From contig JAJFJV010000019.1 of NCBI GenBank assembly GCA_021773635.1, forward strand, positions 1 to 64,000: 64,000 nucleotides of DNA. The letters are read 5' to 3'. Positions 1 through 64,000 of this stretch are shown here, piece after piece; position 1 is the first letter of the stretch; every line of letters starts with the position of its first letter. The position numbers and the translations under genes are program-made. The notes beneath the pieces are model-generated. The model was not told the DNA's origin and ran no database searches. It saw only the letters and a list, made by a program, of their open reading frames with translations. This DNA comes from Gammaproteobacteria bacterium (GTDB taxonomy: Bacteria > Pseudomonadota > Gammaproteobacteria > HK1).

Positions 1-1
1 T

Positions 2-568
2 AGCTATACGGTAGCGCCGTATCTGGGCTATTTGTTCACGGATAATCTGAGCGCAGATCTGGTGGTGGGTCATACCCGCATCGATATCGATCAGACCCGC
101 TTGCAACTGGGGACTCCGGTCTCCGGTTCACAAGATGCCAAACGCTGGTTCCTTGCTAGCAACCTGAATCATTTTCAGACCATAGGAAACTGGTCGGTGG
201 ATACGTCAGTAGGCCTTCTCTATGCCCGTGACAAGCTGGATTCATTTACCGAAAGCAACGGCCTGGTCAATTCATCGCAAATCATTCGCCTCGGGCAAGC
301 GCGTATCGGTGGCAATATTTCGTATCCCCTGGAGAATTTTGAGCCTTTTGCCAATGCCTACTATGTCTACGATCTGAAAACGACAAAGGTGCAGGTTGCT
401 GCCTCCCAGGCCCAGCCTTCCAACGACCGTACGGAACTGCAACTGGGCGCCGGGATTCGCTACGTGGGCAAGCCTGGAGTCACCGGAACGCTCGAGTATC
501 ACACCGTCAAGACACGTAACAATCTGTCCAGTAATACCTTCAGCCTGAGTGTTTCGATGGAATTCTGA
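2..568 (+). CDS. autotransporter beta-barrel domain, C-terminal part (5' truncated by window edge)
   Basis: The reading frame is already open at base 2 (SYTVAPYLGY...), so the gene starts outside the window and the TTG at 32 is not its start. The visible 188 residues alternate hydrophobic and polar residues with many aromatics, as expected for amphipathic beta strands, and end in VSMEF with a terminal Phe, the signature by which the BAM complex recognises outer-membrane barrels. The segment matches the last strands of a type V autotransporter domain, which anchors a secreted passenger in the outer membrane. The passenger, and therefore the function, cannot be seen. The downstream gene guaA is convergent. 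Confidence 0.7.
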   Translation, partial: SYTVAPYLGYLFTDNLSADLVVGHTRIDIDQTRLQLGTPVSGSQDAKRWFLASNLNHFQTIGNWSVDTSVGLLYARDKLDSFTESNGLVNSSQIIRLGQARIGGNISYPLENFEPFANAYYVYDLKTTKVQVAASQAQPSNDRTELQLGAGIRYVGKPGVTGTLEYHTVKTRNNLSSNTFSLSVSMEF

Positions 569-642
569 AAAGGGATTGGAACACTCCAGGCTCTACCGCT
601 AACCGGCAAAAAAACCAACAGTTCCCACAAGTTATTTTCTCG

Positions 643-2229
643 TTACTCCCACTCAATGGTCGCCGGTGGTTTGCCGGAGATGTCATAGGTAACGCGGGAA
701 ACGCCGGGCACTTCGTTGATGATGCGATTGGAGACCTTCCCCAGCAATTCGTAGGGCAGATGCGCCCAGTGCGCGGTCATGAAGTCGAGGGTTTCAACGG
801 CACGCAAGGCGATGACGTGTTCGTAATGGCGCTGGTCCCCCATGACCCCCACGGAACGCACCGGCAGGAATACTGCAAAGGCCTGGCTGGTTTTCTGATA
901 CCAGTCGTGGGCATGGAGTTCTTCGAGAAAAATGGCATCCGCCAGGCGCAGGGTGTCGGCATATTCCTTGCGTACTTCTCCCAGTATCCGCACCCCAAGG
1001 CCGGGCCCCGGAAAGGGATGGCGGTAGACCATGTCGTAGGGCAGGCCCAGTTCCAGACCCAGGGTGCGCACCTCATCCTTGAACAACTCGCGTAGCGGCT
1101 CCACCAGCTTGAGCTTCATGCGCTCGGGCAGACCGCCGACATTGTGATGAGATTTGATGACGTGGGCCTTGCCGGTGCCGGCTCCCGCGGATTCAATCAC
1201 GTCGGGGTAGATGGTGCCCTGGGCCAGATAGCGGGCGCCATCAAGTTTGTTGGCCTCTTCCTCAAAGATCTCGATGAACAAGCGACCGATGTGCTTGCGT
1301 TTTTCCTCCGGGTCACTCACGCCGGCAAGGGCATCGAGAAAGCGCTGTTCCGCATCCACCCGCAGCACCTTGATACCCATGTGCTCGCCAAAGGTGGCCA
1401 TCACCTGATCGCCCTCATGCAGGCGTAGCAAGCCGTTGTCTACAAAAATACATTGCAGTTGATCGCCGATGGCCTGATGCAACAAGGCCGCCACCACTGA
1501 GGAGTCCACTCCACCGGAAAGCCCCAGCAATACCGGTGCATCACCTACCTCCTGGCGTACCCGCTCGATGTTATCGCGAATGATATTGGCCGGGTTCCAG
1601 AGATTTCCGCAACCACAGATCTCGTGCACGAAGCGCTCGATGATGCGCTGCCCCTGGCGGGTATGGGTCACTTCCGGATGGAACTGAAGGCCGTAAAACG
1701 CGCGCTCCTCGTCGGCCATACCGGCAATGGGTGCCCCGGAGGTCTCGGCAATGCAGCTGAACCCAGGGGGCAAACCCGCCACCCGGTCACCATGACTCAT
1801 CCACACGTCGAGCAGACCATAACCCTCGTCCGAGGCATGGTCTTCGATATCGCGCAGCAGGCGTGAATGGGAACGGGCACGCACCTGGGCAAAACCAAAC
1901 TCGCCGCCGGTACCAGCCTCCACCGTCCCGCCCAGCTCGGTAGTCATGATCTGCATGCCGTAGCAAATACCGAGTACCGGCACCCCCAGCTCGAACAGAC
2001 CAGCCGGCGGTACATAGCCCACATCTTCCGTGACCGACTCGGGTCCACCGGAAAGAATGATGCCGCGGGGCCGAAATTCACGCACCGCCTCGATGGCCAT
2101 GTCGTAGGCACGGATTTCGGAATACACTCCGGCCTCGCGTATCCGCCGGGCGATCAATTGAGTGTATTGGGAACCGAAGTCCAGAATCAGGATTCGATCG
2201 GCATGGATATCCAGGTCAGAATGACTCAA
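643..2229 (-). CDS. guaA: GMP synthase (glutamine-hydrolysing)
   Basis: Converts XMP to GMP using ATP and glutamine, the last step of guanine nucleotide synthesis, in the cytosol. The 528 residues hold a class I glutamine amidotransferase domain (nucleophile Cys89 in GICYGMQ, His/Glu in LQFHPEV), an ATP pyrophosphatase domain with the P-loop [10 protein letters not shown] near residue 235, and the C-terminal dimerisation domain ending KPPATIEWE. The length equals that of the E. coli enzyme (525). It lies 38 bp downstream of guaB in the usual guaBA operon. The start [21 protein letters not shown] is chosen because the conserved core begins right after it. Confidence 0.98.
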
Positions 2230-2267
2230 AGCGTAGGTTCCGGCTCCCGGGTAGCAATCCGAACGGG

Positions 2268-3767
<1,500 letters not shown>

Positions 3768-3857
3768 TTATAGGCTTTGGGGAAGTTTCGGTAAATGTTC
3801 TCGCCGGTGCGGCGTGGGCAGGAGCAGCCTGAATTCCCGGGGCAATTCCAAAGGCGC

Positions 3858-4919
3858 CTATTTGGGGTGCTGTGGGACCCCTGCATCCAGCACTTCCCGC
3901 ACCACTGCGGTGGCATAACTCCCCGCGGGCAGGCTAAAGCCCAGTTTCAGCACATCATCATCGGGAAAACTCCACTCCAGATCCCGCAGCGAAACCCGTA
4001 ACGGGCGTCTTGCCTGCTTCAGGCCCGCCATCTCCAGTCCCTCACGAAATTCGCTGAAGGGTTCCAGAGTTTCGCTTTCCATGGCGAGTGCCGCCGCACT
4101 CACCGGTGGCCGGCCCCGACCCCACAGCGGGCCAGTGGGATGTATGTCCTGAGCCATCAGACGGGCGGATATTTCCGCGTCGGGAGTCTCCACCGCAAAG
4201 ATGCTCTGACTACCCTCCAAGCCGAGCATGTCCCCTCCGATAGCCTGATCCCAGCTACCGTCCTGAAGCCGGCGCGAGAGGACCGCATTAAATAGCAGGG
4301 AGCGCGCAGCGGAAAGGTAGAGACCGCGTTTTAGGCGATCACGCTCCCGGCGACCCCGAAACAGGGCCTGGGCAGCGGCGAGATTGCCGTAATTATGGCC
4401 AAAGCGCTGGGGACCAAACCAGTTGGGAGCACCCGTTTCCCGCAAACGATTCAGGCGCTGTTCCAGCACCTCCCGATCGCCCCTGAGTTCCCGCAGCGTC
4501 AGCTTGAAATGATTACCGGCAAGCCCTCCCCGACGTAGTTTTTTCTGGTGTCGGGTCGCCGATAGCACGGTAAGTTCAGCGCCATCCAGTTGCTGCCAGT
4601 CCGGCTCCGCCCGACCTGCCAGGCCGACACTGAACCACTGACTGGTGACTGCATTGCGGTCCTTAAGCCCGGCATAGCCCACGTCACGCCGCGCGACCCC
4701 GGCCAGATCGGCAATCAAACCCGCCACCCAGGCGGTGTTGGTGTTGCGCTTTCGAATATGCAGCCAGGCGTGTTCGCCCTCGCCACCCAAAGGGTATCCC
4801 AAGTGTTCCTCCACCTGGAAATCCTCGGGGACGGTACGCAGGCAAGCGCAGGCTACCGGCTTTCCCAGAACATGGGGCAGGGATTCAAATTTTAATGCGG
4901 AGGGGAAAATATCGGTCAT
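3858..4919 (-). CDS. truD: tRNA pseudouridine(13) synthase
   Basis: TruD-type pseudouridine synthase that modifies U13 of tRNA-Glu. The 353 residues include the family motif GYAGLKDRNAVTSQWFSV near residue 80, which carries the catalytic Asp of KDR, and a TRUD insertion domain in the second half. It is the last gene of the pyrG-kdsA-eno-ftsB-ispD-ispF-truD cluster, 39 bp after ispF. The N-terminal phrase VPEDFQVEEHLGYPL is typical of the family. Confidence 0.95.
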   Translation of the reverse strand: MTDIFPSALKFESLPHVLGKPVACACLRTVPEDFQVEEHLGYPLGGEGEHAWLHIRKRNTNTAWVAGLIADLAGVARRDVGYAGLKDRNAVTSQWFSVGLAGRAEPDWQQLDGAELTVLSATRHQKKLRRGGLAGNHFKLTLRELRGDREVLEQRLNRLRETGAPNWFGPQRFGHNYGNLAAAQALFRGRRERDRLKRGLYLSAARSLLFNAVLSRRLQDGSWDQAIGGDMLGLEGSQSIFAVETPDAEISARLMAQDIHPTGPLWGRGRPPVSAAALAMESETLEPFSEFREGLEMAGLKQARRPLRVSLRDLEWSFPDDDVLKLGFSLPAGSYATAVVREVLDAGVPQHPK

Positions 4920-4958
4920 AACTGAAAAGTCCGGGGCGAGCCCCCCCCGAAAACCGCT

Positions 4959-5429
4959 TCACTCTTTGAGCAGAACCACAGCATGGACCGCGATACCCTC
5001 ACCGCGGCCAGTAAAACCCATGCCTTCCGTGGTGGTCGCCTTCACGTTGAGGCGATCACGGGCAAGATTCAGGTCGCTGCTGAGTGCCTCAACCATGGCC
5101 GCAATATGGGGTGCCAGCCGGGGTCGTTGGGCGACGATGCTGATATCCACCGAAGAAACACTTAAATCTCCCGCTGACAGGCGCTTGCTCACTTCACGTA
5201 GCAGGATACGGCTATCGATGTCGCGAAATTCCTCACTGGAGTCCGGAAACAGCTTGCCTATATCGCCCAGCGCTGCGGCACCGAGCAGCGCATCGCACAG
5301 GGCATGAATCACCACATCGCCATCGGAATGTGCCGCCAGACCATCACTGTCGGGAATCGTCACCCCACCCAGCACCAGCTGGCGTTCGCTGGCAAAGCGA
5401 TGGGCATCGTATCCGTGGCCTATGCGCAT
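4959..5429 (-). CDS. ispF: 2-C-methyl-D-erythritol 2,4-cyclodiphosphate synthase
   Basis: Cyclises CDP-methylerythritol 2-phosphate with loss of CMP in the MEP isoprenoid pathway. The 156 residues begin MRIGHGYDAHRF, supplying the metal-ligating Asp/His pair, and contain AHSDGDVVIHALCDALLGA with the third ligand, plus the C-terminal TTEGMGFTGRGEGI. Its start lies within the last 10 bp of ispD, so the two MEP genes are translationally coupled. Confidence 0.97.
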   Translation of the reverse strand: MRIGHGYDAHRFASERQLVLGGVTIPDSDGLAAHSDGDVVIHALCDALLGAAALGDIGKLFPDSSEEFRDIDSRILLREVSKRLSAGDLSVSSVDISIVAQRPRLAPHIAAMVEALSSDLNLARDRLNVKATTTEGMGFTGRGEGIAVHAVVLLKE

Positions 5430-6139
5430 CCGTTCCTCCGCAGGTAGTGTTCCGCCAGCGCGAGATCTTCCTGGCGGGTGATCTTGATGTTATCGGCATG
5501 GCCTTCCACCATGTGCGGGCGCGTGCCGGCAAGTTCCATGGCCTGGGCGTCGTCCGTCACGGTAATGCCCTGCTCCCGCGCCCGATCAAGCGCATGCTGC
5601 AGGTTACCAAGGGTAAACATCTGTGGCGTCAGCGCATGCCACAAACCCTCACGCTCCACCGTCTCCGAAATCTGTCCGTTGGCATCGGAGCGTTTCATGG
5701 TATCGCGCACCGGCACTCCCAGCAGGCCACCATCACCAGCGGCGGTAACGGCATCGATAAGCCGGTCGATATCCTCATCCCGAAGGCAAGGTCGGGCCGC
5801 ATCGTGGACCAGTACCCAGTCCCCGGAGTCGGCCTCTTTGGCCAGCCGTTCCAGACCATTCAGCACCGAATCACAACGCTCGGCGCCGCCGACTGCCCGC
5901 AGAGGCGGTCGGGCACTGGCAATCTTGATCTCCTGCCACCACTCATCCGCAGCGGACAGCACCACCACCACGCCATCGATACGCGGGTGATTGCACAATC
6001 GCTCCAGGGTATGGGCAATGACCGGGCGCCCGCAAAGTGGCAGATACTGTTTGGGGACCGGCACACCCATGCGCTGTCCTGCACCGGCTGCGGGCACCAC
6101 TGCCCAGATGCGCCTTCGAACCGGACTCTCCGCGCTCAT
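5420..6139 (-). CDS. ispD: 2-C-methyl-D-erythritol 4-phosphate cytidylyltransferase
   Basis: Transfers CMP from CTP to methylerythritol 4-phosphate, the step before IspE/IspF. The 239 residues have the nucleotide-binding loop VPAAGAGQRMG followed by PKQYLPL, and the VLVHDAARPC and TDDAQAMEL motifs of the family. ATGA overlap with ftsB upstream and a 10-bp overlap with ispF downstream mark one operon. Confidence 0.97.
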   Translation of the reverse strand: MSAESPVRRRIWAVVPAAGAGQRMGVPVPKQYLPLCGRPVIAHTLERLCNHPRIDGVVVVLSAADEWWQEIKIASARPPLRAVGGAERCDSVLNGLERLAKEADSGDWVLVHDAARPCLRDEDIDRLIDAVTAAGDGGLLGVPVRDTMKRSDANGQISETVEREGLWHALTPQMFTLGNLQHALDRAREQGITVTDDAQAMELAGTRPHMVEGHADNIKITRQEDLALAEHYLRRNGCA

Positions 6140-6420
6140 TTGGGCGGCTCCTCCACCTGCTGAAAGAAGACCTCATCCTTGTGGATCATGCCCAGATCGT
6201 GGCGGGCCCGGTCCTCGATGGACTCCAGGCCCTGCTTCAGATCCCCGACCTCCGCGTCCAGCAAGGCATTGCGCGCCCGCAGCCGGGCGTTCTCCTCCCG
6301 CTGCTCGGCCACGGCACGCTCTCGCCGGGAGACCTCGGCAAGGCTGCCCTCACCCACCCAGAGCCGGTACTGCAAGACCGCCAGAATCGCCAGCAGTACA
6401 AAGAGCAGCAATCGGCTCAT
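6136..6420 (-). CDS. ftsB: cell division protein FtsB
   Basis: Small bitopic divisome protein of the FtsQLB complex. The 94 residues have one N-terminal transmembrane segment (about residues 4-21, rich in Leu), then a coiled coil about 45 residues long (RERAVAEQREENARLRARN...) and a short periplasmic tail. Length and position between eno and ispD match FtsB of other gammaproteobacteria. The stop overlaps the ispD start as ATGA; eno ends 15 bp upstream. Confidence 0.93.
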   Translation of the reverse strand: MSRLLLFVLLAILAVLQYRLWVGEGSLAEVSRRERAVAEQREENARLRARNALLDAEVGDLKQGLESIEDRARHDLGMIHKDEVFFQQVEEPPK

Positions 6421-6435
6421 GGTGAACCGAAGCGA

Positions 6436-7740
<1,305 letters not shown>

Positions 7741-7819
7741 CTAATCTTCAGTGTGTAATGAAATGGCGGGATGCTGACAGGAGCACCCACAGTAATAGTT
7801 CGAATAAAATATTCTCAGT

Positions 7820-10359
<2,540 letters not shown>

Positions 10360-10473
10360 TTAACAAAATAGGACGCTGGAAACAATCACGGCCGGGGACA
10401 CCGGCGGTGCTGGCCGGAGGGCTGGGGAGCATGGATAATGCCCGTCCATCTTCTCTTAAGCTGATACTCGAAA

Positions 10474-13134
10474 ATGCCCCCACAAACCCCGAAAACCCGC
10501 TATCTCAAGGACTATCAGCCCCCGGAATACCTCGTCGAGAGCATCGATCTGCGCTTTGAGCTGGAGTCCGTGGACACCCGGGTAACCGCACGCACGGTAT
10601 TCGTACGTAACCCACAAGCCTCTGCCTGCGGGCTTGGCCCGCTACGCCTTGATGGCGAAAATATGGAGTTGCTGGCTATCAAGATGGATGGCCAAACTCT
10701 TGGCGCCGATCGTTATCTCCGCTCCAGTACCGGGTTGTTAATCACCGCGCCGCCTGAACGCTTCACCCTGGAGGTAGAAACCCGTCTGCAGCCGGAGACC
10801 AACACGGCATTGCAGGGTCTGTATCTCTCTAGTGACACCTTCTGTACCCAGTGTGAGGCCGAGGGCTTTCGTCGCATCACCTATTTCCTCGACCGACCCG
10901 ACGTCATGACCCGTTTCACCACCACCGTGGTAGCAGACAAAAAGACCTGCCCGGTACTGCTCTCCAACGGCAATCCGGTGGAGCATGGAGAATCAGATGA
11001 CGGTCGCCACTGGGTACGCTGGCAGGACCCTTACCCCAAACCCGCCTATCTGTTTGCACTGGTGGCTGGCGATCTAGCCTGTATAGAGGATAAGTACACC
11101 ACCGCATCAGGCCGGGAGGTAAAGCTCCGTATCTACGTTGAGCCCCACAATGCAACACGCTGCGACCACGCCATGGCCTCGCTGAAAAAGGCCATGCGCT
11201 GGGACGAGGAAGTATTCGGCCTCGAATACGATCTGGACATCTACATGATCGTCGCCGTGGATGACTTCAACATGGGGGCCATGGAGAACAAGGGCCTCAA
11301 CGTTTTCAATTCAAAATACGTGCTCGCCGATGCCGAGACCGCCACCGACGCCGACTTCAATGGCGTGGAAAGCGTCATTGCCCACGAGTACTTCCACAAC
11401 TGGACCGGCAACCGCGTCACCTGCCGGGACTGGTTTCAGCTGAGCCTGAAGGAAGGGCTGACGGTATTCCGCGACCAGGAATTCTCTGCCGACATGGGCT
11501 CGCGCCCGGTACAACGCATAAATGACGTGCGCGTACTGCGTAATGCCCAGTTCCCCGAGGATGCCGGCCCCATGGCGCACCCGGTACGCCCGGCTTCCTA
11601 CATAGAAATCAATAATTTCTACACGGCTACGGTCTATAACAAAGGCGCAGAGGTGATTCGTATGTATGAGGCGCTGGTGGGTACAGAAGCCTTCCGCGCC
11701 GGAGTCAAGCTCTATCTGAAGCGCCACGACGGACAGGCAGTCACTACCGATGATTTTCTGCAAGCCATTGCCGATGCCAGCAATGCGAATCTGGAGCAAT
11801 TTCGCCGCTGGTACAGCCAGGCGGGCACGCCGATTATCCATGCCAGTGGTGTATACGATCGGCAGCAGCGCAGTTACGCGCTGACCCTTAGCCAGTCCTG
11901 CGCACCCACGCCGGGCCAGGAGCAGAAGGAACCGTTTCACATCCCGGTCACCCTGGGCCTGCTGGATAGCGACGGCCACGAACTGCCCTTGCAGCTAACG
12001 GGCGAGAACAGCGCAGTCGATACCACCCGCGTACTGGAACTGCGCGAGCAGCACCAGACCTTCCATTTCGAGAATGTCCCGACGGCACCCACGCCTTCCC
12101 TGCTACGGGGTTTCTCCGCGCCGGTCCGGCTCGAAACCGGAGCGAGTGATGATGAACTTGCCTTTTTACTCGCCCATGATCCAGACCCATTCAATCGCTG
12201 GGAGGCAGGCCAGGAACTGGCCGTACGCCTAAGCCTCCAACTGGTGGCCGGGATCCGGCAGGGCAAAACGCTCCACCTGAATCCGGATTTCGCCCGCGCC
12301 ATGGGTCAGACCCTCACAAATCCCGAGTTGGACGCCGCCTTCATTGCCGAGGTCTTCGTGTTGCCGGGAGAGGGCTACGTAGCGGAACGCATGGAAGTCA
12401 TGGACCCGACTGCGATTCATCAGGCCCGCTGTTTCCTGCGCCAAACCCTCGCCAGCAAGCTGCGTGAAGAGCTCGAAAATGCCTACCGGAAAAACACCCG
12501 CGAAGAAACCTACTGCTACGCCCAGGATGCCGTGGGCCGGCGCAGCCTGAAAAATATCGCCCTTGGCTATCTGATGGAACTGGAAGAGCCGGAAATCCGT
12601 AGCCGCTGTTTTAAACAGTTCCACGCTGCCGACAACATGACCGATGCCCTCGGCGCACTGGCAAGCATGACCCAATACGACTGTGATGAACGCCGTGTAG
12701 CGCTGGCAGAATTTGAAGACCGCTGGCAATCAGAACCACTGGTCATGGACAAATGGTTCAGCCTGCAAGCGACATCCAGGCTGCCCGGCACCCTGGCAAG
12801 AGTGAAACAACTCATGCAGCACCGTGCCTGGGACGCCAATAATCCCAACCGTATCCGTGCCCTCGTCGGTGCCTTCAGCCACGCCAACCCGGCACAATTC
12901 CATGCCGCCAATGGCAGTGGCTATGTCTTTCTAAAGGAAAGGGTGCTGGAACTCGACCCCCGCAACCCGCAACTCGCCGCCCGCCTGCTGGGCGCCTTCG
13001 GCCGCTGGCGCAAACTCGATGCCCCGCGCCAGCAACTAACGCGCAGGGAACTCGGGGAAATTCTGAAAACTCCAGGGCTATCGCGCGATAGCTACGAGAT
13101 TGCATCCAGGACACTGGGAAGTTCTTGGGCTTAA
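10474..13134 (+). CDS. pepN: aminopeptidase N
   Basis: Zinc M1-family aminopeptidase that removes N-terminal residues from peptides in the cytosol. The 886 residues carry the exopeptidase motif MGAMENKGLN near residue 265 and the zinc site HEYFHNWTGNR with the downstream Glu in LKEGLTVFRDQEF near residues 300-330. The size fits the gammaproteobacterial PepN (about 870-890). No signal peptide. Transcribed alone, divergent from pyrG, and closed by the terminator at 13237-13263. Confidence 0.97.
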   Translation: MPPQTPKTRYLKDYQPPEYLVESIDLRFELESVDTRVTARTVFVRNPQASACGLGPLRLDGENMELLAIKMDGQTLGADRYLRSSTGLLITAPPERFTLEVETRLQPETNTALQGLYLSSDTFCTQCEAEGFRRITYFLDRPDVMTRFTTTVVADKKTCPVLLSNGNPVEHGESDDGRHWVRWQDPYPKPAYLFALVAGDLACIEDKYTTASGREVKLRIYVEPHNATRCDHAMASLKKAMRWDEEVFGLEYDLDIYMIVAVDDFNMGAMENKGLNVFNSKYVLADAETATDADFNGVESVIAHEYFHNWTGNRVTCRDWFQLSLKEGLTVFRDQEFSADMGSRPVQRINDVRVLRNAQFPEDAGPMAHPVRPASYIEINNFYTATVYNKGAEVIRMYEALVGTEAFRAGVKLYLKRHDGQAVTTDDFLQAIADASNANLEQFRRWYSQAGTPIIHASGVYDRQQRSYALTLSQSCAPTPGQEQKEPFHIPVTLGLLDSDGHELPLQLTGENSAVDTTRVLELREQHQTFHFENVPTAPTPSLLRGFSAPVRLETGASDDELAFLLAHDPDPFNRWEAGQELAVRLSLQLVAGIRQGKTLHLNPDFARAMGQTLTNPELDAAFIAEVFVLPGEGYVAERMEVMDPTAIHQARCFLRQTLASKLREELENAYRKNTREETYCYAQDAVGRRSLKNIALGYLMELEEPEIRSRCFKQFHAADNMTDALGALASMTQYDCDERRVALAEFEDRWQSEPLVMDKWFSLQATSRLPGTLARVKQLMQHRAWDANNPNRIRALVGAFSHANPAQFHAANGSGYVFLKERVLELDPRNPQLAARLLGAFGRWRKLDAPRQQLTRRELGEILKTPGLSRDSYEIASRTLGSSWA

Positions 13135-13236
13135 AACACCCGGGAACAAAAAGGGTTCAGACTGTCGGCTCGCGAGTGAGGCAAAACACAGGGCCTGGCT
13201 TGTCCTGCCCCTCCTTCTCTCCTTGCCTCAGGCCAA

Positions 13237-13263
13237 AAAAACCCCGGACTCACCGGGGCTTTT
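13237..13263. terminator. bidirectional intrinsic terminator between pepN and the PEP-CTERM gene
   Basis: GC stem CCCCGG / CCGGGG with a 5-base loop (13242-13258), preceded by seven A and followed by CTTTT. Read on the plus strand it ends pepN; read on the minus strand the A run becomes a long U tail and ends the PEP-CTERM gene. Confidence 0.85.
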
Positions 13264-13270
13264 CGTGGGG

Positions 13271-14059
13271 TCAGACAAACCTCCTTGTACGCCGGAGCCT
13301 CATGCCCGCCAAACCAAGGGCCATTAACGCGAAGGTAACAGGTTCCGGAATTGGCGTGTGGTGGTCACTGGCACTGCCAACCATCCCAACCAGAGGATCA
13401 CCGGTAGTGTTATTGGGACCCTGTCTTATAAAGAGGTCAACCGGGGGCCCAACCAGCCTGTATGCATTTGGTCCAAAGCATCCGCTGCCAATAGGGGGCA
13501 GGCAAAAAATCGTTGCTTCGAGCCTGAAAGCATCCCTGTTATAGAAAGTCATGCCAGCGGTATCTATCTCAAAAAAGACGTCGAAGAAGCTGTCTCCCGA
13601 GACAAAGCTGGAGGGATCTCCACTTCCAAAACCTGGATCGCCCGGGTTTTGAACAACATTGGTTATTTGACCAAGGGATGGTCCCTCTTGAACGGGTGCT
13701 CCCGCCGGAACTGGATGTTGCGGATGGTCTCCACCAAAACCATCATTGCGATCGCCAACTCTTACAGTCACCGGACCAACATTTACGCTCGCACCCACCA
13801 AATCAAGACTGACAATCTCTGTATCGATAGTGGTGCCAACCTGAGCGTCCCGATGCACGATCTGAGCGGCGCTGCTCATTAAATCAATTTTTTCCGTAAA
13901 TCCACCCGGAAAAAAAGGATCAAAAATGGTGAGCGTAAACGCCCCCACTGAATTTGGTATGACATCATCACCGGCAACTATTGGAGAGGCCGGGACCGAA
14001 GTGAAACTCAAGGCGAACAATCCACCCAATACCAGCCTCATAAACGTCTGCTTAATCAT
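13271..14059 (-). CDS. PEP-CTERM sorted extracellular protein, function unknown
   Basis: A 262-residue secreted protein. The start at 14059 (MIKQTFMRLVLGGLFALS) gives a classical signal peptide ending near VPAS; an upstream in-frame ATG at 14107 would bury it. The C terminus is IPEPVTFALMALGLAGMRLR followed by basic residues: the Pro-Glu-Pro motif, transmembrane helix and Arg cluster recognised by exosortase (EpsH/XrtA-type) in polysaccharide-producing bacteria. The body is low in Cys and rich in Gly, Pro, Val and Asp, with no recognisable domain. No exosortase is present in this window. It has its own upstream region with a sigma-54-like promoter and two repeated boxes (see 14173-14412). Confidence 0.88.
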   Translation of the reverse strand: MIKQTFMRLVLGGLFALSFTSVPASPIVAGDDVIPNSVGAFTLTIFDPFFPGGFTEKIDLMSSAAQIVHRDAQVGTTIDTEIVSLDLVGASVNVGPVTVRVGDRNDGFGGDHPQHPVPAGAPVQEGPSLGQITNVVQNPGDPGFGSGDPSSFVSGDSFFDVFFEIDTAGMTFYNRDAFRLEATIFCLPPIGSGCFGPNAYRLVGPPVDLFIRQGPNNTTGDPLVGMVGSASDHHTPIPEPVTFALMALGLAGMRLRRTRRFV

Positions 14060-14172
14060 TTCCCCCTCCCCCGGATCGCAGCCAGTTAATACCTTCCTGC
14101 GCTCCATATCTCGTGGTTACCTCGGCATTAAACGGCCAGAAAAGTAGAAAAATCCCTTTCGAGTAATATGCA

Positions 14173-14188
14173 TGCAAATAGCACGCCG
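14173..14188 (-). promoter_or_regulatory. probable sigma-54 (-24/-12) promoter of the PEP-CTERM gene 13271-14059
   Basis: Read on the minus strand: CGGCGTGCTATTTGCA. The invariant GG and GC are exactly 10 bases apart and the -12 half TTGCA is perfect; the -24 half deviates at three positions from TGGCACG. It sits about 114 bp upstream of the start codon. Support comes from a near-perfect equivalent in front of the second PEP-CTERM gene. Confidence 0.55.
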
Positions 14189-14249
14189 GGGAAAATAATC
14201 CACACCAATCATAAGGTTATGTTTCTACTATGGGGAGGCAAGAAAAAAT

Positions 14250-14267
14250 TGTAAAAAATCCTGACGA
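14250..14267 (-). promoter_or_regulatory. PEP-CTERM upstream box, gene 1, proximal copy
   Basis: Plus-strand sequence TGTAAAAAATCCTGACGA. One of four copies found upstream of the two PEP-CTERM genes; positions 2-5 (GTAA) and 12-16 (CTGAC) are identical in all four. It lies about 62 bp upstream of the sigma-54-like promoter, a distance suited to an enhancer-binding protein. Confidence 0.6.
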
Positions 14268-14394
14268 TTTTTTGACCAAATCTCGCTCCTCACCCCGGCT
14301 TTTGACACCTGACACCTCGTGTTTCTCCACTATTCTTTATATAGATCAATGGCTTTTTGCCATCCTTCTGGCTCATGAAGTAGCGAGAGCAATG

Positions 14395-14412
14395 TGTAAG
14401 ATTTTCTGACAG
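14395..14412 (-). promoter_or_regulatory. PEP-CTERM upstream box, gene 1, distal copy
   Basis: Plus-strand sequence TGTAAGATTTTCTGACAG, in the same orientation as the proximal copy and 145 bp from it. Confidence 0.55.
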
Positions 14413-14497
14413 ACATGATGGCGTCATGGCAGTGGGATGTCAGCTTGGGATGAACCAGCTAAAAACACTGGCGTGGTGAGAGGAACAAACTGCGTTA

Positions 14498-15103
14498 TTA
14501 CTCCATCCCTAGATATCTGGGCTCTGCCGCTATTCTTCGCAGCCAGGCCTGTACATTGGGGAAACCCGATAAGTCAAAACCGCCCTCATGGGCGACATGG
14601 GTATACGCGTAGAGAGAAATATCGGCAACAGACAATTGGTCCCCGACGAAGTAGGGTCGTTCCGCCAATTGAGTTTCCATAACCGCCAAAGCCTGGAGCC
14701 CGCCGGCCTGCTTTAACTCGTACTCCGCTCTTCGCTCCGCTGGCAGACCCAAATACTTTGCAATAAATCGTGCAACCGCTATGTACGGCTCGTGGCTGTA
14801 TTACTCAAAGAACTGCCACTGAAGTACCTGAGCCCTTCGATAATTATCACCCGGCAGGAATTTCGTATCGGCGGCAAGATAGTTCAGGATGGCATTCGAC
14901 TCCCATAAATAACGACCATCATCCAGGGCAAGCAACGGAATTTTTCCGTTGGGATTCATAAGCAGATACGCATCAGTCTGAGTTTCGCCAGCCAGAATAT
15001 CGACATGCACCCACTCATGGTCGATATCAAGCAGCGAAGCTAACAGTTTGACCTTGTAACAATTACCAGACTGGATATCACCGTAGATTTGCACGACGAC
15101 CAC
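14498..15103 (-). pseudogene. glutathione S-transferase interrupted by one in-frame TAA
   Basis: Two pieces lie in the same frame, 14801-15103 and 14498-14800. The first is a thioredoxin-fold GST N domain (IYGDIQSGNCYKVKLLASLL... NPNGKIPLLALDDGRYLWES) ending QWQFFE-TAA; translation past the stop continues directly as YSHEPYIAVARFIAKYLGLP and then the all-helical C domain (LSVADISLYAYTHVA). GST relatives usually have Gln at this point, so a single C to T change (CAA to TAA) explains the break. Without the stop the protein would be about 201 residues, normal for the family. It starts with GTG immediately after the stop of the DUF5062 gene. Either a recent pseudogene or a base-call error; the rest of the frame is intact. 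Confidence 0.85.
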
Positions 15104-15337
15104 CTACTGCTTCGATGCCCAGATAGCCAATTTATGCCGTATCGACTTCTGCGAAACCTGATCCTCAGGGATGGGAGTTATCAGCTTGTCATGGATAAGA
15201 AGCCGATAAATATACTCGAGTTTTTCATTAGCCGAGTCCGTCGCCTCGAACTCAACGACACCTCGTTTCTCGCCATACGCGACGCCCAGAGCGATGGCCT
15301 TTTTAACCAGCTCCTTCTCGTTCTTTAGTTTCTTCAT
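15104..15337 (-). CDS. DUF5062 family small protein
   Basis: A 77-residue basic protein, MKKLKNEKELVKKAIALG..., with the conserved-looking EKLEYIYRLLIHDKLI and RHKLAIWASKQ segments that I associate with the DUF5062 family of marine gammaproteobacteria. Function unknown; predicted soluble and mainly helical. The start is preceded by a GAGG-type ribosome site. Its TAG stop abuts the GTG of the GST gene, so they form a two-gene unit. The family name is from memory, not a search. Confidence 0.65.
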   Translation of the reverse strand: MKKLKNEKELVKKAIALGVAYGEKRGVVEFEATDSANEKLEYIYRLLIHDKLITPIPEDQVSQKSIRHKLAIWASKQ

Positions 15338-15349
15338 GGGAACCTCAGG

Positions 15350-15381
15350 AAAGCGGCTTCAGCCGCCTAGCGCCGCTTTTT
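15350..15381. terminator. hairpin between DUF5062 and Rieske-like genes
   Basis: Inverted arms AAAGCGGC (15350-15357) and GCCGCTTT (15372-15379) around a 14-base loop, flanked by short A and T runs. It could end the Rieske-like gene transcript on the minus strand, but the U tract there is only three bases, so the call is weak. Confidence 0.4.
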
Positions 15382-15411
15382 GGTGTCCGAGTGTATTTGC
15401 CTTGTTAGCAA

Positions 15412-15888
15412 TTAATTGTACTCCGGGCTTAGGACAAGATATTTTCCCTGCACCCTAAAATTTGTTTTTTGAAGATCCGGCATCCACGTTCCATTATTTT
15501 TTCCCCGAAGATCCCATCTTGCTTGCTCATTCCAACTCTCGTGTAATTCTCGATCATCGCATGCAAAGCCATCTTCGCTAATTATGAAATGATTACATGG
15601 CACAATTGCACGTTCCCATGTTGGGTCTGGTAACCGATATGCACCTTCCCAGTACGGCATTAAGAAAACGGCCATTTCTGGCTTTTTAACCACGAGTGCC
15701 TTATACCGCTGATAATCGATTTCTAACGCACCTGCTTCAGGTATTTCTGATATTTCCACTTCGACTTTGGCTTTACTCTTTGTAACTTCACTTGGGGACA
15801 TCGAACCAACAAAAGGTATTGCGACTAATGCGATACCTACCATGGCGGTTAAGCCTGTCAGTGTTGCTAATATCTTTCGCCGTTTCAT
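15412..15888 (-). CDS. Rieske-like membrane-anchored protein lacking cluster ligands
   Basis: A 158-residue protein. The N terminus (MKRRKILATLTGL, one membrane helix, then AIPFVGSMSPSE and VEVEISEIPEAG) closely follows the Tat-type anchor and first strand of the cytochrome bc1 Rieske subunit. The C-terminal half, where Rieske proteins carry CTHLGC and CPCHGS boxes, has only isolated cysteines (PCNHF and FACDD) and no pair of Cys-His boxes, so it should not bind a 2Fe-2S cluster. Likely periplasmic, inner-membrane anchored. No respiratory genes are adjacent. The family link is inferred from the pattern; an unrelated lineage-specific protein remains possible. The gene is noticeably more AT-rich than its neighbours. 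Confidence 0.5.
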   Translation of the reverse strand: MKRRKILATLTGLTAMVGIALVAIPFVGSMSPSEVTKSKAKVEVEISEIPEAGALEIDYQRYKALVVKKPEMAVFLMPYWEGAYRLPDPTWERAIVPCNHFIISEDGFACDDRELHESWNEQARWDLRGKNNGTWMPDLQKTNFRVQGKYLVLSPEYN

Positions 15889-16185
15889 CTTATTGCCAAC
15901 AGGATTTATATGGAAAGTTTTTCATTTAATGATTAATACCGATTTGGTAATAAACGGAGTGGCACACACCTCGCAATGTATTACTTGTTTTTTCACAACA
16001 ATAATATATTCTATTTATCAACATGTTACGACCTCATCGCCCTTTCTTTTCGGCAATTGATATTTTTTCCTCTTCCGGATTATGTCGACTCTTTCCACAC
16101 AATCCGATTGAGATAGCATTGCCTTTTTCCCACGCACAAAAAAGGGGGCCTAAGCCCCCTTCTTCGTACAACTCTACATGTGTCC
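15889..16185. other. 297-bp AT-rich gene-free region
   Basis: Lies upstream of the Rieske-like gene and downstream of slyD. Markedly AT-rich between about 15900 and 16080, where the Rieske-like gene promoter should be. The only defined element is the slyD terminator at 16138-16164. No ORF is convincing. Confidence 0.5.
16138..16164 (-). terminator. intrinsic terminator of slyD
   Basis: Minus-strand reading: GGGGGCTTAGGCCCCC followed by six T. Perfect five-base GC stem, about 20 bp after the slyD stop. Confidence 0.9.
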
Positions 16186-16668
16186 TTAATGCACGTGATC
16201 AGCGCCATGCACATGACCGTGGTCGAGCTCTTCAGCACTGGCTTCGCGCACCTCTTCCACGGTGACATCAAAGTTCAGGGTCTGCCCCGCCAGCGGATGG
16301 TTGGCGTTGATGGTGATGTTGTCACCGCTCACCGCCTGGACGAGTACGCGCTGGGCGTTGCCCTCGGCATCGCGTGCCTCAAACTGCATACCGGCTTCAA
16401 TGTCTTTGACTTCCTGAAAGGCACTGCGCGGAACCACCTGAATCATCTCCGGATTGACCATGCCGTATGCATCTTCCGGCTTAATCGTCACCTGCAAATC
16501 ATCGCCCGCCTCTTTACCTTCCAGCGCGTTCTCAAGCCCCGGAATCAGACTCTCGGTACCATGCAGATAAACGAGGGGCTGCTCGGGTGTGGAAGCATCA
16601 AGCTCTTCGCCCTCACTGTTAGTCAATTTGAACTGCATTGATACTACGCATTTACCACCGATAACCAT
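16186..16668 (-). CDS. slyD: FKBP-type peptidyl-prolyl isomerase SlyD
   Basis: Cytosolic prolyl isomerase and metallochaperone, related to nickel delivery for hydrogenase in E. coli. The 160 residues show the FKBP halves (FKLTNSEGEELDAST; HPLAGQTLNFDVTVEEV) flanking the IF chaperone insert (about residues 75-125). The C-terminal tail is short and His-rich (HGHVHGADHVH), shorter than the E. coli metal-binding tail. AGGAG lies seven bases before the ATG. Single-gene unit with its own terminator. Confidence 0.92.
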   Translation of the reverse strand: MVIGGKCVVSMQFKLTNSEGEELDASTPEQPLVYLHGTESLIPGLENALEGKEAGDDLQVTIKPEDAYGMVNPEMIQVVPRSAFQEVKDIEAGMQFEARDAEGNAQRVLVQAVSGDNITINANHPLAGQTLNFDVTVEEVREASAEELDHGHVHGADHVH

Positions 16669-16866
16669 TAGAAACTCCTGAAATATAGGCCGGATAGCCG
16701 GCTGTCTGTCATATCTGAATTAGCCACCGGGAACACTGCACCGGCGGCTTTTAGTACGCGGGACAAAGGGGGAACACTTATATGAGGGTCAACCAAATCC
16801 GTTGTAAGCGCCTATTTTCGCTTGTTTTTGCCGGAAAATCGAGTTGCCACCCGAGATAAGCGCCAC

Positions 16867-17463
16867 CTAGCCCTTAAACCACCAGAAATCAGCGGCCAAA
16901 ATCAGTTGGGCGAGGCGCTCATATCCAGCTGCGCCAGGATGGCTGCCATCCCCAGCCGCTACTTCCTGCATCCACACAGGATCCCGCTGCAAAGCCTCAT
17001 AGACCGGGAGATAGGGCACCCCCAGTTCGCAAGCCGCTGCCCGAAAGTGCCCGCAGAGTTCGTGGATACGCTGATTCTGAATCTCTTCACTCACCGGCGG
17101 CGGGCCGACAAAGGCGGTTTTACAGAACCCGCTGGCCTCGCTCAGCATGCGGCGGAAGCTCGCCATGCTTGCCTCCAGCGGAACTCGCCTTAAGCCGTTT
17201 TCCAGCACGGTATCGTTCACCCCGAAGGAAAACAGCAGGTAGTTGTGTGTATTTCGAGGCAGGCGGGCAATGCTTTCTTGCTGCCAGCGGCCCAGCACAT
17301 CGGTGCTGGTATCGCGGCGTATGCCCAGATTGTAGTGGCTGAGATCGTAGCCTCGCTCACGTGCTGACACGGCAACCCGGCCGGCCCAACCCAGACATTG
17401 CGGGTCACCAGCACCCTGCACGAAGGAATCGCCCACGAAACAGATGCGATGCTCTGTCAGCAT
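16867..17463 (-). CDS. SGNH/GDSL-family hydrolase
   Basis: A 198-residue esterase/lipase-like enzyme. The blocks are ICFVGDSFVQGAG (nucleophile Ser in GDS, residues about 5-17), GIRRDTSTDV, FSFGVND with the block III Asn, and DGSHPGAAGY with the catalytic Asp/His near residue 180. No signal peptide, so probably cytosolic. The start at 17463 (MLTEHRICFVGDS) overlaps the DUF1353 stop as TGATG; a longer frame upstream would run into that gene. Substrate unknown. Confidence 0.85.
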   Translation of the reverse strand: MLTEHRICFVGDSFVQGAGDPQCLGWAGRVAVSARERGYDLSHYNLGIRRDTSTDVLGRWQQESIARLPRNTHNYLLFSFGVNDTVLENGLRRVPLEASMASFRRMLSEASGFCKTAFVGPPPVSEEIQNQRIHELCGHFRAAACELGVPYLPVYEALQRDPVWMQEVAAGDGSHPGAAGYERLAQLILAADFWWFKG

Positions 17464-17897
17464 CACGCCTCGCTCTCTGGCGGTACGCAAACAACTTTAT
17501 CGGGCTGCGCACTTCCGGGCTGCGCATTGTTGCCACCAAACAGTTTCACCGCCTGATAAACGTACCAGGCCCGGAATCCCGACATGCCATCCTCCAGGCA
17601 GATTGCCCGTAACAGCTGATCGGCGTGGTCGCGATAGGAGAACGGAAGCTTTTCCATCCGCATCAACTGGTAGAGCGCATCGTGCACCAGCGCCCCGCGC
17701 ATGAAATTCAGGGTATCGATAGTGGGTCCACTGGGCCCGTCCCAGGCGTAACCATACGCAATCTCCAGTTGGCCATCTGCATCCAGGCTAAGCCAGGGTG
17801 TGTCGACCACCTGTTTGCTGATTCCCACAGCGTGCTCATAGGGTTCCATGAGCTGATACTTGTAGCGATGCAGCTTTCTATAGCAGGCCTTGACCAT
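17463..17897 (-). CDS. DUF1353 family protein
   Basis: A 144-residue protein with the DUF1353 hallmarks AYGYAWDGPSGPT and ALVHDALYQLMR. The family occurs in phages and bacteria and has no established function. Overlaps the SGNH hydrolase start (TGATG), so the two are co-translated. Confidence 0.75.
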   Translation of the reverse strand: MVKACYRKLHRYKYQLMEPYEHAVGISKQVVDTPWLSLDADGQLEIAYGYAWDGPSGPTIDTLNFMRGALVHDALYQLMRMEKLPFSYRDHADQLLRAICLEDGMSGFRAWYVYQAVKLFGGNNAQPGSAQPDKVVCVPPESEA

Positions 17898-17916
17898 ACC
17901 CCACTCCCTGTCCGGA

Positions 17917-18471
17917 CTATCCTGTGAAGGCCTCTTCCGAAGCCAGATATTTCACCTCCGCATCCGTGCTCCGGCGCCCGAGAATTTCGTTCCGGTGCGG
18001 AAAACGACCGAAGCGATGGATGATGTCCCGGTGGTGCTCGGCAAAGGCGATATTCTTCTCCAGCCCCGCCTGCCGGAACAGGTGCACCGACTGTTCCTGG
18101 TCCGCCACATCCTCGCTGTGCATCAGCGCCATGTACAGAAAGGACACGGTATCCCTGGCAAGCAGCTTGTCAAAACCCTTTCCGATGGATTCCTTCACAA
18201 CGGCAATCGCGCGGGCCTCAGTGGAAAATGACCGGGCCTCACCACGAAACATGTTGAGTGGTAGCTGGTCGAGCACGATGGTAAGTGCGAGGGCGCCCTC
18301 GGGGCTAACCTTCCAATCATCCAGCTCGCCGACCGCAGCACGCTCCCATAGACCCTCGAAACGATTCCGGATTTCCCCATCCAGCGCCGGAGTTGAGGAA
18401 AACCATTGCCTGCGAACCCGTGCCGAGAACCAGAATTCAAGGACGGCTTCTGGACAGATGTTCTCCGGCAT
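17917..18471 (-). CDS. DUF924 family protein
   Basis: A 184-residue protein with all signature pieces of DUF924: an N-terminal EFWFS, LTIVLDQLPLNMFRG, ALMHSEDVADQEQSVHLF and FGRFPHRNEILGR. The family folds into TPR-like helices; its biochemical role is not established. Lies in the same-strand run of small genes between ppiC and DUF1353. Confidence 0.87.
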   Translation of the reverse strand: MPENICPEAVLEFWFSARVRRQWFSSTPALDGEIRNRFEGLWERAAVGELDDWKVSPEGALALTIVLDQLPLNMFRGEARSFSTEARAIAVVKESIGKGFDKLLARDTVSFLYMALMHSEDVADQEQSVHLFRQAGLEKNIAFAEHHRDIIHRFGRFPHRNEILGRRSTDAEVKYLASEEAFTG

Positions 18472-18505
18472 GGTTCCAGGATCCGGAAAGACTTCTGAGC
18501 AGATG

Positions 18506-18787
18506 TCAGTCGGTACGCTTGGTGACTTCTACCAGATGATAGCCAAACTGGGTCTTGATTGGCCCGTGCACGGTGTTCAACTCGCCGTTAAAAACCACCT
18601 GATCGAATTCGCTGACCATCTGCCCCGGACCAAACTCACCGAGATCACCCCCGCTTCGGCCGGAAGGACAACTGGAGTGTTCCTTCGCCACCTCTGCGAA
18701 GTCGGCGCCGGCAAGGATTTCCTGCTTCAATTCCTCACATTTCGCCTCGTTATCCACCAGAATATGTCGCGCACATGCACTAGCCAT
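18506..18787 (-). CDS. ppiC: parvulin-type peptidyl-prolyl isomerase PpiC
   Basis: Single-domain 93-residue cytosolic parvulin: ASACARHILVDNEAKCEEL, FAEVAKEHSSCPSGRSGGDLG, FGPGQMVSEFDQVVF and TQFGYHLVEV. The start at 18787 follows AGAGGACGAAAAA; the in-frame ATG at 18859 lacks support and would add a spurious hydrophobic leader. First gene of the run toward SGNH hydrolase. Confidence 0.93.
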   Translation of the reverse strand: MASACARHILVDNEAKCEELKQEILAGADFAEVAKEHSSCPSGRSGGDLGEFGPGQMVSEFDQVVFNGELNTVHGPIKTQFGYHLVEVTKRTD

Positions 18788-18914
18788 TTTTTCGTCCTCT
18801 TGAGGGGTCTGAAGGAGCCCCAATAACCCTATGAAAAGCAGGGGGTTTAAAGAAATCATTCATCACTTACCTTATACTCCCCGCCCTGAATTTAACGGAC
18901 CGAATGGTAGCATT

Positions 18915-19081
18915 CTTAGGAACCTCTGATTTATTCTGAGCGAAGTAGATTGTGATTCAAAATGTTCAGATTTGAGGCACTGATCGCACGTAATAGCTAG
19001 CTATTGTGAAGAGCAGTAACGATAAAGATGGACATTTTGGCCGCAAGATACGAGTTCACGAATAGATCAGAGGCTCCTTGG
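18915..19081. mobile_element. MITE-like element with imperfect terminal inverted repeats
   Basis: The 21-bp ends 18915-18935 and 19061-19081 are inverted repeats matching at 17 of 21 positions (core CCTCTGAT). The 125 bp between has no ORF. The ends recall those of small IS5-related elements, but no clear target duplication is seen, so the origin is inferred. The right arm contains the ribosome site and start-codon region of the next small gene. Confidence 0.5.
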
Positions 19082-19281
19082 TGACTGAACGACTGCAACA
19101 ATTGATCGAAGAAGTATGGGCCAGCGTCGAGCTGCGCGAGCGCCTGCTGGAAGACATGGAAGAGGTGCTGGAGGAGATCGGCGTCGATTCCCCCGAGGAC
19201 ATTGCCGAGTGGCGCACTTGGCAAAACAGCCATTTTTGCGGTTGCTATGACGACATCGTCAAGGCCTGTGCCTGCGGCTAG
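19081..19281 (+). CDS. small Cys-tailed peptide resembling a nitrile-hydratase-type RiPP leader
   Basis: With GTG at 19081 the product has 66 residues (TTG at 19078 would add one). The N-terminal two thirds are amphipathic helix: QLIEEVWASVELRERLLED then EEVLEEIGVDSPED. The spacing of Trp, LR-RLL-D, L-E-G matches the NHLP leader pattern derived from the nitrile hydratase alpha subunit. After it comes a short polar tail NSHFCGCYDDIVKACACG with four Cys in two CxC pairs, as a modified core peptide might look. No modification or export enzyme lies in the window, so a RiPP role is inference; it could instead be a metal-binding helper of the HNH protein 42 bp downstream. Codon use is that of the chromosome. 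Confidence 0.55.
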   Translation: MTERLQQLIEEVWASVELRERLLEDMEEVLEEIGVDSPEDIAEWRTWQNSHFCGCYDDIVKACACG

Positions 19282-19323
19282 CCCCCTCTGCTAAGCTTGA
19301 ACACAAGCTACACGGAGTGATCC

Positions 19324-19683
19324 ATGCCCCCAAAAAACAACGACCGCCTGGACGATATTGTCGCCAAGGCCAGACGAGCACAGGATCAACGGGCCCTCGG
19401 ATACCGCGAACAATCACTGAAGATTCATCCCTGGGTCTGCGGTCGCTGTGGCCGGGAGTTCACTCGCGCCAATCTCCATGAGTTGACGGTCCACCACAAG
19501 GACCACAACCACGACAACAACCCTGCCGATGGCAGCAACTGGGAAAACCTCTGCATCTACTGCCACGACAACGAACACCAGCGCCAGCTGGAACACGGCT
19601 TTGGCTCCGATGAGACGAAGGCGGAGACCGCCACCCACAATCCCTTTGCAGATCTGAAAGGCCTGCTGAAAAAATCCGACTAA
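19324..19683 (+). CDS. yajD: HNH nuclease family protein YajD
   Basis: A 119-residue protein with a zinc-ribbon HNH fold: CGRCGREF, LTVHHKDHNHDNNPADGSNWENL and CIYCHDNEH supply two CxxC pairs and the HH-N-H catalytic positions. Matches the conserved YajD family; the exact DNA substrate is unknown. GGAG precedes the ATG by about six bases. Probably co-transcribed with the small Cys-tailed peptide. The tail (about residues 90-119) is poorly conserved. Confidence 0.88.
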   Translation: MPPKNNDRLDDIVAKARRAQDQRALGYREQSLKIHPWVCGRCGREFTRANLHELTVHHKDHNHDNNPADGSNWENLCIYCHDNEHQRQLEHGFGSDETKAETATHNPFADLKGLLKKSD

Positions 19684-19707
19684 TCTGGCAGAGCGCTTTA
19701 GCCCAAT

Positions 19708-19781
19708 CGGCGGACATGGTCCGCCCTACCACTGATCTGCCGGACGATTGAAGCTGAATCGGCGGGCACGGCCCGCCCTAC
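19708..19781 (-). repeat. two direct REP units downstream of yajD
   Basis: Units at 19708-19729 and 19760-19781, both in the orientation whose reverse complement begins GTAGGGCGG. Each is an imperfect palindrome (CGGACATGGTCCG / CGGGCACGGCCCG). The two lie 52 bp apart and share a short AATCGGCGG lead-in, so they arose as a tandem duplication. Member of the window-wide REP family. Confidence 0.8.
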
Positions 19782-19818
19782 GGGTTCAGAAATGTAGGGA
19801 CCGCCGCAACCACGCCAC

Positions 19819-20775
19819 CTACTGCCCAGAAGCCTTCGGCATAGGCGGCAGGGATAAAATCACCCCGCCACGGCCATCTCCGCCCATGAGGGTTTGCGGG
19901 TAGCTACCGTTCCAGCGTTCAATGCTTTTGTAGCGAATCAACTCGCCGGTGATTGAGCGGGCAATACGCTGATTCGCGTCAGCAACGGCCTCCGCTTCCT
20001 TGGTGATCTGATAGGCCTTGGCATCTGCCTTGATCCGTTCCTGCTCTGCCTGCGCCTTGGCGTTGGTGGTCACCTCAATGAGCTTGGTATTGGCCTGGAT
20101 GGTCTTGATCTGCTGCTCCTTGCTGGCCTGCTTCTCCACCATGGCAAGGCGCTGCTCTTCCTGCTTGGCAATCTGCACCTCCTCGATCTTCTTCAGCACG
20201 ATGGGAGGCAGCTTGACATTGCGCATGGCCACTTCATTAAGGATGAAGGGTGAATCCTTGAGCCGGGTGGCCAGCTGGTTACGGATTTCCACGCTGATTT
20301 CGGAGCGCTTGTCGGCGATCTGCTCGGCGTGATACTGGCCCACGACATTACGAATAATGTCGCGGATCTGCGGGTTGATCAGCTTCTCGTAATAGCCGTA
20401 ACCGTATTTTTCGAGAATCTTGTTGGCTTGCACCGCCACCGGCGTGAACTGGACCGACATCTCGATGCCAATGGGCAAATTCTTGTTATCCAGCACCTGG
20501 ATAAAAGGCTTGTTAATAACGCCCCCGACGCCCGGCTGACTTTTCCTTCCCTGATAGGTCACGGTTTGCAGCTTGATATCGAAAACCCGGACCGTCTGCA
20601 TCATGGGTATCTTGAAATGCAGGCCCGGCAACTGCACTTCATCATCAAATTTGCCGAAGGTTGCGAGCACACCCACCGTGCCACTGCTGATGGTGTAAAC
20701 CGAATTGATTGCCATAAAGGCTGCGGCAATGAGAACAATAACGACTGGAGCAATGGCACCTGGAAAACGTTTCAT
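19819..20775 (-). CDS. SPFH/prohibitin-family membrane protein
   Basis: A 318-residue protein with one N-terminal membrane helix (about residues 6-24), an SPFH domain (VYTISSGTVGVLATFGKFDDE ... about 30-210) and a charged Ala/Glu/Lys coiled coil (210-290) ending in a short tail. Like HflK/HflC and prohibitins it probably assembles into ring-like membrane microdomain scaffolds. Start at 20775 (MKRFPGAIAPVV) is preferred: AGGGAG lies upstream and the helix begins at once; ATG 20814 has no ribosome site. Monocistronic. Confidence 0.85.
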   Translation of the reverse strand: MKRFPGAIAPVVIVLIAAAFMAINSVYTISSGTVGVLATFGKFDDEVQLPGLHFKIPMMQTVRVFDIKLQTVTYQGRKSQPGVGGVINKPFIQVLDNKNLPIGIEMSVQFTPVAVQANKILEKYGYGYYEKLINPQIRDIIRNVVGQYHAEQIADKRSEISVEIRNQLATRLKDSPFILNEVAMRNVKLPPIVLKKIEEVQIAKQEEQRLAMVEKQASKEQQIKTIQANTKLIEVTTNAKAQAEQERIKADAKAYQITKEAEAVADANQRIARSITGELIRYKSIERWNGSYPQTLMGGDGRGGVILSLPPMPKASGQ

Positions 20776-20861
20776 AGCAGCTTGACTCCCTGCTGAGGAT
20801 GGAGAGGGCGGCATTGTGGCATGGGCTTATGCAGATTCCCACGCTGCCACCAAAACCGCGC

Positions 20862-21479
20862 TCAGGTTGAGGCACCTGCTGGAAGCGTCCACTCCACTCC
20901 GCCCGGCCCGGCATTAACGACCGGTGTGTTGGCGATATGTTCATATTTCCCACCATCCGCATGCACATGTCCGCACACGGCCAACACGGGTTTGGTCGCT
21001 TCGATGGTGGCACGAATTGCGCTACTGCCAAGGCTCTGGCCGTCACTGGATGAGTCCACTGCACCGAAAGGCGGCGAGTGGGTGACAAGTACAGCTCCAG
21101 GGGGGCAGTTTGCCAACAATTCGGTGGCCGCAACCTCACTGAAGTCGTAACTCCAGTCACCAAAGGGTGTCACCGGAATGCCGCCACCCACGCCGTAGAA
21201 CGCCATTCCCTGCAGAGTGACCCCGGAACCATGGAGCAGGTGTACATCCTTCCAGTCACGGCATGCCTCACGCAGCTCATCGATATTTTCGTTATTGCCC
21301 GGAACCAGCACCGTCGGACATACGATGGCCCGCAACACCTGGATGATTTCATCGAGGCCGCGATGCACCTTGGAAAAATCCCCGGCGCCGATAGCGATAT
21401 CGAACTGACTGGAACGATCCACCAGACTCCGGGCAGCCACCGCATTGCAATGCAGATCGCTAAATAAAAGTAATTTCAT
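20862..21479 (-). CDS. calcineurin-like metallophosphoesterase
   Basis: A 205-residue cytosolic enzyme with the dimetal motifs SDLHCN (D8, H10), GAGDFSK, PGNNENID, and VCGHVHADGG near residue 170. Similar in scale to bacterial YfcE-like phosphodiesterases. Substrate not predictable. GGGGGG precedes the start. Lies just after the TfoX-like gene (12-bp gap). Confidence 0.85.
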   Translation of the reverse strand: MKLLLFSDLHCNAVAARSLVDRSSQFDIAIGAGDFSKVHRGLDEIIQVLRAIVCPTVLVPGNNENIDELREACRDWKDVHLLHGSGVTLQGMAFYGVGGGIPVTPFGDWSYDFSEVAATELLANCPPGAVLVTHSPPFGAVDSSSDGQSLGSSAIRATIEATKPVLAVCGHVHADGGKYEHIANTPVVNAGPGGVEWTLPAGAST

Positions 21480-21491
21480 CGTAACCCCCCG

Positions 21492-21851
21492 TTACCCATT
21501 CTCCCGCTTTTTTGCCGCAGCCCTCAGGGCAACCTCGTAGGCCTTATTTACCCAAGGGCGCATATCTTCAGCACTTTCCAGGGCCTCCTCGGGCGCACAG
21601 TAGTAGGACATCGAATACGCTTTTCCCTGCTTGCGGTAGCTAAAAGCCTCCAGCCCCCGGCGGGTGAAATCGTCCATGGTTTCGGCATCGGCCTTCAGAT
21701 AAAGGATGTCGTCTGCCATTAACGCGAACATAAGCTCATCCAGAAAGAAGCCGTAGCCACCGAACATTCGCCTTGCACTCACGGGGCCGATGCATTGCAT
21801 CAGCTCGCATACATGCGCCACCAACTCATTTTGAATCCCTGCCATCGTCAA
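21492..21851 (-). CDS. TfoX N-terminal domain protein
   Basis: A 119-residue protein matching only the N-terminal domain of TfoX/Sxy (SARRMFGGYGFFLDELMFAL, LYLKADAE, SYYCAPEEAL). Full TfoX regulators of competence have an additional C-terminal helix-hairpin domain that is missing here, so a competence role should not be assumed. Confidence 0.87.
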   Translation of the reverse strand: MTMAGIQNELVAHVCELMQCIGPVSARRMFGGYGFFLDELMFALMADDILYLKADAETMDDFTRRGLEAFSYRKQGKAYSMSYYCAPEEALESAEDMRPWVNKAYEVALRAAAKKRENG

Positions 21852-21894
21852 TCAGCCCTTAAATCAGACCCTTTCAGCATCGTGAGCCGTTCTA

Positions 21895-23073
21895 TCACCG
21901 CAGTGGTATTTCTCTGGTATCCGCCCGCGGGCTTCTATCCGGCAAACTGCCCGCCAGGCGCTGGATAACACGCGCGGATGTGGATCGATAGGTCGTCAAC
22001 TTGCCGCCCAGTACGCTCAACAGCCGTGGTTGTGAACGACGATCCACCACCAGGCCGGTTTCACGGGATCGGGCTGACAATACCCCCCGGCTGGAGGGCA
22101 ATACCCGCAGTCCGGCGAAGTCGTCGAGTATCCCGACATCCGGGCCCTGAGATACCGATTTAAAGTAGTGCTGCCAGGTCTCAAGCAAATAATCAATTTC
22201 CGCCTGCGGCGCCTTAACGTCCCCGGGATCGCCCTGATAAAGGGCCTCGGTGGTACCCACCAGGGTATGGCCATCCCAGGGCAGGGCGAATACTGCGCGG
22301 CGGTCTCGGGGCGACTCCACATAGTAGGCGCCCGCGGTCAGGGCACCCGGCAGGACGATATGGGAACCCCGAACCAGTTCCACCGCCGGCACGGACTGGG
22401 CCGGATTGATTTTTTCCAGTACCCCTGAAGCCCACGGACCCGCCGCATTGACCAAAGCCCGAAAGGACAGGCTCTGAACCCTGCCCCCGCTCTGGTAATG
22501 CGCAATGCCTCCCTCGGGGGTCAATTCCACCGCCGTCAGTTCAGCATTAAACAGCGTTTCGGCACCCAACTCCCCGGCCGAGTACAGCACCGCACGGGTT
22601 AACGCAGCATCGTCAGTCTGGGCCTCGAAATAGCGAAATACCGCCCGCAAGCCCCGCGTCTCCAGGCCATCGAGCCGCTCCCAATCATCCCGGGGAAGCT
22701 GTTGAAAACGATTTTCCCGGGACATCCCTCCGAGCACGGCATACAGAGAAAGTCCGGCGCGGATAAGCAGGGGGCCACGCTGGCTGTGGCCGTAAAGGGG
22801 GATATGCATGGGGGTGAGGTGAACCAGTTCCGGGGCGTTCCTCAGCAGCAGGGCACGCTCGCGGAGACTCTCTCGCACCAACGAAAAATGCGCGCCCTCC
22901 AGATAACGCAGCCCCCCATGGATGAGTTTGCTGGAACGGCTGGAGGTGCCCCGCGCAGGATCGGAGTATTGCTCCAGCACCCGCACTGAATAACCGCCCG
23001 CAGCAGCGGCCTGAGCGACACCGGCACCATGGATCCCGGTACCGATCACCAGCACATCCACGGCGCTATTCAT
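21895..23073 (-). CDS. glpD: FAD-dependent glycerol-3-phosphate dehydrogenase
   Basis: Oxidises glycerol 3-phosphate to DHAP and passes electrons to quinone. The 392 residues start with the FAD-binding VLVIGTGIHGAGVAQAAAAGG, followed by TSSRSSKLIHGGLRYLE and later LPWDGHTLVGTTE and LGGKLTTYRS near the end. It lacks the C-terminal helical domain of the 500-residue E. coli GlpD, as in some short GlpA/GlpD relatives. ATGA overlap with the upstream phosphodiesterase gene. Last gene of the glpK-GDPD-glpD unit. Confidence 0.9.
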   Translation of the reverse strand: MNSAVDVLVIGTGIHGAGVAQAAAAGGYSVRVLEQYSDPARGTSSRSSKLIHGGLRYLEGAHFSLVRESLRERALLLRNAPELVHLTPMHIPLYGHSQRGPLLIRAGLSLYAVLGGMSRENRFQQLPRDDWERLDGLETRGLRAVFRYFEAQTDDAALTRAVLYSAGELGAETLFNAELTAVELTPEGGIAHYQSGGRVQSLSFRALVNAAGPWASGVLEKINPAQSVPAVELVRGSHIVLPGALTAGAYYVESPRDRRAVFALPWDGHTLVGTTEALYQGDPGDVKAPQAEIDYLLETWQHYFKSVSQGPDVGILDDFAGLRVLPSSRGVLSARSRETGLVVDRRSQPRLLSVLGGKLTTYRSTSARVIQRLAGSLPDRSPRADTREIPLR

Positions 23074-23825
23074 GAGCCCGGCATCCCTTGCACAGCGGGA
23101 TGGGCAAGCAGCTCACCGATATGATCCGTCTCCACCAGATCTGCTCCACGCGCTCCTAGCGCCAACACCTGCTCGATCTTATCGACACCGTAGATCACCC
23201 ATGACCACGCACCTGGCCACAGGGGTTCATTGGTCGTCGGCAAATGTCGCTCTGCCACAAACAGGTATTCTGGTGCCAGAGCTTCGGCAGCGGCCAGAGA
23301 CCGGGGGTCGTAGTCCCGCATCACCCAACCAATGGACTGCCTGTAAGTTGCTCTCACAACCCGCAACACGCTGATTTCAAACGAGATCAACGCCCATGGG
23401 AACCGGGCGTTGGCCATGGCGGCAGCAATGGCCCCGGCAACCTGTTCGGCACCGAAGCGTTCCACACTCTGGCGCTTGGCTTCCACGAAGATGGCCACCT
23501 CAGGATGCTGATTCAAATAGCTGACCGTCTCGGCGAGGGTAGAAATATGGGTGCCGAGATAACGTTTTCCAAAACGGCAAGGCTCTCCTACATCTACCTG
23601 CGCCAGTTCTGCCACAGTCATGGCCAGGGCATCACCCGAATTTTCGGAGGTACGTTCCAGGGTGGCATCGTGCAGCACCACCGGGACGCCATCGGCGGAG
23701 AGCTGGACATCAAATTCCACATAAGGCGCGCCCGCCGCCACCGCGGCCTCGATGCCCGGCAAGGTATTTTCGGGATAGCGCCCCCGATAACCGCGGTGGG
23801 CGACTAATTGGGGAATTGTACTCAC
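23070..23825 (-). CDS. glycerophosphodiester phosphodiesterase
   Basis: Hydrolyses glycerophosphodiesters such as glycerophosphoethanolamine to glycerol 3-phosphate and alcohol. The 251 residues carry the catalytic motifs VAHRGYRGRYPENTLPGI (His-Arg, Glu-Asn), YVEFDVQLSADGVPVVLHD (Glu, Asp, His) and FVEAKRQ. No signal peptide, so a cytosolic UgpQ-like enzyme. Starts with GTG inside the last codons of glpK (GTGA) and ends overlapping glpD (ATGA), so lipid headgroup turnover is tied directly to glycerol 3-phosphate oxidation. Confidence 0.92.
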   Translation of the reverse strand: MSTIPQLVAHRGYRGRYPENTLPGIEAAVAAGAPYVEFDVQLSADGVPVVLHDATLERTSENSGDALAMTVAELAQVDVGEPCRFGKRYLGTHISTLAETVSYLNQHPEVAIFVEAKRQSVERFGAEQVAGAIAAAMANARFPWALISFEISVLRVVRATYRQSIGWVMRDYDPRSLAAAEALAPEYLFVAERHLPTTNEPLWPGAWSWVIYGVDKIEQVLALGARGADLVETDHIGELLAHPAVQGMPGS

Positions 23826-25257
23826 CCGCCTGCTCTCTGCTCCAGTTCACCCTTAAACAAAGTATATCGGCGAATCAGGGCGTCGTTTTCCCGTGGCACG
23901 AAGCGCTGGAAATCACCTGGCTCCCAGCCAGTGGGCTCCCGGTTCACCAACCAGGCAATGCCACGGGCAGTGGCCTCGGTTTCCTGCGACCGCGCCACCG
24001 GCAAGCCAGAGAGATCGGCCAAGCGCTGACAAAACCCGTCCAGACGCGACAAGCCGCCACTGATCCGAATATGTCCCACAGCACATCCCGCATCCATCAG
24101 GCAACGAAGATTGATTTGAAGATGAAACAGAATACTCTCGGCGACTCCACGGATACGACAGGCGTTGGAACACCCGTCAACGGACGAGATCTGTGAAAGT
24201 TCCGGACGGAATCCCGCTTGCCACCAGGGTGATCCAAGACCTCCCACGGCATTGAGAAAAACCGGTACCCCGTCAGTGCATTCCGGCCACGGCTCCAGCA
24301 GCTGCACTGGATCGCTGATTCCCCACTCCCGGGCCGCGTAATCAAGCGCGGAACCCGCGCCGTTCACCGTTCCCTCCAGCAAGAAGTCACAACTATCGTC
24401 CCCACTCGTGGCGATGCCGTGGAGCAATGGTGAGTCCTCGCTTCTGGAGGCTTCCGTGAGTGCCAGCGCAAAGGCACCGCTACCCACATTGATCACAGCA
24501 GTGTCCGCCAGCGGTCGGCCCTGGGCATAGAGCGCCGCGTTCTGATCGCCACTCACCGCACACAGTGGAATGTTACTTCCAGACAATTGACCGTATTCGT
24601 GTATAACCGGATGGCCTTGCGGCAGGATCTCCCGTGGGATATTAAACAGCGCCAATAGCTCGTCGTCCCAATCCCTCCGCTGCAGATTCCACAGCAGCGT
24701 ACGGGCGGCGTTGGTCTCGTCGCAAAGGAGAGGCCGTCCCTCCAGCAGGTGGAACAACAGGAACGAGGCGAGCGGTCCCGCGGCAAGACGCCGGGCACGG
24801 GCCACTGCACCCACGGCGGGCACGTGTTTCAGTAACCAGTGGAGTTTAGAGGCGCCATAGTGTGGCGAGAGCTGAAGGCCCGTGCGTGCCTTGATCATGG
24901 TTGTGGCATTGCGGTGGGCATCCACCTCCGCCTGCGCCCGTGTATCCTGCCAACTAAGCGCCGGGCAAGCGGCTGACCCGTTTCACGATCCCAGGCAACG
25001 ATAGTAGACCGCTGGGTCGCAAGTCCGGCTGCTATCACCGTAGCCTGCTTATCCCGGGCGATGGCAAGCGCTTCATTCATGGCCTCACACAGGGAATCCA
25101 GTAAGGCACCCGCGTCCTGCTCTACTCGCCCGGCTTTAGCCCGCAACAACTCTACTTTGCGCAGTACCGTGGCATGATGCTGGCCGTCACATCCCCACAG
25201 CACCGCCCGGGAGGCATGGGTGCCCTGGTCCAGGGCCAGAATCCACCGGGCAGACAC
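23822..25257 (-). pseudogene. glpK: glycerol kinase with a frameshift
   Basis: The N-terminal piece (start 25257: WILALDQGTHASRAVLW, phosphate-binding GTHASR) runs in one frame through TQRSTIVAWDRETGQPLARR and then turns to nonsense ending MPTAMPQP. The adjacent frame picks up at once with ALSWQDTRAQAEVDAHRNAT and runs to the end of the FGGY kinase (GSGAFALALTEAS, ADTAVINVGSG). The break is at about 24959-24964; adding one G to the CGGCG there (giving CGGGCG) restores LARALSWQDTRA. The whole would be about 478 residues; E. coli GlpK has 502. Either a new pseudogene or a homopolymer error in a GC run. Downstream genes of the operon are intact. Confidence 0.85.
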
Positions 25258-25282
25258 GGATTAAACCTTGGGAGCTTGTACT

Positions 25283-25678
<396 letters not shown>

Positions 25679-26086
25679 CTACAAGGCGTTAAGTAACCCA
25701 CTGATTCTGGATTTAAGTTCGTCACGAGTATCCCGAAAGGCGGCCATTACTTCTTCATCACTACCGCTGGCCTTCGCCGGATCGCTCAAGGGCCAGTGTT
25801 CTTTATGGGCATTAGGTGGCAGTGCCGGGCAGTGCTCATCAGCATGTGCACACACCGTAACCACCCGATCGGCCCACTCCAACATGGCCGGGGTCACCCG
25901 AGTGGATTCTTGCTCAGAGATATTGATACCCACCTCCGCCATCACCGCAATGGCACGCGGATTTTTCCCGTGTACTTCAATCCCCGCGGACTCAACATTG
26001 AGCCCCGTACCGCCCAAGTAGCGTGCCCAACCTTCGGCAATCTGTGATCGACAGGCATTACCAGTGCATAGAAACAGCATATTCAT
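25679..26086 (-). CDS. arsC: arsenate reductase, thioredoxin-coupled type
   Basis: Low-molecular-weight phosphatase fold, 135 residues. P-loop LFLCTGNACRSQIAEGWAR (nucleophile Cys, Arg) at residues 4-18, further Cys in VVTVCAHADEHCP near residues 80-87 serving the relay disulfide, and WPLSDPAKA with the acid Asp. Fits ArsC of the thioredoxin type. No arsR or arsenite pump is adjacent, so it acts outside an ars operon. Confidence 0.9.
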   Translation of the reverse strand: MNMLFLCTGNACRSQIAEGWARYLGGTGLNVESAGIEVHGKNPRAIAVMAEVGINISEQESTRVTPAMLEWADRVVTVCAHADEHCPALPPNAHKEHWPLSDPAKASGSDEEVMAAFRDTRDELKSRISGLLNAL

Positions 26087-26090
26087 GGGG

Positions 26091-26813
26091 CTACTGCTCC
26101 ATCATCTTTACCAGTCGCTCGGCGGGGACATAGCCCGGAATCATCTCACCGCTTTCAAGAAAAATGGTCGGTGTACCGCGGATCCCGAGGCGACGACCCA
26201 GATGGTATTGCGCTGCCACCGGATTCGGGCATTCCCTGGCCGCCACCGGCCGCCGTGCCTTGGCATCGGTCATGGCCTTGAGCGGATCATCCGCGCACCA
26301 AACCGAAACCATCTTGTTGTAGGTACCCGATGAAATCCCGGCCCGCGGAAAGGCCAGATAGCGAACCTTGACCCCCTGGGCGGTGAGCTTGGGCACGTCG
26401 CGATGCAGCTTGGAGCAATAAGGACAATCCACGTCGGTGAACACGGTAATACTGTGCTTGGTAGTTTCCGGGGTAAATACCACCATATCCTTTTCGTCCA
26501 GCTTACCTAACGCGGCCAACCGCGCCGCACTACGGCTCGCCTCGGTCAGGTTCTCACCGGACTCGATCTCGATAAGATCTCCGCGGAGCACATGACGGCC
26601 GTCCTTGCTGATGTAGACAACATGGGGCCCGAGAGTGACCTCATAGAGCCCGGGTACGCCCGATGGCGCTATCCGGCTCGGCGCGATGCCAGGAGAAAGC
26701 TTCATCACACCCTGCAACACCCCGGTGGGCGGGGCCTCTTCTTCCCCGGCCACTGCCAGCAAGCTCCATAGTACGAGCCCGATTCCCAAACTGATTTTTC
26801 CAAGCACTATCAT
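26091..26813 (-). CDS. dsbC: periplasmic thiol:disulfide interchange protein, DsbC/DsbG type
   Basis: A protein of about 240 residues with a signal peptide (LGIGLVLWSLLAVAG), an N-terminal dimerisation domain (about 25-110) and a thioredoxin-fold catalytic domain with TDVDCPYCSKLHRDV and the cis-Pro GTPTIFLESG. Isomerises wrong disulfides in the periplasm. In other gammaproteobacteria dsbC often follows xerD; here the two are separated by moaA. AGGAG sits only two bases before ATG 26813 but eight before GTG 26807, so the true start may be the latter. Confidence 0.88.
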   Translation of the reverse strand: MIVLGKISLGIGLVLWSLLAVAGEEEAPPTGVLQGVMKLSPGIAPSRIAPSGVPGLYEVTLGPHVVYISKDGRHVLRGDLIEIESGENLTEASRSAARLAALGKLDEKDMVVFTPETTKHSITVFTDVDCPYCSKLHRDVPKLTAQGVKVRYLAFPRAGISSGTYNKMVSVWCADDPLKAMTDAKARRPVAARECPNPVAAQYHLGRRLGIRGTPTIFLESGEMIPGYVPAERLVKMMEQ

Positions 26814-27015
26814 CACTCCTGTTTTCGTATTCGATTCCAGAGCCAGCTGGCCAGCCCGGTATACTACGCTTCATCGGCCGACATCCGGAAAATTCCACCC
26901 GCCAAGTGGAATCGCTACCGGAGTTATGATTCCCCATCCAGCGGTTTGGTTCAGCCAAACCTCCCACATATTTCCCGACTGATATAATTTTGTCCTTTCA
27001 ACCTTGGGGTCCCGC

Positions 27016-28170
27016 GTGGATCAGACGACCGTTAAGCCTCCGCTATCATTTTCTCTGAGAGAGTTTTCCGGATCCCTGGGTGATCTGGGGCTATTTATTC
27101 CCCTGGTGGTGGCGGTTGCACAACTCAGTGATATGAATCTCGGGATCATTCTGATGGCCGCGGGAATGATGAACATCCTGACCGGCTATCTGTTTCGCCA
27201 GCCCATCCCGGTGCAACCCATGAAGGCCATCGCCGCGGTCGCTATCACAGACGGATTAAGCCGTGGCAGCATCATGGCCGCAGGGATGGGCATGGGGATC
27301 TTGCTGCTCGCTTTATCACTCAGCGGAGGGATCGATTTTATTCGTCGTTACATCCCCAATGCGCTGGTCCGCGGGATTCAACTCGGCGTGGGGCTCAAGT
27401 TAGCGGAAAAAGGCGTCCAGTGGATTCTGGAACTTCCAAATCTGGGCATCAATAGCGCCGGAACCGCCCTTCTGGTCGGGGGCCTGCTGCTCTACTTTGT
27501 GACCAGAAAAACGCCCGGGCTGGTGTTTATATTTCTTGCGGGTTTCCTGCTCATTTATGTCGAAAGCCCCACCCTGTTCTCAAGCATCACCTTTTCATTT
27601 CCATCACTGTCCCTTGTCCCGCCCACCCTCACCGAGTGGAAAACCGGCCTGTTGCAGGGCACGCTGGCGCAAATGCCCCTGACCTTGCTTAACTCGGTAA
27701 TAGCCGTCTGCGCCTTAAGTGCCGATTATTTTCCACAGCGGGGTATAGCACCGCGAAAAATGGCGATGAGTGTGGGCATGATGAATATCCTGTGCGTCCC
27801 CTTTGGCGCCATCCCCCTGTGCCACGGCGCCGGCGGTCTGGCCGCCCAATACAGCTTTGGGGCCCGCACCGGCGGCAGTGTCATCATGCTCGGCGTACTG
27901 AAATTGTTACTGGGCCTGATTATTGGTGGTTTTCTGCTGCAAGTGTTAAGCAACTACCCATACGCTATCCTTGCTCCCATGCTTGTCTTCGCTGGCATTG
28001 AGCTGGCCAAGAGCTGTTTTTCACTGGATAACAAAACGGATTTCACCATTGCCCTGCTAACCGCAGCCGGCATACTGGGAGCAAACACATTGACCGGTTT
28101 TCTGCTCGGCGGTGCAGTCACCCTCGCCTGCTTCCTCTGGAGTCGGCATTTGGCGCCGTCCAGGGTCTGA
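27016..28170 (+). CDS. molybdate transporter of the MOT1/SulP-like family
   Basis: A 384-residue integral membrane protein with about ten to twelve helices. FSGSLGDLGLFIPLVVAV and the repeated PIPVQPMKAIAAVAITDGL region match the MOT1 family, which carries molybdate in plants and bacteria; it lacks the STAS domain of sulfate SulP carriers. Start GTG 27016 is preferred over TTG 27004 because a GGGG run lies seven bases upstream. It overlaps moaA (TGATG), the first enzyme of molybdopterin synthesis, so uptake of the metal and synthesis of its cofactor are made together. Confidence 0.82.
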   Translation: MDQTTVKPPLSFSLREFSGSLGDLGLFIPLVVAVAQLSDMNLGIILMAAGMMNILTGYLFRQPIPVQPMKAIAAVAITDGLSRGSIMAAGMGMGILLLALSLSGGIDFIRRYIPNALVRGIQLGVGLKLAEKGVQWILELPNLGINSAGTALLVGGLLLYFVTRKTPGLVFIFLAGFLLIYVESPTLFSSITFSFPSLSLVPPTLTEWKTGLLQGTLAQMPLTLLNSVIAVCALSADYFPQRGIAPRKMAMSVGMMNILCVPFGAIPLCHGAGGLAAQYSFGARTGGSVIMLGVLKLLLGLIIGGFLLQVLSNYPYAILAPMLVFAGIELAKSCFSLDNKTDFTIALLTAAGILGANTLTGFLLGGAVTLACFLWSRHLAPSRV

Positions 28171-29183
28171 TGGACGCTCCCGTTGATACCCTGCACAGAC
28201 CACTGCGCGAACTGCGCATCTCGGTCACGGACCGCTGTAATTTTCGTTGCCCGTACTGCATGCCAAAGGAGCAGTTTGGCAGCAAATATCATTTTCTCCC
28301 ACGTTCATCGCTACTCAGCTTCGAGGAAATCCACCGTATCGTCCGGATTTTCGCCTCTCTTGGGGTCCGCAAGCTTCGCCTGACCGGGGGGGAACCCCTG
28401 CTCCGGCGCGATCTGGATCGCCTGATCAGGATGCTTGCGGAAATCCCGCAAATCGACGATCTCAGCCTGACCACCAATGGTGCACTGCTCACCCGCGAAG
28501 CCGCCCGCAGATTGAAGGAAGCCGGGCTTCAGCGCATCAGCATCAGCCTCGATACCCTTGACGAGGAAGTTTTCCAGGCCATGAACGGCGTGCAATTTCC
28601 ATTACGCCGGGTATTGCAGGCGATTGAGCATGCCGCGGCGGTTGGGCTGGCACCGATCAAGGTCAATATGGTGGTCAAACGCGGGGTGAACGACCAGGCC
28701 ATCCTGCCCATGGCCCGCCATTTTCGCGGCAGCGGTCAGATACTGCGCTTTATCGAATATATGGACGTGGGCAACAGTAATGACTGGTGTTCCGATGCCG
28801 TCCTGCCTTCAACCGAATTGCTCGAAAAAATCCATCCGGAATTTCCTCTTGAGGCACTGCCCTCCAATCATCCGGGCGAGGTTGCCAAACGCTGGCGTTA
28901 TGTCGATGGTGGTGGCGAAATCGGCGTCATTACCTCAGTCACCGAGCCCTTCTGCGAGGGCTGCACCCGCGCCCGCATCTCCGCCGCCGGCATGCTCCAC
29001 ACCTGCCTGTTTGCCAGCCACGGCCACGACCTGCGCGCACCGTTACGCAGCGATGCCCCGGATGAACAACTGCGCCAACTTATCGGTGGCTGGTGGGAAC
29101 AACGCGAGGACCGCTACTCCGCCCTGCGCGCCAGCCAAAACACCATTCCCGCAAAAATTGAGATGTCCTACATCGGCGGCTGA
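28170..29183 (+). CDS. moaA: GTP 3',8-cyclase MoaA
   Basis: Radical SAM enzyme that rearranges GTP in the first step of molybdenum cofactor synthesis. The 337 residues hold the SAM cluster motif ISVTDRCNFRCPYCMPKE (CxxxCxxC) near residue 20, LRLTGGEPLLRRDL, and the C-terminal cluster CEGCTRARISAAGMLHTCLF. The chain ends SYIGG, the Gly-Gly tail needed for activity. Other moa genes are not adjacent. Confidence 0.96.
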   Translation: MDAPVDTLHRPLRELRISVTDRCNFRCPYCMPKEQFGSKYHFLPRSSLLSFEEIHRIVRIFASLGVRKLRLTGGEPLLRRDLDRLIRMLAEIPQIDDLSLTTNGALLTREAARRLKEAGLQRISISLDTLDEEVFQAMNGVQFPLRRVLQAIEHAAAVGLAPIKVNMVVKRGVNDQAILPMARHFRGSGQILRFIEYMDVGNSNDWCSDAVLPSTELLEKIHPEFPLEALPSNHPGEVAKRWRYVDGGGEIGVITSVTEPFCEGCTRARISAAGMLHTCLFASHGHDLRAPLRSDAPDEQLRQLIGGWWEQREDRYSALRASQNTIPAKIEMSYIGG

Positions 29184-29230
29184 TCGATTTGGCGAGCAGC
29201 AAAGTGTTTGCACTGCCATTCTGCCCCTGG

Positions 29231-29252
29231 ATTACCCGTTTTCACGGGTAAT
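29231..29252 (+). terminator. hairpin downstream of moaA
   Basis: Perfect 8-bp stem ATTACCCG / CGGGTAAT with loop TTTTCA, about 50 bp after the moaA stop. It lacks a T run, so it may slow or protect the transcript rather than terminate it. Confidence 0.45.
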
Positions 29253-29330
29253 GACGGAGGAGTTGGTGGGAACCAAATCAGCTCCTGAAAGGCCCTCCCT
29301 AGATACTTCTAACAAAGAGTTGAAAGCGTT

Positions 29331-29382
29331 CCAGGTGAGTGCCAGACAAGGCAAAAGCTAGTGAAAAAGGCGGAACTTTGTA
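29331..29382. repeat. decayed left half of a MITE-like repeat in the 29184-29519 intergenic region
   Basis: About 50 bp (GAGTGCCAGACAAGGCAAAA and its flanks) align with the left half of the complete element at 36184-36325. The right half and right terminal repeat are not recognisable, so this is a relic. The remaining bases of the 336-bp gap between moaA and xerD hold only the hairpin at 29231-29252; no gene seen. Confidence 0.65.
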
Positions 29383-29519
29383 CAGGGACGCACTTATGCC
29401 GCGATGGCAGGGATGCCAAGGAGCGGTGCCTTCGCAAGGACGTCATTGTACCGCATGCCATCCGGTCGCTCTCGCACATCCTTGTGCTTTGCGACATAAG
29501 GCCTTCCCTGGCCAAACTT

Positions 29520-30428
29520 TCAACCGCGGGGATGGTGGCGGGCATGCAGATCTGCCAACCGCTGGCGCGCCACGTGGGTATAGATCTGGGTGGTGGAGAT
29601 ATCGCTGTGGCCCAGCAGCATCTGGATCACACGCAAATCGGCGCCGTGATTAAGCAGGTGGGTGGCGAAGGCATGGCGCAGGGTGTGAGGGGAAATGCCA
29701 CCGGCAATCCCGGCCTTTGCCGCATGGCGCCGAATGAGGTACCAGAAGGCCTGGCGGGTCATCGTAGTACCGCGACGGGTGGGAAACAGGGCATTGTCCG
29801 TACGCCCGTTGAGTAATGCCGGGTGCGCCTCTGCGAGATGGCGCTGCAACCAGTGACGAGCCTCCTCACCCATGGGGACCAGGCGTTCCTTGCCGCCTTT
29901 GCCCATCACCCGCACCACACCCTGACGGAAATTCACCTGCAGGGTCTGCAGGGAAATCAACTCCGACACCCGCAGTCCGGTGGCGTATAGGAGTTCCAGC
30001 ATTGCCCGATCCCGCAGGCCCTCCGGTTTCGAGAGATCGGGGGCTTGCAGCAATTTTTCCACCTCGACTTCACCCAGGCCCTTGGGCAGGGGACGGCCGA
30101 GGCGAGGCGGGTCTATCCGCTCACAGGGATCGGCTTCCATGTGACCATCACGCACCTGATGGAGATAGAACCCCCGCAGGCTGGAGAGCCGCCGTGCCAG
30201 AGTACGCGGTGACAAGCCACCGAGATCGGCAATATAGGAAAGCACGTCTGCGCGCCGAACCGAGAGCAGGTGCTGGCCCTGAGGTGCAAGCCACGCCGCA
30301 AAGGCCCGGAGATCGCTGCGATAAGCGGCCAGGGTATTGTCCCGCAAGCCCCGCTCCATCCACAGGCTATCGAGAAAGGCCTCGATAACCGCCTCGTCCT
30401 CAGGCGCAGGTAGCCGCTTCGTGCTCAA
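29520..30428 (-). CDS. xerD: site-specific tyrosine recombinase XerD
   Basis: Resolves chromosome dimers at dif together with XerC and FtsK. The 302 residues include the SAM-like core-binding N domain and the catalytic domain: ATGLRVSELISL (first Arg), SPHTLRHAFATHLLN (His-x-x-Arg), LLGHSDISTTQIYTHV (His and nucleophile Tyr). Length and context favour XerD. Its first codons overlap the 3' end of ogt by 29 bp. Confidence 0.93.
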   Translation of the reverse strand: MSTKRLPAPEDEAVIEAFLDSLWMERGLRDNTLAAYRSDLRAFAAWLAPQGQHLLSVRRADVLSYIADLGGLSPRTLARRLSSLRGFYLHQVRDGHMEADPCERIDPPRLGRPLPKGLGEVEVEKLLQAPDLSKPEGLRDRAMLELLYATGLRVSELISLQTLQVNFRQGVVRVMGKGGKERLVPMGEEARHWLQRHLAEAHPALLNGRTDNALFPTRRGTTMTRQAFWYLIRRHAAKAGIAGGISPHTLRHAFATHLLNHGADLRVIQMLLGHSDISTTQIYTHVARQRLADLHARHHPRG

Positions 30429-30882
30429 GCAACCAGCTCTTTATGGACAGGGTTTTATCGCCCGTGCTGCCAGAGAACCCACCAAGACCATGAGCCCCCA
30501 CAACCCGGTGACAGGGAACGATAACGGGCAGGGGATTATGGCGACAGGCCCCGCCCACGGCCCGCGCCCCACTACCGAGCTTATTGGCCAAGGCCCCGTA
30601 ACTAACCGGTTGGCCACGAGGAATCTCCGTCAGCGCCCGCCAGACGCGTTGCCGATAGGGCGTGCCCGACACCGCCAGCGGCAGATCAAAATGCCAGTCC
30701 GGATCGGAAAAATAGGCCTCAAGTTGCCTGACCGCCTCACGGCTGGTGTCGTTCGTCGGTGCCCGTGCCGGCACCTCTGGCCGGAGAAATTCAGTACCTG
30801 TCACCCGGTTATTGCTAACCCGTATTCCGAGCTTGCCTACCGGGGTGTCCAGGACCGCATCATAGATATTTTGGGATGCCAT
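30400..30882 (-). CDS. ogt: methylated-DNA--protein-cysteine S-methyltransferase
   Basis: Suicide enzyme that removes methyl groups from O6-methylguanine. The 160 residues contain the active-site VIVPCHRVVGAHGLGGFSG and the preceding helix-turn-helix (GQPVSYGALANKLGSGARAVG). Start ATG 30882 overlaps the stop of the TPR-like gene as TGATG; the in-frame GTG at 30885 is the alternative. Followed by xerD with overlap. Confidence 0.94.
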   Translation of the reverse strand: MASQNIYDAVLDTPVGKLGIRVSNNRVTGTEFLRPEVPARAPTNDTSREAVRQLEAYFSDPDWHFDLPLAVSGTPYRQRVWRALTEIPRGQPVSYGALANKLGSGARAVGGACRHNPLPVIVPCHRVVGAHGLGGFSGSTGDKTLSIKSWLLEHEAATCA

Positions 30883-32645
30883 CACTCACCTCCAAACTCT
30901 AGGCCATGCAGTGCGTTTTCCAGCTCCACCCGCACCAGCGGATCATCTTCATGTTGCAACAACCAATGGTAGATGCGCCGGGCGTCCGCTCGCGCGCCCA
31001 GCCGCCCCAGCGCGGCAGCAAGTTTCCGTCGAGCCGAGCGTGCGCCGGCGGTATCGGCACTGCTGGCAATAACCCGCAAAAAGGCGGGCACGGCGGCAAC
31101 ATCGTCCCCGGCTGCCCCAAAGAATACACCGATCCGATACCAAAGCCCGGGGGTAATTTCAGACGCCTCTTGTCGTGCCAGCAAGGCTCGCACAAACACG
31201 TGCCCGGTCTCGGGCACCCGCTCACCAAATCTCAGGGCTTCAGCCACCACACCATCCGGCAAGGACGGTGCCCGGGCGTCCGCCAGCAATTGCGTCAGTA
31301 AAGCCAGGCCGTCATCGAGCTTGTCCGCGTGCAGGCTGAAACGTGCCCAGGCCAATTGCCACTGATATAGCGGCTCGTCGTCTGCCGGGCGCTTCCAGAC
31401 GGTAAAAACCCGCGCCACCTCCTCCAGTTCTCCGGCCGCCAACAGGCTGTCTACCAGCGCCGGATAGATAGCCTCGGGCAGCGTTTCGTTCGCCGGATAA
31501 AGATGGCGTAACAAGGCCCCCTCATGGAGCCTCGACAACAACTCAGCCAATTTCTGGTGCGCCGCGTTGCGTAACGCAGGCTCGGTCACGTCACGGCTCA
31601 GATAGGCGTACAGGGCCCGGGCCGCCAGCGGATCCTGAATGACCTGCCGTGCAGCCGGCTGCATCAGAGGCACCGCATCGCTAAGAGAAAGACCCGCCTC
31701 ACGGGCAATGACTTCTGCGTAGCTGGCGTAGGCAGACAACAGGGCCTGCTTCCGCGCCCCGGGCGCTGGCTGAAGTGCGGTCAAGGCCTCAAAAGCCAGC
31801 AGCTGCAGGCGTGTGGCCTGCCTTTCGCTGGCGACCGTAGCCAGGGCCCACCAAAACCAGTGGCGCGTCTGCCGATTCAGTTGCGGGGCCAGGGTAACCG
31901 CCTGGTCATAGCGGGATTCTCCCGACTCCCCCTCCCTGATGTCGGCAATCAGACGCAATGCCTGTGCTACCGGGTCCGATATATCAGAGAGGCCGACGAG
32001 CGCGGCCTCGACCTGCCCGGAAGACAGCAATACCCGGGCATAGAGCAGGCGCCAGGCTAAACTGTCATCCGCATAATCGAGACGGTAACGACCAACGGCG
32101 CCCAGGGCGTCCCGCACCCGCCCGACAGCAAGATAAAGGGCAATCATCTGGTGGCGAAGCTGGCGCAGGGTCTCGCTGTCCGGAACGGCTCCACGACCCC
32201 AGATCAGGTCAGTCAGCAGTGCCTGTGCTTCCTCATTACGCCCCAACTGGCCATAGCCCTGCACCTGCTGCATGGCCCCCCACAAACGGAAATCGGAGGG
32301 CAGACCGCGGGGAAGATGTTGCAAGCGGGTGAGCATGGCTTGCCAATCACCCTGCCGTCCGTATATGCCGATACGCAACCGCTCCCAACGCATCCACGAC
32401 TGAAAATCCCGATAATACTCCGGTTGTTCCTGATCCAGACGGCGCAGGGCAAAGGCAGGCACCCCGTTCGCCGCCAGTTCCTCAACCTGGCGATACTCAT
32501 CCACTACGGCCAGTGCCGGCAAAGGCACGCCGACGGCGACAATCAACAGCCAGAACAGGGACGAAAAAAAACGGGCACCCCGCAGGTAGCGGGATCCCCG
32601 TTTATATTGACTCCGCGGCAACTGCCCGGAAGTACTGAAATTCAC
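30882..32645 (-). CDS. TPR-like repeat protein with signal sequence, function unknown
   Basis: Up to 587 residues, rich in Ala, Leu and Arg and almost entirely helical, with irregular TPR-type repeats ([71 protein letters not shown]). A hydrophobic stretch [17 protein letters not shown] near residues 30-47 looks like a signal peptide or anchor, so the repeats should face the periplasm. The longest frame starts with GTG overlapping the rplS stop (GTGA), but the rplS terminator lies inside codons 15-28, so a later start (for example TTG around residue 34) is quite possible. Ends overlapping ogt. Confidence 0.7.
32563..32601 (-). terminator. intrinsic terminator of the rpsP-rimM-trmD-rplS operon
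   Basis: On the minus strand CGGG-(GA)-TCCCGC and GCGGGG-(T)-GCCCG pair around a TACCT loop and are followed by eight T. It begins about 40 bp after the rplS stop and lies within the first codons of the longest downstream ORF. Confidence 0.85.
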
Positions 32646-32992
32646 CGTTTCAGCTTTTCCTTAATCCGTGCCGCCACACCAGTACGCTCACGCAGATAAT
32701 AAAGCTTGGCACCACGCACGTCGCCATGTCGCTTGACGGTGATGTCCTCTATGGCGCGGCTATGGGTCTGAAAAACGCGCTCCACGCCCTCTCCATGGGA
32801 AATCTTGCGCACCGTGAAGGCGGAATTAAGGCCGCGATTGCGCTTGGCAATGACCACGCCCTCAAAGGCCTGCAAACGCTCACGATTGCCTTCCTTGATT
32901 TTGACCCTAACCACCACGGTGTCGCCCGCGCTGAAAGGGGGAACCTTGCGTTCAATCTGTTCCGCTTCGATCTGTTCAATGATGTTACTCAT
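32642..32992 (-). CDS. rplS: 50S ribosomal protein L19
   Basis: Full-length L19, 116 residues: [55 protein letters not shown] and [19 protein letters not shown]. Located at the 30S-50S subunit bridge region. Last gene of the rpsP operon. Confidence 0.98.
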
Positions 32993-33049
32993 GCCTTAAT
33001 CCTCTTCGTCTTAACACACGACCAGCCAATACCGCTGACCGTGCCACTG

Positions 33050-33802
33050 TTATTCTGTTTCGTCGTCATCCTGCCCAGCGATGAATTCTGCCAACAACTG
33101 CGCCTGTTCGACTTCCAGCTCCCTGCCTGCCAACAAGTCCGGCCGGCGCAACCAGGTGCGCCCCAGGGCCTGCTTGAGCCGCCAGCGCCGTATCGCCTCA
33201 TGGTCACCGGAAAGCAACACCGCCGGGACCTCGTCACCGTCCAATTCTTCCGGACGGGTATAGTGCGGGCAATCCAGCAAACCCGCCATAAATGAATCCT
33301 GCTGCGCCGAGTCTGCGTCGCCGAGAGCACCGGGCAGCAGTCTGACCGTGGCATCGATCACCGCCATCGCCGCCAGTTCACCACCGCTCAGGACATAGTC
33401 CCCGATGGACCATTCCTCATCCACCTCGGCGGCAATCAAACGTTCGTCGACACCCTCATAGCGCCCGCAAAGCAGAATGACCGAAGGCTGATCCACGAGC
33501 TGCTTCAAATCACCCTGTTGCAGGCGTTTCCCCTGAGGCGACAGATAGATAACCCGTGTCGCATCGCCCAGAGCCTGCCGTGCTGCCTGAATCGCTTCCC
33601 GCAGCGGCTCAACCTTCATCAGCATGCCGGGACCACCACCGTAGGGACGATCATCGACGGTTCGATGTCGGTCCCGGGTGTAATCCCGCGGGTTCCAGAA
33701 TGCCAGCTTCCAGATCCCCTTCCGCAGGGCCCGTGAGCTCACGCCGTAATCGCTAATGGCGCTGAACATCTCGGGAAACAGGGTGATCACGCCTATGCGC
33801 AT
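33050..33802 (-). CDS. trmD: tRNA (guanine-37-N1) methyltransferase
   Basis: SPOUT-class methyltransferase that makes m1G37 and prevents +1 frameshifting. The 250 residues include [49 protein letters not shown] and the knot [19 protein letters not shown] with the catalytic Asp region. Third gene of the operon, 57 bp before rplS. Confidence 0.98.
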
Positions 33803-33827
33803 ACTCGGCCCCGCCCCCCAGAATCCT

Positions 33828-34334
33828 TCAGTAGTCCAGTCCCCAATCTACCCGCAGCTCACCAGCATCCAGGTCGACGCTCTGCACCACATGCTCCCAG
33901 ACATAGGGAATCAGACGTTCCTCCTCTCCCTCGACCACCAGCACGTCATTGGCGCCGGTCTCCATCAAGCCGGTGACCCGTCCAAGTTCTTCATCCTCGG
34001 TGTTGATCACCCGGAGGCCAATCAGGTCGTCCCAGTAATATTCGTTTTCAGCCAGAGCGGGCAACTGTTCCCGGCTAAGCAATACCTCCGAGCCTGCCAG
34101 CGCCTGCGCCGCGTCCCGATCCTCGCAACCCGCCAGCTTGACCGCAAGAAAACGCCCGTGGAGCCGACCCGACTCCAGCTTCCACTCGCGGAAATCCTGC
34201 CTGCTGCCAAGTCGCCATGACTTGCTGTGCAGCAAGTCCTCGGCAGGCTCGGTAAAAGAGCGGACCTTCAACCAGCCCCGAACCCCGAAAGGTCCGGCAA
34301 TCTTTCCCACGCTGATAAGATGAAGCTCAGACAT
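33828..34334 (-). CDS. rimM: 16S rRNA processing protein RimM
   Basis: Ribosome maturation factor for the 30S head that binds S19. The 168 residues comprise the N-terminal RimM domain ([21 protein letters not shown]) and the C-terminal PRC-barrel ([20 protein letters not shown] ... [27 protein letters not shown]). Between rpsP and trmD as usual. Confidence 0.97.
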
Positions 34335-34381
34335 TGGAGAAGCCGGGCCGGCTCACACCGCACCCGGGCAAGCGAAAGTTT

Positions 34382-34657
34382 CTAGGCTTCGACTGCGGCT
34401 TCGGCCACGACCTGTTCTTCGACTGGCTGCTTGAGCAGATTGGTGACCCGGGCCGAGGTCTGCGCACCCTGGGACACCCAGTGGCTAATACGCTCGCGCT
34501 GCAGTGACAGTTTTTGCTCTCCGCCAGTGGCACGTGGGTTGAAAAATCCGACGCGCTCGATAAAACGCCCGTCCCGCTTGTTACGACTGTCTGCCACCAC
34601 GACGTGGTAGAAAGGTTTCTTTTTCGCGCCCGTACGGGCCAAACGTATGGTTACCAT
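34382..34657 (-). CDS. rpsP: 30S ribosomal protein S16
   Basis: A 91-residue S16: [34 protein letters not shown], and a short acidic tail [12 protein letters not shown]. The start at 34657 is fixed by homology; an upstream in-frame ATG (34726) would add 23 unrelated residues. First gene of the operon. Confidence 0.98.
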
Positions 34658-34724
34658 CTTTATCCTGCGCACCCTGAAAATGAGTGATAAATGCCAGTTT
34701 TCCCGCCCGTGGGCGAGCGGGACC

Positions 34725-34750
34725 AAAAAGGGCGTTATTGTACGCCCTTC
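34725..34750 (-). terminator. intrinsic terminator after ffh
   Basis: Minus strand: AAGGGCGT, loop ACAAT, AACGCCCTT followed by TTTT. It starts about 45 bp downstream of the ffh stop, separating ffh from the rpsP operon, whose promoter must then lie between 34658 and 34724. Confidence 0.75.
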
Positions 34751-34794
34751 TCTCTAAATAGTAAGACCTTTTTCGTCACTGGATAAAGAGAGAG

Positions 34795-36156
34795 CTAGAA
34801 CGGCATTCCGGGGCCGCCCCCCCCCTTGAGGCCCGCCAATAACTGGCCCATGCCGCCACGTTTCTTCATCCGCTTCATCATTTTCTGCATCTGTGTCATC
34901 TGCTTCAGCAAACGATTAACGTCCTGCACCTGGGTACCTGAACCCGCGGCAATGCGTCGCTTGCGCGAGCCCTTGATGATAGCGGGCCGCCGACGCTCCT
35001 GCGGGGTCATGGAATTGATGATGGCCTCGGAGCGAATCAATTCCCGCTCTCCCGCCTGCTCTTGTGCGGCACCGGGCAGCTTGCCGCCACCGGGTAGCTT
35101 ATCCAGCAGACTCGATACCCCGCCCATACTCCGCACCTGTCGCAGTTGATCGCGATAATCCTCCAGATCGAAGCCCTTACCCTTTTTCAGCTTGCGCGCG
35201 AGGCCTTCTGCCTGCTTGCGATCGAGCTTCTGCTCCGCCTCCTCGATAAAACCCAGCACATCGCCCATGCCGAGTATGCGTGAGGCCACCCGGTCCGGAT
35301 GAAATACCTCCAGCGCTTCGGTTTTCTCCCCGACCCCGAGAAACTTGATCGGCTTGCCGGTTAGCTGACGAATTGACAGCGCTGCACCACCACGGGCATC
35401 ACCATCAGCCTTGCTGAGAATAACGCCGGTCAGCGGTAGCGCCTCGGCAAAGGCACGGGCCACATTGGCTGCGTCCTGGCCGGCCATGCTGTCCGCGACG
35501 AACAGTGTCTCCACCGGATTGACGGCCGCATGCAACGCCTTGATCTCGCTCATCATGGCCTCGTCCACATGCAGACGGCCGGCGGTATCAATGATCACCA
35601 CGTCACAGGCACGCTTGCGCGCCATATCGACCGCCGCCGTGGCGATGGATACCGGTGTGGCACCGTCCTCACCACGATAGCAGCGCGCCCCCACCTCACT
35701 GGCCAGGGTTTCAAGCTGTTCCATAGCCGCCGGACGATAGACATCACCACTCGCCACCAGCACCTTCTTCTTCTGCTTTTCCTTCAGCCAGCGCGCGAGC
35801 TTGGCCACCGTGGTGGTCTTGCCCGACCCCTGCAGACCCGCCATGAGGAATACCGCCGGTGGCGTAACCTTGAGATCCAGTTCGCCACCCACTTCACCCA
35901 TCAGACGGGTCAGCTCGTCGCGCACTACACGGATGAGTTCCTCGCCCGGGCTCAGGCTCTGCATCACATCGCGACCCAGGGCACGTTCGCGCACCTGCTC
36001 AATGAAGTCTCGCACCACGGGCAGCGCAACATCCGCCTCCAGCAGCGCCATGCGCACCTCGCGCAGAGCCTCCTGAATGTTCTTCTCCGTCAGCCGCCCG
36101 CTGCCCCGCAGACGTTTCAGGCTGGCGCCAAGGCGTTCACTCAAATTTTCAAACAC
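34795..36156 (-). CDS. ffh: signal recognition particle protein Ffh
   Basis: GTPase subunit of the bacterial SRP that targets nascent inner-membrane proteins. The 453 residues run N domain (1-90), G domain with GLQGSGKTTTVAKLA, VIIDTAGRLHVDE and SKADGDARGGAALS, and a Met-rich M domain (about 300-453: MTQMQKMMKRMKKRGGMGQL) that binds 4.5S RNA and signal peptides. The 4.5S RNA gene is not in this window. Confidence 0.98.
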   Translation of the reverse strand: MFENLSERLGASLKRLRGSGRLTEKNIQEALREVRMALLEADVALPVVRDFIEQVRERALGRDVMQSLSPGEELIRVVRDELTRLMGEVGGELDLKVTPPAVFLMAGLQGSGKTTTVAKLARWLKEKQKKKVLVASGDVYRPAAMEQLETLASEVGARCYRGEDGATPVSIATAAVDMARKRACDVVIIDTAGRLHVDEAMMSEIKALHAAVNPVETLFVADSMAGQDAANVARAFAEALPLTGVILSKADGDARGGAALSIRQLTGKPIKFLGVGEKTEALEVFHPDRVASRILGMGDVLGFIEEAEQKLDRKQAEGLARKLKKGKGFDLEDYRDQLRQVRSMGGVSSLLDKLPGGGKLPGAAQEQAGERELIRSEAIINSMTPQERRRPAIIKGSRKRRIAAGSGTQVQDVNRLLKQMTQMQKMMKRMKKRGGMGQLLAGLKGGGGPGMPF

Positions 36157-36183
36157 GACTATCCCTCATCATGGAAATCTTAT

Positions 36184-36325
36184 GCAGGCTGTTGAAAAAG
36201 GCTCAGGCGAGTGCCAGACAAGGCAAAAATTGGCGAAAAAGCGGAGCTTACATAGAGTAAGTGAGCATTTTGAGCCGATTTTTAACGCCGTATGGTGCCG
36301 TATGGGGGTTTTTCAACATCCTGCT
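36184..36325. mobile_element. complete MITE-like element between ffh and ypjD
   Basis: About 140 bp bounded by inverted repeats GCAGGCTGTTGAAAAAG (left) and the complement of GCAGGATGTTGAAAAAC (right), 15 of 17 matching. Inside, a second weaker inverted pair (CAAAAATTGGC / GCCGATTTTT) would let the single strand fold. No coding capacity. A relic of the same family lies at 29331-29382. Confidence 0.75.
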
Positions 36326-36423
36326 ACCGGCGCATTCTAACAGCCCGGCAGCCACCTTTCCGGCCCGCCTCTTTCTTGGCATGATTAACGCCATCATGCA
36401 CCCATCCAGACAAACGCCCTGAA

Positions 36424-37227
36424 ATGCTTAGCCCTCTAAGCATCGCTTTCTATCTGACGGCCACCGGTCTCTTGAGCGGGGGCCTCTTTTTTGCGAAGGA
36501 CAACAAAGGCCCACAGCCCCGCTACTGGATCGCAACCGCCTTTGCTGCCCTTGCGCTCCATGGCTTTTTACTTCATCAGAGCACCTTCGCCGGCACTGAT
36601 ATCAACCTGGGCTTTTTCAATGCCATCTCGCTCAGTGCATGGCTCATCGCATTGACCGTAGTCAGTGCCAGCACCCTGCGCCAGCCCCTTGATAATCTTG
36701 CCCTTTTCGCCCTCCCCATGGCTGCTCTCGGGGTTCTGCTCAGCGCGCTCTATCCCGGCTTGCATCTGCTCCCGAGGGAGCAAGGGGCGGGCCCTGAACT
36801 CCATGTGGCAACCTCACTTTTTGCCTACAGCATTCTGACCATTGCCGCCCTGCAATCCATCCTGTTGGCGGTCCAGGAACATCGCCTGCGACATCATCAT
36901 CCGGGCCGCCTGCGCCATGTTCTGCCGCCATTGCAGGTCCAGGAAAGTCTGCTCATACAGTTTGTCGCCATAGGCTTTGCCCTATTGAGCCTCAGCCTGC
37001 TGAGTGGCTTCATGTTCCTGGAGGATCTGTTCGCCCAGCACCTGGTGCACAAAACCGTGCTCTCGGCCATTGCCTGGCTGGTCTTCGCGGCGTTGCTATT
37101 GGGGCGCTGGCGTTTCGGCTGGCGGGGCCCACGCCTGGCACGCTGGAGTCTGGCCGGTTTCGCCCTGCTGATGCTGGCCTACTTCGGCAGCAAACTGGTA
37201 CTCGAACTGCTGCTGGAAAGGATCTGA
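36424..37227 (+). CDS. ypjD: CcsA/HemX-like inner-membrane protein YpjD
   Basis: A 267-residue polytopic protein with eight predicted helices, belonging to the cytochrome c assembly (CcsA/CcmC/HemX) superfamily: FLLHQSTFAGTDINLGFFNA, ATSLFAYSILTIAALQSILL, SGFMFLEDLFAQHLVHKTVL with conserved His residues. Its gene lies opposite ffh and just before a CNNM transporter, the same order as ffh-ypjD-yfjD in E. coli. The precise function is not settled; a link to magnesium homeostasis through the neighbour has been suggested for the family. Confidence 0.87.
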   Translation: MLSPLSIAFYLTATGLLSGGLFFAKDNKGPQPRYWIATAFAALALHGFLLHQSTFAGTDINLGFFNAISLSAWLIALTVVSASTLRQPLDNLALFALPMAALGVLLSALYPGLHLLPREQGAGPELHVATSLFAYSILTIAALQSILLAVQEHRLRHHHPGRLRHVLPPLQVQESLLIQFVAIGFALLSLSLLSGFMFLEDLFAQHLVHKTVLSAIAWLVFAALLLGRWRFGWRGPRLARWSLAGFALLMLAYFGSKLVLELLLERI

Positions 37228-37254
37228 TATGCGCTCGCGGCACACGGCCTACGC

Positions 37255-38544
37255 ATGACCGATATTCCTACATCGGTACTCGGCGGGATCCTTTTTCTGC
37301 TGATCTTGCTGTCCGGATTTTTCTCCGGTTCGGAAACCGGCATGATGGCCCTCAACCGTTATCGTCTGCGCCATCTGGCACGCAACCAGCATCGCGGTGC
37401 CCAGCGGGTTAGCGAGCTGCTGCAACGCCCGGATCGCCTCATCGGCCTCATCTTGCTGGGCAATAACTTCGTCAATATCCTCGCCTCGGCCATTGCCACC
37501 ATCATTGCCTTGCGGCTGTTGGGAGAAGCCGGAATCGTCGTCGCCACGGTACTGCTCACCCTGGTGATTCTGATCTTTTCCGAGGTAGCCCCCAAAACCC
37601 TTGCCGCACTGCACCCGGAGCGCATCGCCTTTCCTGCGAGTGTGGTCCTCCGACCCTTGCTGAGAGTGTTTTATCCGCTGGTATGGCTGGTGAACTGGAT
37701 TGCCAATGGGCTACTGAAACTGTTTCATCTGCTCCCGGAGGAGGCAGCGAAGGCCACCGATCTCAGCAGCGATGAGTTGCGCACCGTGGTGAAGGAGGCG
37801 GGCAATATGATCTCCCGTCGTCACCGGCGCATGCTGGTCAGCATCCTGGACCTGGAAAAGGTCACGGTGGAAGACATCATGGTGCCACGCGCTGAACTTG
37901 CCGGCATCGATCTGGATGATTCCGAACACGAGATTCTCCATCAACTGACTACCAGTCAGCACACCCGTCTGCCGGTCTTTCGCGAGGATATCAACCATAT
38001 CGCCGGCATTATCCACCTGCGACGCATGCTGGCTCCGGTGCACAACAATGCCCTGGACAAGAAGGAGCTGATCGAACAGCTTGAGGAGCCCTATTTTGTT
38101 CCGCTGGAGACCCCGCTCAATCGTCAACTGGGGAATTTTCAACGGCAGCAGCGACGCATCGCGCTGGCGGTAGACGAGTATGGAGACATACAGGGACTCG
38201 TCACCCTGGAAGATATCCTGGAAGAAATCGTGGGTGAATTCACCACCGATCCGGCGGCCGATAATATCGACATCCACCCGCAGGCAGATGGCACCTATCT
38301 CATTGATGGCGCCTCAAATATCCGCGAACTGAACCGCAGCATGCGCTGGAAACTGCCTGAGGATGGCCCCAAGACGCTGAATGGCCTGATCATCGAATAC
38401 CTGGAAAACATTCCCGAGCCAGGCACCAGCCTGCGCCTCGCAGGTTACCCTGTGGAGATTGTGCAGACCACGGAGCATGGTGTGAAAACGGTCAAGCTCA
38501 ACCCGGCCGGGAGAGATCGACCGGGGAAGAGAACGGGAAACTAG
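37255..38544 (+). CDS. CNNM/CorC-family membrane protein (YfjD-like magnesium/cobalt efflux type)
   Basis: A 429-residue protein: N-terminal DUF21 membrane domain with four helices (ILFLLILLSGFFSGSETGMMALN, about 1-180), a CBS pair (about 195-325: VEDIMVPRAELAGIDLDDSE ... ALAVDEYGDIQGLVTLEDILEEIVGEF) and a C-terminal CorC_HlyC domain (340-420). Homologues export Mg2+. Follows ypjD by 27 bp. Confidence 0.9.
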   Translation: MTDIPTSVLGGILFLLILLSGFFSGSETGMMALNRYRLRHLARNQHRGAQRVSELLQRPDRLIGLILLGNNFVNILASAIATIIALRLLGEAGIVVATVLLTLVILIFSEVAPKTLAALHPERIAFPASVVLRPLLRVFYPLVWLVNWIANGLLKLFHLLPEEAAKATDLSSDELRTVVKEAGNMISRRHRRMLVSILDLEKVTVEDIMVPRAELAGIDLDDSEHEILHQLTTSQHTRLPVFREDINHIAGIIHLRRMLAPVHNNALDKKELIEQLEEPYFVPLETPLNRQLGNFQRQQRRIALAVDEYGDIQGLVTLEDILEEIVGEFTTDPAADNIDIHPQADGTYLIDGASNIRELNRSMRWKLPEDGPKTLNGLIIEYLENIPEPGTSLRLAGYPVEIVQTTEHGVKTVKLNPAGRDRPGKRTGN

Positions 38545-38565
38545 ACCTTCGCCTGACTGTTGCCT

Positions 38566-39930
38566 TTATATTGCGGCCACGGCCTCATGCAGGCGGGTAA
38601 CCGGAATAATCTCCAGCCCCTTGATAGCACGTCGCGGGGCATTACCCCGGGGAATCACCGCCCGCTGAAAGCCATGTTTGGCCGCCTCCCGCAGCCGTTC
38701 CTCACCGTAGGGTACCGGGCGGATCTCTCCCGCCAGCCCCACCTCCCCAAAACTCAAAAGCTTTCGCGAGACCGGACGATCCCGCAGGCTGGAAAGCACG
38801 GCCAGCACCACCGGCAGATCAGCGGCGGTCTCGCCGATACGCACCCCGCCCACCACGTTGACGAAAACATCCTGATGCAGGCTGGCCACTCCGCCGTGAC
38901 GGCTGAGCACTGCGAGTAACATCGCCAGCCGCTTCTGCTCCAGGCCCACGGTCACCCGTCGTGGATTACCCAGTGCCGAATCGTCCACCAGTGCCTGCAC
39001 CTCAACCAACAGCGGTCGCGTGCCCTGGCGGGTGGCCATGATGACGCTGCCGGCAGTTTCAACCCCATCGGACACCAGCATGATCTCCGAGGGATTTTCC
39101 ACCTCGCGCAGGCCCTTTTCGGTCATCGCGAAGATGCCCAACTCATTCACCGCACCAAAACGATTCTTCACCGCCCGGATGACGCGGAAACGACTGCTTG
39201 CCTCACTCTCGAAGTACAGCACCGTATCCACCATATGCTCCAGCACCCGCGGCCCCGCCAGCGCCCCCTCCTTGGTTACATGACCGGCGAGAAACAGCAC
39301 GGTGCCCGTCTGCTTGGCAAAACGTACCAGCCGCGCCGTACTCTCACGCACCTGGGCCACGCCACCGGGGGCTGAACCCAGCGCCTCGGTATAGATGGTC
39401 TGAATGGAATCAATCACCATCACCCGCGGCTTTTCCCGCTGTGCCAGGGCGAGGATCTGCTCTACCCGGGTCTCTGCCAGCAAGCGCAACTCATCGGTGG
39501 CAAGCCCCAGACGTTGTGCCCGCAGGATCACCTGTTCCAGAGATTCCTCACCGGTAACATAGAGGAAGGCGGCCCCCGCGCTGTCGTGCAAACGGGTCAA
39601 TACCTGCAACAATAAAGTGGACTTGCCAATGCCGGGGTCCCCACCGAGGAGCACTACCGAGCCGGCTACCAGACCTCCCCCGAGCACCCGATCCAGCTCC
39701 CTGATGCCAGTGGCTTCGTGGCTGGTCTCCTGTACCGTCACCTCGGCCGCAGAGAGAATGGCGCTGTCCTCATTGCCCGCATAACCGCCGTAGCGATCAT
39801 CCTTCGCCACGGGTACGGGCAGCGCCTCCAGCAGGCTGTTCCATTCACCGCAGGCGCCACACTGGCCCGCCCATTTGGAGTGGCGTGCACCGCAGGACTG
39901 ACATTGGTAAGCGTGTTTTTCTTTGGGCAT
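38566..39930 (-). CDS. radA: DNA repair protein RadA
   Basis: RecA-like ATPase that drives branch migration during recombination repair. The 454 residues have an N-terminal C4 zinc finger (YQCQSCGARHSKWAGQCGACG), Walker A GGDPGIGKSTLLLQVL, the RadA-specific VKNRFGAVNELG, and a C-terminal Lon-like domain. Start 39930 (MPKEKHAYQC) matches the family; the frame extends 20 codons upstream without homology. Convergent with the CNNM gene. Confidence 0.97.
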   Translation of the reverse strand: MPKEKHAYQCQSCGARHSKWAGQCGACGEWNSLLEALPVPVAKDDRYGGYAGNEDSAILSAAEVTVQETSHEATGIRELDRVLGGGLVAGSVVLLGGDPGIGKSTLLLQVLTRLHDSAGAAFLYVTGEESLEQVILRAQRLGLATDELRLLAETRVEQILALAQREKPRVMVIDSIQTIYTEALGSAPGGVAQVRESTARLVRFAKQTGTVLFLAGHVTKEGALAGPRVLEHMVDTVLYFESEASSRFRVIRAVKNRFGAVNELGIFAMTEKGLREVENPSEIMLVSDGVETAGSVIMATRQGTRPLLVEVQALVDDSALGNPRRVTVGLEQKRLAMLLAVLSRHGGVASLHQDVFVNVVGGVRIGETAADLPVVLAVLSSLRDRPVSRKLLSFGEVGLAGEIRPVPYGEERLREAAKHGFQRAVIPRGNAPRRAIKGLEIIPVTRLHEAVAAI

Positions 39931-40042
39931 GGTTAAGAACTGGCGGTTAGATTGGCGCTTGATTGTAGCCTTCAGCCTTCCACCATTCATCCCGGCGCAC
40001 GCAGTTTCAGGCTAAACTTCGATACAGGAAGAACGAGAATTA

Positions 40043-40585
40043 ATGAACACGCCGAGGCCCACGCTCATGACCGACAATAACAAGACTCAGGAACATCTGC
40101 TCCACGGCTACGAACGCATGCTCGAACGCGCACGTGGCACCCTGGAACAGGCGCGCAAAGAGACCGTGCCCACGCTCTCCCAACTGCTGGACAAGGCCCG
40201 GGAAAAGGCCGTCTCCCTCGGTGAGTTAAGCCGCGAGGAAGCGGAAAAAGTGGCCCACTACCTGCACCGCGATGTGGACGATGCCGCTGATCACCTGAAC
40301 GAAAGTGGCGATGAGCTCGGAGACTGGCTGCGTTTTGATATGGAGCTCATAGAAGAACGCCTGCGAGATCTCTTTGCCGGCATGGTCGATCACACCCGCC
40401 TGGAGCTGGATCGCCTCGCCACCCGCGCTCGCGAGGGAAGCATACTTAACACAGGCGAGATCAGTGGTCCCGGCACCCTGGAGTGCCGTGCCTGTGGCCA
40501 GCATCTGCACTTTCACCATACCGGCCATATTCCACCCTGCCCCAAGTGCCACAAAACAAAATTTCGGCGGCCTAGGAAAAAGTAG
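40043..40585 (+). CDS. zinc ribbon-containing protein, DUF1451 (YbeL-like)
   Basis: A 180-residue protein with a long charged helical region (about 15-140, HGYERMLERARGTLEQARKE) and a C-terminal zinc ribbon (LECRACGQHLHFHHTGHIPPCPKCHKTKF). Matches the DUF1451/YbeL family, function unknown. AGGAAG lies about ten bases before ATG 40043; ATG 40067 is the alternative. Confidence 0.87.
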   Translation: MNTPRPTLMTDNNKTQEHLLHGYERMLERARGTLEQARKETVPTLSQLLDKAREKAVSLGELSREEAEKVAHYLHRDVDDAADHLNESGDELGDWLRFDMELIEERLRDLFAGMVDHTRLELDRLATRAREGSILNTGEISGPGTLECRACGQHLHFHHTGHIPPCPKCHKTKFRRPRKK

Positions 40586-40601
40586 GACGCGTCCCCTTTT
40601 C

Positions 40602-40673
40602 GTAGGGCGGGCCATGCCCACCGAATACTTTTCCCTTAACCACACACCTTTCGGCGGGCATGGCCCGCCCTAC
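40602..40673. repeat. REPIN: inverted pair of REP units
   Basis: Unit GTAGGGCGGGCCATGCCC... at 40602-40623 and its inverted partner at 40652-40673 separated by 28 bp. The two can pair into one long hairpin. Same family as the units around the RAYT gene at 42924. Confidence 0.85.
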
Positions 40674-40694
40674 GCGAGTTAACGACACGGAACA

Positions 40695-40760
40695 TTTCCA
40701 TATTTCATGGTCGAAGGGGATACCTGCAACACCACATTCTCCTCCCATAAAATATGGAAA
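40695..40760. repeat. long inverted repeat in the DUF547 leader
   Basis: Arms TTTCCATATTTCATGG (40695-40710) and CCATAAAATATGGAAA (40745-40760) match at 15 of 16 positions around a 34-base loop; the right arm ends ten bases before the DUF547 start codon, so an RNA hairpin would occlude its ribosome site. Confidence 0.7.
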
Positions 40761-40769
40761 CATTGCCCG

Positions 40770-41612
40770 ATGCCGAAGATCCCCTGTCGCCACACCTCGG
40801 TAACAAGGCTGCTACTAGCCGCCCTGCTTTGCTTTACATCCGTCACCAACGCCGCACCCAAGGCTGAACTCTGGAAACGCTGGCAAGCCCACGTTTCCGA
40901 TGCGACTGAAACGGTTAATCACGCCCCCTGGACGAAATTTCTTCAGCAATACGTCAAACCAAACGCCGATGGCATACATCGGATTGCCTACAACCAGGTC
41001 TCTCCTGTCGCGCGCCAGGCACTCAATGGCTACATCAACACACTGGCGAATACCCCGGTCAGCCGCCTCAATCGCCACCAGCAACGCGCCTACTGGATCA
41101 ACCTGTACAACGCCCTCACGGTGCAGACGGTGCTCGCCCACTATCCGGTAAAAAGCATTCGTGATATTCGCATTTCTCCCGGTTGGTTTAGCGTTGGCCC
41201 GTGGGATAAAAAGCTCGTGCAGATAGAGTCTGAAAAGCTCAGCCTGAATGACATCGAACACCGCATCCTGCGCCCCATTTGGCAGGATCCGCGCATCCAC
41301 TACGCCCTTAACTGCGCCTCGCTGGGGTGCCCAAACCTGCAACCCAGGGCCTTTACCGCAGACAACAGCGAGGCACTGCTGGATACCGCTGCCCGGGAAT
41401 TCATCAATCATCCGCGCGCTGTTTCCGTGCGTGACGGACGCCTGCACGTTTCAAGTATTTACGTCTGGTTTGGAGAAGACTTCGGCGACGGCGAGACTGG
41501 CCTGCTCAGCCATCTGAGAAAATATACGGCAGAACCCTTGGCAACGAAGCTAAGGGACGTGAAGGGCATTGCCTCCCACGACTACGACTGGGCGCTCAAC
41601 GACGCCTTATGA
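40770..41612 (+). CDS. DUF547 secreted protein
   Basis: A 280-residue exported protein. Start 40770 gives MPKIPCRHTSVTRLLLAALL..., a signal peptide cut after TNAA; the longer frame from 40707 is blocked by the inverted repeat and lacks a signal start. DUF547 marks: HQQRAYWINLYNALTVQTVL, RDIRISPGWFS, EHRILRPIWQDPRIHYALN and CASLGCPNLQPRAF with two conserved Cys. Periplasmic or surface; role unknown. Confidence 0.87.
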   Translation: MPKIPCRHTSVTRLLLAALLCFTSVTNAAPKAELWKRWQAHVSDATETVNHAPWTKFLQQYVKPNADGIHRIAYNQVSPVARQALNGYINTLANTPVSRLNRHQQRAYWINLYNALTVQTVLAHYPVKSIRDIRISPGWFSVGPWDKKLVQIESEKLSLNDIEHRILRPIWQDPRIHYALNCASLGCPNLQPRAFTADNSEALLDTAAREFINHPRAVSVRDGRLHVSSIYVWFGEDFGDGETGLLSHLRKYTAEPLATKLRDVKGIASHDYDWALNDAL

Positions 41613-41628
41613 AGAATATTTTTTCAAT

Positions 41629-41700
41629 GTAGGGCAGGCCATGCCTGCCACGCAATAAGCGGCTATGGCAGGGCTGCTCGGCGGACATGGTCCGCCCTAC
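41629..41700. repeat. REPIN: inverted pair of REP units
   Basis: Unit at 41629-41650 (GTAGGGCAGGCCATGCC..., the most diverged of the set, with compensating changes in both stem arms) and inverted partner at 41679-41700. Confidence 0.85.
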
Positions 41701-41712
41701 TTCAAAAAGATA

Positions 41713-41732
41713 AAAAAACCCCGCCGGAGCGG
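41713..41732 (-). terminator. intrinsic terminator of the second PEP-CTERM gene
   Basis: Minus strand CCCGC-TCCG-GCGGGG followed by seven T, about 30 bp after the stop codon. Confidence 0.85.
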
Positions 41733-41761
41733 GATTCGGAAAGGAGAAAAAAGGAAGGTTA

Positions 41762-42448
41762 CTAGCGTTTGCGGCGGCGGGCACCAAAGCCCATGCCGGC
41801 AAGGCCGAGACCCAGCAGCGCAAGGGTGGCCGGTTCAGGAACACCGCTCTCCTGCTCAATAGAGACTTGGAGGGTATAGGTATCTCCAGTATCCGGGGTA
41901 TTCCCAGTCCATTCAGCTACAGGAGTCACCCCAAAAATGGGGATAGCGCTAACGGCCGTGGAAGAGAACTCGGCAACACCAACCACGTAGGTGCCGGCCG
42001 TGGCGAAGTCGAAATCAAGGAAGGAATCCCTACCCCCAGCAGCCTCACTTCCAGCCGCCCCCTTACTGTTAGAATCGTCATCATTGGAAAACAAAACGAC
42101 ACCAGCCGAATCCCAGATCGCAATCTGGGTATCCATGTCCCCGGTACCTATATCCTCCCAACCAAAGTCGATATCAAAGATACCGCGGGCGCCATCAAAG
42201 GCCACGGTGAAGGAGTAGTAATCGAAGGTGCCATCACCGGTGCCATTGATGGTCACATGGGGAATGGTGGCGGAATCCAGGATATTGACATCGGCACCAA
42301 GTGAGAAGGAGCCATCAATATTCTGTGCCGTCGCCAGGGTGTTATTGGGCTCGGACTCGACGAGAACCGATGCACCTGCCAGCCCCGCATAACACAGACC
42401 ACCCGCAAGGGTCAGGGCCGTAAGACTTAGAATTCGTTTTGTTGCCAT
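41762..42448 (-). CDS. PEP-CTERM sorted extracellular protein (pre-peptidase-like domain)
   Basis: A 228-residue secreted protein. Start 42448 (MATKRILSLTALTLAGGLCYA) has GGAG nine bases upstream and a clear signal peptide. The mature part (VESEPNNTLATAQNIDGSFSLGADV, FDYYSFTV, DTQIAIWDSAGVVLFSNDDD, DSFLDFDFATAGTYVVGV) follows the bacterial pre-peptidase C-terminal / DVUA0089-like beta sandwich with an Asp-rich, probably calcium-binding loop. The C terminus VPEPATLALLGLGLAGMGFG plus ARRRKR is a textbook PEP-CTERM sorting signal. Own sigma-54 promoter and boxes upstream. Confidence 0.93.
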   Translation of the reverse strand: MATKRILSLTALTLAGGLCYAGLAGASVLVESEPNNTLATAQNIDGSFSLGADVNILDSATIPHVTINGTGDGTFDYYSFTVAFDGARGIFDIDFGWEDIGTGDMDTQIAIWDSAGVVLFSNDDDSNSKGAAGSEAAGGRDSFLDFDFATAGTYVVGVAEFSSTAVSAIPIFGVTPVAEWTGNTPDTGDTYTLQVSIEQESGVPEPATLALLGLGLAGMGFGARRRKR

Positions 42449-42495
42449 GCTCTGCGCTCCAAAAATGGATTGTTTCATGCTTCACGGAAGTCTAA

Positions 42496-42511
42496 TGCAA
42501 GCCGCGTGCCA
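42496..42511 (-). promoter_or_regulatory. sigma-54 (-24/-12) promoter of the PEP-CTERM gene 41762-42448
   Basis: Minus strand TGGCACGCGGCTTGCA is a perfect match to TGGCACG-N4-TTGCA. The start codon lies 48 bp downstream, leaving a normal leader with a good ribosome site. Confidence 0.88.
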
Positions 42512-42585
42512 TTGTTATCTTCACCTTATTATTCATGGCCTTAGGGCTTCTCACGCGCCACCCGACAGGCCGTCCATGAGGCAGA

Positions 42586-42603
42586 TGTAAAGTTTCCTGA
42601 CGA
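42586..42603 (-). promoter_or_regulatory. PEP-CTERM upstream box, gene 2, proximal copy
   Basis: Plus-strand TGTAAAGTTTCCTGACGA, 75 bp upstream of the sigma-54 promoter and in the same relative orientation as the boxes of gene 1. It agrees with the proximal copy of gene 1 at 15 of 18 positions. Confidence 0.65.
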
Positions 42604-42752
42604 CCTGCCCTCCCGTTCGGAGTTCACGGAACTCTATATAACAACCTGAGAACAAGAACATAAACCATTGTTTAATCTGGCATTGTCATCAACTACTTGA
42701 TCCAGGTTATCAGCAGCGGATGTCCGTCGCACAGATGCAAGCGTTTCAGAAG

Positions 42753-42770
42753 CGTAAAAAATTCTGACAA
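42753..42770 (-). promoter_or_regulatory. PEP-CTERM upstream box, gene 2, distal copy
   Basis: Plus-strand CGTAAAAAATTCTGACAA, 167 bp from the proximal copy. The rest of the gene-free 42449-42923 stretch holds only the sigma-54 promoter, the proximal box and one REP unit. Confidence 0.6.
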
Positions 42771-42841
42771 CATTGTGTGAAAGGCTGGATTCCCACAATC
42801 GTTGGAAGATTTGGCACTCTGGCATGAACCTCACCCACCTT

Positions 42842-42862
42842 GTAGGGCGGACCATGTCCGCC
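42842..42862 (+). repeat. REP unit on the 3' side of the RAYT gene
   Basis: GTAGGGCGGACCATGTCC... in plus orientation, about 60 bp beyond the stop codon of the RAYT gene. Confidence 0.85.
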
Positions 42863-42923
42863 TAAGGAAAGCAGCCACGCCATACCTCATATATGGCGCC
42901 CTACGCGCCAGAATCACTACCAC

Positions 42924-43457
42924 CTACTCACCAAAACGGCTATCCATTTCATCGGGCGGAATATCACCCCACGCCTGCGGATATTTTCCTTCACTCACAT
43001 GGCAGTGAAAACTAGAGAATGGCCAGTCTGCTACCCGTATAACATGCCCATGCTTAACCGGGTTCCAATGCAGATAATCCAGATGTCTCCGCAGATCCCG
43101 CTGGTCACGAATAAGATGCTCCCAATACCGGGATTGCCAAATTCCGGGCTTTCTCCGTTGTGCGGGGATAAGCGGGTTAGCAGCATCTTGAAGGGCCTGG
43201 CTAGTCAAGCGTTTGATCATTGACCACCGCCGGGAATAGTCAGCATCGTCAGGTGGCAGTGTCCAGATGCAGTGCAAGTGGTCAGGGAGTAAGACCCATG
43301 CGTCGATTTGAAACGAATGTGATTGGCGAACGATGTTAATCGCGGCACGCAGCGCAGTACGGAGTGCCGGTGTGGTAAGGATTGGGCACCGTTTCGAGCT
43401 AACCAGTGTGAAGAAATAGGAACCGCCCGGGACACGGGCACGGCGATAGTTTGGCAT
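42924..43457 (-). CDS. REP-associated tyrosine transposase (RAYT)
   Basis: A 177-residue Y1 HUH transposase related to IS200/IS605. Key residues: MPNYRRARVPGGSYFFTLV N terminus typical of RAYTs, the metal-binding HUH box LLPDHLHCIWTLP, a GIWQSRYWEHLIRD segment, and catalytic Tyr in LRRHLDYLHWNPVKHG. Length and the surrounding REP units (42842-42862 on one side, 43507-43582 on the other) mark it as a domesticated REP-processing transposase rather than an active IS. Intact frame. It very likely spread the nine REP units seen across this window. Confidence 0.93.
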   Translation of the reverse strand: MPNYRRARVPGGSYFFTLVSSKRCPILTTPALRTALRAAINIVRQSHSFQIDAWVLLPDHLHCIWTLPPDDADYSRRWSMIKRLTSQALQDAANPLIPAQRRKPGIWQSRYWEHLIRDQRDLRRHLDYLHWNPVKHGHVIRVADWPFSSFHCHVSEGKYPQAWGDIPPDEMDSRFGE

Positions 43458-43506
43458 CTGACATCCTTGTCATTGTGGTTATGAATGGCGGTCAAATCGG
43501 AGTATT

Positions 43507-43582
43507 CGGCGGACATGGTCCGCCCTACCAGTCCCCGTTATCCACCGACATTATTATCACGTAGGGCGGACCATGTCCGCCG
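43507..43582. repeat. inverted pair of REP units on the 5' side of the RAYT gene
   Basis: Units at 43507-43528 (minus orientation) and 43561-43582 (plus orientation), tail to tail with a 32-bp spacer. They are nearly identical to the 42842 unit, the freshest-looking set in the window. Confidence 0.85.
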
Positions 43583-43612
43583 TTCAACGGTTGCGATAAT
43601 CTGGGTTTATCG

Positions 43613-44023
43613 CTACTCCCAGCAGTCTCCCCCGCCGGTAGAGCCTTTTTGTCCGAGGGAATTGAGGGTAATGGTGGCGCACGCGGTATCGGTGGCCTGG
43701 GCATTTTGCGGGGTGGCCGTGAGGCTGTAGCTGGTGGCGTCAGCGGCGGTGGCGTCCACGGTATAAAAGGCGTTCTCCGAGACGGCTGGATCCGCGGTAA
43801 AGCTGAGCAGGGTCATGACATTGGTATAGGTATTGTTATCGGCGAAAAAGCGTTCTTCCCGATTGGCCGCCTGCAGCAACAGGTTGCGCCCCTCTGCACG
43901 ACGCGCCTTGCGCACATAATCCTGATAGGCCGGATAGGCAAAGGCGCCGATGATGCCGATGATGGTAACTACAATCATCAGTTCCATCAGGGTAATACCG
44001 GCACTTCTGTGAAAATTCTTCAT
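43613..44023 (-). CDS. type IV pilin-like protein, PilE family
   Basis: A 136-residue prepilin. Start 44023 (MKNFHRSAG) gives a short basic leader cut after Gly before [20 protein letters not shown]: Glu at +5 and the long hydrophobic helix are normal; +1 is Ile instead of the usual Phe. Then [38 protein letters not shown], typical of minor pilins of the PilE set. Two Cys near the C terminus (DTACAT and GGDCW) should form the D-loop disulfide. No other pil genes are adjacent, so it is an orphan. Confidence 0.92.
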
Positions 44024-44148
44024 GGCTCGTCTCTCCTGGGATGATGACCCTGTCCGCCGCACCATTATGAACGGTGCTCCCGAAGCATCGCAAACATTGC
44101 CCGGCAAAAATGAGACCCGGGCCGCGACAATGGGGATAATAGGCGTCC

Positions 44149-45684
44149 ATGCGCAAATTTGATGTCACCAAAGGCTGCCAGAATCAGTCCACCGGAGTAC
44201 TCGGTGGCTGCTATCTGCTGTGCATTGCCATCGCCTACGCGCTCTATCAGACCCAGGTATTGTCGGCAGGTGGCCCTCCCATCATGGGAGCTTTGAGCTG
44301 GCTGCCCGCCGACTATCATTTCCGCTCCATCACGCGAAACTACTACGACATCCTGTTTATCGTGCTGCTCAGCTTCCAGTTCATGGTGAGCTGGGAGTTC
44401 ATCCGCAGCCGGGCTGGCCGCGGGCTCATCCTCGCCATCAGCGCGGGAACCCTGGGCATGGCCCTCGGGGTTGCCCTCGGTGCCCCGTGGCCATTCTCTA
44501 CTTCATTACAGCAGCTAGGTGGCTGGAACTGGAACCGCATGGAGCCGGTCTTTGCCCTGCAGGCGGGCGCCATGCTGCTACCCTGGCTGTTGCGCGATCG
44601 CAGTCAGATTCACATCGTGCGCTCGCCCTTGGGCTGGGCCGTACGCAGCGCCTTCTGGCGCTGGGGGGCCGGGCTGCTGATATTTAGCCTGGTACTGGCT
44701 ATCACCTATGCCCACCCCTTCTACGGCAGTAAATATTACGAAAACTGGCGCATCACCTGCGGCTATCTTTACAGCGCCTACCTATTCCTCGGCTTTCCCT
44801 ATGCCCTCATCACGGCCCGCTACCGGGGGCATCGCTATGAACACCGGGTGGATGCCGGTTTCGTGCTGCTGCTAATCCTGCGCGGTATGGTCAAACGCAT
44901 ATGGCGGCCCGGTTATACCGGACTGCGGCGAATCCTGAATGACCGTCGCAATCTTGCGCTGCTGCGGGATCTCGGGGTAAAGCTGTTCTTTGTACCGCTG
45001 ATGGTGGTGTTTTTATTCAACGAATTCGGCCAGCTTTCCACCTTCCTGGGCCGTTATCTGGATGGTTCGGGCCGCATCGGGGTGCATTGGAAACTGTCCT
45101 TTGATGCTGCCTACTGGGTGCTGTTCCACAGCCTCTTCGTGGTGGATGTGGGACTGGGGCTCATTGGTTATTGTGCTTCCTCGCGCTGGCTGGACAACAA
45201 GTCGCGTAGCGTCGATCCCACCATGAGCGGCTGGCTGGTGGCACTGATCTGTTATCCACCATTTAATGGAGTGGCCAACGGTTATCTGCCCTATGGTCCG
45301 ACAGGCTTTTCCACCGCCTACTGGATCTTTCAGTCAGTCTGGCTGGAGGTTGGGCTGAAGACCTTCAGCCTGGTGCTGTATGCGGTTTATGTGTGGGCAA
45401 CCATGGCCTTCGGGCTGCGCTTTTCCAATCTCACTCATCGCGGCATCCTCACCCAGGGACCTTACGCCCTGATCCGCCACCCGGCCTATGCCTGCAAAAA
45501 TCTCGCGTGGTGGGCCACCAGCATCACAAATTTCAACAATCCCATGCAGTTCCTGTTTCTGGGGGCGTGGAATTTTATCTACTATCTGCGGGCGATGACC
45601 GAGGAACGCCACCTGCGTCAGGACCCGGACTACCGGAGTTACTGCAAACACGTGCGCCACCGATTTATTCCGGGGCTTTGGTAG
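44149..45684 (+). CDS. large membrane protein with C-terminal isoprenylcysteine/phospholipid methyltransferase-like domain
   Basis: A 511-residue polytopic protein with about ten to twelve helices. The last 110 residues match the ICMT/PEMT family fold: [25 protein letters not shown], then [31 protein letters not shown], with the RHP and E-E-x-x-L SAM-binding features. The first 390 residues have no family I recognise ([20 protein letters not shown]). Probably methylates a lipid or lipid-linked group at the inner membrane; substrate unknown. It stands alone between divergent and convergent neighbours. Confidence 0.75.
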
Positions 45685-45695
45685 CAGGCTAAGGT

Positions 45696-46193
45696 TCAGA
45701 CCGCTTCGATTCCCTCAACCGAGGCCTCGATACGGGCACTGTGATCGGCCAGTTCCAGTAGCAGTACCACCCGCTCCTTGCCGCTGCGGGCCTCGAAGAT
45801 AGCCTCATAACCCGCCATCACGCCATCGCAAATGCGTACCCGATCCCCCGGCTTGAGTTTTGCCTCGGGCAGACACTGCACCCCGTCGGCATCCTCGCGT
45901 TGACGCAGTGCTTCCACCAGGCCATCGGGAACCACCGCCGCATGGCTGGAGAAACGCACCATATTGGCCACCCCGAGAGTGGAACGAATGGGGCCCCAGT
46001 CCTCATCCTGATCATTGAGCTGCAGGAAGAGATAACGGGGAAACATGGGAACGATGACGTTGTAATAGCGGCGCTCACGCCGGCGACGGGCGCGCAGCAT
46101 CGGCAGATAGGCGCGATAACCCTGACGCGTCAGATTTTCCAGCGCCAGCCGCTCACCGCGGGGCTTGGTGTAGAGGAGATACCAGGCATCCAT
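45696..46193 (-). CDS. rfaH: NusG-paralogue transcription factor, RfaH type
   Basis: A 165-residue protein with an NGN domain (AWYLLYTKPRGERLALENLTRQGYRAYLPML, then MFPRYLFLQL) and a C-terminal KOW domain (LKPGDRVRICDGVMAGYEAIFEARSGKERVVLLLEL). RfaH-type proteins are recruited to elongating polymerase at ops sites and suppress Rho termination in long surface-polysaccharide operons. It is the last gene of the nucleotide-sugar operon. Start 46193 (MDAWYLLYTK) is chosen over 46214. It could also be a LoaP/TaA-like paralogue; no ops sequence was found in this window. Confidence 0.82.
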   Translation of the reverse strand: MDAWYLLYTKPRGERLALENLTRQGYRAYLPMLRARRRRERRYYNVIVPMFPRYLFLQLNDQDEDWGPIRSTLGVANMVRFSSHAAVVPDGLVEALRQREDADGVQCLPEAKLKPGDRVRICDGVMAGYEAIFEARSGKERVVLLLELADHSARIEASVEGIEAV

Positions 46194-46243
46194 CAATGCT
46201 TCCTTTCCGTGCAATCGCCACCAACACGGCAGCCACCTCTATG

Positions 46244-47548
46244 CTAACGCCCTACGCCAAAATACTGAAACCCGGCGGCCTGCATCTGGGCGGGTTCGTA
46301 AACATTGCGCAGGTCTACGAAGACGTCGCCCGCCATTGCCTCCCGCAGGCGATGTAAATCAAGGCCACGGTAACAATTCCACTCGGTCATCATCACGACC
46401 GCATCGGCCTCTGCCACCGTTTGGTAGATTTCGTCACAGTAGGTCATCTGTGTCGGCAGAAGTTTGCGCGCTTCATCTTCACCCTGGGGATCATGGGCAC
46501 GAATGACCGCCCCTTTTTCGATCAGTGGCGGCAGGATGGCCAGCGCCGGTGCATCACGCATATCGTCGGTCTCGGGCTTGAAGGTCAGGCCCAGTACGGC
46601 AATGGTTTTGCCCGACTCACTGCCCCCGAGCGCCCGGCGAATTTTGTGCACCATGCGGGCCCGCTGTGCGGCGTTGACCTCGACCACCGCCTCGACGATG
46701 CGGCAGGAAACGCTGTTTTCCTGGGCGGTACGCACCAGCGCCAGGGTATCCTTGGGAAAGCACGAGCCCCCGTAGCCGGGACCGGCATGCAGAAATTTGC
46801 GCCCGATGCGGCCGTCAAGGCCCATACCCCGCGCCACCGCGTGTACGTCGGCATCCACCGCCTCGCACAGGGCCGAAACCTCGTTGATGAAACTGATCTT
46901 GGTGGCTAGAAAGGCATTGGCGGCATATTTGGTGAGTTCCGCGCTTTCCAGATTGGTAATCACCAACGGCGTTTCAATAAGATTCAACGGCCGGTAGAGC
47001 TCGCGCAAACGCTGTTCGGCACGCTCACTTTCCACCCCCAATACCACCCGATCCGGACGCATGAAGTCCGAGATAGCCGCACCCTCGCGGAGAAACTCCG
47101 GATTCGAGGCCACATCAAAGTCCGCCTCGGGGTTTTCCTCGCCCACGATGCGCGCCACCTGGCGCGCGGTGCCCACTGGCACGGTGGATTTATCAACGAT
47201 GACGGTATAGCCGGAGAGATGTTTGGCTATCTCCCGGGCAGCCGCAAACACATAGCTGAGATCGGCATGCCCGTCGCCGCGGCGACTGGGGGTGCCCACG
47301 GCGATGAAGATCAAGTCAGCACTGCCCACGGCCTGGGCAAAATCCGTGCTGAAATGCAGGCTACCGGCTGCCTGATTCTTGACCACCAGGTCGGTCAGGC
47401 CAGGCTCGTAGATAGGGATCTCGCCCCGGGACAAAGCGGCAATCCGCTTCTCGTCCACATCAAGGCACGTAACCTGGGCCCCGAATTCCGCAAAACACGC
47501 CCCGGACACCAGGCCCACATAGCCCGCACCGATCATGGTTACATTCAT
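46244..47548 (-). CDS. ugd: UDP-glucose 6-dehydrogenase
   Basis: Oxidises UDP-glucose twice to UDP-glucuronate. The 434 residues include the NAD-binding MIGAGYVGLVSGACFAEFG, FIAVGTPSRRGDGHADLSYV, VDKSTVPVGTA, the hinge SNPEFLREGAAISDFMRPDR, and the catalytic Cys in GPGYGGSCFPKDTLALV. It supplies the substrate of the epimerase two genes upstream. Confidence 0.94.
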   Translation of the reverse strand: MNVTMIGAGYVGLVSGACFAEFGAQVTCLDVDEKRIAALSRGEIPIYEPGLTDLVVKNQAAGSLHFSTDFAQAVGSADLIFIAVGTPSRRGDGHADLSYVFAAAREIAKHLSGYTVIVDKSTVPVGTARQVARIVGEENPEADFDVASNPEFLREGAAISDFMRPDRVVLGVESERAEQRLRELYRPLNLIETPLVITNLESAELTKYAANAFLATKISFINEVSALCEAVDADVHAVARGMGLDGRIGRKFLHAGPGYGGSCFPKDTLALVRTAQENSVSCRIVEAVVEVNAAQRARMVHKIRRALGGSESGKTIAVLGLTFKPETDDMRDAPALAILPPLIEKGAVIRAHDPQGEDEARKLLPTQMTYCDEIYQTVAEADAVVMMTEWNCYRGLDLHRLREAMAGDVFVDLRNVYEPAQMQAAGFQYFGVGR

Positions 47549-47564
47549 TATTTAACAACTCCCG

Positions 47565-48848
47565 TTACAAACGCCATAAGGTGATCCCGGCCGGTGTTTC
47601 TTCCCGGGGCAACACGCCCTTGACGTCTACCACCACGCCCCCGTCATCCAGCAATTCGCTAATTAGTGCCCAGCCACGCTGGAGGTATTCCTCGTGAGCC
47701 ACCGCCAGAATCACGCACTGCGCCGGTTTAAGTGCATCAAAGCCGAGCGGGGTGATGCCGTATTCTTCCTTTGCCTCGGCCACATCCGCCTGCGGGTCAT
47801 GGACCTGTACATCAAGGGCGTAATCCTCCAGCTCGCGGATGATATCGATGACCTTGGTATTGCGCAGATCCGGGACATCCTCCTTGAAGGTCAGCCCCAG
47901 TACGGTGACCGTATTGTCACGCACGGTCTCACCCCGGTGGATCAGCGCCTTCACCACCTGGCCGGCCATAAAGGCCCCCATGCCATCGTTGATTCGCCGC
48001 CCGGCCAGAATGACCTGCGGGTTATAGCCGGTCATGGTGGCTTTGTGGGTCAAATAGTAGGGATCGACACCGATGCAATGACCGCCCACCAGCCCCGGTG
48101 TGAAGGGCAGAAAATTCCATTTGGTGCCGGCCGCCGCCAGTACATCCCGGGTATCGATATCGAGACGGTCGAAGATGAGGCTCAGTTCATTCATCAGCGC
48201 AATATTGAGGTCCCGCTGGGTGTTCTCGATCACCTTGGCCGCCTCCGCCACCTTGATGGTCGCCGCCCGATGTACCCCGGCCGTCACTACCGAGCCGTAG
48301 ACCTCCGCAACGATTTCCAGTGTTTCCTCATCGAGGCCGGAAACTACCTTGGTGATGGTGGTAAAGCTATGCTCCTTATCACCGGGGTTAATCCGCTCCG
48401 GGGAGTAGCCAACACTGAAATCAACACCACATTTCAGGCCCGAGGTACGCTCCAGCACCGGTACACAGGATTCCTCCGTGACCCCGGGATAGACCGTGGA
48501 CTCGAACACCACGATGTCGCCCTTCTTCAGCTGTGAGCCCACCGTGGAGGCGGCCCCCAGCAAGGGCATCAGATCGGGGCGCTTGGCGGCGTCGATTGGG
48601 GTCGGCACCGCAACGATAAAAAAGTCTGCCTTGGGCAGGTCCATGGGATTGGCGGTAAACAACACATTGGTCGCCGCCAGTTCATCTGACGTTACCTCGG
48701 CGGTGCGATCATGTCCCTTGTTCAGCTCAGCGACCCGCCCGGCGTTCATGTCGAAGCCTATCGAGGACCCCTGACGGCCAAAGGCCACCGCCACCGGCAG
48801 GCCCACATAACCCAGCCCGATTACTGCAACTTTTCTTCCGTGTGCCAT
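47565..48848 (-). CDS. UDP-N-acetylhexosamine 6-dehydrogenase (TviB/WecC type)
   Basis: A 427-residue nucleotide-sugar dehydrogenase of the TviB/WbpO branch, making uronic acids of UDP-GlcNAc, UDP-GalNAc or UDP-ManNAc. Marks: VAVIGLGYVGLPVAVAFGRQ, VESTVYPGVTEE, VGYSPERINPGDKEH and the catalytic Cys in GGHCIGVDPYYLTHKA. ATG 48848 overlaps the epimerase stop (TGATG); a TTG one codon earlier is less likely. The exact sugar is not predictable. Confidence 0.88.
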   Translation of the reverse strand: MAHGRKVAVIGLGYVGLPVAVAFGRQGSSIGFDMNAGRVAELNKGHDRTAEVTSDELAATNVLFTANPMDLPKADFFIVAVPTPIDAAKRPDLMPLLGAASTVGSQLKKGDIVVFESTVYPGVTEESCVPVLERTSGLKCGVDFSVGYSPERINPGDKEHSFTTITKVVSGLDEETLEIVAEVYGSVVTAGVHRAATIKVAEAAKVIENTQRDLNIALMNELSLIFDRLDIDTRDVLAAAGTKWNFLPFTPGLVGGHCIGVDPYYLTHKATMTGYNPQVILAGRRINDGMGAFMAGQVVKALIHRGETVRDNTVTVLGLTFKEDVPDLRNTKVIDIIRELEDYALDVQVHDPQADVAEAKEEYGITPLGFDALKPAQCVILAVAHEEYLQRGWALISELLDDGGVVVDVKGVLPREETPAGITLWRL

Positions 48849-49858
48849 CAATTTACCCCGTAATATTCCTGATACCAGTCAACAAACTTTTGTATTCCCA
48901 CCTCCACCGGCGTATTGGGCCGGTAGTCGAGGTCGCGCACCAGATCCTCTACATCCGCGAGCGTGTCCGGCACATCGCCCGGTTGCAGCGGTAACAGATT
49001 GCGTTCGGCCTTCTTGCCCAGGCAATCCTCCAAAACGCTAATGTAGTGATCGAGCTCCACCGCCGTCTGATTGCCGATGTTGTAAAGGCGATAGGGCGCA
49101 CGGCTCGAGGCCGCGTCAGGGCTGTCACCATTCCATTGCTCATTGCGAGGTGCGGGCCGATCCAGCACCCGTGTCACGCCCTCGACGATGTCATCCACAT
49201 AGGTGAAATCACGCCGGTGTTTGCCGTAATTGAAAACATCGATGGGCTTGCCCGCGAGGATGTTGCGGGTGAATAAAAAAAGCGCCATATCGGGACGACC
49301 CCAGGGCCCGTACACGGTGAAAAAACGCAGCCCCGTGGTCGGCAGATCGTAGAGATGGCTATAGCTATGCGCCATTAGTTCATTGGCCTTTTTGCTCGCC
49401 GCATAAAAGGACAAGGGGTGGTCCACGTTGTGATGCACGGAAAAGGGCTGGCGGGTATTGGCACCATACACCGAGCTGGTGGAGGCATAGGTCAGGTGTT
49501 CGACCCCGGTGTGTCGGCAACCCTCCAGCACGTGGGCAAAGCCAACGATATTTGATTCTACATAAGCCAGGGGATTTTCCAGTGAATAACGGACCCCTGC
49601 CTGGGCCGCGAGATTCACCACTCGTTGCGGCCGCTCCTCGGCAAAGAGTCGCGCCACACCGTCGCCATCGGCCAGATCGAGCTTTACGAAACGGAAATTT
49701 TCGCGAGCCTCAAGGGGTGCCAGACGGGCCTTTTTCAACCCCACATCGTAGTAATCGCTGAGACAATCGAGGCCAATGACTTCATCACCACGATCCAGTA
49801 GTCGACCGCTCAGATTGGCGCCAATAAAACCTGCGGCACCGGTTACCAGTATTTTCAT
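48848..49858 (-). CDS. UDP-glucuronate 4-epimerase-like NAD-dependent epimerase
   Basis: A 336-residue extended [23 protein letters not shown] (NAD loop), [18 protein letters not shown] typical of the UDP-glucuronate epimerase branch, [14 protein letters not shown], and catalytic Tyr-Lys in [20 protein letters not shown]. With Ugd it would give UDP-galacturonate. First gene of the operon. Confidence 0.9.
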
Positions 49859-49943
49859 TATTTCCCCTAAGCTCTAGCTCCCGGCATATCAGCGGCCGGG
49901 GGGCGCCATCCTTTAATAGCTGCGCACAGCCTGCCACATCCTT

Positions 49944-51674
49944 CTACGCCAGTCGTAGCTCCAGTCCCGAGGCCCGTTCCACCTGCTGGGCTACTGCCTG
50001 CAGTATGGTCTGCTCACTGGCCCATATTTCGATCTGCTGACGTGCCCGGGTGCAGGCGGTATAGAGCAGCTCCCGACTCAACATCCGGCTGCCCTCCGGG
50101 GGCAGTACCAGCACCACGCGATCGAATTCCGAACCCTGGCTTTGATGAACGGTCAACGCGTAGGCGGGGTCATGGGCCGGCAACAACGCGGGGGCTATCC
50201 CGCGCGCCGCACCACCCTCCGCCGCAAAGAAGGCTGAAAGCTCACCATCACGCTCCGGATCCGGCAATACGACGCCGATTTCACCATTGAATAACTGCAG
50301 ACTGTAGTCATTGCGCCGAATCAACAGGGGTTGCCCCGCATACCAGCGCCCGTTGCCAGAGATTTTTCCCTTGTAGCGCAACTCCCGCTCGACGCCCGCA
50401 TTGATGTGGTGAAGGCCCGACCGCCCTTCCCGCACCGCGCATAGCACCCGGAAGTGCCGCTGTGCTACCAGCACCTCCATAGCCCCGGCATCCCGGTTCA
50501 TCATACTCCATGGCTCGGCAAGCTCTTCCAGGCCCGACCGCCCCACACCATCAGCAACCAGCGGCCGCAGCGAGGCGCCCGGAATTGTGTCGTCATACAA
50601 AATCTCAAGCACACGCTCGCCATCGCCCGCATTGATCGCAGCGGCTAACTGGCCAATACCATGGGCATCTGCAAAGCGCCGGCTTTCCCGCAAAATTTGC
50701 ACGCAGGATTCAAGCGCACCCCCGCTGCTGGCGGCGACACAGATATCCCCGAGTACCGTCCCCACCTCCACCGAGCTGAGTTGATCTTTGTCCCCCAGCA
50801 AGATCAGGCGGGTCGTGGACGCAATGGCATCCACCAGCGCCCGCATCATCGGCAGGTCCACCATGGAGGCCTCATCCACCACTACCACGTCTGCTTCGAG
50901 GGGGTGGCCGGCATGGTAGCGGGGCGCATCTCCATCCCGGTATCCCAGCAGACGGTGCAAGGTGCTGGCGCTCTCAGGCAAGGTATCCACGCCCAGTTCA
51001 TCCTTCTGCGCCCGTACCGCTTCGGCCAAGCGCGCTGCCGCCTTGCCCGTGGGGGCAGCAAGCAGCGCACGCCAGTTATTTGCCCCGGACTGCTCCGCCA
51101 GAAGTGCAAGAATACGGGCCACAGTATGGGTTTTTCCGGTGCCTGCCCCCCCGGAGATCACCGCCAGCGACTGGCGCACCGCCATCGCAGCGGCGGCACG
51201 CTGGCTACCGGCATCCCCGGCATCACCCGGAAACAGACGCTCCAGTCCGAGCTCAAGACACTTCTCGTTCACATCATCCGGCGCCCTCGACGCCTGCAGG
51301 CCCAGGGCCTTGGCCAACAGCTCTTCCTCCTGCCAGTAACGGGCGAGATAGAGTCGGTCATCACCGTCGAAGACAAGCGGGGTGTGCTCGCCGGGCACGC
51401 CCACCACGGCCGCCGCCCGGAGCGCCGTTTGCCAGTCTTCCAACCCGGGAATCTCCAACTCATAACGCCCGCTGGCGAGCTTCTGCCCGGCCCACCGGGA
51501 GAGACGCAAACAGCTACTGCCCCGGCCCACGGCAGCACTGGCCAGACAAGCGCCCAAAATAATGCCGGCGCTGTCTGTATCTTCCAGCTCCGCCATAAAG
51601 CGGGCGAAATGCCAGTCGAGCTGGCGCACACTTCCATCGGCCGCCAGCCGCCGCAAGCGGCTCAGCACGGTCAC
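49944..51674 (-). CDS. recD: exodeoxyribonuclease V subunit alpha RecD
   Basis: 5'-3' helicase of the RecBCD enzyme. The 576 residues carry Walker A SGGAGTGKTHTVARIL near residue 175, VVDEASMVDLPMMRAL and the C-terminal VHQSQGSEFDRVVLVLP motif. Starts GTG, overlapping recB by GTGA. Last gene of the recCBD operon. A weak hairpin lies 40 to 70 bp downstream in the 49859-49943 gap. Confidence 0.96.
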   Translation of the reverse strand: MTVLSRLRRLAADGSVRQLDWHFARFMAELEDTDSAGIILGACLASAAVGRGSSCLRLSRWAGQKLASGRYELEIPGLEDWQTALRAAAVVGVPGEHTPLVFDGDDRLYLARYWQEEELLAKALGLQASRAPDDVNEKCLELGLERLFPGDAGDAGSQRAAAAMAVRQSLAVISGGAGTGKTHTVARILALLAEQSGANNWRALLAAPTGKAAARLAEAVRAQKDELGVDTLPESASTLHRLLGYRDGDAPRYHAGHPLEADVVVVDEASMVDLPMMRALVDAIASTTRLILLGDKDQLSSVEVGTVLGDICVAASSGGALESCVQILRESRRFADAHGIGQLAAAINAGDGERVLEILYDDTIPGASLRPLVADGVGRSGLEELAEPWSMMNRDAGAMEVLVAQRHFRVLCAVREGRSGLHHINAGVERELRYKGKISGNGRWYAGQPLLIRRNDYSLQLFNGEIGVVLPDPERDGELSAFFAAEGGAARGIAPALLPAHDPAYALTVHQSQGSEFDRVVLVLPPEGSRMLSRELLYTACTRARQQIEIWASEQTILQAVAQQVERASGLELRLA

Positions 51675-54600
51675 GCGCCTTCCCCGGCGAAGAGGCCATC
51701 CAGAGCCTCGATGAAGGCACGCTCCGGGCGTTGAAAATAAATCCCGCTGCCGGGTCCGCAGGCAGGCGCCATCCCCCGCAGGAAGAGATAGTAAACGCCG
51801 CCAAAATGGGTGTCGTAGTCGTAATTACTGATACGGGTTGCCAGGTGGCGATGCAGGGCGACGGTGTAGATGAGGTACTGCAATTCATAGTGATGAGCGG
51901 CCATTGCTCCCGCCAAAGCCTGGGCGTCATAGGCCTCGGGTGTGTCGCCCAGATAATTGGATTTGTAATCCGCCAGGTAATAGCGACCCTGATGTTCAAA
52001 TACCAGATCGATATAACCCTTCATCATCCCGGCGATTTCGTAAAAGCGATAATCGTGGCTGCCGGGCACTTGGTAGTGCTGTAATAGCGCATTCAGCGCT
52101 TCCGCCCTAAGACCCAGTACCGGGAACCAGAAGCCCAGCTCCGCGCACTTTTGCCCGGCCCCGATATCACGCAGGCGCAGTGTGGCCGCGGCGTCGAGAG
52201 CGGTATCGAGCAGACCGGTGACCAGCACCGCTACCGCGTCCACGCAATCGGGGTCGAAGCCATCACGCTGGAGCCCGGAAAGTATCGCCGTACGTAGCGC
52301 CGACCCGCGGGCAGCCGGGAAATCCATATTCTCCAGCAAGGCATGCAGCATATTTCCCGCCTCGGCCCCTTTCGGAAGGGCGCGAGGGTCTGCCGCCTGC
52401 CCGGCCTCGGGGCGAGCGGACTCAACCCCGGCTTCCCGTGCCTCCTGCCCGGTAGCCAGTGAGCTATAACTGACCACGCGCCAGCCGGAACCCACCGCGC
52501 CGGTGAAAGTTCGTGCCTGGAGGTCGCTATCATCGACAGCGGCATCGGCAAGCGGCGCACAAGCCTCCGGGGGAGAACTGACCTGTACCCCCGCCCCCAG
52601 CCGCCGCTCGATGTCGGCACGGATTTCAGCCTCATCCAGCGCCCCGATTGCATTGGCCTCGGCCCCGCCAGAATCGGGGGGATGAAGCAATGCCGCCAGC
52701 GCAGACTGTTCCACGTCACGGATTTTTCCCCAACCGATATAACAAAGGTGGGCCGCACGGGTCAGGGCCACGTAACTCAGGCGTACTGCCTCGGCGCGGG
52801 CCTCGTGCCCTTTAAGCTTTATATGCCCGGGACGCTCCGCCGATCCCAGGTCGGCACAATGGATGCCCTCGTCGTCATGGAAAAGCACGGTACTGCCCTT
52901 CTCTCCATCCCGACCAACCCAGAGAAAGGGCAGAAAAACGACGGGATACTGGAGCCCCTTGCTGCGATGAACGGTCAGGACCTGTACCCGCTTGGCATCG
53001 CTCTCCAGGCGTAATTGCTGTTCGTCCTGATCACCATCGGGATTTGCCCGCGCCTGTTGATACCAGCGCAACAGGGTCTCCGGCCCGGCCTGCGCCTGCT
53101 CAGCCTGTTGCAACAGTTCGGTGAGATGCAGCAGGTTGGTCAGACTGCGCTCGCCATCATCACGCTGCAGGAAGCGTCGGGGGATTCCGAGCTCCCACAA
53201 CAGCCGGTAAAACATGGGAATAAAACCCCGTTGGCACCAGTGCTGATGATATCCCTGAAAGCGCTGCACCCAGCGCACGCGCACCCCGGGGTCTTCATGA
53301 AAGGCAAGCAATTCCTCGCCATCCACTCCCATCAACGCCGTACCGAGGGCGGCGGCGATACGCCGGGAATCTCCCGGTTCAGCAAGGGCCGCCAATAGCC
53401 AATGCAGATCTTCCGCCTCACTGGTCTGGTAAACGCTGACGCGGCCTTTATGGACGCTGGCAACCCCCGCAGCCGCAAGATGACGACAAAGCAGGGCGGC
53501 GTCATCGTTGGTACGCACCAGTACCGCAATGTCCGCGGGCCGCAGCGCTTCATCACCGATCATCGCCTCTCCCTGCAGCGCAAGATTCAGCAGACGGGAA
53601 ATTTCCGCGGCACAAGCCATAGCGAAACGCTCACTGGCCTCGCCCTTGAAAATAATCTTCTGCCCCTCGTTCCGCTCCAGCAACCAGAATTGAACGGGGG
53701 CTGGCTCAACTCCCGCCAGGCGGAGCGGCCGTTCATCGGTCTTTCCGGCAGCCGCTACCGGGTGATACTGAATGCCCTCCTCGTGGAGAAAAGGATTAGC
53801 GGTTTCTCCAAAGAGGCGATTGAGGGTCGTCACCAGCGCAGAGCTGGCGCGCCAATTGGTGGTCATACCAAAGGACGCTGCTTGTGCAGCCACCATCCTG
53901 CGAGCCCGAAAGTAGGTAAAGACATCCCCACCACGAAAGCCATAGATCGCCTGCTTGGGATCTCCTACGAGAAACAGGCTGGTGTCCGGTGCCTCCGCCC
54001 AAAGGGTGTGGAAAATATCCCACTGCAGGGGGTCGGTATCCTGAAACTCATCGATGAGCGCTACCGGAAAACGAACGCGCAGCAGCGCGCTGATCCGCTC
54101 GCCCGCGGGACCGGTGACCGCCCGCTGCACCTCGGCCAGCAGATCAGCAAAATTCCATTCTTGCGCCTGCTTGCGGCGGTGTTGTCCCTCGACCAGAAAC
54201 CACTCGACGGCCTCGGCAAGCAACCCGGCACGGCGGGACTGCAACCAGACATTATTGGCCTGCACATAGCGCCCGCAGAGATTAAAGAAAGGGTGTTCCG
54301 GCGGACCTTTGCCCTTTTTCTTCGCTGCCGGTTTGACCGACGCCTGAAGATACTCACTGGTAAAAAGCGTGATGTTCGCAGGCAAAATGGCAGCGGGAAT
54401 CGGCGCAGCGCAAAGCGCATCCAAAGCGCTGAACGCAGCCTCCAGCTTGTCCGCCCGATAGGTCTTTTCAGCCCGTCCAAGATAAGGGTCGTTTTCCAGC
54501 ACCTCCAGCAACTCCGGGCGATGCGCCGCCCAGGCATCACCTAACTGAGTGTGCAAGCCCTGCACCTGCTCCGCCCTGGCCGCCAGCTCATCCGCTGTCG

Positions 54601-55210
54601 GCACGCCCAGCAGGTACAGGCCGGAGAATCGGGACAACTCCTGCACCTCCTTGAGGAGCTGTTCAGGGTCGCTCCAGCAATGGTGCATCCAGCCGAATTC
54701 CTCTACCGGGGCGTGTTGTATACGGCGGCGCCAGAAATCCTCGATAAGCGCATGCTGCAAGGCCACTTCGTCCTTCACCAGACTGCTGTGCAGGTCAACG
54801 CCACACTCAAAGGCATGATCGCGTAACACCCGGTGACAGAAGCCATGGATGGTGTACACCGCGGCCTCGTCCAGCCGGATGATGGCGTCATGTACCCGCT
54901 CCAGGGCCCCGGGGTGATCGGGCAGGCGCGTCAGCAACTCACCCATGAAGGCATCCTGTTCAACAGAATCACCCTCAAGAGCGGCCTGGGCCGCCAGCAA
55001 GGCCTGGTGCAAACGCCCGCGCAGCTCCTGGGTCGCGGCCTCGGTGAAGGTCACCGCCAGGATCTCACTCACGTCCCGTTGCTCTTCCAGCAGCAAACGC
55101 AGATAGAGGGCGACGATGGCGTAGGTCTTGCCCGTGCCGGCACTGGCCTCGATGAGACTGACTCCGTGCAGCGGCACCTCGAAAAGTTCGAGATTGGGTA
55201 GCGCGCTCAT
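51671..55210 (-). CDS. recB: exodeoxyribonuclease V subunit beta RecB
   Basis: 3'-5' helicase and nuclease subunit. The 1179 residues show UvrD-family motifs: SLIEASAGTGKTYAIVALYL (Walker A), VALIDEFQDTDPLQWDIF, LFLVGDPKQAIYGFRGGDVF and VLTVHRSKGLQYPVVFLPFLW; the C-terminal nuclease domain has YYLADYKSNYLGDTPEAYD with the catalytic Asp and Lys. Slightly longer than E. coli RecB's usual core but with all parts. ATGA overlap with recC. Confidence 0.97.
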   Translation of the reverse strand: MSALPNLELFEVPLHGVSLIEASAGTGKTYAIVALYLRLLLEEQRDVSEILAVTFTEAATQELRGRLHQALLAAQAALEGDSVEQDAFMGELLTRLPDHPGALERVHDAIIRLDEAAVYTIHGFCHRVLRDHAFECGVDLHSSLVKDEVALQHALIEDFWRRRIQHAPVEEFGWMHHCWSDPEQLLKEVQELSRFSGLYLLGVPTADELAARAEQVQGLHTQLGDAWAAHRPELLEVLENDPYLGRAEKTYRADKLEAAFSALDALCAAPIPAAILPANITLFTSEYLQASVKPAAKKKGKGPPEHPFFNLCGRYVQANNVWLQSRRAGLLAEAVEWFLVEGQHRRKQAQEWNFADLLAEVQRAVTGPAGERISALLRVRFPVALIDEFQDTDPLQWDIFHTLWAEAPDTSLFLVGDPKQAIYGFRGGDVFTYFRARRMVAAQAASFGMTTNWRASSALVTTLNRLFGETANPFLHEEGIQYHPVAAAGKTDERPLRLAGVEPAPVQFWLLERNEGQKIIFKGEASERFAMACAAEISRLLNLALQGEAMIGDEALRPADIAVLVRTNDDAALLCRHLAAAGVASVHKGRVSVYQTSEAEDLHWLLAALAEPGDSRRIAAALGTALMGVDGEELLAFHEDPGVRVRWVQRFQGYHQHWCQRGFIPMFYRLLWELGIPRRFLQRDDGERSLTNLLHLTELLQQAEQAQAGPETLLRWYQQARANPDGDQDEQQLRLESDAKRVQVLTVHRSKGLQYPVVFLPFLWVGRDGEKGSTVLFHDDEGIHCADLGSAERPGHIKLKGHEARAEAVRLSYVALTRAAHLCYIGWGKIRDVEQSALAALLHPPDSGGAEANAIGALDEAEIRADIERRLGAGVQVSSPPEACAPLADAAVDDSDLQARTFTGAVGSGWRVVSYSSLATGQEAREAGVESARPEAGQAADPRALPKGAEAGNMLHALLENMDFPAARGSALRTAILSGLQRDGFDPDCVDAVAVLVTGLLDTALDAAATLRLRDIGAGQKCAELGFWFPVLGLRAEALNALLQHYQVPGSHDYRFYEIAGMMKGYIDLVFEHQGRYYLADYKSNYLGDTPEAYDAQALAGAMAAHHYELQYLIYTVALHRHLATRISNYDYDTHFGGVYYLFLRGMAPACGPGSGIYFQRPERAFIEALDGLFAGEGA

Positions 55211-58200
55211 CGACGCCCCCGGGTGATGGTGGGGATGAGTGGTCCGTAGATCATCCCGGCCAGGGTGCGGAAATCGTCATCCAGAGGCTCTGGCCGGCGA
55301 AAGGCGCTGCGGTATTCCGGCTTTTTGCCTTCGTGAGCGCGCCAGATCTTGAGCGCCGCCTTGATGGCCACAGCGTCGTCCCCGTCCTTGGCCATGGACA
55401 CCGCATAGGCCCAGGCGCTGTTGGGAAAAAAGGGCAAGGGCTCGCGCTGACCCCGATGATAGAGCTCAACCAGATTTGTAAGCTGGGTGGCCGCACCCTC
55501 CACCATTGGCGCAAGCGTCAGTTGGCCATCAAGGGCGATATGCACGCTGGCGAGCGGCAAGCCCACGGCGCCGAGCGCCAGATGTGGTAGCCACAAAGCC
55601 ACCCGATCTTCACCCCTTAACTTGGCGCCACGATAGCGTGTGCAGCCGTCGACACTCAGACCGTGAATTTCACCGTGCAAGCGGATTCCATCGATAGTCA
55701 GGGCAATTTCACGTGCCGGCAGGGCCGGCTCCATGCGTGGCCGAATCTGCTCCGCCATCTCAAGCACCGGGGCGAGCAGCGTCTCCAGCCAGGGCTCGGC
55801 TACACTGCCCGATGGCAACAAGCCACTCATCCTGGCCCATTGGCGCAGGGCCTCGGTAGATTCACCCGCGAGTGCCTGTTCCAGCAATTCACCACGCAAG
55901 CCGTAACATGCCAGCGGGTCCAAACCAAAGGATTCGGCCTCGGCAATACCCAGATCATCCTCCCGGTAGCTGATACCCAGGCGATTTCTCAGGAAGACAC
56001 GCACCGGGTTACGGAAGAACGCCACCAGCTCGTCGATTGAGATGCCCCCATCCCCCTCCTCCGGGGCTGCCAGTGGTTCAGCCAGCATAGGGGCAGGATC
56101 CCCGGCCTGAATCCTGGCTGGCGGCATCCATTCGTCCGCGTAGCTGAAGAGCGCCCCATTCTCGCTGGAGAAATAGTGTGGGCTGAAGGCCTGCAAGGCA
56201 TGCCGGGTGACCACGGGTGGCGCATTCTCCCCGCGGGAGCGCATCACGTAATCCTGTAATTCGCTCACCGGGGCTGCCGGCATGATTGGCGAGTCATCCC
56301 GGGGACTGGCCCCTGCATAGCTGATATAGAAGACATCCCGCGCCGAAAGCAGGGCCTCGAGAAAAAGATAGCGGTCCATCTCCCGCTCAATGCGATCACC
56401 TCGACGGGGCTGCCGGGCCATAAGGTCAAAGCCGGGGCGCGGATGTTGGCGTGGAAACGCGCCCTCGTTCATACCCACCAGACAGACCACCCGAAAGGGC
56501 ACACAACGCATGGGGACCAGCCCGCAAAAAGTAACTCTCCCGCCTGGAAAGCGTTCCTCCTTCAGACTCCCTTTGAGCTGGATCTCCAGGGCATCGATGA
56601 TGGTCTGGCAATCGATGGACTCGGAAAAATCCGCCCTGCTCGCCCGGCCGGTGATCTCGTTCACACCGGCCAGCACCCGCTGCAGGGCGACGCGCTCTTC
56701 ATCCCCCTCCGTTGAAAGGAAATCCGAGGCCAATCCTCGCAGTAGCCGGCCCCAGGTTTCGGTGTCGTATGTACGGCGCAGGCGCTGGCGCCAGCGCCCC
56801 ACATCGTCAATAAAGCCCGCCAGAATCCCCAGCCACTCCGCTTCCCGGCCACCCAATCCCGCACACGGTACAAAGCCATTGAAGGATGAGCTGTCGGCCG
56901 GCATGGCGTAGCCCAGCAGTAACCTCCGCAGCCCGTGCTGCCAGGTATGGGGTGCCGCCACCGGTATACCCAGTTCTATACGCGCGCGGTCATCCAGCCC
57001 CCAGCGAATACCGCTGGCCCGGCAGGCGTTACGGAGCCTTTCCAGCGCCTCGGTATCCAGCTGGTAGCGGCGTGCCACCAGGGGGTTTTCCAGTAACTCC
57101 AACAACTCCGGCGCACTCATGCGCGTCTCGCCAAGGCCCAGCAGATCAAGCAGGCAGTCTCTAATCCGGATGGCCGCGGTAGCTGGAATGTCCGAAATCT
57201 CCCAGGGAATGTGACGTTCCCGGGGGGCTGCCTCAAAGACCGCCTCGATACAGGGCGCGTAGGTGGCCATGTCCGGCGTCATCACTACGATGTCCTGAGG
57301 CCCAAGATCGGGCTCTCCGGCAAACAGGGCGAGCAACTGATCATGCAATACCTGCATCTCGCGCATGGGCCCATGGCAGCAGTGTATTTGCAGGGAGCGA
57401 TCATCCACGCCAGCGTCACCCGCTGCGGTTTCGCTACGGAAATCCTCCAGCCGGTAGATGGCACGCTGGATTTGCGCCAGGCAGTGCGTCCCTGACGGCA
57501 CCTGGTCCAGTACCTGTTCATCACAGGGGTATTCGTGCAATTGCTCAAGCAGGTCCCGCGCCGGCCCTCCCATGGAGGCCAGCAAGGAATTCCCGGTGGA
57601 AAAATGGGCCTCCGCGTCCGCTTTTCCCTGCTGCCGCCATGCCGCTTGCAGCCGCCCGATACGCTTCGGGGCAGTGATGTCCCCCCAGTAGATCTCGCTG
57701 GGATTGAGGATAAAAGCATGGACCTCGATGCGCTCTGCCAGCAGTGCAAGCACCTCAAGGTACATCGGCGGCAAACCGGCCAGCCCAAAGACCGACAGAC
57801 GGGGGGACAAGCTGGATTCATCCACAGTTCCGGCCTGCCAAAGACTTTTGAATTCGAAAAACACGCCGGCGCGATGCGGCGAGGAATCGGCATGATGCAA
57901 TGCGCGCCAGAGCCTGGCCTGCCAGTGCTCATCCTTGCCCGCTTCCCAACGGCTAATGAACTCGGGCCGATGGATAAGGTAGCGGTCATAGGCATCGGCA
58001 ATCAGCCCGGCCAGCTGAAAACGACGGGCCGTGGTGGCCTCCGCACCGAGAAAGTCCTTTAGCGGAGCAAATTCACGCTGCTTGATGAGCCTCGGCAGGA
58101 GCGCCATGATGCGCCATCGCAGGACCTCCCGGGCACAGGATGAACGCTCGGGCAAATGGGGCAACTGACCGCGAAACAGCTGCCACACAAAGGCGGCTGG

Positions 58201-58389
58201 CAATGGAAAGCTGATATTTGCCGCTATTCCCCGGCTGATCGCAAGGCGTTGAGAAAGCCAACGCGCCATCCCGGGGCTCTGCACCACTACAGTATCCGGC
58301 ACCAATGGCCCCACCACGGGTTCAGCCAGCGTCCGGGCCAATTCCCCGGCCAGACACTCAAGGCGGTTGCTGTGATAAAGGTGAAGCAT
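55207..58389 (-). CDS. recC: exodeoxyribonuclease V subunit gamma RecC
   Basis: Chi-recognition subunit, an inactive helicase-like scaffold. The 1060 residues begin LHLYHSNRLECLAGELARTL and include VVQSPGMARWLSQRLA, QIHCCHGPMREMQVLHDQLL, IVVMTPDMATYAPCIEAVFE and VGMNEGAFPRQHPRPGFDLM, all characteristic of RecC. First gene of the recCBD operon; starts 16 bp after the 5'-nucleotidase stop, so the two may be read together. Confidence 0.97.
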   Translation of the reverse strand: MLHLYHSNRLECLAGELARTLAEPVVGPLVPDTVVVQSPGMARWLSQRLAISRGIAANISFPLPAAFVWQLFRGQLPHLPERSSCAREVLRWRIMALLPRLIKQREFAPLKDFLGAEATTARRFQLAGLIADAYDRYLIHRPEFISRWEAGKDEHWQARLWRALHHADSSPHRAGVFFEFKSLWQAGTVDESSLSPRLSVFGLAGLPPMYLEVLALLAERIEVHAFILNPSEIYWGDITAPKRIGRLQAAWRQQGKADAEAHFSTGNSLLASMGGPARDLLEQLHEYPCDEQVLDQVPSGTHCLAQIQRAIYRLEDFRSETAAGDAGVDDRSLQIHCCHGPMREMQVLHDQLLALFAGEPDLGPQDIVVMTPDMATYAPCIEAVFEAAPRERHIPWEISDIPATAAIRIRDCLLDLLGLGETRMSAPELLELLENPLVARRYQLDTEALERLRNACRASGIRWGLDDRARIELGIPVAAPHTWQHGLRRLLLGYAMPADSSSFNGFVPCAGLGGREAEWLGILAGFIDDVGRWRQRLRRTYDTETWGRLLRGLASDFLSTEGDEERVALQRVLAGVNEITGRASRADFSESIDCQTIIDALEIQLKGSLKEERFPGGRVTFCGLVPMRCVPFRVVCLVGMNEGAFPRQHPRPGFDLMARQPRRGDRIEREMDRYLFLEALLSARDVFYISYAGASPRDDSPIMPAAPVSELQDYVMRSRGENAPPVVTRHALQAFSPHYFSSENGALFSYADEWMPPARIQAGDPAPMLAEPLAAPEEGDGGISIDELVAFFRNPVRVFLRNRLGISYREDDLGIAEAESFGLDPLACYGLRGELLEQALAGESTEALRQWARMSGLLPSGSVAEPWLETLLAPVLEMAEQIRPRMEPALPAREIALTIDGIRLHGEIHGLSVDGCTRYRGAKLRGEDRVALWLPHLALGAVGLPLASVHIALDGQLTLAPMVEGAATQLTNLVELYHRGQREPLPFFPNSAWAYAVSMAKDGDDAVAIKAALKIWRAHEGKKPEYRSAFRRPEPLDDDFRTLAGMIYGPLIPTITRGRR

Positions 58390-58405
58390 CGGGACCAGGA
58401 ACCGA

Positions 58406-59302
58406 CTAGGTATTCGTTATCCCGTGGGGAACGTGACCGGTGGCCACATGCTCCGCGGCGGAATGGCAATGCCCCTCCTGATCCTCAAAAAAGATATCCG
58501 CCCCGAAGGCACGCAGAAATTCCCCCTTGCTCATACCCCCGAGGAAAAAGGCCTCGTCGATACGGATGCCCCAGGCGCGCAGGGTGCGGATCACGCGTTC
58601 ATGGGTGGGCGCCGCACGGGCCGTCACCAGGGCGGTGCGGAGCGGTGAATCCGGGGACGGGAACTCCACCTGGATGCGTTGCAGGGCGGCCAGCAGCTGT
58701 TTGAACGGACCGCCCGGAAGCGGTTCCCGGGCCGCGGATTGCTCACTTTCCGTGAAGGCCTCCAGCCCCTCCGACTGAAACACCTGCTCCGCCTCATCGG
58801 AAAACAACACCGCATCGCCATCAAAGGCGATACGAATCTGGGCATCAGGATTGGCCGTAGCCGCCGAGGGTAAAATAGTGGCCGCCGCATAGCCCGCGGC
58901 CAGGGCCGCACGTACATCCTCACCATGGGCAGAGAGAAAAAGATGGGCGGCAAAGGGGGCTACATAGCGAAACGGGGCTGCCCCGGAGGTAAAAGCGGCG
59001 CGACTGATGTCGAGTCCGTGATGCACCACCGAGTTAAATATGCGCAATCCGGTATCGGCGCTGTTGCGAGACAACAGAATGACCTCAACCCGATGTCGTG
59101 CAGGGGAACGATCGTTGAGGGCCAGCAGCTTCTTGACCACGGGGAAAGCAACCCCGGGGGTCAGTATCTTGTCCTCGTGCTCGATCTGGTAGCGGGAATA
59201 CTCGGCTACGCCTTTGTCGGCATAGATGCGATGACTCTCCTCCAGGTCAAACAAGGCCCGTGAAGAGATCGCGACGACCAGTTTTTCGACAGTTTCCGAC
59301 AT
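58406..59302 (-). CDS. 5'-nucleotidase (cytosolic NT5 family)
   Basis: A 298-residue protein of the PF06189-type 5'-nucleotidases: LVVAISSRALFDLEESHRIY at the N terminus, VEVILLSRNSADTGLRIFNS, and RIAFDGDAVLFSDEAEQVFQ with the Asp nucleophile site; VTARAAPTHERVIRTLRAWG and DEAFFLGGMSKGEFLRAFGADIFFEDQ at the end. Dephosphorylates nucleoside monophosphates. ATG 59302 is preferred over 59326. Confidence 0.88.
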   Translation of the reverse strand: MSETVEKLVVAISSRALFDLEESHRIYADKGVAEYSRYQIEHEDKILTPGVAFPVVKKLLALNDRSPARHRVEVILLSRNSADTGLRIFNSVVHHGLDISRAAFTSGAAPFRYVAPFAAHLFLSAHGEDVRAALAAGYAAATILPSAATANPDAQIRIAFDGDAVLFSDEAEQVFQSEGLEAFTESEQSAAREPLPGGPFKQLLAALQRIQVEFPSPDSPLRTALVTARAAPTHERVIRTLRAWGIRIDEAFFLGGMSKGEFLRAFGADIFFEDQEGHCHSAAEHVATGHVPHGITNT

Positions 59303-59368
59303 CCGGCTTCCAGCTATATGAAACACAACCCTCTGGCAGGGATTGTAACCGGATGTCGCCGGAAAAAA

Positions 59369-59444
59369 TGGCGTCCCCAGGGGGAGTCGAACCCCCGTCG
59401 CCGCCGTGAAAGGGCGGTGTCCTGGGCCTCTAGACGATGGGGAC
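59369..59444 (-). tRNA. tRNA-Glu (UUC)
   Basis: Complete 76-base cloverleaf on the minus strand, beginning GTCCCCATCGTCTAGAGGCC, with anticodon loop CCTTTCACG (anticodon TTC), T arm GGGGGTTCGACTCCCCC and an encoded CCA, followed by six T that may terminate it. About 40 bp downstream of tRNA-Ala, so the two are probably co-transcribed. Confidence 0.98.
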
Positions 59445-59483
59445 GAAAAGAAAAGGGCTGGCGAACCAGCCCGGAACCAGATT

Positions 59484-59559
59484 TGGTGGAGCCAGGCGGG
59501 ATCGAACCGCCGACCTCAACACTGCCAGTGTTGCGCTCTCCCAGCTGAGCTATGGCCCC
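59484..59559 (-). tRNA. tRNA-Ala (GGC)
   Basis: Complete 76-base cloverleaf on the minus strand, beginning GGGGCCATAGCTCAGCTGGG, with anticodon stem-loop CACTGGCAGTG (anticodon GGC), T loop GGTTCGATCCC and encoded CCA. It lies 40 bp after gltX, the usual gltX-tRNA arrangement. Confidence 0.98.
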
Positions 59560-59599
59560 AAAAACAGGCGGCAAAATCTACGCCTCGCCCTCCTTGCTG

Positions 59600-61018
59600 T
59601 CAAGCAGAATTGGCACGATCCGCGATAAAATCCAGCGCCTTGTCGAGCCGCTCCAGGCTACGCTTTTTTCCCACCAATTCCAGGGTGATATCGATGGGCG
59701 GCGAAAAGCCACGGCCGCTCACCGCGACCCGCAACGGCTGCGCCAATTTGCCAAGCTTCAAACCCAGTTCCTCCACCAGGTCCATCACCTCCTGATGAAT
59801 CGCCGGTGCCGTCCAGCCAGCCAGCGCCTGCAGTCGAACCCTTAACGCCGCCAGCGCCGTTCCAATCACCGGGCGCAGATGTTTGTGTGCCGCTTTTTCG
59901 TCGAAATCATCAAAATCCTGGTAGAAGAAGACGCTGTTCTCCGCCATCTCGATGAGGGTCTTGGCACGCTCCCGCTGCGCCATCACCACCTCGACCAATT
60001 CCGGGCCGGCACCGGGATCAATCCCCATCTCACCCAGATGCATCGCAAGATAGCGGGCCACATGGACCGGATCGGCAGTTTTCAGATAGTGCTGATTCAG
60101 CCACACCAGCTTTTCCGTATTAAAGGCCGATGCCGCCCGATTGACGTCGGAAAGGTCAAACAGGGCCACCATTTCATCCAGGCTGAAAATTTCCTGATCC
60201 CCGTGGGACCACCCGAGACGCACCAGATAATTAAGCAGAGCCTCGGGAAGGTAGCCCTGCTTGCGGTACTCCACCACACTGACTGCGCCGTGGCGCTTGG
60301 ATAAACGTTGGCCATCGTCACCCAGGATCATGGGCACATGGGCGTACACCGGCGGCTTCAGTCCCAGGGCACGGATGATGTTGATCTGCCGGGGCGTATT
60401 GTTGATGTGGTCATCACCACGAATGACGTGAGATATCTCCATATCACTGTCATCCACCACCACGGTGAGATTGTAGGTGGGGGTGCCATCGCCACGGGCG
60501 ATGATGAGATCATCGAGTTCGGCATTCTGAAAGGCAATGCGACCCCGGATGGCATCCTCCATCACCACCTCGCCATCGGCGGGATTGCGAAACCGCACCA
60601 CCGGCGAATCGGTGGCACCCGCTGGCGGGCCGCTGAGGTCACGGCAATGACCATCGTAACGCGGCTTCTGCTTGTTGGCCATTTGCTCACCACGCAGCGT
60701 TTCCAGCCGCTCTTTACTGCAATAGCAGTGGTAGGCATGGCCTGAGTCCAATAGCTGCTGGACCACCTCACGGTAGCGCGGAAAACGCTCACTCTGGAAG
60801 AAGGGGCCCTGGTCATAATCGAGTCCAAGCCAGGTCATGCCCTCGAGGATGGCGTCAACGGATTCGGCGGTAGAACGCTCACGGTCGGTATCCTCCACGC
60901 GCAGGACGAACTCGCCCCCGTGCCGGCGCGCATACAGCCAGGAAAACAGGGCGGTGCGTGCGCCACCCACGTGCAGGTAACCGGTTGGACTCGGTGCAAA
61001 ACGGGTACGAATTCTCAT
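59600..61018 (-). CDS. gltX: glutamyl-tRNA synthetase
   Basis: Class I synthetase charging tRNA-Glu, a tRNA encoded just downstream. The 472 residues hold the HIGH-type motif [20 protein letters not shown], a zinc-like Cys region [10 protein letters not shown], and the KMSKS-type [15 protein letters not shown]. Start 61018 ([13 protein letters not shown]) matches the family; 17 upstream in-frame codons have no homology. Confidence 0.98.
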
Positions 61019-61165
61019 TATTTTCTCTTTGTTAAAATTGTCTGGACCGATACGGGAGCGGTGCCCCATCCGGTTTCCTGGTATTCAAAAAATCATTCCC
61101 GCGGCGGCCAAGGCAGTCCATCGGGAGTACTTTCCACCCATGAGCCCGGACACTATGCAGATCGA

Positions 61166-61195
61166 TTGACGCATGGGGAAACGAGACCGTAGAAT
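61166..61195 (+). promoter_or_regulatory. sigma-70 promoter of tRNA-Val
   Basis: TTGACG and TAGAAT separated by 18 bp, 20 bp before the mature tRNA end, followed by the GC-rich GCCGGCCGCG stretch typical of stringently controlled stable-RNA promoters. Confidence 0.75.
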
Positions 61196-61215
61196 AGCCG
61201 GCCGCGTGTAAACGT

Positions 61216-61290
61216 GGGCGATTAGCTCAGTGGGAGAGCACTGCCTTCACACGGCAGGGGTCGCTGGTTCGAACCCAGCATCGCCCACCA
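61216..61290 (+). tRNA. tRNA-Val (CAC)
   Basis: Complete 75-base cloverleaf: GGGCGAT acceptor, D arm AGCTCAGTGGGAGAGC, anticodon loop TTCACAC (anticodon CAC), T arm GCTGGTTCGAACCCAGC and encoded CCA. Stands alone on the plus strand. Confidence 0.97.
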
Positions 61291-61339
61291 TTCTATTCTT
61301 TATCCGTGTCCCGGCTTCGCGCCGACCCTCTGCCAATCC

Positions 61340-62239
61340 TCAGGCAGACTCGCAGTCAAAGCTCACCACTTCCGTTGCCTTGCCCAGCTCCCGCCCCAGG
61401 GTGATCTTGCCCTCGCCGTTCAACATCATTTCTTCCCGGCGGATATAGGACTGCCCCTCAGCATTCGATATGTAAGTCCCATTGGTGCTTTGATCGATGA
61501 GAAAAAATTTTCCCTTGCGGCTCTCAATGCGCGCATGCTCACGGGATATCATGGTGTCGTTGATAACCAGATCTACATTTTTCCCGCGCCCGAGTACAAC
61601 CACGTCCCGGGTATGCCCAAGCGCAAGCACGTTGCCATTATAACGAAGCTGGAGACTGCCTTTGTGGCGCTTTGGTTTGATCAGATCCGTGGCAATGCGG
61701 GTGACATCCTCCGGCTGCCAAACCACCTCGAAGATATCAACATCCAGGGCTTTACCCTTGATTGGAAGGCGATCGAGGTGGCGGCTGCTTGCGCGTAACG
61801 TGGGAGACAGTACCTCCGCCGTCTCCTGGGTGGTAATAATCTGCCCCCCTTTCGCCAAATCGGTCATACGCGCCGCCACGTTGACCGCGTCACCAAAGAC
61901 ATCCCCATGCTCCAGAATCGCCGGACCATAATGCAGACCGACACGAATCATCAGATTGACGGACAGATTCGGGTTCTTCTGCGGCAGATCCTCGGTGATG
62001 CTTTCCTGCATCCCCATCGCCGCCTCCACAGCCTGTTCCGCAGTCGGAAAGGTACACATAATCTCATCGCCAATGGTCTTGATAAAAGCACCCTGGTGGC
62101 GGTCGATTTGTTCCGACATCAGCGCCAGACATTGGGCCACAAGTTCACGGGCGGTACTGTCGCCCAAGCTGTCGTAGAGTTGCGTACTGCCGCTGATATC
62201 AGCGAAAACGATAGCGAGGGTCGTTTTTTTTCGGCTCAT
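61340..62239 (-). CDS. class III adenylate/guanylate cyclase fused to an FHA domain
   Basis: A 299-residue two-domain protein. Residues 1-180 form the cyclase catalytic domain (TLAIVFADISGSTQLYDSLG, IKTIGDEIMCTFPTAEQAVE, YGPAILEHGDVFGDAVNVAAR); residues about 205-290 an FHA domain (LGRGKNVDLVINDTMISREH, LIDQSTNGTYIS), which binds phosphothreonine. The metal Asp residues are present. Start 62239 (MSRKKTTLAIVF). A cyclase whose own FHA reads Thr phosphorylation fits the adjacent PP2C phosphatase; a kinase may lie beyond the window. Confidence 0.9.
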   Translation of the reverse strand: MSRKKTTLAIVFADISGSTQLYDSLGDSTARELVAQCLALMSEQIDRHQGAFIKTIGDEIMCTFPTAEQAVEAAMGMQESITEDLPQKNPNLSVNLMIRVGLHYGPAILEHGDVFGDAVNVAARMTDLAKGGQIITTQETAEVLSPTLRASSRHLDRLPIKGKALDVDIFEVVWQPEDVTRIATDLIKPKRHKGSLQLRYNGNVLALGHTRDVVVLGRGKNVDLVINDTMISREHARIESRKGKFFLIDQSTNGTYISNAEGQSYIRREEMMLNGEGKITLGRELGKATEVVSFDCESA

Positions 62240-62264
62240 ACCGGAAGATTCAGGGAGTCGATGG

Positions 62265-63293
62265 CTATTTTGGAGCAGCCTTATGCCCGGATTCTGCAAC
62301 CCGTAACCGCAACCGCCATTCCTCCAGTCTTTCCTTTGCCACGGTCGCACCGTTGGCTGTACGAATCTCGCTCAGTGCACCCTTGGCCGCCTGCAGGGCG
62401 ATATTCTTGCGTAACAGCGTACGGATCTGGCCTGACACCTGTTCCAGTGGCAGCGCCTGTCCGGAGACCAGCGCACCCCGCTTGATGAGATGCACGCCAT
62501 CTTTTTCCTGCACGGGGGGGGCGAGGTCGTTTTCCTTCAGTTTACCGAGCATTTCCCGGATGTCAGGCTGCAGGGTAGAGAGCTTGAGCAACCCCATATA
62601 ACCATCGTTTATGCGACTGGCCGCATGTTGGGAATGCTTTTCCACGGCTTTTCTGAAAGAAAGCTTGCCAGCACGTATAGCCTTGTCGATACGTGCAGCC
62701 TCGGCGGTCACCCTGACAACTTCCTCCACTTTGGCATCGGCGGAGACAGGCAAAAATATCTGCCACAGATGGATCCGGTCACCAATGCGAAACTGCGCCT
62801 GATTCTGCTCGTAAAAGGCCTTTACCTGCTCCGCCGAGGGATAGCTTTCCGGCAATTTTTCCAGTGCCTTCTTGCGCAAATAGGTATCCACCAGCACCTG
62901 TTCCGAGCGCTGTCGCATCAGGTAAGCAACCCGCGGATCATGGTGCCAATTCTCCGCTTTTGCCACCGACACCACCGCACGGCGTGCCAACTCACGATCG
63001 ACAAAACCGGCAAACAGCTTTTCATCCTCCAGCACCTTTTTACGCTGAGGCGGTTTGAGCAGCCCGAACAGGGTCTCAAGATCAGCGAATACCAACCCTG
63101 TATCCTGACTCACACTGCCCGGAGGCGGCGTACCTGCCTTGACGGCCGACAGGGTCGACGGTGTGCCCTGTTTTTCCTTGCTATCCGAACCACCGCCAAA
63201 GAGATCGCTAAAGGAAAAAGCCGAAGCCATTGCCGGCAACAGCAGCAGGATCAGCGCAAGGACGGGGGGACGAACAATAGCGTGCGACATCAT
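62265..63293 (-). CDS. SurA/PpiC-like periplasmic peptidyl-prolyl isomerase
   Basis: A 342-residue exported protein. Start 63293 (MMSHAIVRPPVLALILLLLPAMASA) has GGAGAG upstream and a clean signal peptide; an upstream start would lengthen the leader by 41 residues. It has an N-terminal SurA-like chaperone helix region (ELARRAVVSVAKAENWHHDP, about 110-180) and a parvulin-type domain (DRIHLWQIFLPVSADAKVEE ... about 190-300). It resembles the PpiC/EpsD-type isomerases found in polysaccharide loci. Same strand as the cyclase, 25 bp upstream. Confidence 0.8.
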   Translation of the reverse strand: MMSHAIVRPPVLALILLLLPAMASAFSFSDLFGGGSDSKEKQGTPSTLSAVKAGTPPPGSVSQDTGLVFADLETLFGLLKPPQRKKVLEDEKLFAGFVDRELARRAVVSVAKAENWHHDPRVAYLMRQRSEQVLVDTYLRKKALEKLPESYPSAEQVKAFYEQNQAQFRIGDRIHLWQIFLPVSADAKVEEVVRVTAEAARIDKAIRAGKLSFRKAVEKHSQHAASRINDGYMGLLKLSTLQPDIREMLGKLKENDLAPPVQEKDGVHLIKRGALVSGQALPLEQVSGQIRTLLRKNIALQAAKGALSEIRTANGATVAKERLEEWRLRLRVAESGHKAAPK

Positions 63294-63537
63294 GATTTCG
63301 ATACTCTCCGGGACAATGGGTGGCGGTAGTTTGTGGGGCCGGGAAATAGCTGTCAAACCGTTCATCCCCGGTTTGCGGGGCAGGTCCTTTACCCGATTCC
63401 GGGCGATCAATAACATAGCGGTACCCGTCGCGAGGACCTCTCGCCGTTATGGCCTGGGCAATGGTCACATCCCCATGACCACGAACTGGAGCTACAAATC
63501 ATGTACCAAAGCAACCGGATTCTGCGCTAGTTTTCCG

Positions 63538-64000
63538 ATGTCTGCCCCCCGCCCCTTTTCCTGGAGCTCCGCGGCGAGCAGCGAGACGGGCGCGGTACGC
63601 CGCATCAATGAGGACGCGTTACTCGAGCGACCCGACATCGGCCTGTGGGTGGTTGCAGACGGGATGGGGGGGCATGATGCAGGGAATGTTGCCAGCCAGC
63701 TGATAGTCGAGTGTCTGGATGACTTTAGCGCCGGTCCACGCCTTGGCAACAAGGTGGAGCGGCTGGAAGCTCGCCTGACAGAAGTTAACCAGCGCTTGCG
63801 AAATCTGTCTACGGAGCGTGGCGTACAGACCATCGGCAGTACGGTGGCTGTGCTGCTCATTCACGACTCATTTGCGCTCTGCCTGTGGGCTGGTGACAGT
63901 CGCATCTACCGTTTCCGGGATGGCCGACTCAAAAAACTTGTTCAGGATCACACGCTGGTGGAAGAGATGGTGCAAAGCGGCCTTTTGGGTCGGGAAGAAG
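63538..64000 (+). CDS. PP2C-family serine/threonine protein phosphatase (3' truncated by window edge)
   Basis: The open frame from ATG 63538 shows, in order, VRRINEDALL (RxxNED motif), VVADGMGGHDAGNVAS (metal-binding Asp/Gly motif), QTIGSTVAVLLI, WAGDSRIYRFRDG and QDHTLVEEMV: all main PP2C/Stp1 motifs, with the last acidic motif beyond the window end. An in-frame ATG at 63475 is a possible earlier start. Divergent from the isomerase gene; likely partner of a Ser/Thr kinase outside the window. Confidence 0.93.
   Translation, partial: MSAPRPFSWSSAASSETGAVRRINEDALLERPDIGLWVVADGMGGHDAGNVASQLIVECLDDFSAGPRLGNKVERLEARLTEVNQRLRNLSTERGVQTIGSTVAVLLIHDSFALCLWAGDSRIYRFRDGRLKKLVQDHTLVEEMVQSGLLGREE

Follow-up and report, generated by a model that had tools for sequence, protein, structure and literature searches.

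A helically phased promoter module with a predicted PrsR box upstream of PEP-CTERM genes in a gammaproteobacterial genome

Known regulation of PEP-CTERM genes

Environmental proteobacteria widely carry the PEP-CTERM/exosortase system, whose regulation has so far been captured as a pair of motifs at an average distance. The system takes part in floc formation, and in Aquincola the pepA gene is known to be RpoN-dependent, with its transcription lost in an rpoN mutant (PMC9850573). The closest described element is that of Haft et al. (2006), a proteobacterial element composed of a 17-nt motif 1 that ends in TTTACA and is sometimes repeated, together with a sigma-54 motif 2, at a spacer of 62.8 ± 10.6 nt (PMC1569441). 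The same paper describes PrsR, PrsK, and PrsT as found by phylogenetic profile, and the element as the predicted target of PrsR/RpoN (PMC1569441). Rajeev et al. (2011; PMC3333781) applied DAP-chip to DVUA0057, the D. vulgaris regulator predicted for this element, and the five PEP-CTERM targets predicted for it were enriched. The sigma-54 promoters that are assisted by IHF have been reviewed as a group (PMC7057263).

Two PEP-CTERM promoter regions in the window

The window is the whole stretch of DNA that was analyzed, 64,000 nucleotides long (contig JAJFJV010000019.1, positions 1 to 64,000, assembly GCA_021773635.1). A first-pass annotation had described in it an 18-bp box, repeated in the same orientation 145 bp apart behind a GG-N10-GC promoter, upstream of one PEP-CTERM gene, with the same architecture at the only other PEP-CTERM gene, 28 kb away. 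The repeat, its orientation and distance, the promoter, and the like arrangement at the second gene were all recovered, while the conserved unit is 17 bp rather than 18 bp long and forms an imperfect dyad. Both genes lie on the minus strand, on which the box reads TGTCAG-N5-TTTACA toward the gene, and both end in a PEP-CTERM domain (TIGR02595, cut-off 16 bits). Each gene has two boxes, and each pair is accompanied by a sigma-54 promoter. The features are as follows:

13271..14107, minus strand: PEP-CTERM gene 1 (open reading frame as listed), TIGR02595 21.3 bits at 13280-13351
14173..14188, minus strand: sigma-54 (-24/-12) promoter of gene 1, GG-N10-GC, CGGCGTGCTATTTGCA
14207..14219, minus strand: IHF-like site of gene 1, TAACCTTATGATT, 8/9, 31 bp before the promoter motif
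14250..14266, minus strand: proximal predicted PrsR box of gene 1, CGTCAGGATTTTTTACA, 11/12, 78 bp from the promoter, start to start
14395..14411, minus strand: distal predicted PrsR box of gene 1, TGTCAGAAAATCTTACA, 11/12, 145 bp farther upstream
41762..42478, minus strand: PEP-CTERM gene 2, DVUA0089-family domain, TIGR02595 34.3 bits, NF038127 34 bits (cut-off 29)
42496..42511, minus strand: sigma-54 promoter of gene 2, TGGCACGCGGCTTGCA, near-perfect
42531..42543, minus strand: IHF-like site of gene 2, TAAGGCCATGAAT, 7/9, 32 bp before the promoter motif
42586..42602, minus strand: proximal predicted PrsR box of gene 2, CGTCAGGAAACTTTACA, 11/12, 91 bp from the promoter, start to start
42753..42769, minus strand: distal predicted PrsR box of gene 2, TGTCAGAATTTTTTACG, 11/12, 167 bp farther upstream

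An in-frame ATG behind an RBS-like GGGGGAGGGGG (by eye) puts the true start of gene 1 probably near 14060, so that the listed start at 14107 is probably too far upstream; gene 2 perhaps starts near 42449. Both proximal boxes are 17 nt long, match the consensus at 11 of 12 positions, and end in TTTACA on the gene strand. The gap from the proximal box to the sigma-54 promoter is 61 bp at gene 1 and 74 bp at gene 2, and both values lie within the 32-92 nt downstream of motif 1 at which the -24/-12 motif is placed in the membership criterion of Haft et al.

The pattern GTAA-N6-CTGAC occurs four times in the window, where 0.14 matches are expected and 0 of 100 shuffles reach four, and 33 times in the 2.55-Mb genome vs. 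nine for a reversed control pattern; an origin of the boxes by chance was rejected on these counts.

The neighborhood of the two regions has features of its own. Directly upstream of the gene 1 distal box lies a GST-like gene (14507-15103, minus strand), which stops after its N-terminal domain (100 aa, GST_N matches) at a stop codon and is probably a pseudogene. The interval 42842-43581 contains an IS200-like Y1 transposase gene (42924-43457, PF01797) that resembles a REP-associated RAYT; it is flanked by copies of GTAGGGCGGACCATGTCCGCC, of which the window has eight (up to three mismatches; none expected), the closest approximately 75 bp upstream of the gene 2 distal box.

Regulon and regulator genes in this genome

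In this genome, 11 PEP-CTERM domains score above the TIGR02595 cut-off. A box together with a sigma-54 promoter is present at 10 of these 11 genes, nine of which have a second, distal box, and the gene at C14:17764-17838 is the only one over the cut-off for which no upstream module of this kind was found. Exact boxes with an A/T-rich center number 17 in the genome, 13 of them upstream of PEP-CTERM genes (hand count). The other four comprise one box upstream of epsB-prsK-prsR, one upstream of a TpsA adhesin gene, and an orphan pair.

One locus encodes PrsR (729 bits, cut-off 502.6), PrsK (838 bits, cut-off 300), PrsT (676 bits), exosortase A (XrtA, 245 bits), and EpsB_2, with PrsT and XrtA each over their cut-offs as well. 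RpoN is also encoded (506 bits, cut-off 277), and the gene for IHF-alpha (ihfA) is present. The first-pass annotation had proposed that the boxes bind a PrsR-like protein and define a regulon, and had named a random spread of the box, or a genome without PrsR and PrsK, as evidence against this. The boxes are concentrated upstream of PEP-CTERM genes and the PrsR/PrsK locus exists, which argues for the proposal. The observation is correct and so is its reading, but the basic reading was already known from the element of Haft et al., the DAP-chip of DVUA0057, and the RpoN-dependent pepA of Aquincola.

The TpsA-type adhesin gene (C14:196003-200538) encodes at least 1477 aa, among them the TPS secretion domain PF05860 at 105 bits, adjoins a gene for a ShlB/FhaC-type transporter, and is absent from the PEP-CTERM matches. 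Its promoter region (C14:200445-200538) has the full module, with a distal box at 119 bp, a proximal box 79 bp from the promoter, an IHF-like TAACTGACTGAAT, and a sigma-54 promoter TGGCGTAGTATTTGCA. Without being a PEP-CTERM gene, it thus appears to belong to the PrsR regulon, which in this genome would consist of 10 PEP-CTERM genes and this one adhesin gene; we consider this composition very probable, a judgment made jointly for the whole of the best explanation given below.

The box upstream of epsB-prsK-prsR (C5:101933-101947) matches 12 of 12 positions, lies 111 bp from these genes, and reads away from them. No sigma-54 promoter was recognized for it by eye, and a similar box and flank recur in a congeneric genome (G001); autoregulation is possible. 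The orphan pair (C9:57696-57843, boxes at 57696 and 57829) has the normal module spacing of 133 bp and is flanked on one side by the 3' end of an XDP1-type PEP-CTERM gene, on the other by a gene that converges with it. No downstream gene was recognized for this pair and, by eye, no sigma-54 promoter; it is possibly a relic promoter.

Helical quantization of the box-promoter spacing

Box and promoter were searched at any gap of 47-97 bp in 369 genomes of the same class. The 92 sites (43 genomes) with TTTACA and an A/T-rich core are grouped in narrow spacing classes at steps of 11 bp, and the intervals between the classes are nearly empty. At 11.1 bp, R is 0.775, which 0 of 2000 sets jittered by ±6 bp match. 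The remaining 54 pattern matches, which are without TTTACA or the A/T-rich core and served as the negative control, have no periodicity (R = 0.21). A scan of named genomes, with gamma-, beta-, alpha-, and deltaproteobacteria titles among others, gave 115 sites in identical classes.

The pooled set of 199 sites was reduced to 176 non-redundant promoters by the removal of spacers with at least 55% identity, which left a typical mutual identity of 33%. In this set, the class means are 69.0, 79.8, 90.8, 101.6, and 112.7 bp with a standard deviation of approximately 1.3 bp (0.5 in the smallest class), and the period is 11.08 bp (bootstrap 95%, 10.9-11.3) with R = 0.765, reached by 0 of 3000 nulls. 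The few spacings between classes are at 66, 95, and 105 bp. Such classes could in principle be inherited, if a small number of ancestral promoters had spread as copies along with their genes and equal spacing reflected descent rather than a helical requirement; PEP-CTERM genes do multiply within genomes, and congeneric orthologues share spacings. However, the period and R were unchanged by the redundancy removal, the spacing classes recur in independent sets, and copying alone would not yield steps of one helical turn. Common descent was rejected as the source of the classes because the periodicity survived redundancy removal, and we give it hardly any credence beside a helical requirement.

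Relaxed DNA has approximately 10.5 bp per turn. The period of the PrsR-type promoters lies above this value and matches the 11 bp per turn that was measured for lac-repressor DNA loops in living E. coli (PMC8501960). The NtrC boxes taken as a comparator are less periodic (n = 45, with R = 0.48, a value that 0.3% of nulls attain). Phasing would thus seem to be shared by sigma-54 promoters in general and to be exceptionally strict for PrsR boxes.

An IHF-like site in fixed register

The IHF consensus is YAA-N4-TTGATW, the reverse complement of WATCAANNNNTTR. A column profile aligned on the promoter alone has extra conservation from -31 to -15, and the conserved element fits this consensus. Sites that score 7/9 or better accumulate at two offsets, 31-33 bp before the promoter for one orientation and approximately 19-20 bp for the other. 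Either fixed register is occupied in 127 of the 176 promoters, compared with 6-12 of 176 for windows placed elsewhere in the spacer, and the other 49 are without a clear match. The distance from the box to the IHF-like site is clustered at about 38, 48, 58, and 70 bp, and the positions of the two are correlated, with a Spearman coefficient of 0.57 (p = 0.0002) for the 80-bp class and of 0.86 (p = 0.001) for the 91-bp class. At both window genes, a candidate IHF site lies between the box and the promoter.

The element is A/T-rich and close upstream of the promoter, as would be expected of intrinsically curved DNA or of an UP-element contacted by the alpha subunit of the polymerase, and the 49 promoters without the IHF consensus fit such a reading. 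We nonetheless regard it as unlikely, since the element conforms to the IHF consensus, the correct N4 gap included, is found in both orientations, each with its own fixed offset, and moves together with the box, and since IHF is known to assist looping at sigma-54 promoters (PMC7057263). A predicted IHF-type site is the reading retained here.

Box orientation and the distal box

The forward box upstream of a promoter gave 146 matches, of which 54 look like background, and the inverted box gave 53, a number at background level. A reverse-oriented box was rejected as a functional variant on this background level, and the PrsR-type box has a single orientation.

The distal box recurs in two congeneric genomes and lies 110-167 bp beyond the proximal box. 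Its phase at 11.1 bp gives R = 0.85 over nine promoters (Rayleigh p about 0.001) and R = 0.76 (p = 0.003, n = 10) with the TpsA promoter added, p-values that are approximate because the promoters are paralogues. Outside the genus, a minority of promoters have a distal box and its phasing is weak (R = 0.36). The distal box was rejected as a universal feature, being strong in 33 of 171 non-redundant promoters and concentrated in this genus.

Regulator assignment and proposed mechanism

PrsR over the cut-off is encoded in 31 of the 42 genomes with a phased box vs. 74 of the 327 without one (odds ratio 9.6, p = 9e-11, 369 genomes). Another NtrC-family activator of the genome could bind the boxes while PrsR acts elsewhere: 19 further genome stretches match the PrsR profile below its cut-off, 10 of them over long parts of the profile, and 11 of the 42 phased-box genomes are without PrsR over the cut-off, although some of these are incomplete and some of their box matches look like chance. 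Given these 19 stretches, the assignment of PrsR rests on family scores, co-occurrence, and the literature. Against another activator stand the co-occurrence itself, the match of the PrsR profile to the motif profile given by Haft et al. (PMC1569441), and the D. vulgaris regulator, which enriched its predicted PEP-CTERM promoters (PMC3333781). On these three grounds PrsR is the likely binder of the box, and we hold a different activator to be quite improbable.

In the proposed mechanism, each PEP-CTERM gene would be driven by an RpoN (sigma-54) promoter, and PrsR, which forms a two-component system with PrsK and is its response regulator, would in its phosphorylated form bind the 17-bp box TGTCAG-N5-TTTACA. 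IHF or another IHF-type bender would bind at the fixed register and fold the DNA between box and promoter, and PrsR would reach the RpoN holoenzyme, still in its closed state, from the correct face and remodel it. Activation would be best with a whole number of helical turns between box and promoter, which would account for the quantization at approximately 11.1 bp. The phased distal box of this genus may aid the loading or assembly of PrsR, through a higher local PrsR concentration or oligomerization.

From the motif sequences and positions, the spacing statistics, the fixed registers, and the protein genes present, we infer the binding of PrsR and IHF, the looping, and the role of the distal box. 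The quantized spacing, the fixed IHF register, the single box orientation, and the phased distal box suggest that PrsR probably acts via an IHF-bent loop in strict helical register. The best explanation overall, in which we have high confidence, combines RpoN promoters, PrsR activation from the 17-bp box, an IHF-type bend, helical phasing, and a phased distal box. A broader reading appears fairly likely, in which an oriented box, a fixed IHF bend, a sigma-54 promoter, and a genus-specific phased distal box make up a stereospecific PrsR promoter module whose spacing evolves only by whole turns. Such promoters would then record the loop repeat in vivo (11.08 bp, 10.9-11.3), and the module would also drive non-PEP-CTERM surface genes such as that of the TpsA adhesin. 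Through its evolution, so large a natural set of promoters would also report on the helical repeat that looped DNA has in cells.

Genes behind PrsR-type modules in other genomes

In several gammaproteobacteria, DUF3135 genes (PF11333; L125 and L168 tested) lie behind box and sigma-54 modules (L121, L125, and L168, with L238 the same as L125 and L308 the same as L121), and the DUF3135 gene is a possible conserved non-PEP-CTERM target of PrsR. PilZ-domain genes are found downstream of PrsR-type modules at two loci (L122 and L293; at L122, an 86-aa ORF is nearer the promoter), hinting at a link to c-di-GMP signaling. PrsR-type promoters also precede genes for small predicted secreted proteins, of which those at L111, L123, and L230 have an RRKL/RRRF-like leader and those at L131 and L252 a TPDxxTPxxExxC motif; no family match was obtained for them in Pfam (L123, L230, L131, and L252) or NCBIfam (L111, L123, L230, and L252).

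Comparison with known systems

Among open-access literature judged by titles, no relevant earlier work was found on PEP-CTERM together with IHF or helical phasing. The spacing rule, the IHF register, the single box orientation, and the phased distal box go beyond the earlier literature as far as found there.

Like the element in the part of Haft et al. considered here (PMC1569441), the window has a 17-nt TTTACA box and a sigma-54 promoter at spacers of 61 and 74 bp, and this genome has PrsR, PrsK, PrsT, and exosortase with boxes upstream of PEP-CTERM genes. The 11-bp quantization, the IHF-like site, and the box orientation are features reported here in addition to that part of the description. 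Where motif 1 is there "sometimes repeated" (PMC1569441), the box is here repeated at nine of 10 PEP-CTERM promoters, at 110-167 bp, and one apparent target is a TpsA gene. For the DVUA0057 regulon, no binding-site motif was validated in the study concerned (PMC3333781).

The spacing rule, the IHF-like site, and the fixed orientation form a predictive grammar that allows regulon calls with confidence, including genes without a PEP-CTERM tail; the value added here is this stricter promoter grammar and one predicted non-PEP-CTERM target in this genome. With the IHF-assisted sigma-54 promoters in general (PMC7057263), the element shares an enhancer, a sigma-54 promoter, and looping that would likewise be assisted by IHF, and it differs from them in that it belongs to one regulon and has a fixed IHF register and a quantized spacing across 176 non-redundant promoters.

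Follow-up and report, generated by a model that had tools for sequence, protein, structure and literature searches.

PEP-CTERM proteins take part in floc formation. A switch for their genes was proposed in 2006, in which a 17-nt motif ending in TTTACA and sometimes repeated (motif 1) is separated by a spacer of 62.8 +/- 10.6 nt from a sigma-54 motif (motif 2); of 167 proteobacterial PEP-CTERM genes, 99 were preceded by the motif, and PrsR was proposed as its binder and activator (Haft et al., 2006; PMC1569441). The start of Aquincola pepA has been mapped behind a GG/GC element, and its transcription depends on rpoN1 (PMC9850573). Control by PrsK-PrsR and RpoN has been reported in Zoogloea (PMC9012009), and in D. 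vulgaris, DAP-chip with the regulator DVUA0057 enriched the five PEP-CTERM targets predicted for it (PMC3333781). Among the papers searched, which include few subscription papers, no title or abstract describes IHF sites, phasing, or regular double boxes for PEP-CTERM promoters.

Judged by their sequence, the promoters of the two PEP-CTERM genes in the window (the whole 64,000-nt stretch of DNA analysed here) belong to this known kind, a PEP-CTERM box together with a sigma-54 promoter (Table 1). The window holds four exact copies of GTAAN6CTGAC, starting at 14251, 14396, 42587, and 42754 and reading GTCAG-N6-TTAC in the orientation of the genes, whereas 0.14 are expected and none of 100 shuffles reached four. 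They form one pair before each of the two genes, 145 bp (gene 1) and 167 bp (gene 2) apart from start to start. Because one-mismatch boxes are not enriched in the window (9 found, 6.8 expected), only the exact box core stands out. The source genome (2.55 Mb in 46 contigs) contains 33 exact boxes, compared with 9 matches to the reversed pattern. TGGCACGCGGCTTGCA is the sole zero-mismatch match in the window to the sigma-54 pattern TGGCACGNNNNTTGCW (TGGCACG-N4-TTGCW), with 0.01 expected. The proximal site, CGTCAGGAAACTTTACA, has the TTTACA end of the 17-nt motif 1 in gene orientation, the sigma-54 GG/GC motif lies within 32-92 nt downstream of motif 1 before both genes (75 nt for gene 2 and 62 nt for gene 1), and both genes behind the promoters score above the TIGR02595 cut-off. 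The original prediction had described the exact -24/-12 element before gene 2, the four boxes sharing GTAA and CTGAC blocks, and spacings of 145, 167, and 75 bp; all of these were recovered, the last spacing being counted from the box core to -24. It was also right in reading the elements as a sigma-54 promoter with an activator box, an arrangement already published as the PEP-CTERM box (PMC1569441). It had not pointed out the likely IHF sites or the established name of the system.

Table 1. Elements of the two PEP-CTERM loci in the window.
Feature	Position	Strand	Remarks
PEP-CTERM gene 1	13271..14107	minus	ORF as listed; TIGR02595 21.3 bits, above cut-off
Gene 1 sigma-54 promoter CGGCGTGCTATTTGCA	14173..14188	minus	GG-N10-GC retained
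Gene 1 IHF-like site TAACCTTATGATT	14207..14219	minus	at -31; 8/9
Gene 1 proximal box	14251..14265	minus	62 bp from promoter
Gene 1 inter-box IHF-like site, weak	14344..14356	minus	7/9
Gene 1 distal box	14396..14410	minus	145 bp upstream of proximal box
PEP-CTERM gene 2	41762..42448	minus	start ATG 42448; C-terminus VPEPATLALLGLGLAGMGFGARRRKR; TIGR02595 34.3 bits, above cut-off
Gene 2 sigma-54 -24/-12 promoter TGGCACGCGGCTTGCA	42496..42511	minus	exact pattern match; 13/16 positions invariant in three species
Gene 2 IHF-like site TAAGGCCATGAAT	42531..42543	minus	-32 from promoter T; 7/9 consensus positions; 10/13 invariant in three species
Gene 2 proximal PEP-CTERM box GTCAGGAAACTTTAC	42587..42601	minus	75 bp from promoter; 17-mer 17/17 invariant in three species
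Gene 2 second IHF-like site AAACAATGGTTTA	42661..42673	minus, opposite orientation	between boxes; 8/9; same place in both sister species
Gene 2 distal PEP-CTERM box GTCAGAATTTTTTAC	42754..42768	minus	167 bp upstream of proximal box; 16/17 invariant and identical spacing in three species

The ORF of gene 2 as mechanically called begins at 42478, 5' of ATG 42448. Since ATG 42448 (MATKRIL) and its GGAGC ribosome site are conserved in both sister species and ATG 42478 is not, 42448, the start taken in the original prediction, is the better one, and the upstream ATG that opens the ORF is probably not the true start. The neighbour upstream of the distal box of gene 2 is a REP-associated tyrosine transposase gene (42924-43457, minus strand; NF047646, 186.6 bits), beside which REP-like palindromes (GTAGGGCGGACCATGTCCGCC-like repeats) lie near 42840, 43520, 43560, and 41690. 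The transposase gene is on the same strand as gene 2, which rules out that the distal box serves a divergent gene.

The regulatory proteins of the 2006 system are also encoded in the source genome. PrsR (729 bits), PrsK (838 bits), XrtA (the exosortase), EpsB, and two copies of PrsT score above curated cut-offs; PrsK, PrsR, XrtA, EpsB, chain-length and export proteins, and one PrsT lie within about 20 kb of contig C5, and the other PrsT lies on contig C9. Thus box, promoter, PEP-CTERM gene, and PrsR/PrsK/PrsT are all present, and every sequence feature given for that system fits (PMC1569441). The genome further encodes one RpoN and one IhfA above its cut-off. Aquincola pepA is likewise an RpoN-dependent PEP-CTERM promoter with a mapped start and an upstream enhancer, but its report, as far as accessible, describes no paired boxes, unlike the promoters here (PMC9850573). 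A box is also kept between epsB and prsT in the own genome (L196:11934; own C5:101933) and in a sister species (L169, genome G001), the sister copy with a -24/-12 element and the own copy without a clear one.

The boxes could instead be bound by another NtrC-type regulator of the genome, which encodes ten further strong NtrC-type matches. However, a single NtrC-type match passes the PrsR cut-off, and PrsR co-occurs with the box promoters: it is found in 16 of 18 genomes with box promoters or pairs (the two genomes without a PrsR hit are 73 and 77% complete) against 3 of 18 without box promoters, in a set of 36 genomes hand-picked from the match lists in which one no-box genome, G008, had one chance-like match. 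The DAP-chip enrichment by DVUA0057 in D. vulgaris also speaks against another regulator (PMC3333781), and we consider this alternative very improbable.

We then compared gene 2 with its orthologs in both sister species, which align without gaps from the distal box to the promoter. The distal and proximal boxes are invariant at 16/17 and 17/17 positions, respectively, while only 54 of 150 columns are invariant between the boxes and 10 of 40 in the 40 bp above the distal box, and the length of the inter-box region is unchanged. Boxes and spacing are thus kept while the flanks diverge, and the conservation check of the box pairs proposed with the original prediction came out in its favour. A block between the boxes, AAACAATnnnTTA, which matches the IHF consensus at 8/9 positions in the other orientation, lies at the same place in the three species.

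A contig scan for box promoters gave at least 116 stretches holding 117 sites. Among these listed matches, the gap from the box core to -24 clusters at 62-66, 74-76, and 84-86 bp, with means of 63.9, 74.6, and 84.9 bp. Phase windows of 61-67, 72-78, and 83-87 bp were set after this first sample and applied unchanged to an independent sample of the class, from which three genus members were left out and whose 77 other rows are the first places listed per genome. At 75 of the 77 listed sites, the distance between proximal box and -24 is about 64, 75, or 85 bp, and none falls at 67-72 or 78-81 bp. The proximal box is therefore helically phased, with a period of 11.06 bp (bootstrap 10.6-11.5) in this sample. 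Orthologous promoters with gaps of 64 and 75 bp (L045 and L227, L226) differ by about one whole turn. Behind the 108 in-phase sites among the matches listed, a regular expression found a PEP-CTERM tail in 40, 13 are cut off, and 55 have none; no PEP-CTERM gene was found behind any of the nine off-phase sites among the same matches, one of the nine being truncated by the end of the sequence. Such a spacing rule turns a consensus match into a geometry, predicting which insertions and deletions a promoter tolerates, and helps to separate real from chance sites. Loop lengths of the sigma-54 enhancers bound by LuxO at the Vibrio qrr genes similarly cluster about 11 bp apart, but in that account, as far as accessible, the LuxO sites are tandem and come without a far second box or an IHF-like site, unlike the boxes here (PMC4740811).

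When the 108 in-phase promoters among the matches listed were anchored on -24, one further conserved motif emerged between enhancer and promoter, TAAnnnnTTkATW, starting at -32 or -31. We take this fixed motif, YAANNNNTTGATW, to be a fit to the IHF consensus WATCAANNNNTTR read in reverse. Matches of at least 8/9 occur at -33 to -31 in 33 of the 108 promoters against 0-1 at six other offsets, and in none of the nine off-phase sites among the matches listed; the promoter site of gene 2 itself scores only 7/9. In 16 of 25 pairs, orthologs being counted apart, this motif also occurs in the inter-box region, compared with a null mean of 1.7 and a maximum of 7 in 300 nulls. Most of these inter-box sites follow the distal box by 15-16 or 26-28 nt and precede the proximal box by 79-81 or 89-92 nt; the other 9 of the 25 pairs have no inter-box match at 8/9 in the main orientation. 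nifH and Pu are IHF-assisted sigma-54 promoters. In such promoters, which have been described in general terms, a bend site likewise lies between enhancer and promoter, but the promoters here differ from them in having another likely bend site, placed between two enhancer boxes (PMC7962754).

The fixed motif might also be an upstream contact of RNA polymerase or a site for another nucleoid protein. Its constant distance from the promoter (-32/-31) is what a polymerase contact would give, and in Geobacter ihf mutants the PEP-CTERM gene GSU1943, whose promoter may be of another type, rises about 2.9-fold rather than falling, which speaks against a simple need for IHF (PMC7962754). Against this explanation, IhfA is encoded, the motif agrees with the IHF consensus, and it recurs well away from the promoter, in the inter-box region, where the gene 2 group carries it inverted. 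We regard a role without IHF as unlikely.

Paired boxes are the rule in the genus. Among the PEP-CTERM genes of the own genome above the cut-off, 10 of 11 have a box (at most one mismatch) and a -24/-12 element, and 9 of these 10 are two-boxed. With 23 loci taken from two sister species, 34 PEP-CTERM loci were compared; 26 gave a promoter (some of the other 8 end within the fetched flank), and a second box is present at 22 of the 26, leaving 4 single-boxed. Adding five further box-plus-promoter sites brings the paired promoters to 25 of 31. Outside the genus, a second box is found at 7 of 105 promoters among the matches listed, with 2 in the opposite-orientation control, and at 2 of 29 sites in the class sample scanned with a looser promoter pattern. 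Among 369 class genomes, 7 carry exact pairs about 101-160 bp apart, and among 398 phylum genomes, 4 carry them about 91-150 bp apart; some of these pairs lack a promoter and have probably arisen by chance. Within the family, fourteen other genomes yielded a single chance-like box-plus-promoter match, and a family search around G110 covered 2 genomes. The double-enhancer variant is thus regular in the genus and rare in samples from elsewhere, and the counts of 7/105 (among the matches listed) and 2/29 reject the notion that pairs are general for PEP-CTERM promoters. Pairs compensating for weak promoters were likewise rejected, as the looser promoter pattern elsewhere also gave few pairs (2/29).

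Because most promoters elsewhere are single-boxed, the second box is not essential. This pattern, together with the 4 single-boxed promoters among the 26 of the genus, would also suit a proximal box that suffices by itself and a distal box that is left over from a duplicated promoter and has little function. Against such a remnant, the distal box of gene 2 is invariant at 16/17 positions in three species while its surroundings are at 25-36%, the pair spacing is phased, and a -24/-12 element between the boxes is mostly absent (scores mostly 8-11, with 13.1 in L047 and 12.4 in L215). We hold the remnant to be quite unlikely. With mostly no promoter between the boxes, a distal box with a promoter of its own was also rejected.

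Within the genus, most paired boxes are 110-111, 119-124, 131-134, 145, or 167 bp apart. A period of 11.5 bp best fits 19 ortholog-group values (R 0.83; bootstrap 11.2-11.9), and none of 20000 uniform nulls fits as well. Deviations of 1-2 bp between sister species were averaged in these values, and two orthologs, at 145 and 124 bp, were entered separately. The pairs L231 and L208, at which no promoter was found, were included here and dropped in a further test, and the 182 and 100 bp pairs were omitted; with the latter two added, 2 of 20000 nulls fit as well. The 12 spacings that come from other genomes agree with the phase of the own genome (p=3e-5), and the orthologous spacings of 145 and 124 bp (L048, L234) are about whole turns apart. 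In other genera, four exact pairs with a promoter, at 131, 145, 110, and 145 bp, are also in phase (p=0.006), while four exact pairs lacking a promoter show no phasing. Enhancer spacing thus varies by whole helical turns, with the exceptions of the genus pair at 182 bp (L176), which is off phase, and of loosely defined second boxes in other taxa, which show no clear phasing (mean cos 0.29, p=0.14). The accessible text of the 2006 description is without IHF, looping, or phasing (its one "helical" is unrelated), whereas a phased spacer, IHF-like sites, and a regular second box are found here (PMC1569441).

The boxes, promoter, spacing steps, IHF-like motifs, conservation, and encoded PrsK, PrsR, RpoN, and IhfA are observed, and we infer from the DNA that they most likely represent a double-enhancer version of the sigma-54 promoter that PrsR activates in the PEP-CTERM/XrtA system, with PrsR and IHF occupancy and looping as its presumed working state. 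The kinase PrsK would phosphorylate PrsR, which would bind the promoter-proximal box, about 64, 75, or 85-86 bp from -24. IHF at -32 would bend the DNA such that PrsR, on a fixed helix face, reaches the closed RNA polymerase, which it would open with ATP. In the genus, a second putative PrsR box lies 110-167 bp farther upstream; another IHF-like bend, keeping to the same face of the helix, would link it in, and the PrsR added by this box would probably help hexamer assembly. Taken together, the geometry speaks for a single looped complex of IHF with PrsR at both boxes. For the switch proposed in 2006, distances that tend to shift in whole helix turns suggest how the loop folds, and the genus offers a natural experiment on activator assembly through IHF bends.

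The original prediction had proposed looping by two hexamers. Looping is supported because the paired spacing is real, conserved, and helically phased, while the number of hexamers does not follow, as one hexamer formed from two dimers fits equally. Two separate hexamers, one per box and each touching the promoter, would agree with the distances from distal box to promoter, which, summed by eye, also appear to run in steps of about 11 bp; the inter-box IHF-like site points instead to contact between the boxes, and we think two hexamers improbable. A split enhancer with two bends is possible, although we lean somewhat against it: two boxes separated by 110-167 bp, each with an IHF site behind it and all of them locked to helical faces, would let IHF build one PrsR hexamer from two distant dimers. 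If this were true, the spacings, with their period of about 11.5 bp, would be an evolutionary record of DNA twist in the cell.

Several further loci were noted. Two PEP-CTERM genes with slightly different tails (L040 and L232; ALFTLGATGVAALRRRR and ALLSLGASGIVALRRRR) gave no box promoter and possibly belong to another regulon. In the own genome, an exact pair 133 bp apart (L208; C9:57696-57843) is aimed at the 3' end of a PEP-CTERM gene, with no good promoter and no gene behind it. In genome G370, two exact boxes only 23 bp apart precede one promoter (L261). A paired-box promoter also lies before a gene for a giant haemagglutinin-like protein of at least 1811 aa, open at the fetched end (L193, own C14:200445-200537; L190 in a sister species); this gene adjoins a POTRA-type transporter gene, and its promoter is kept in a sister species.
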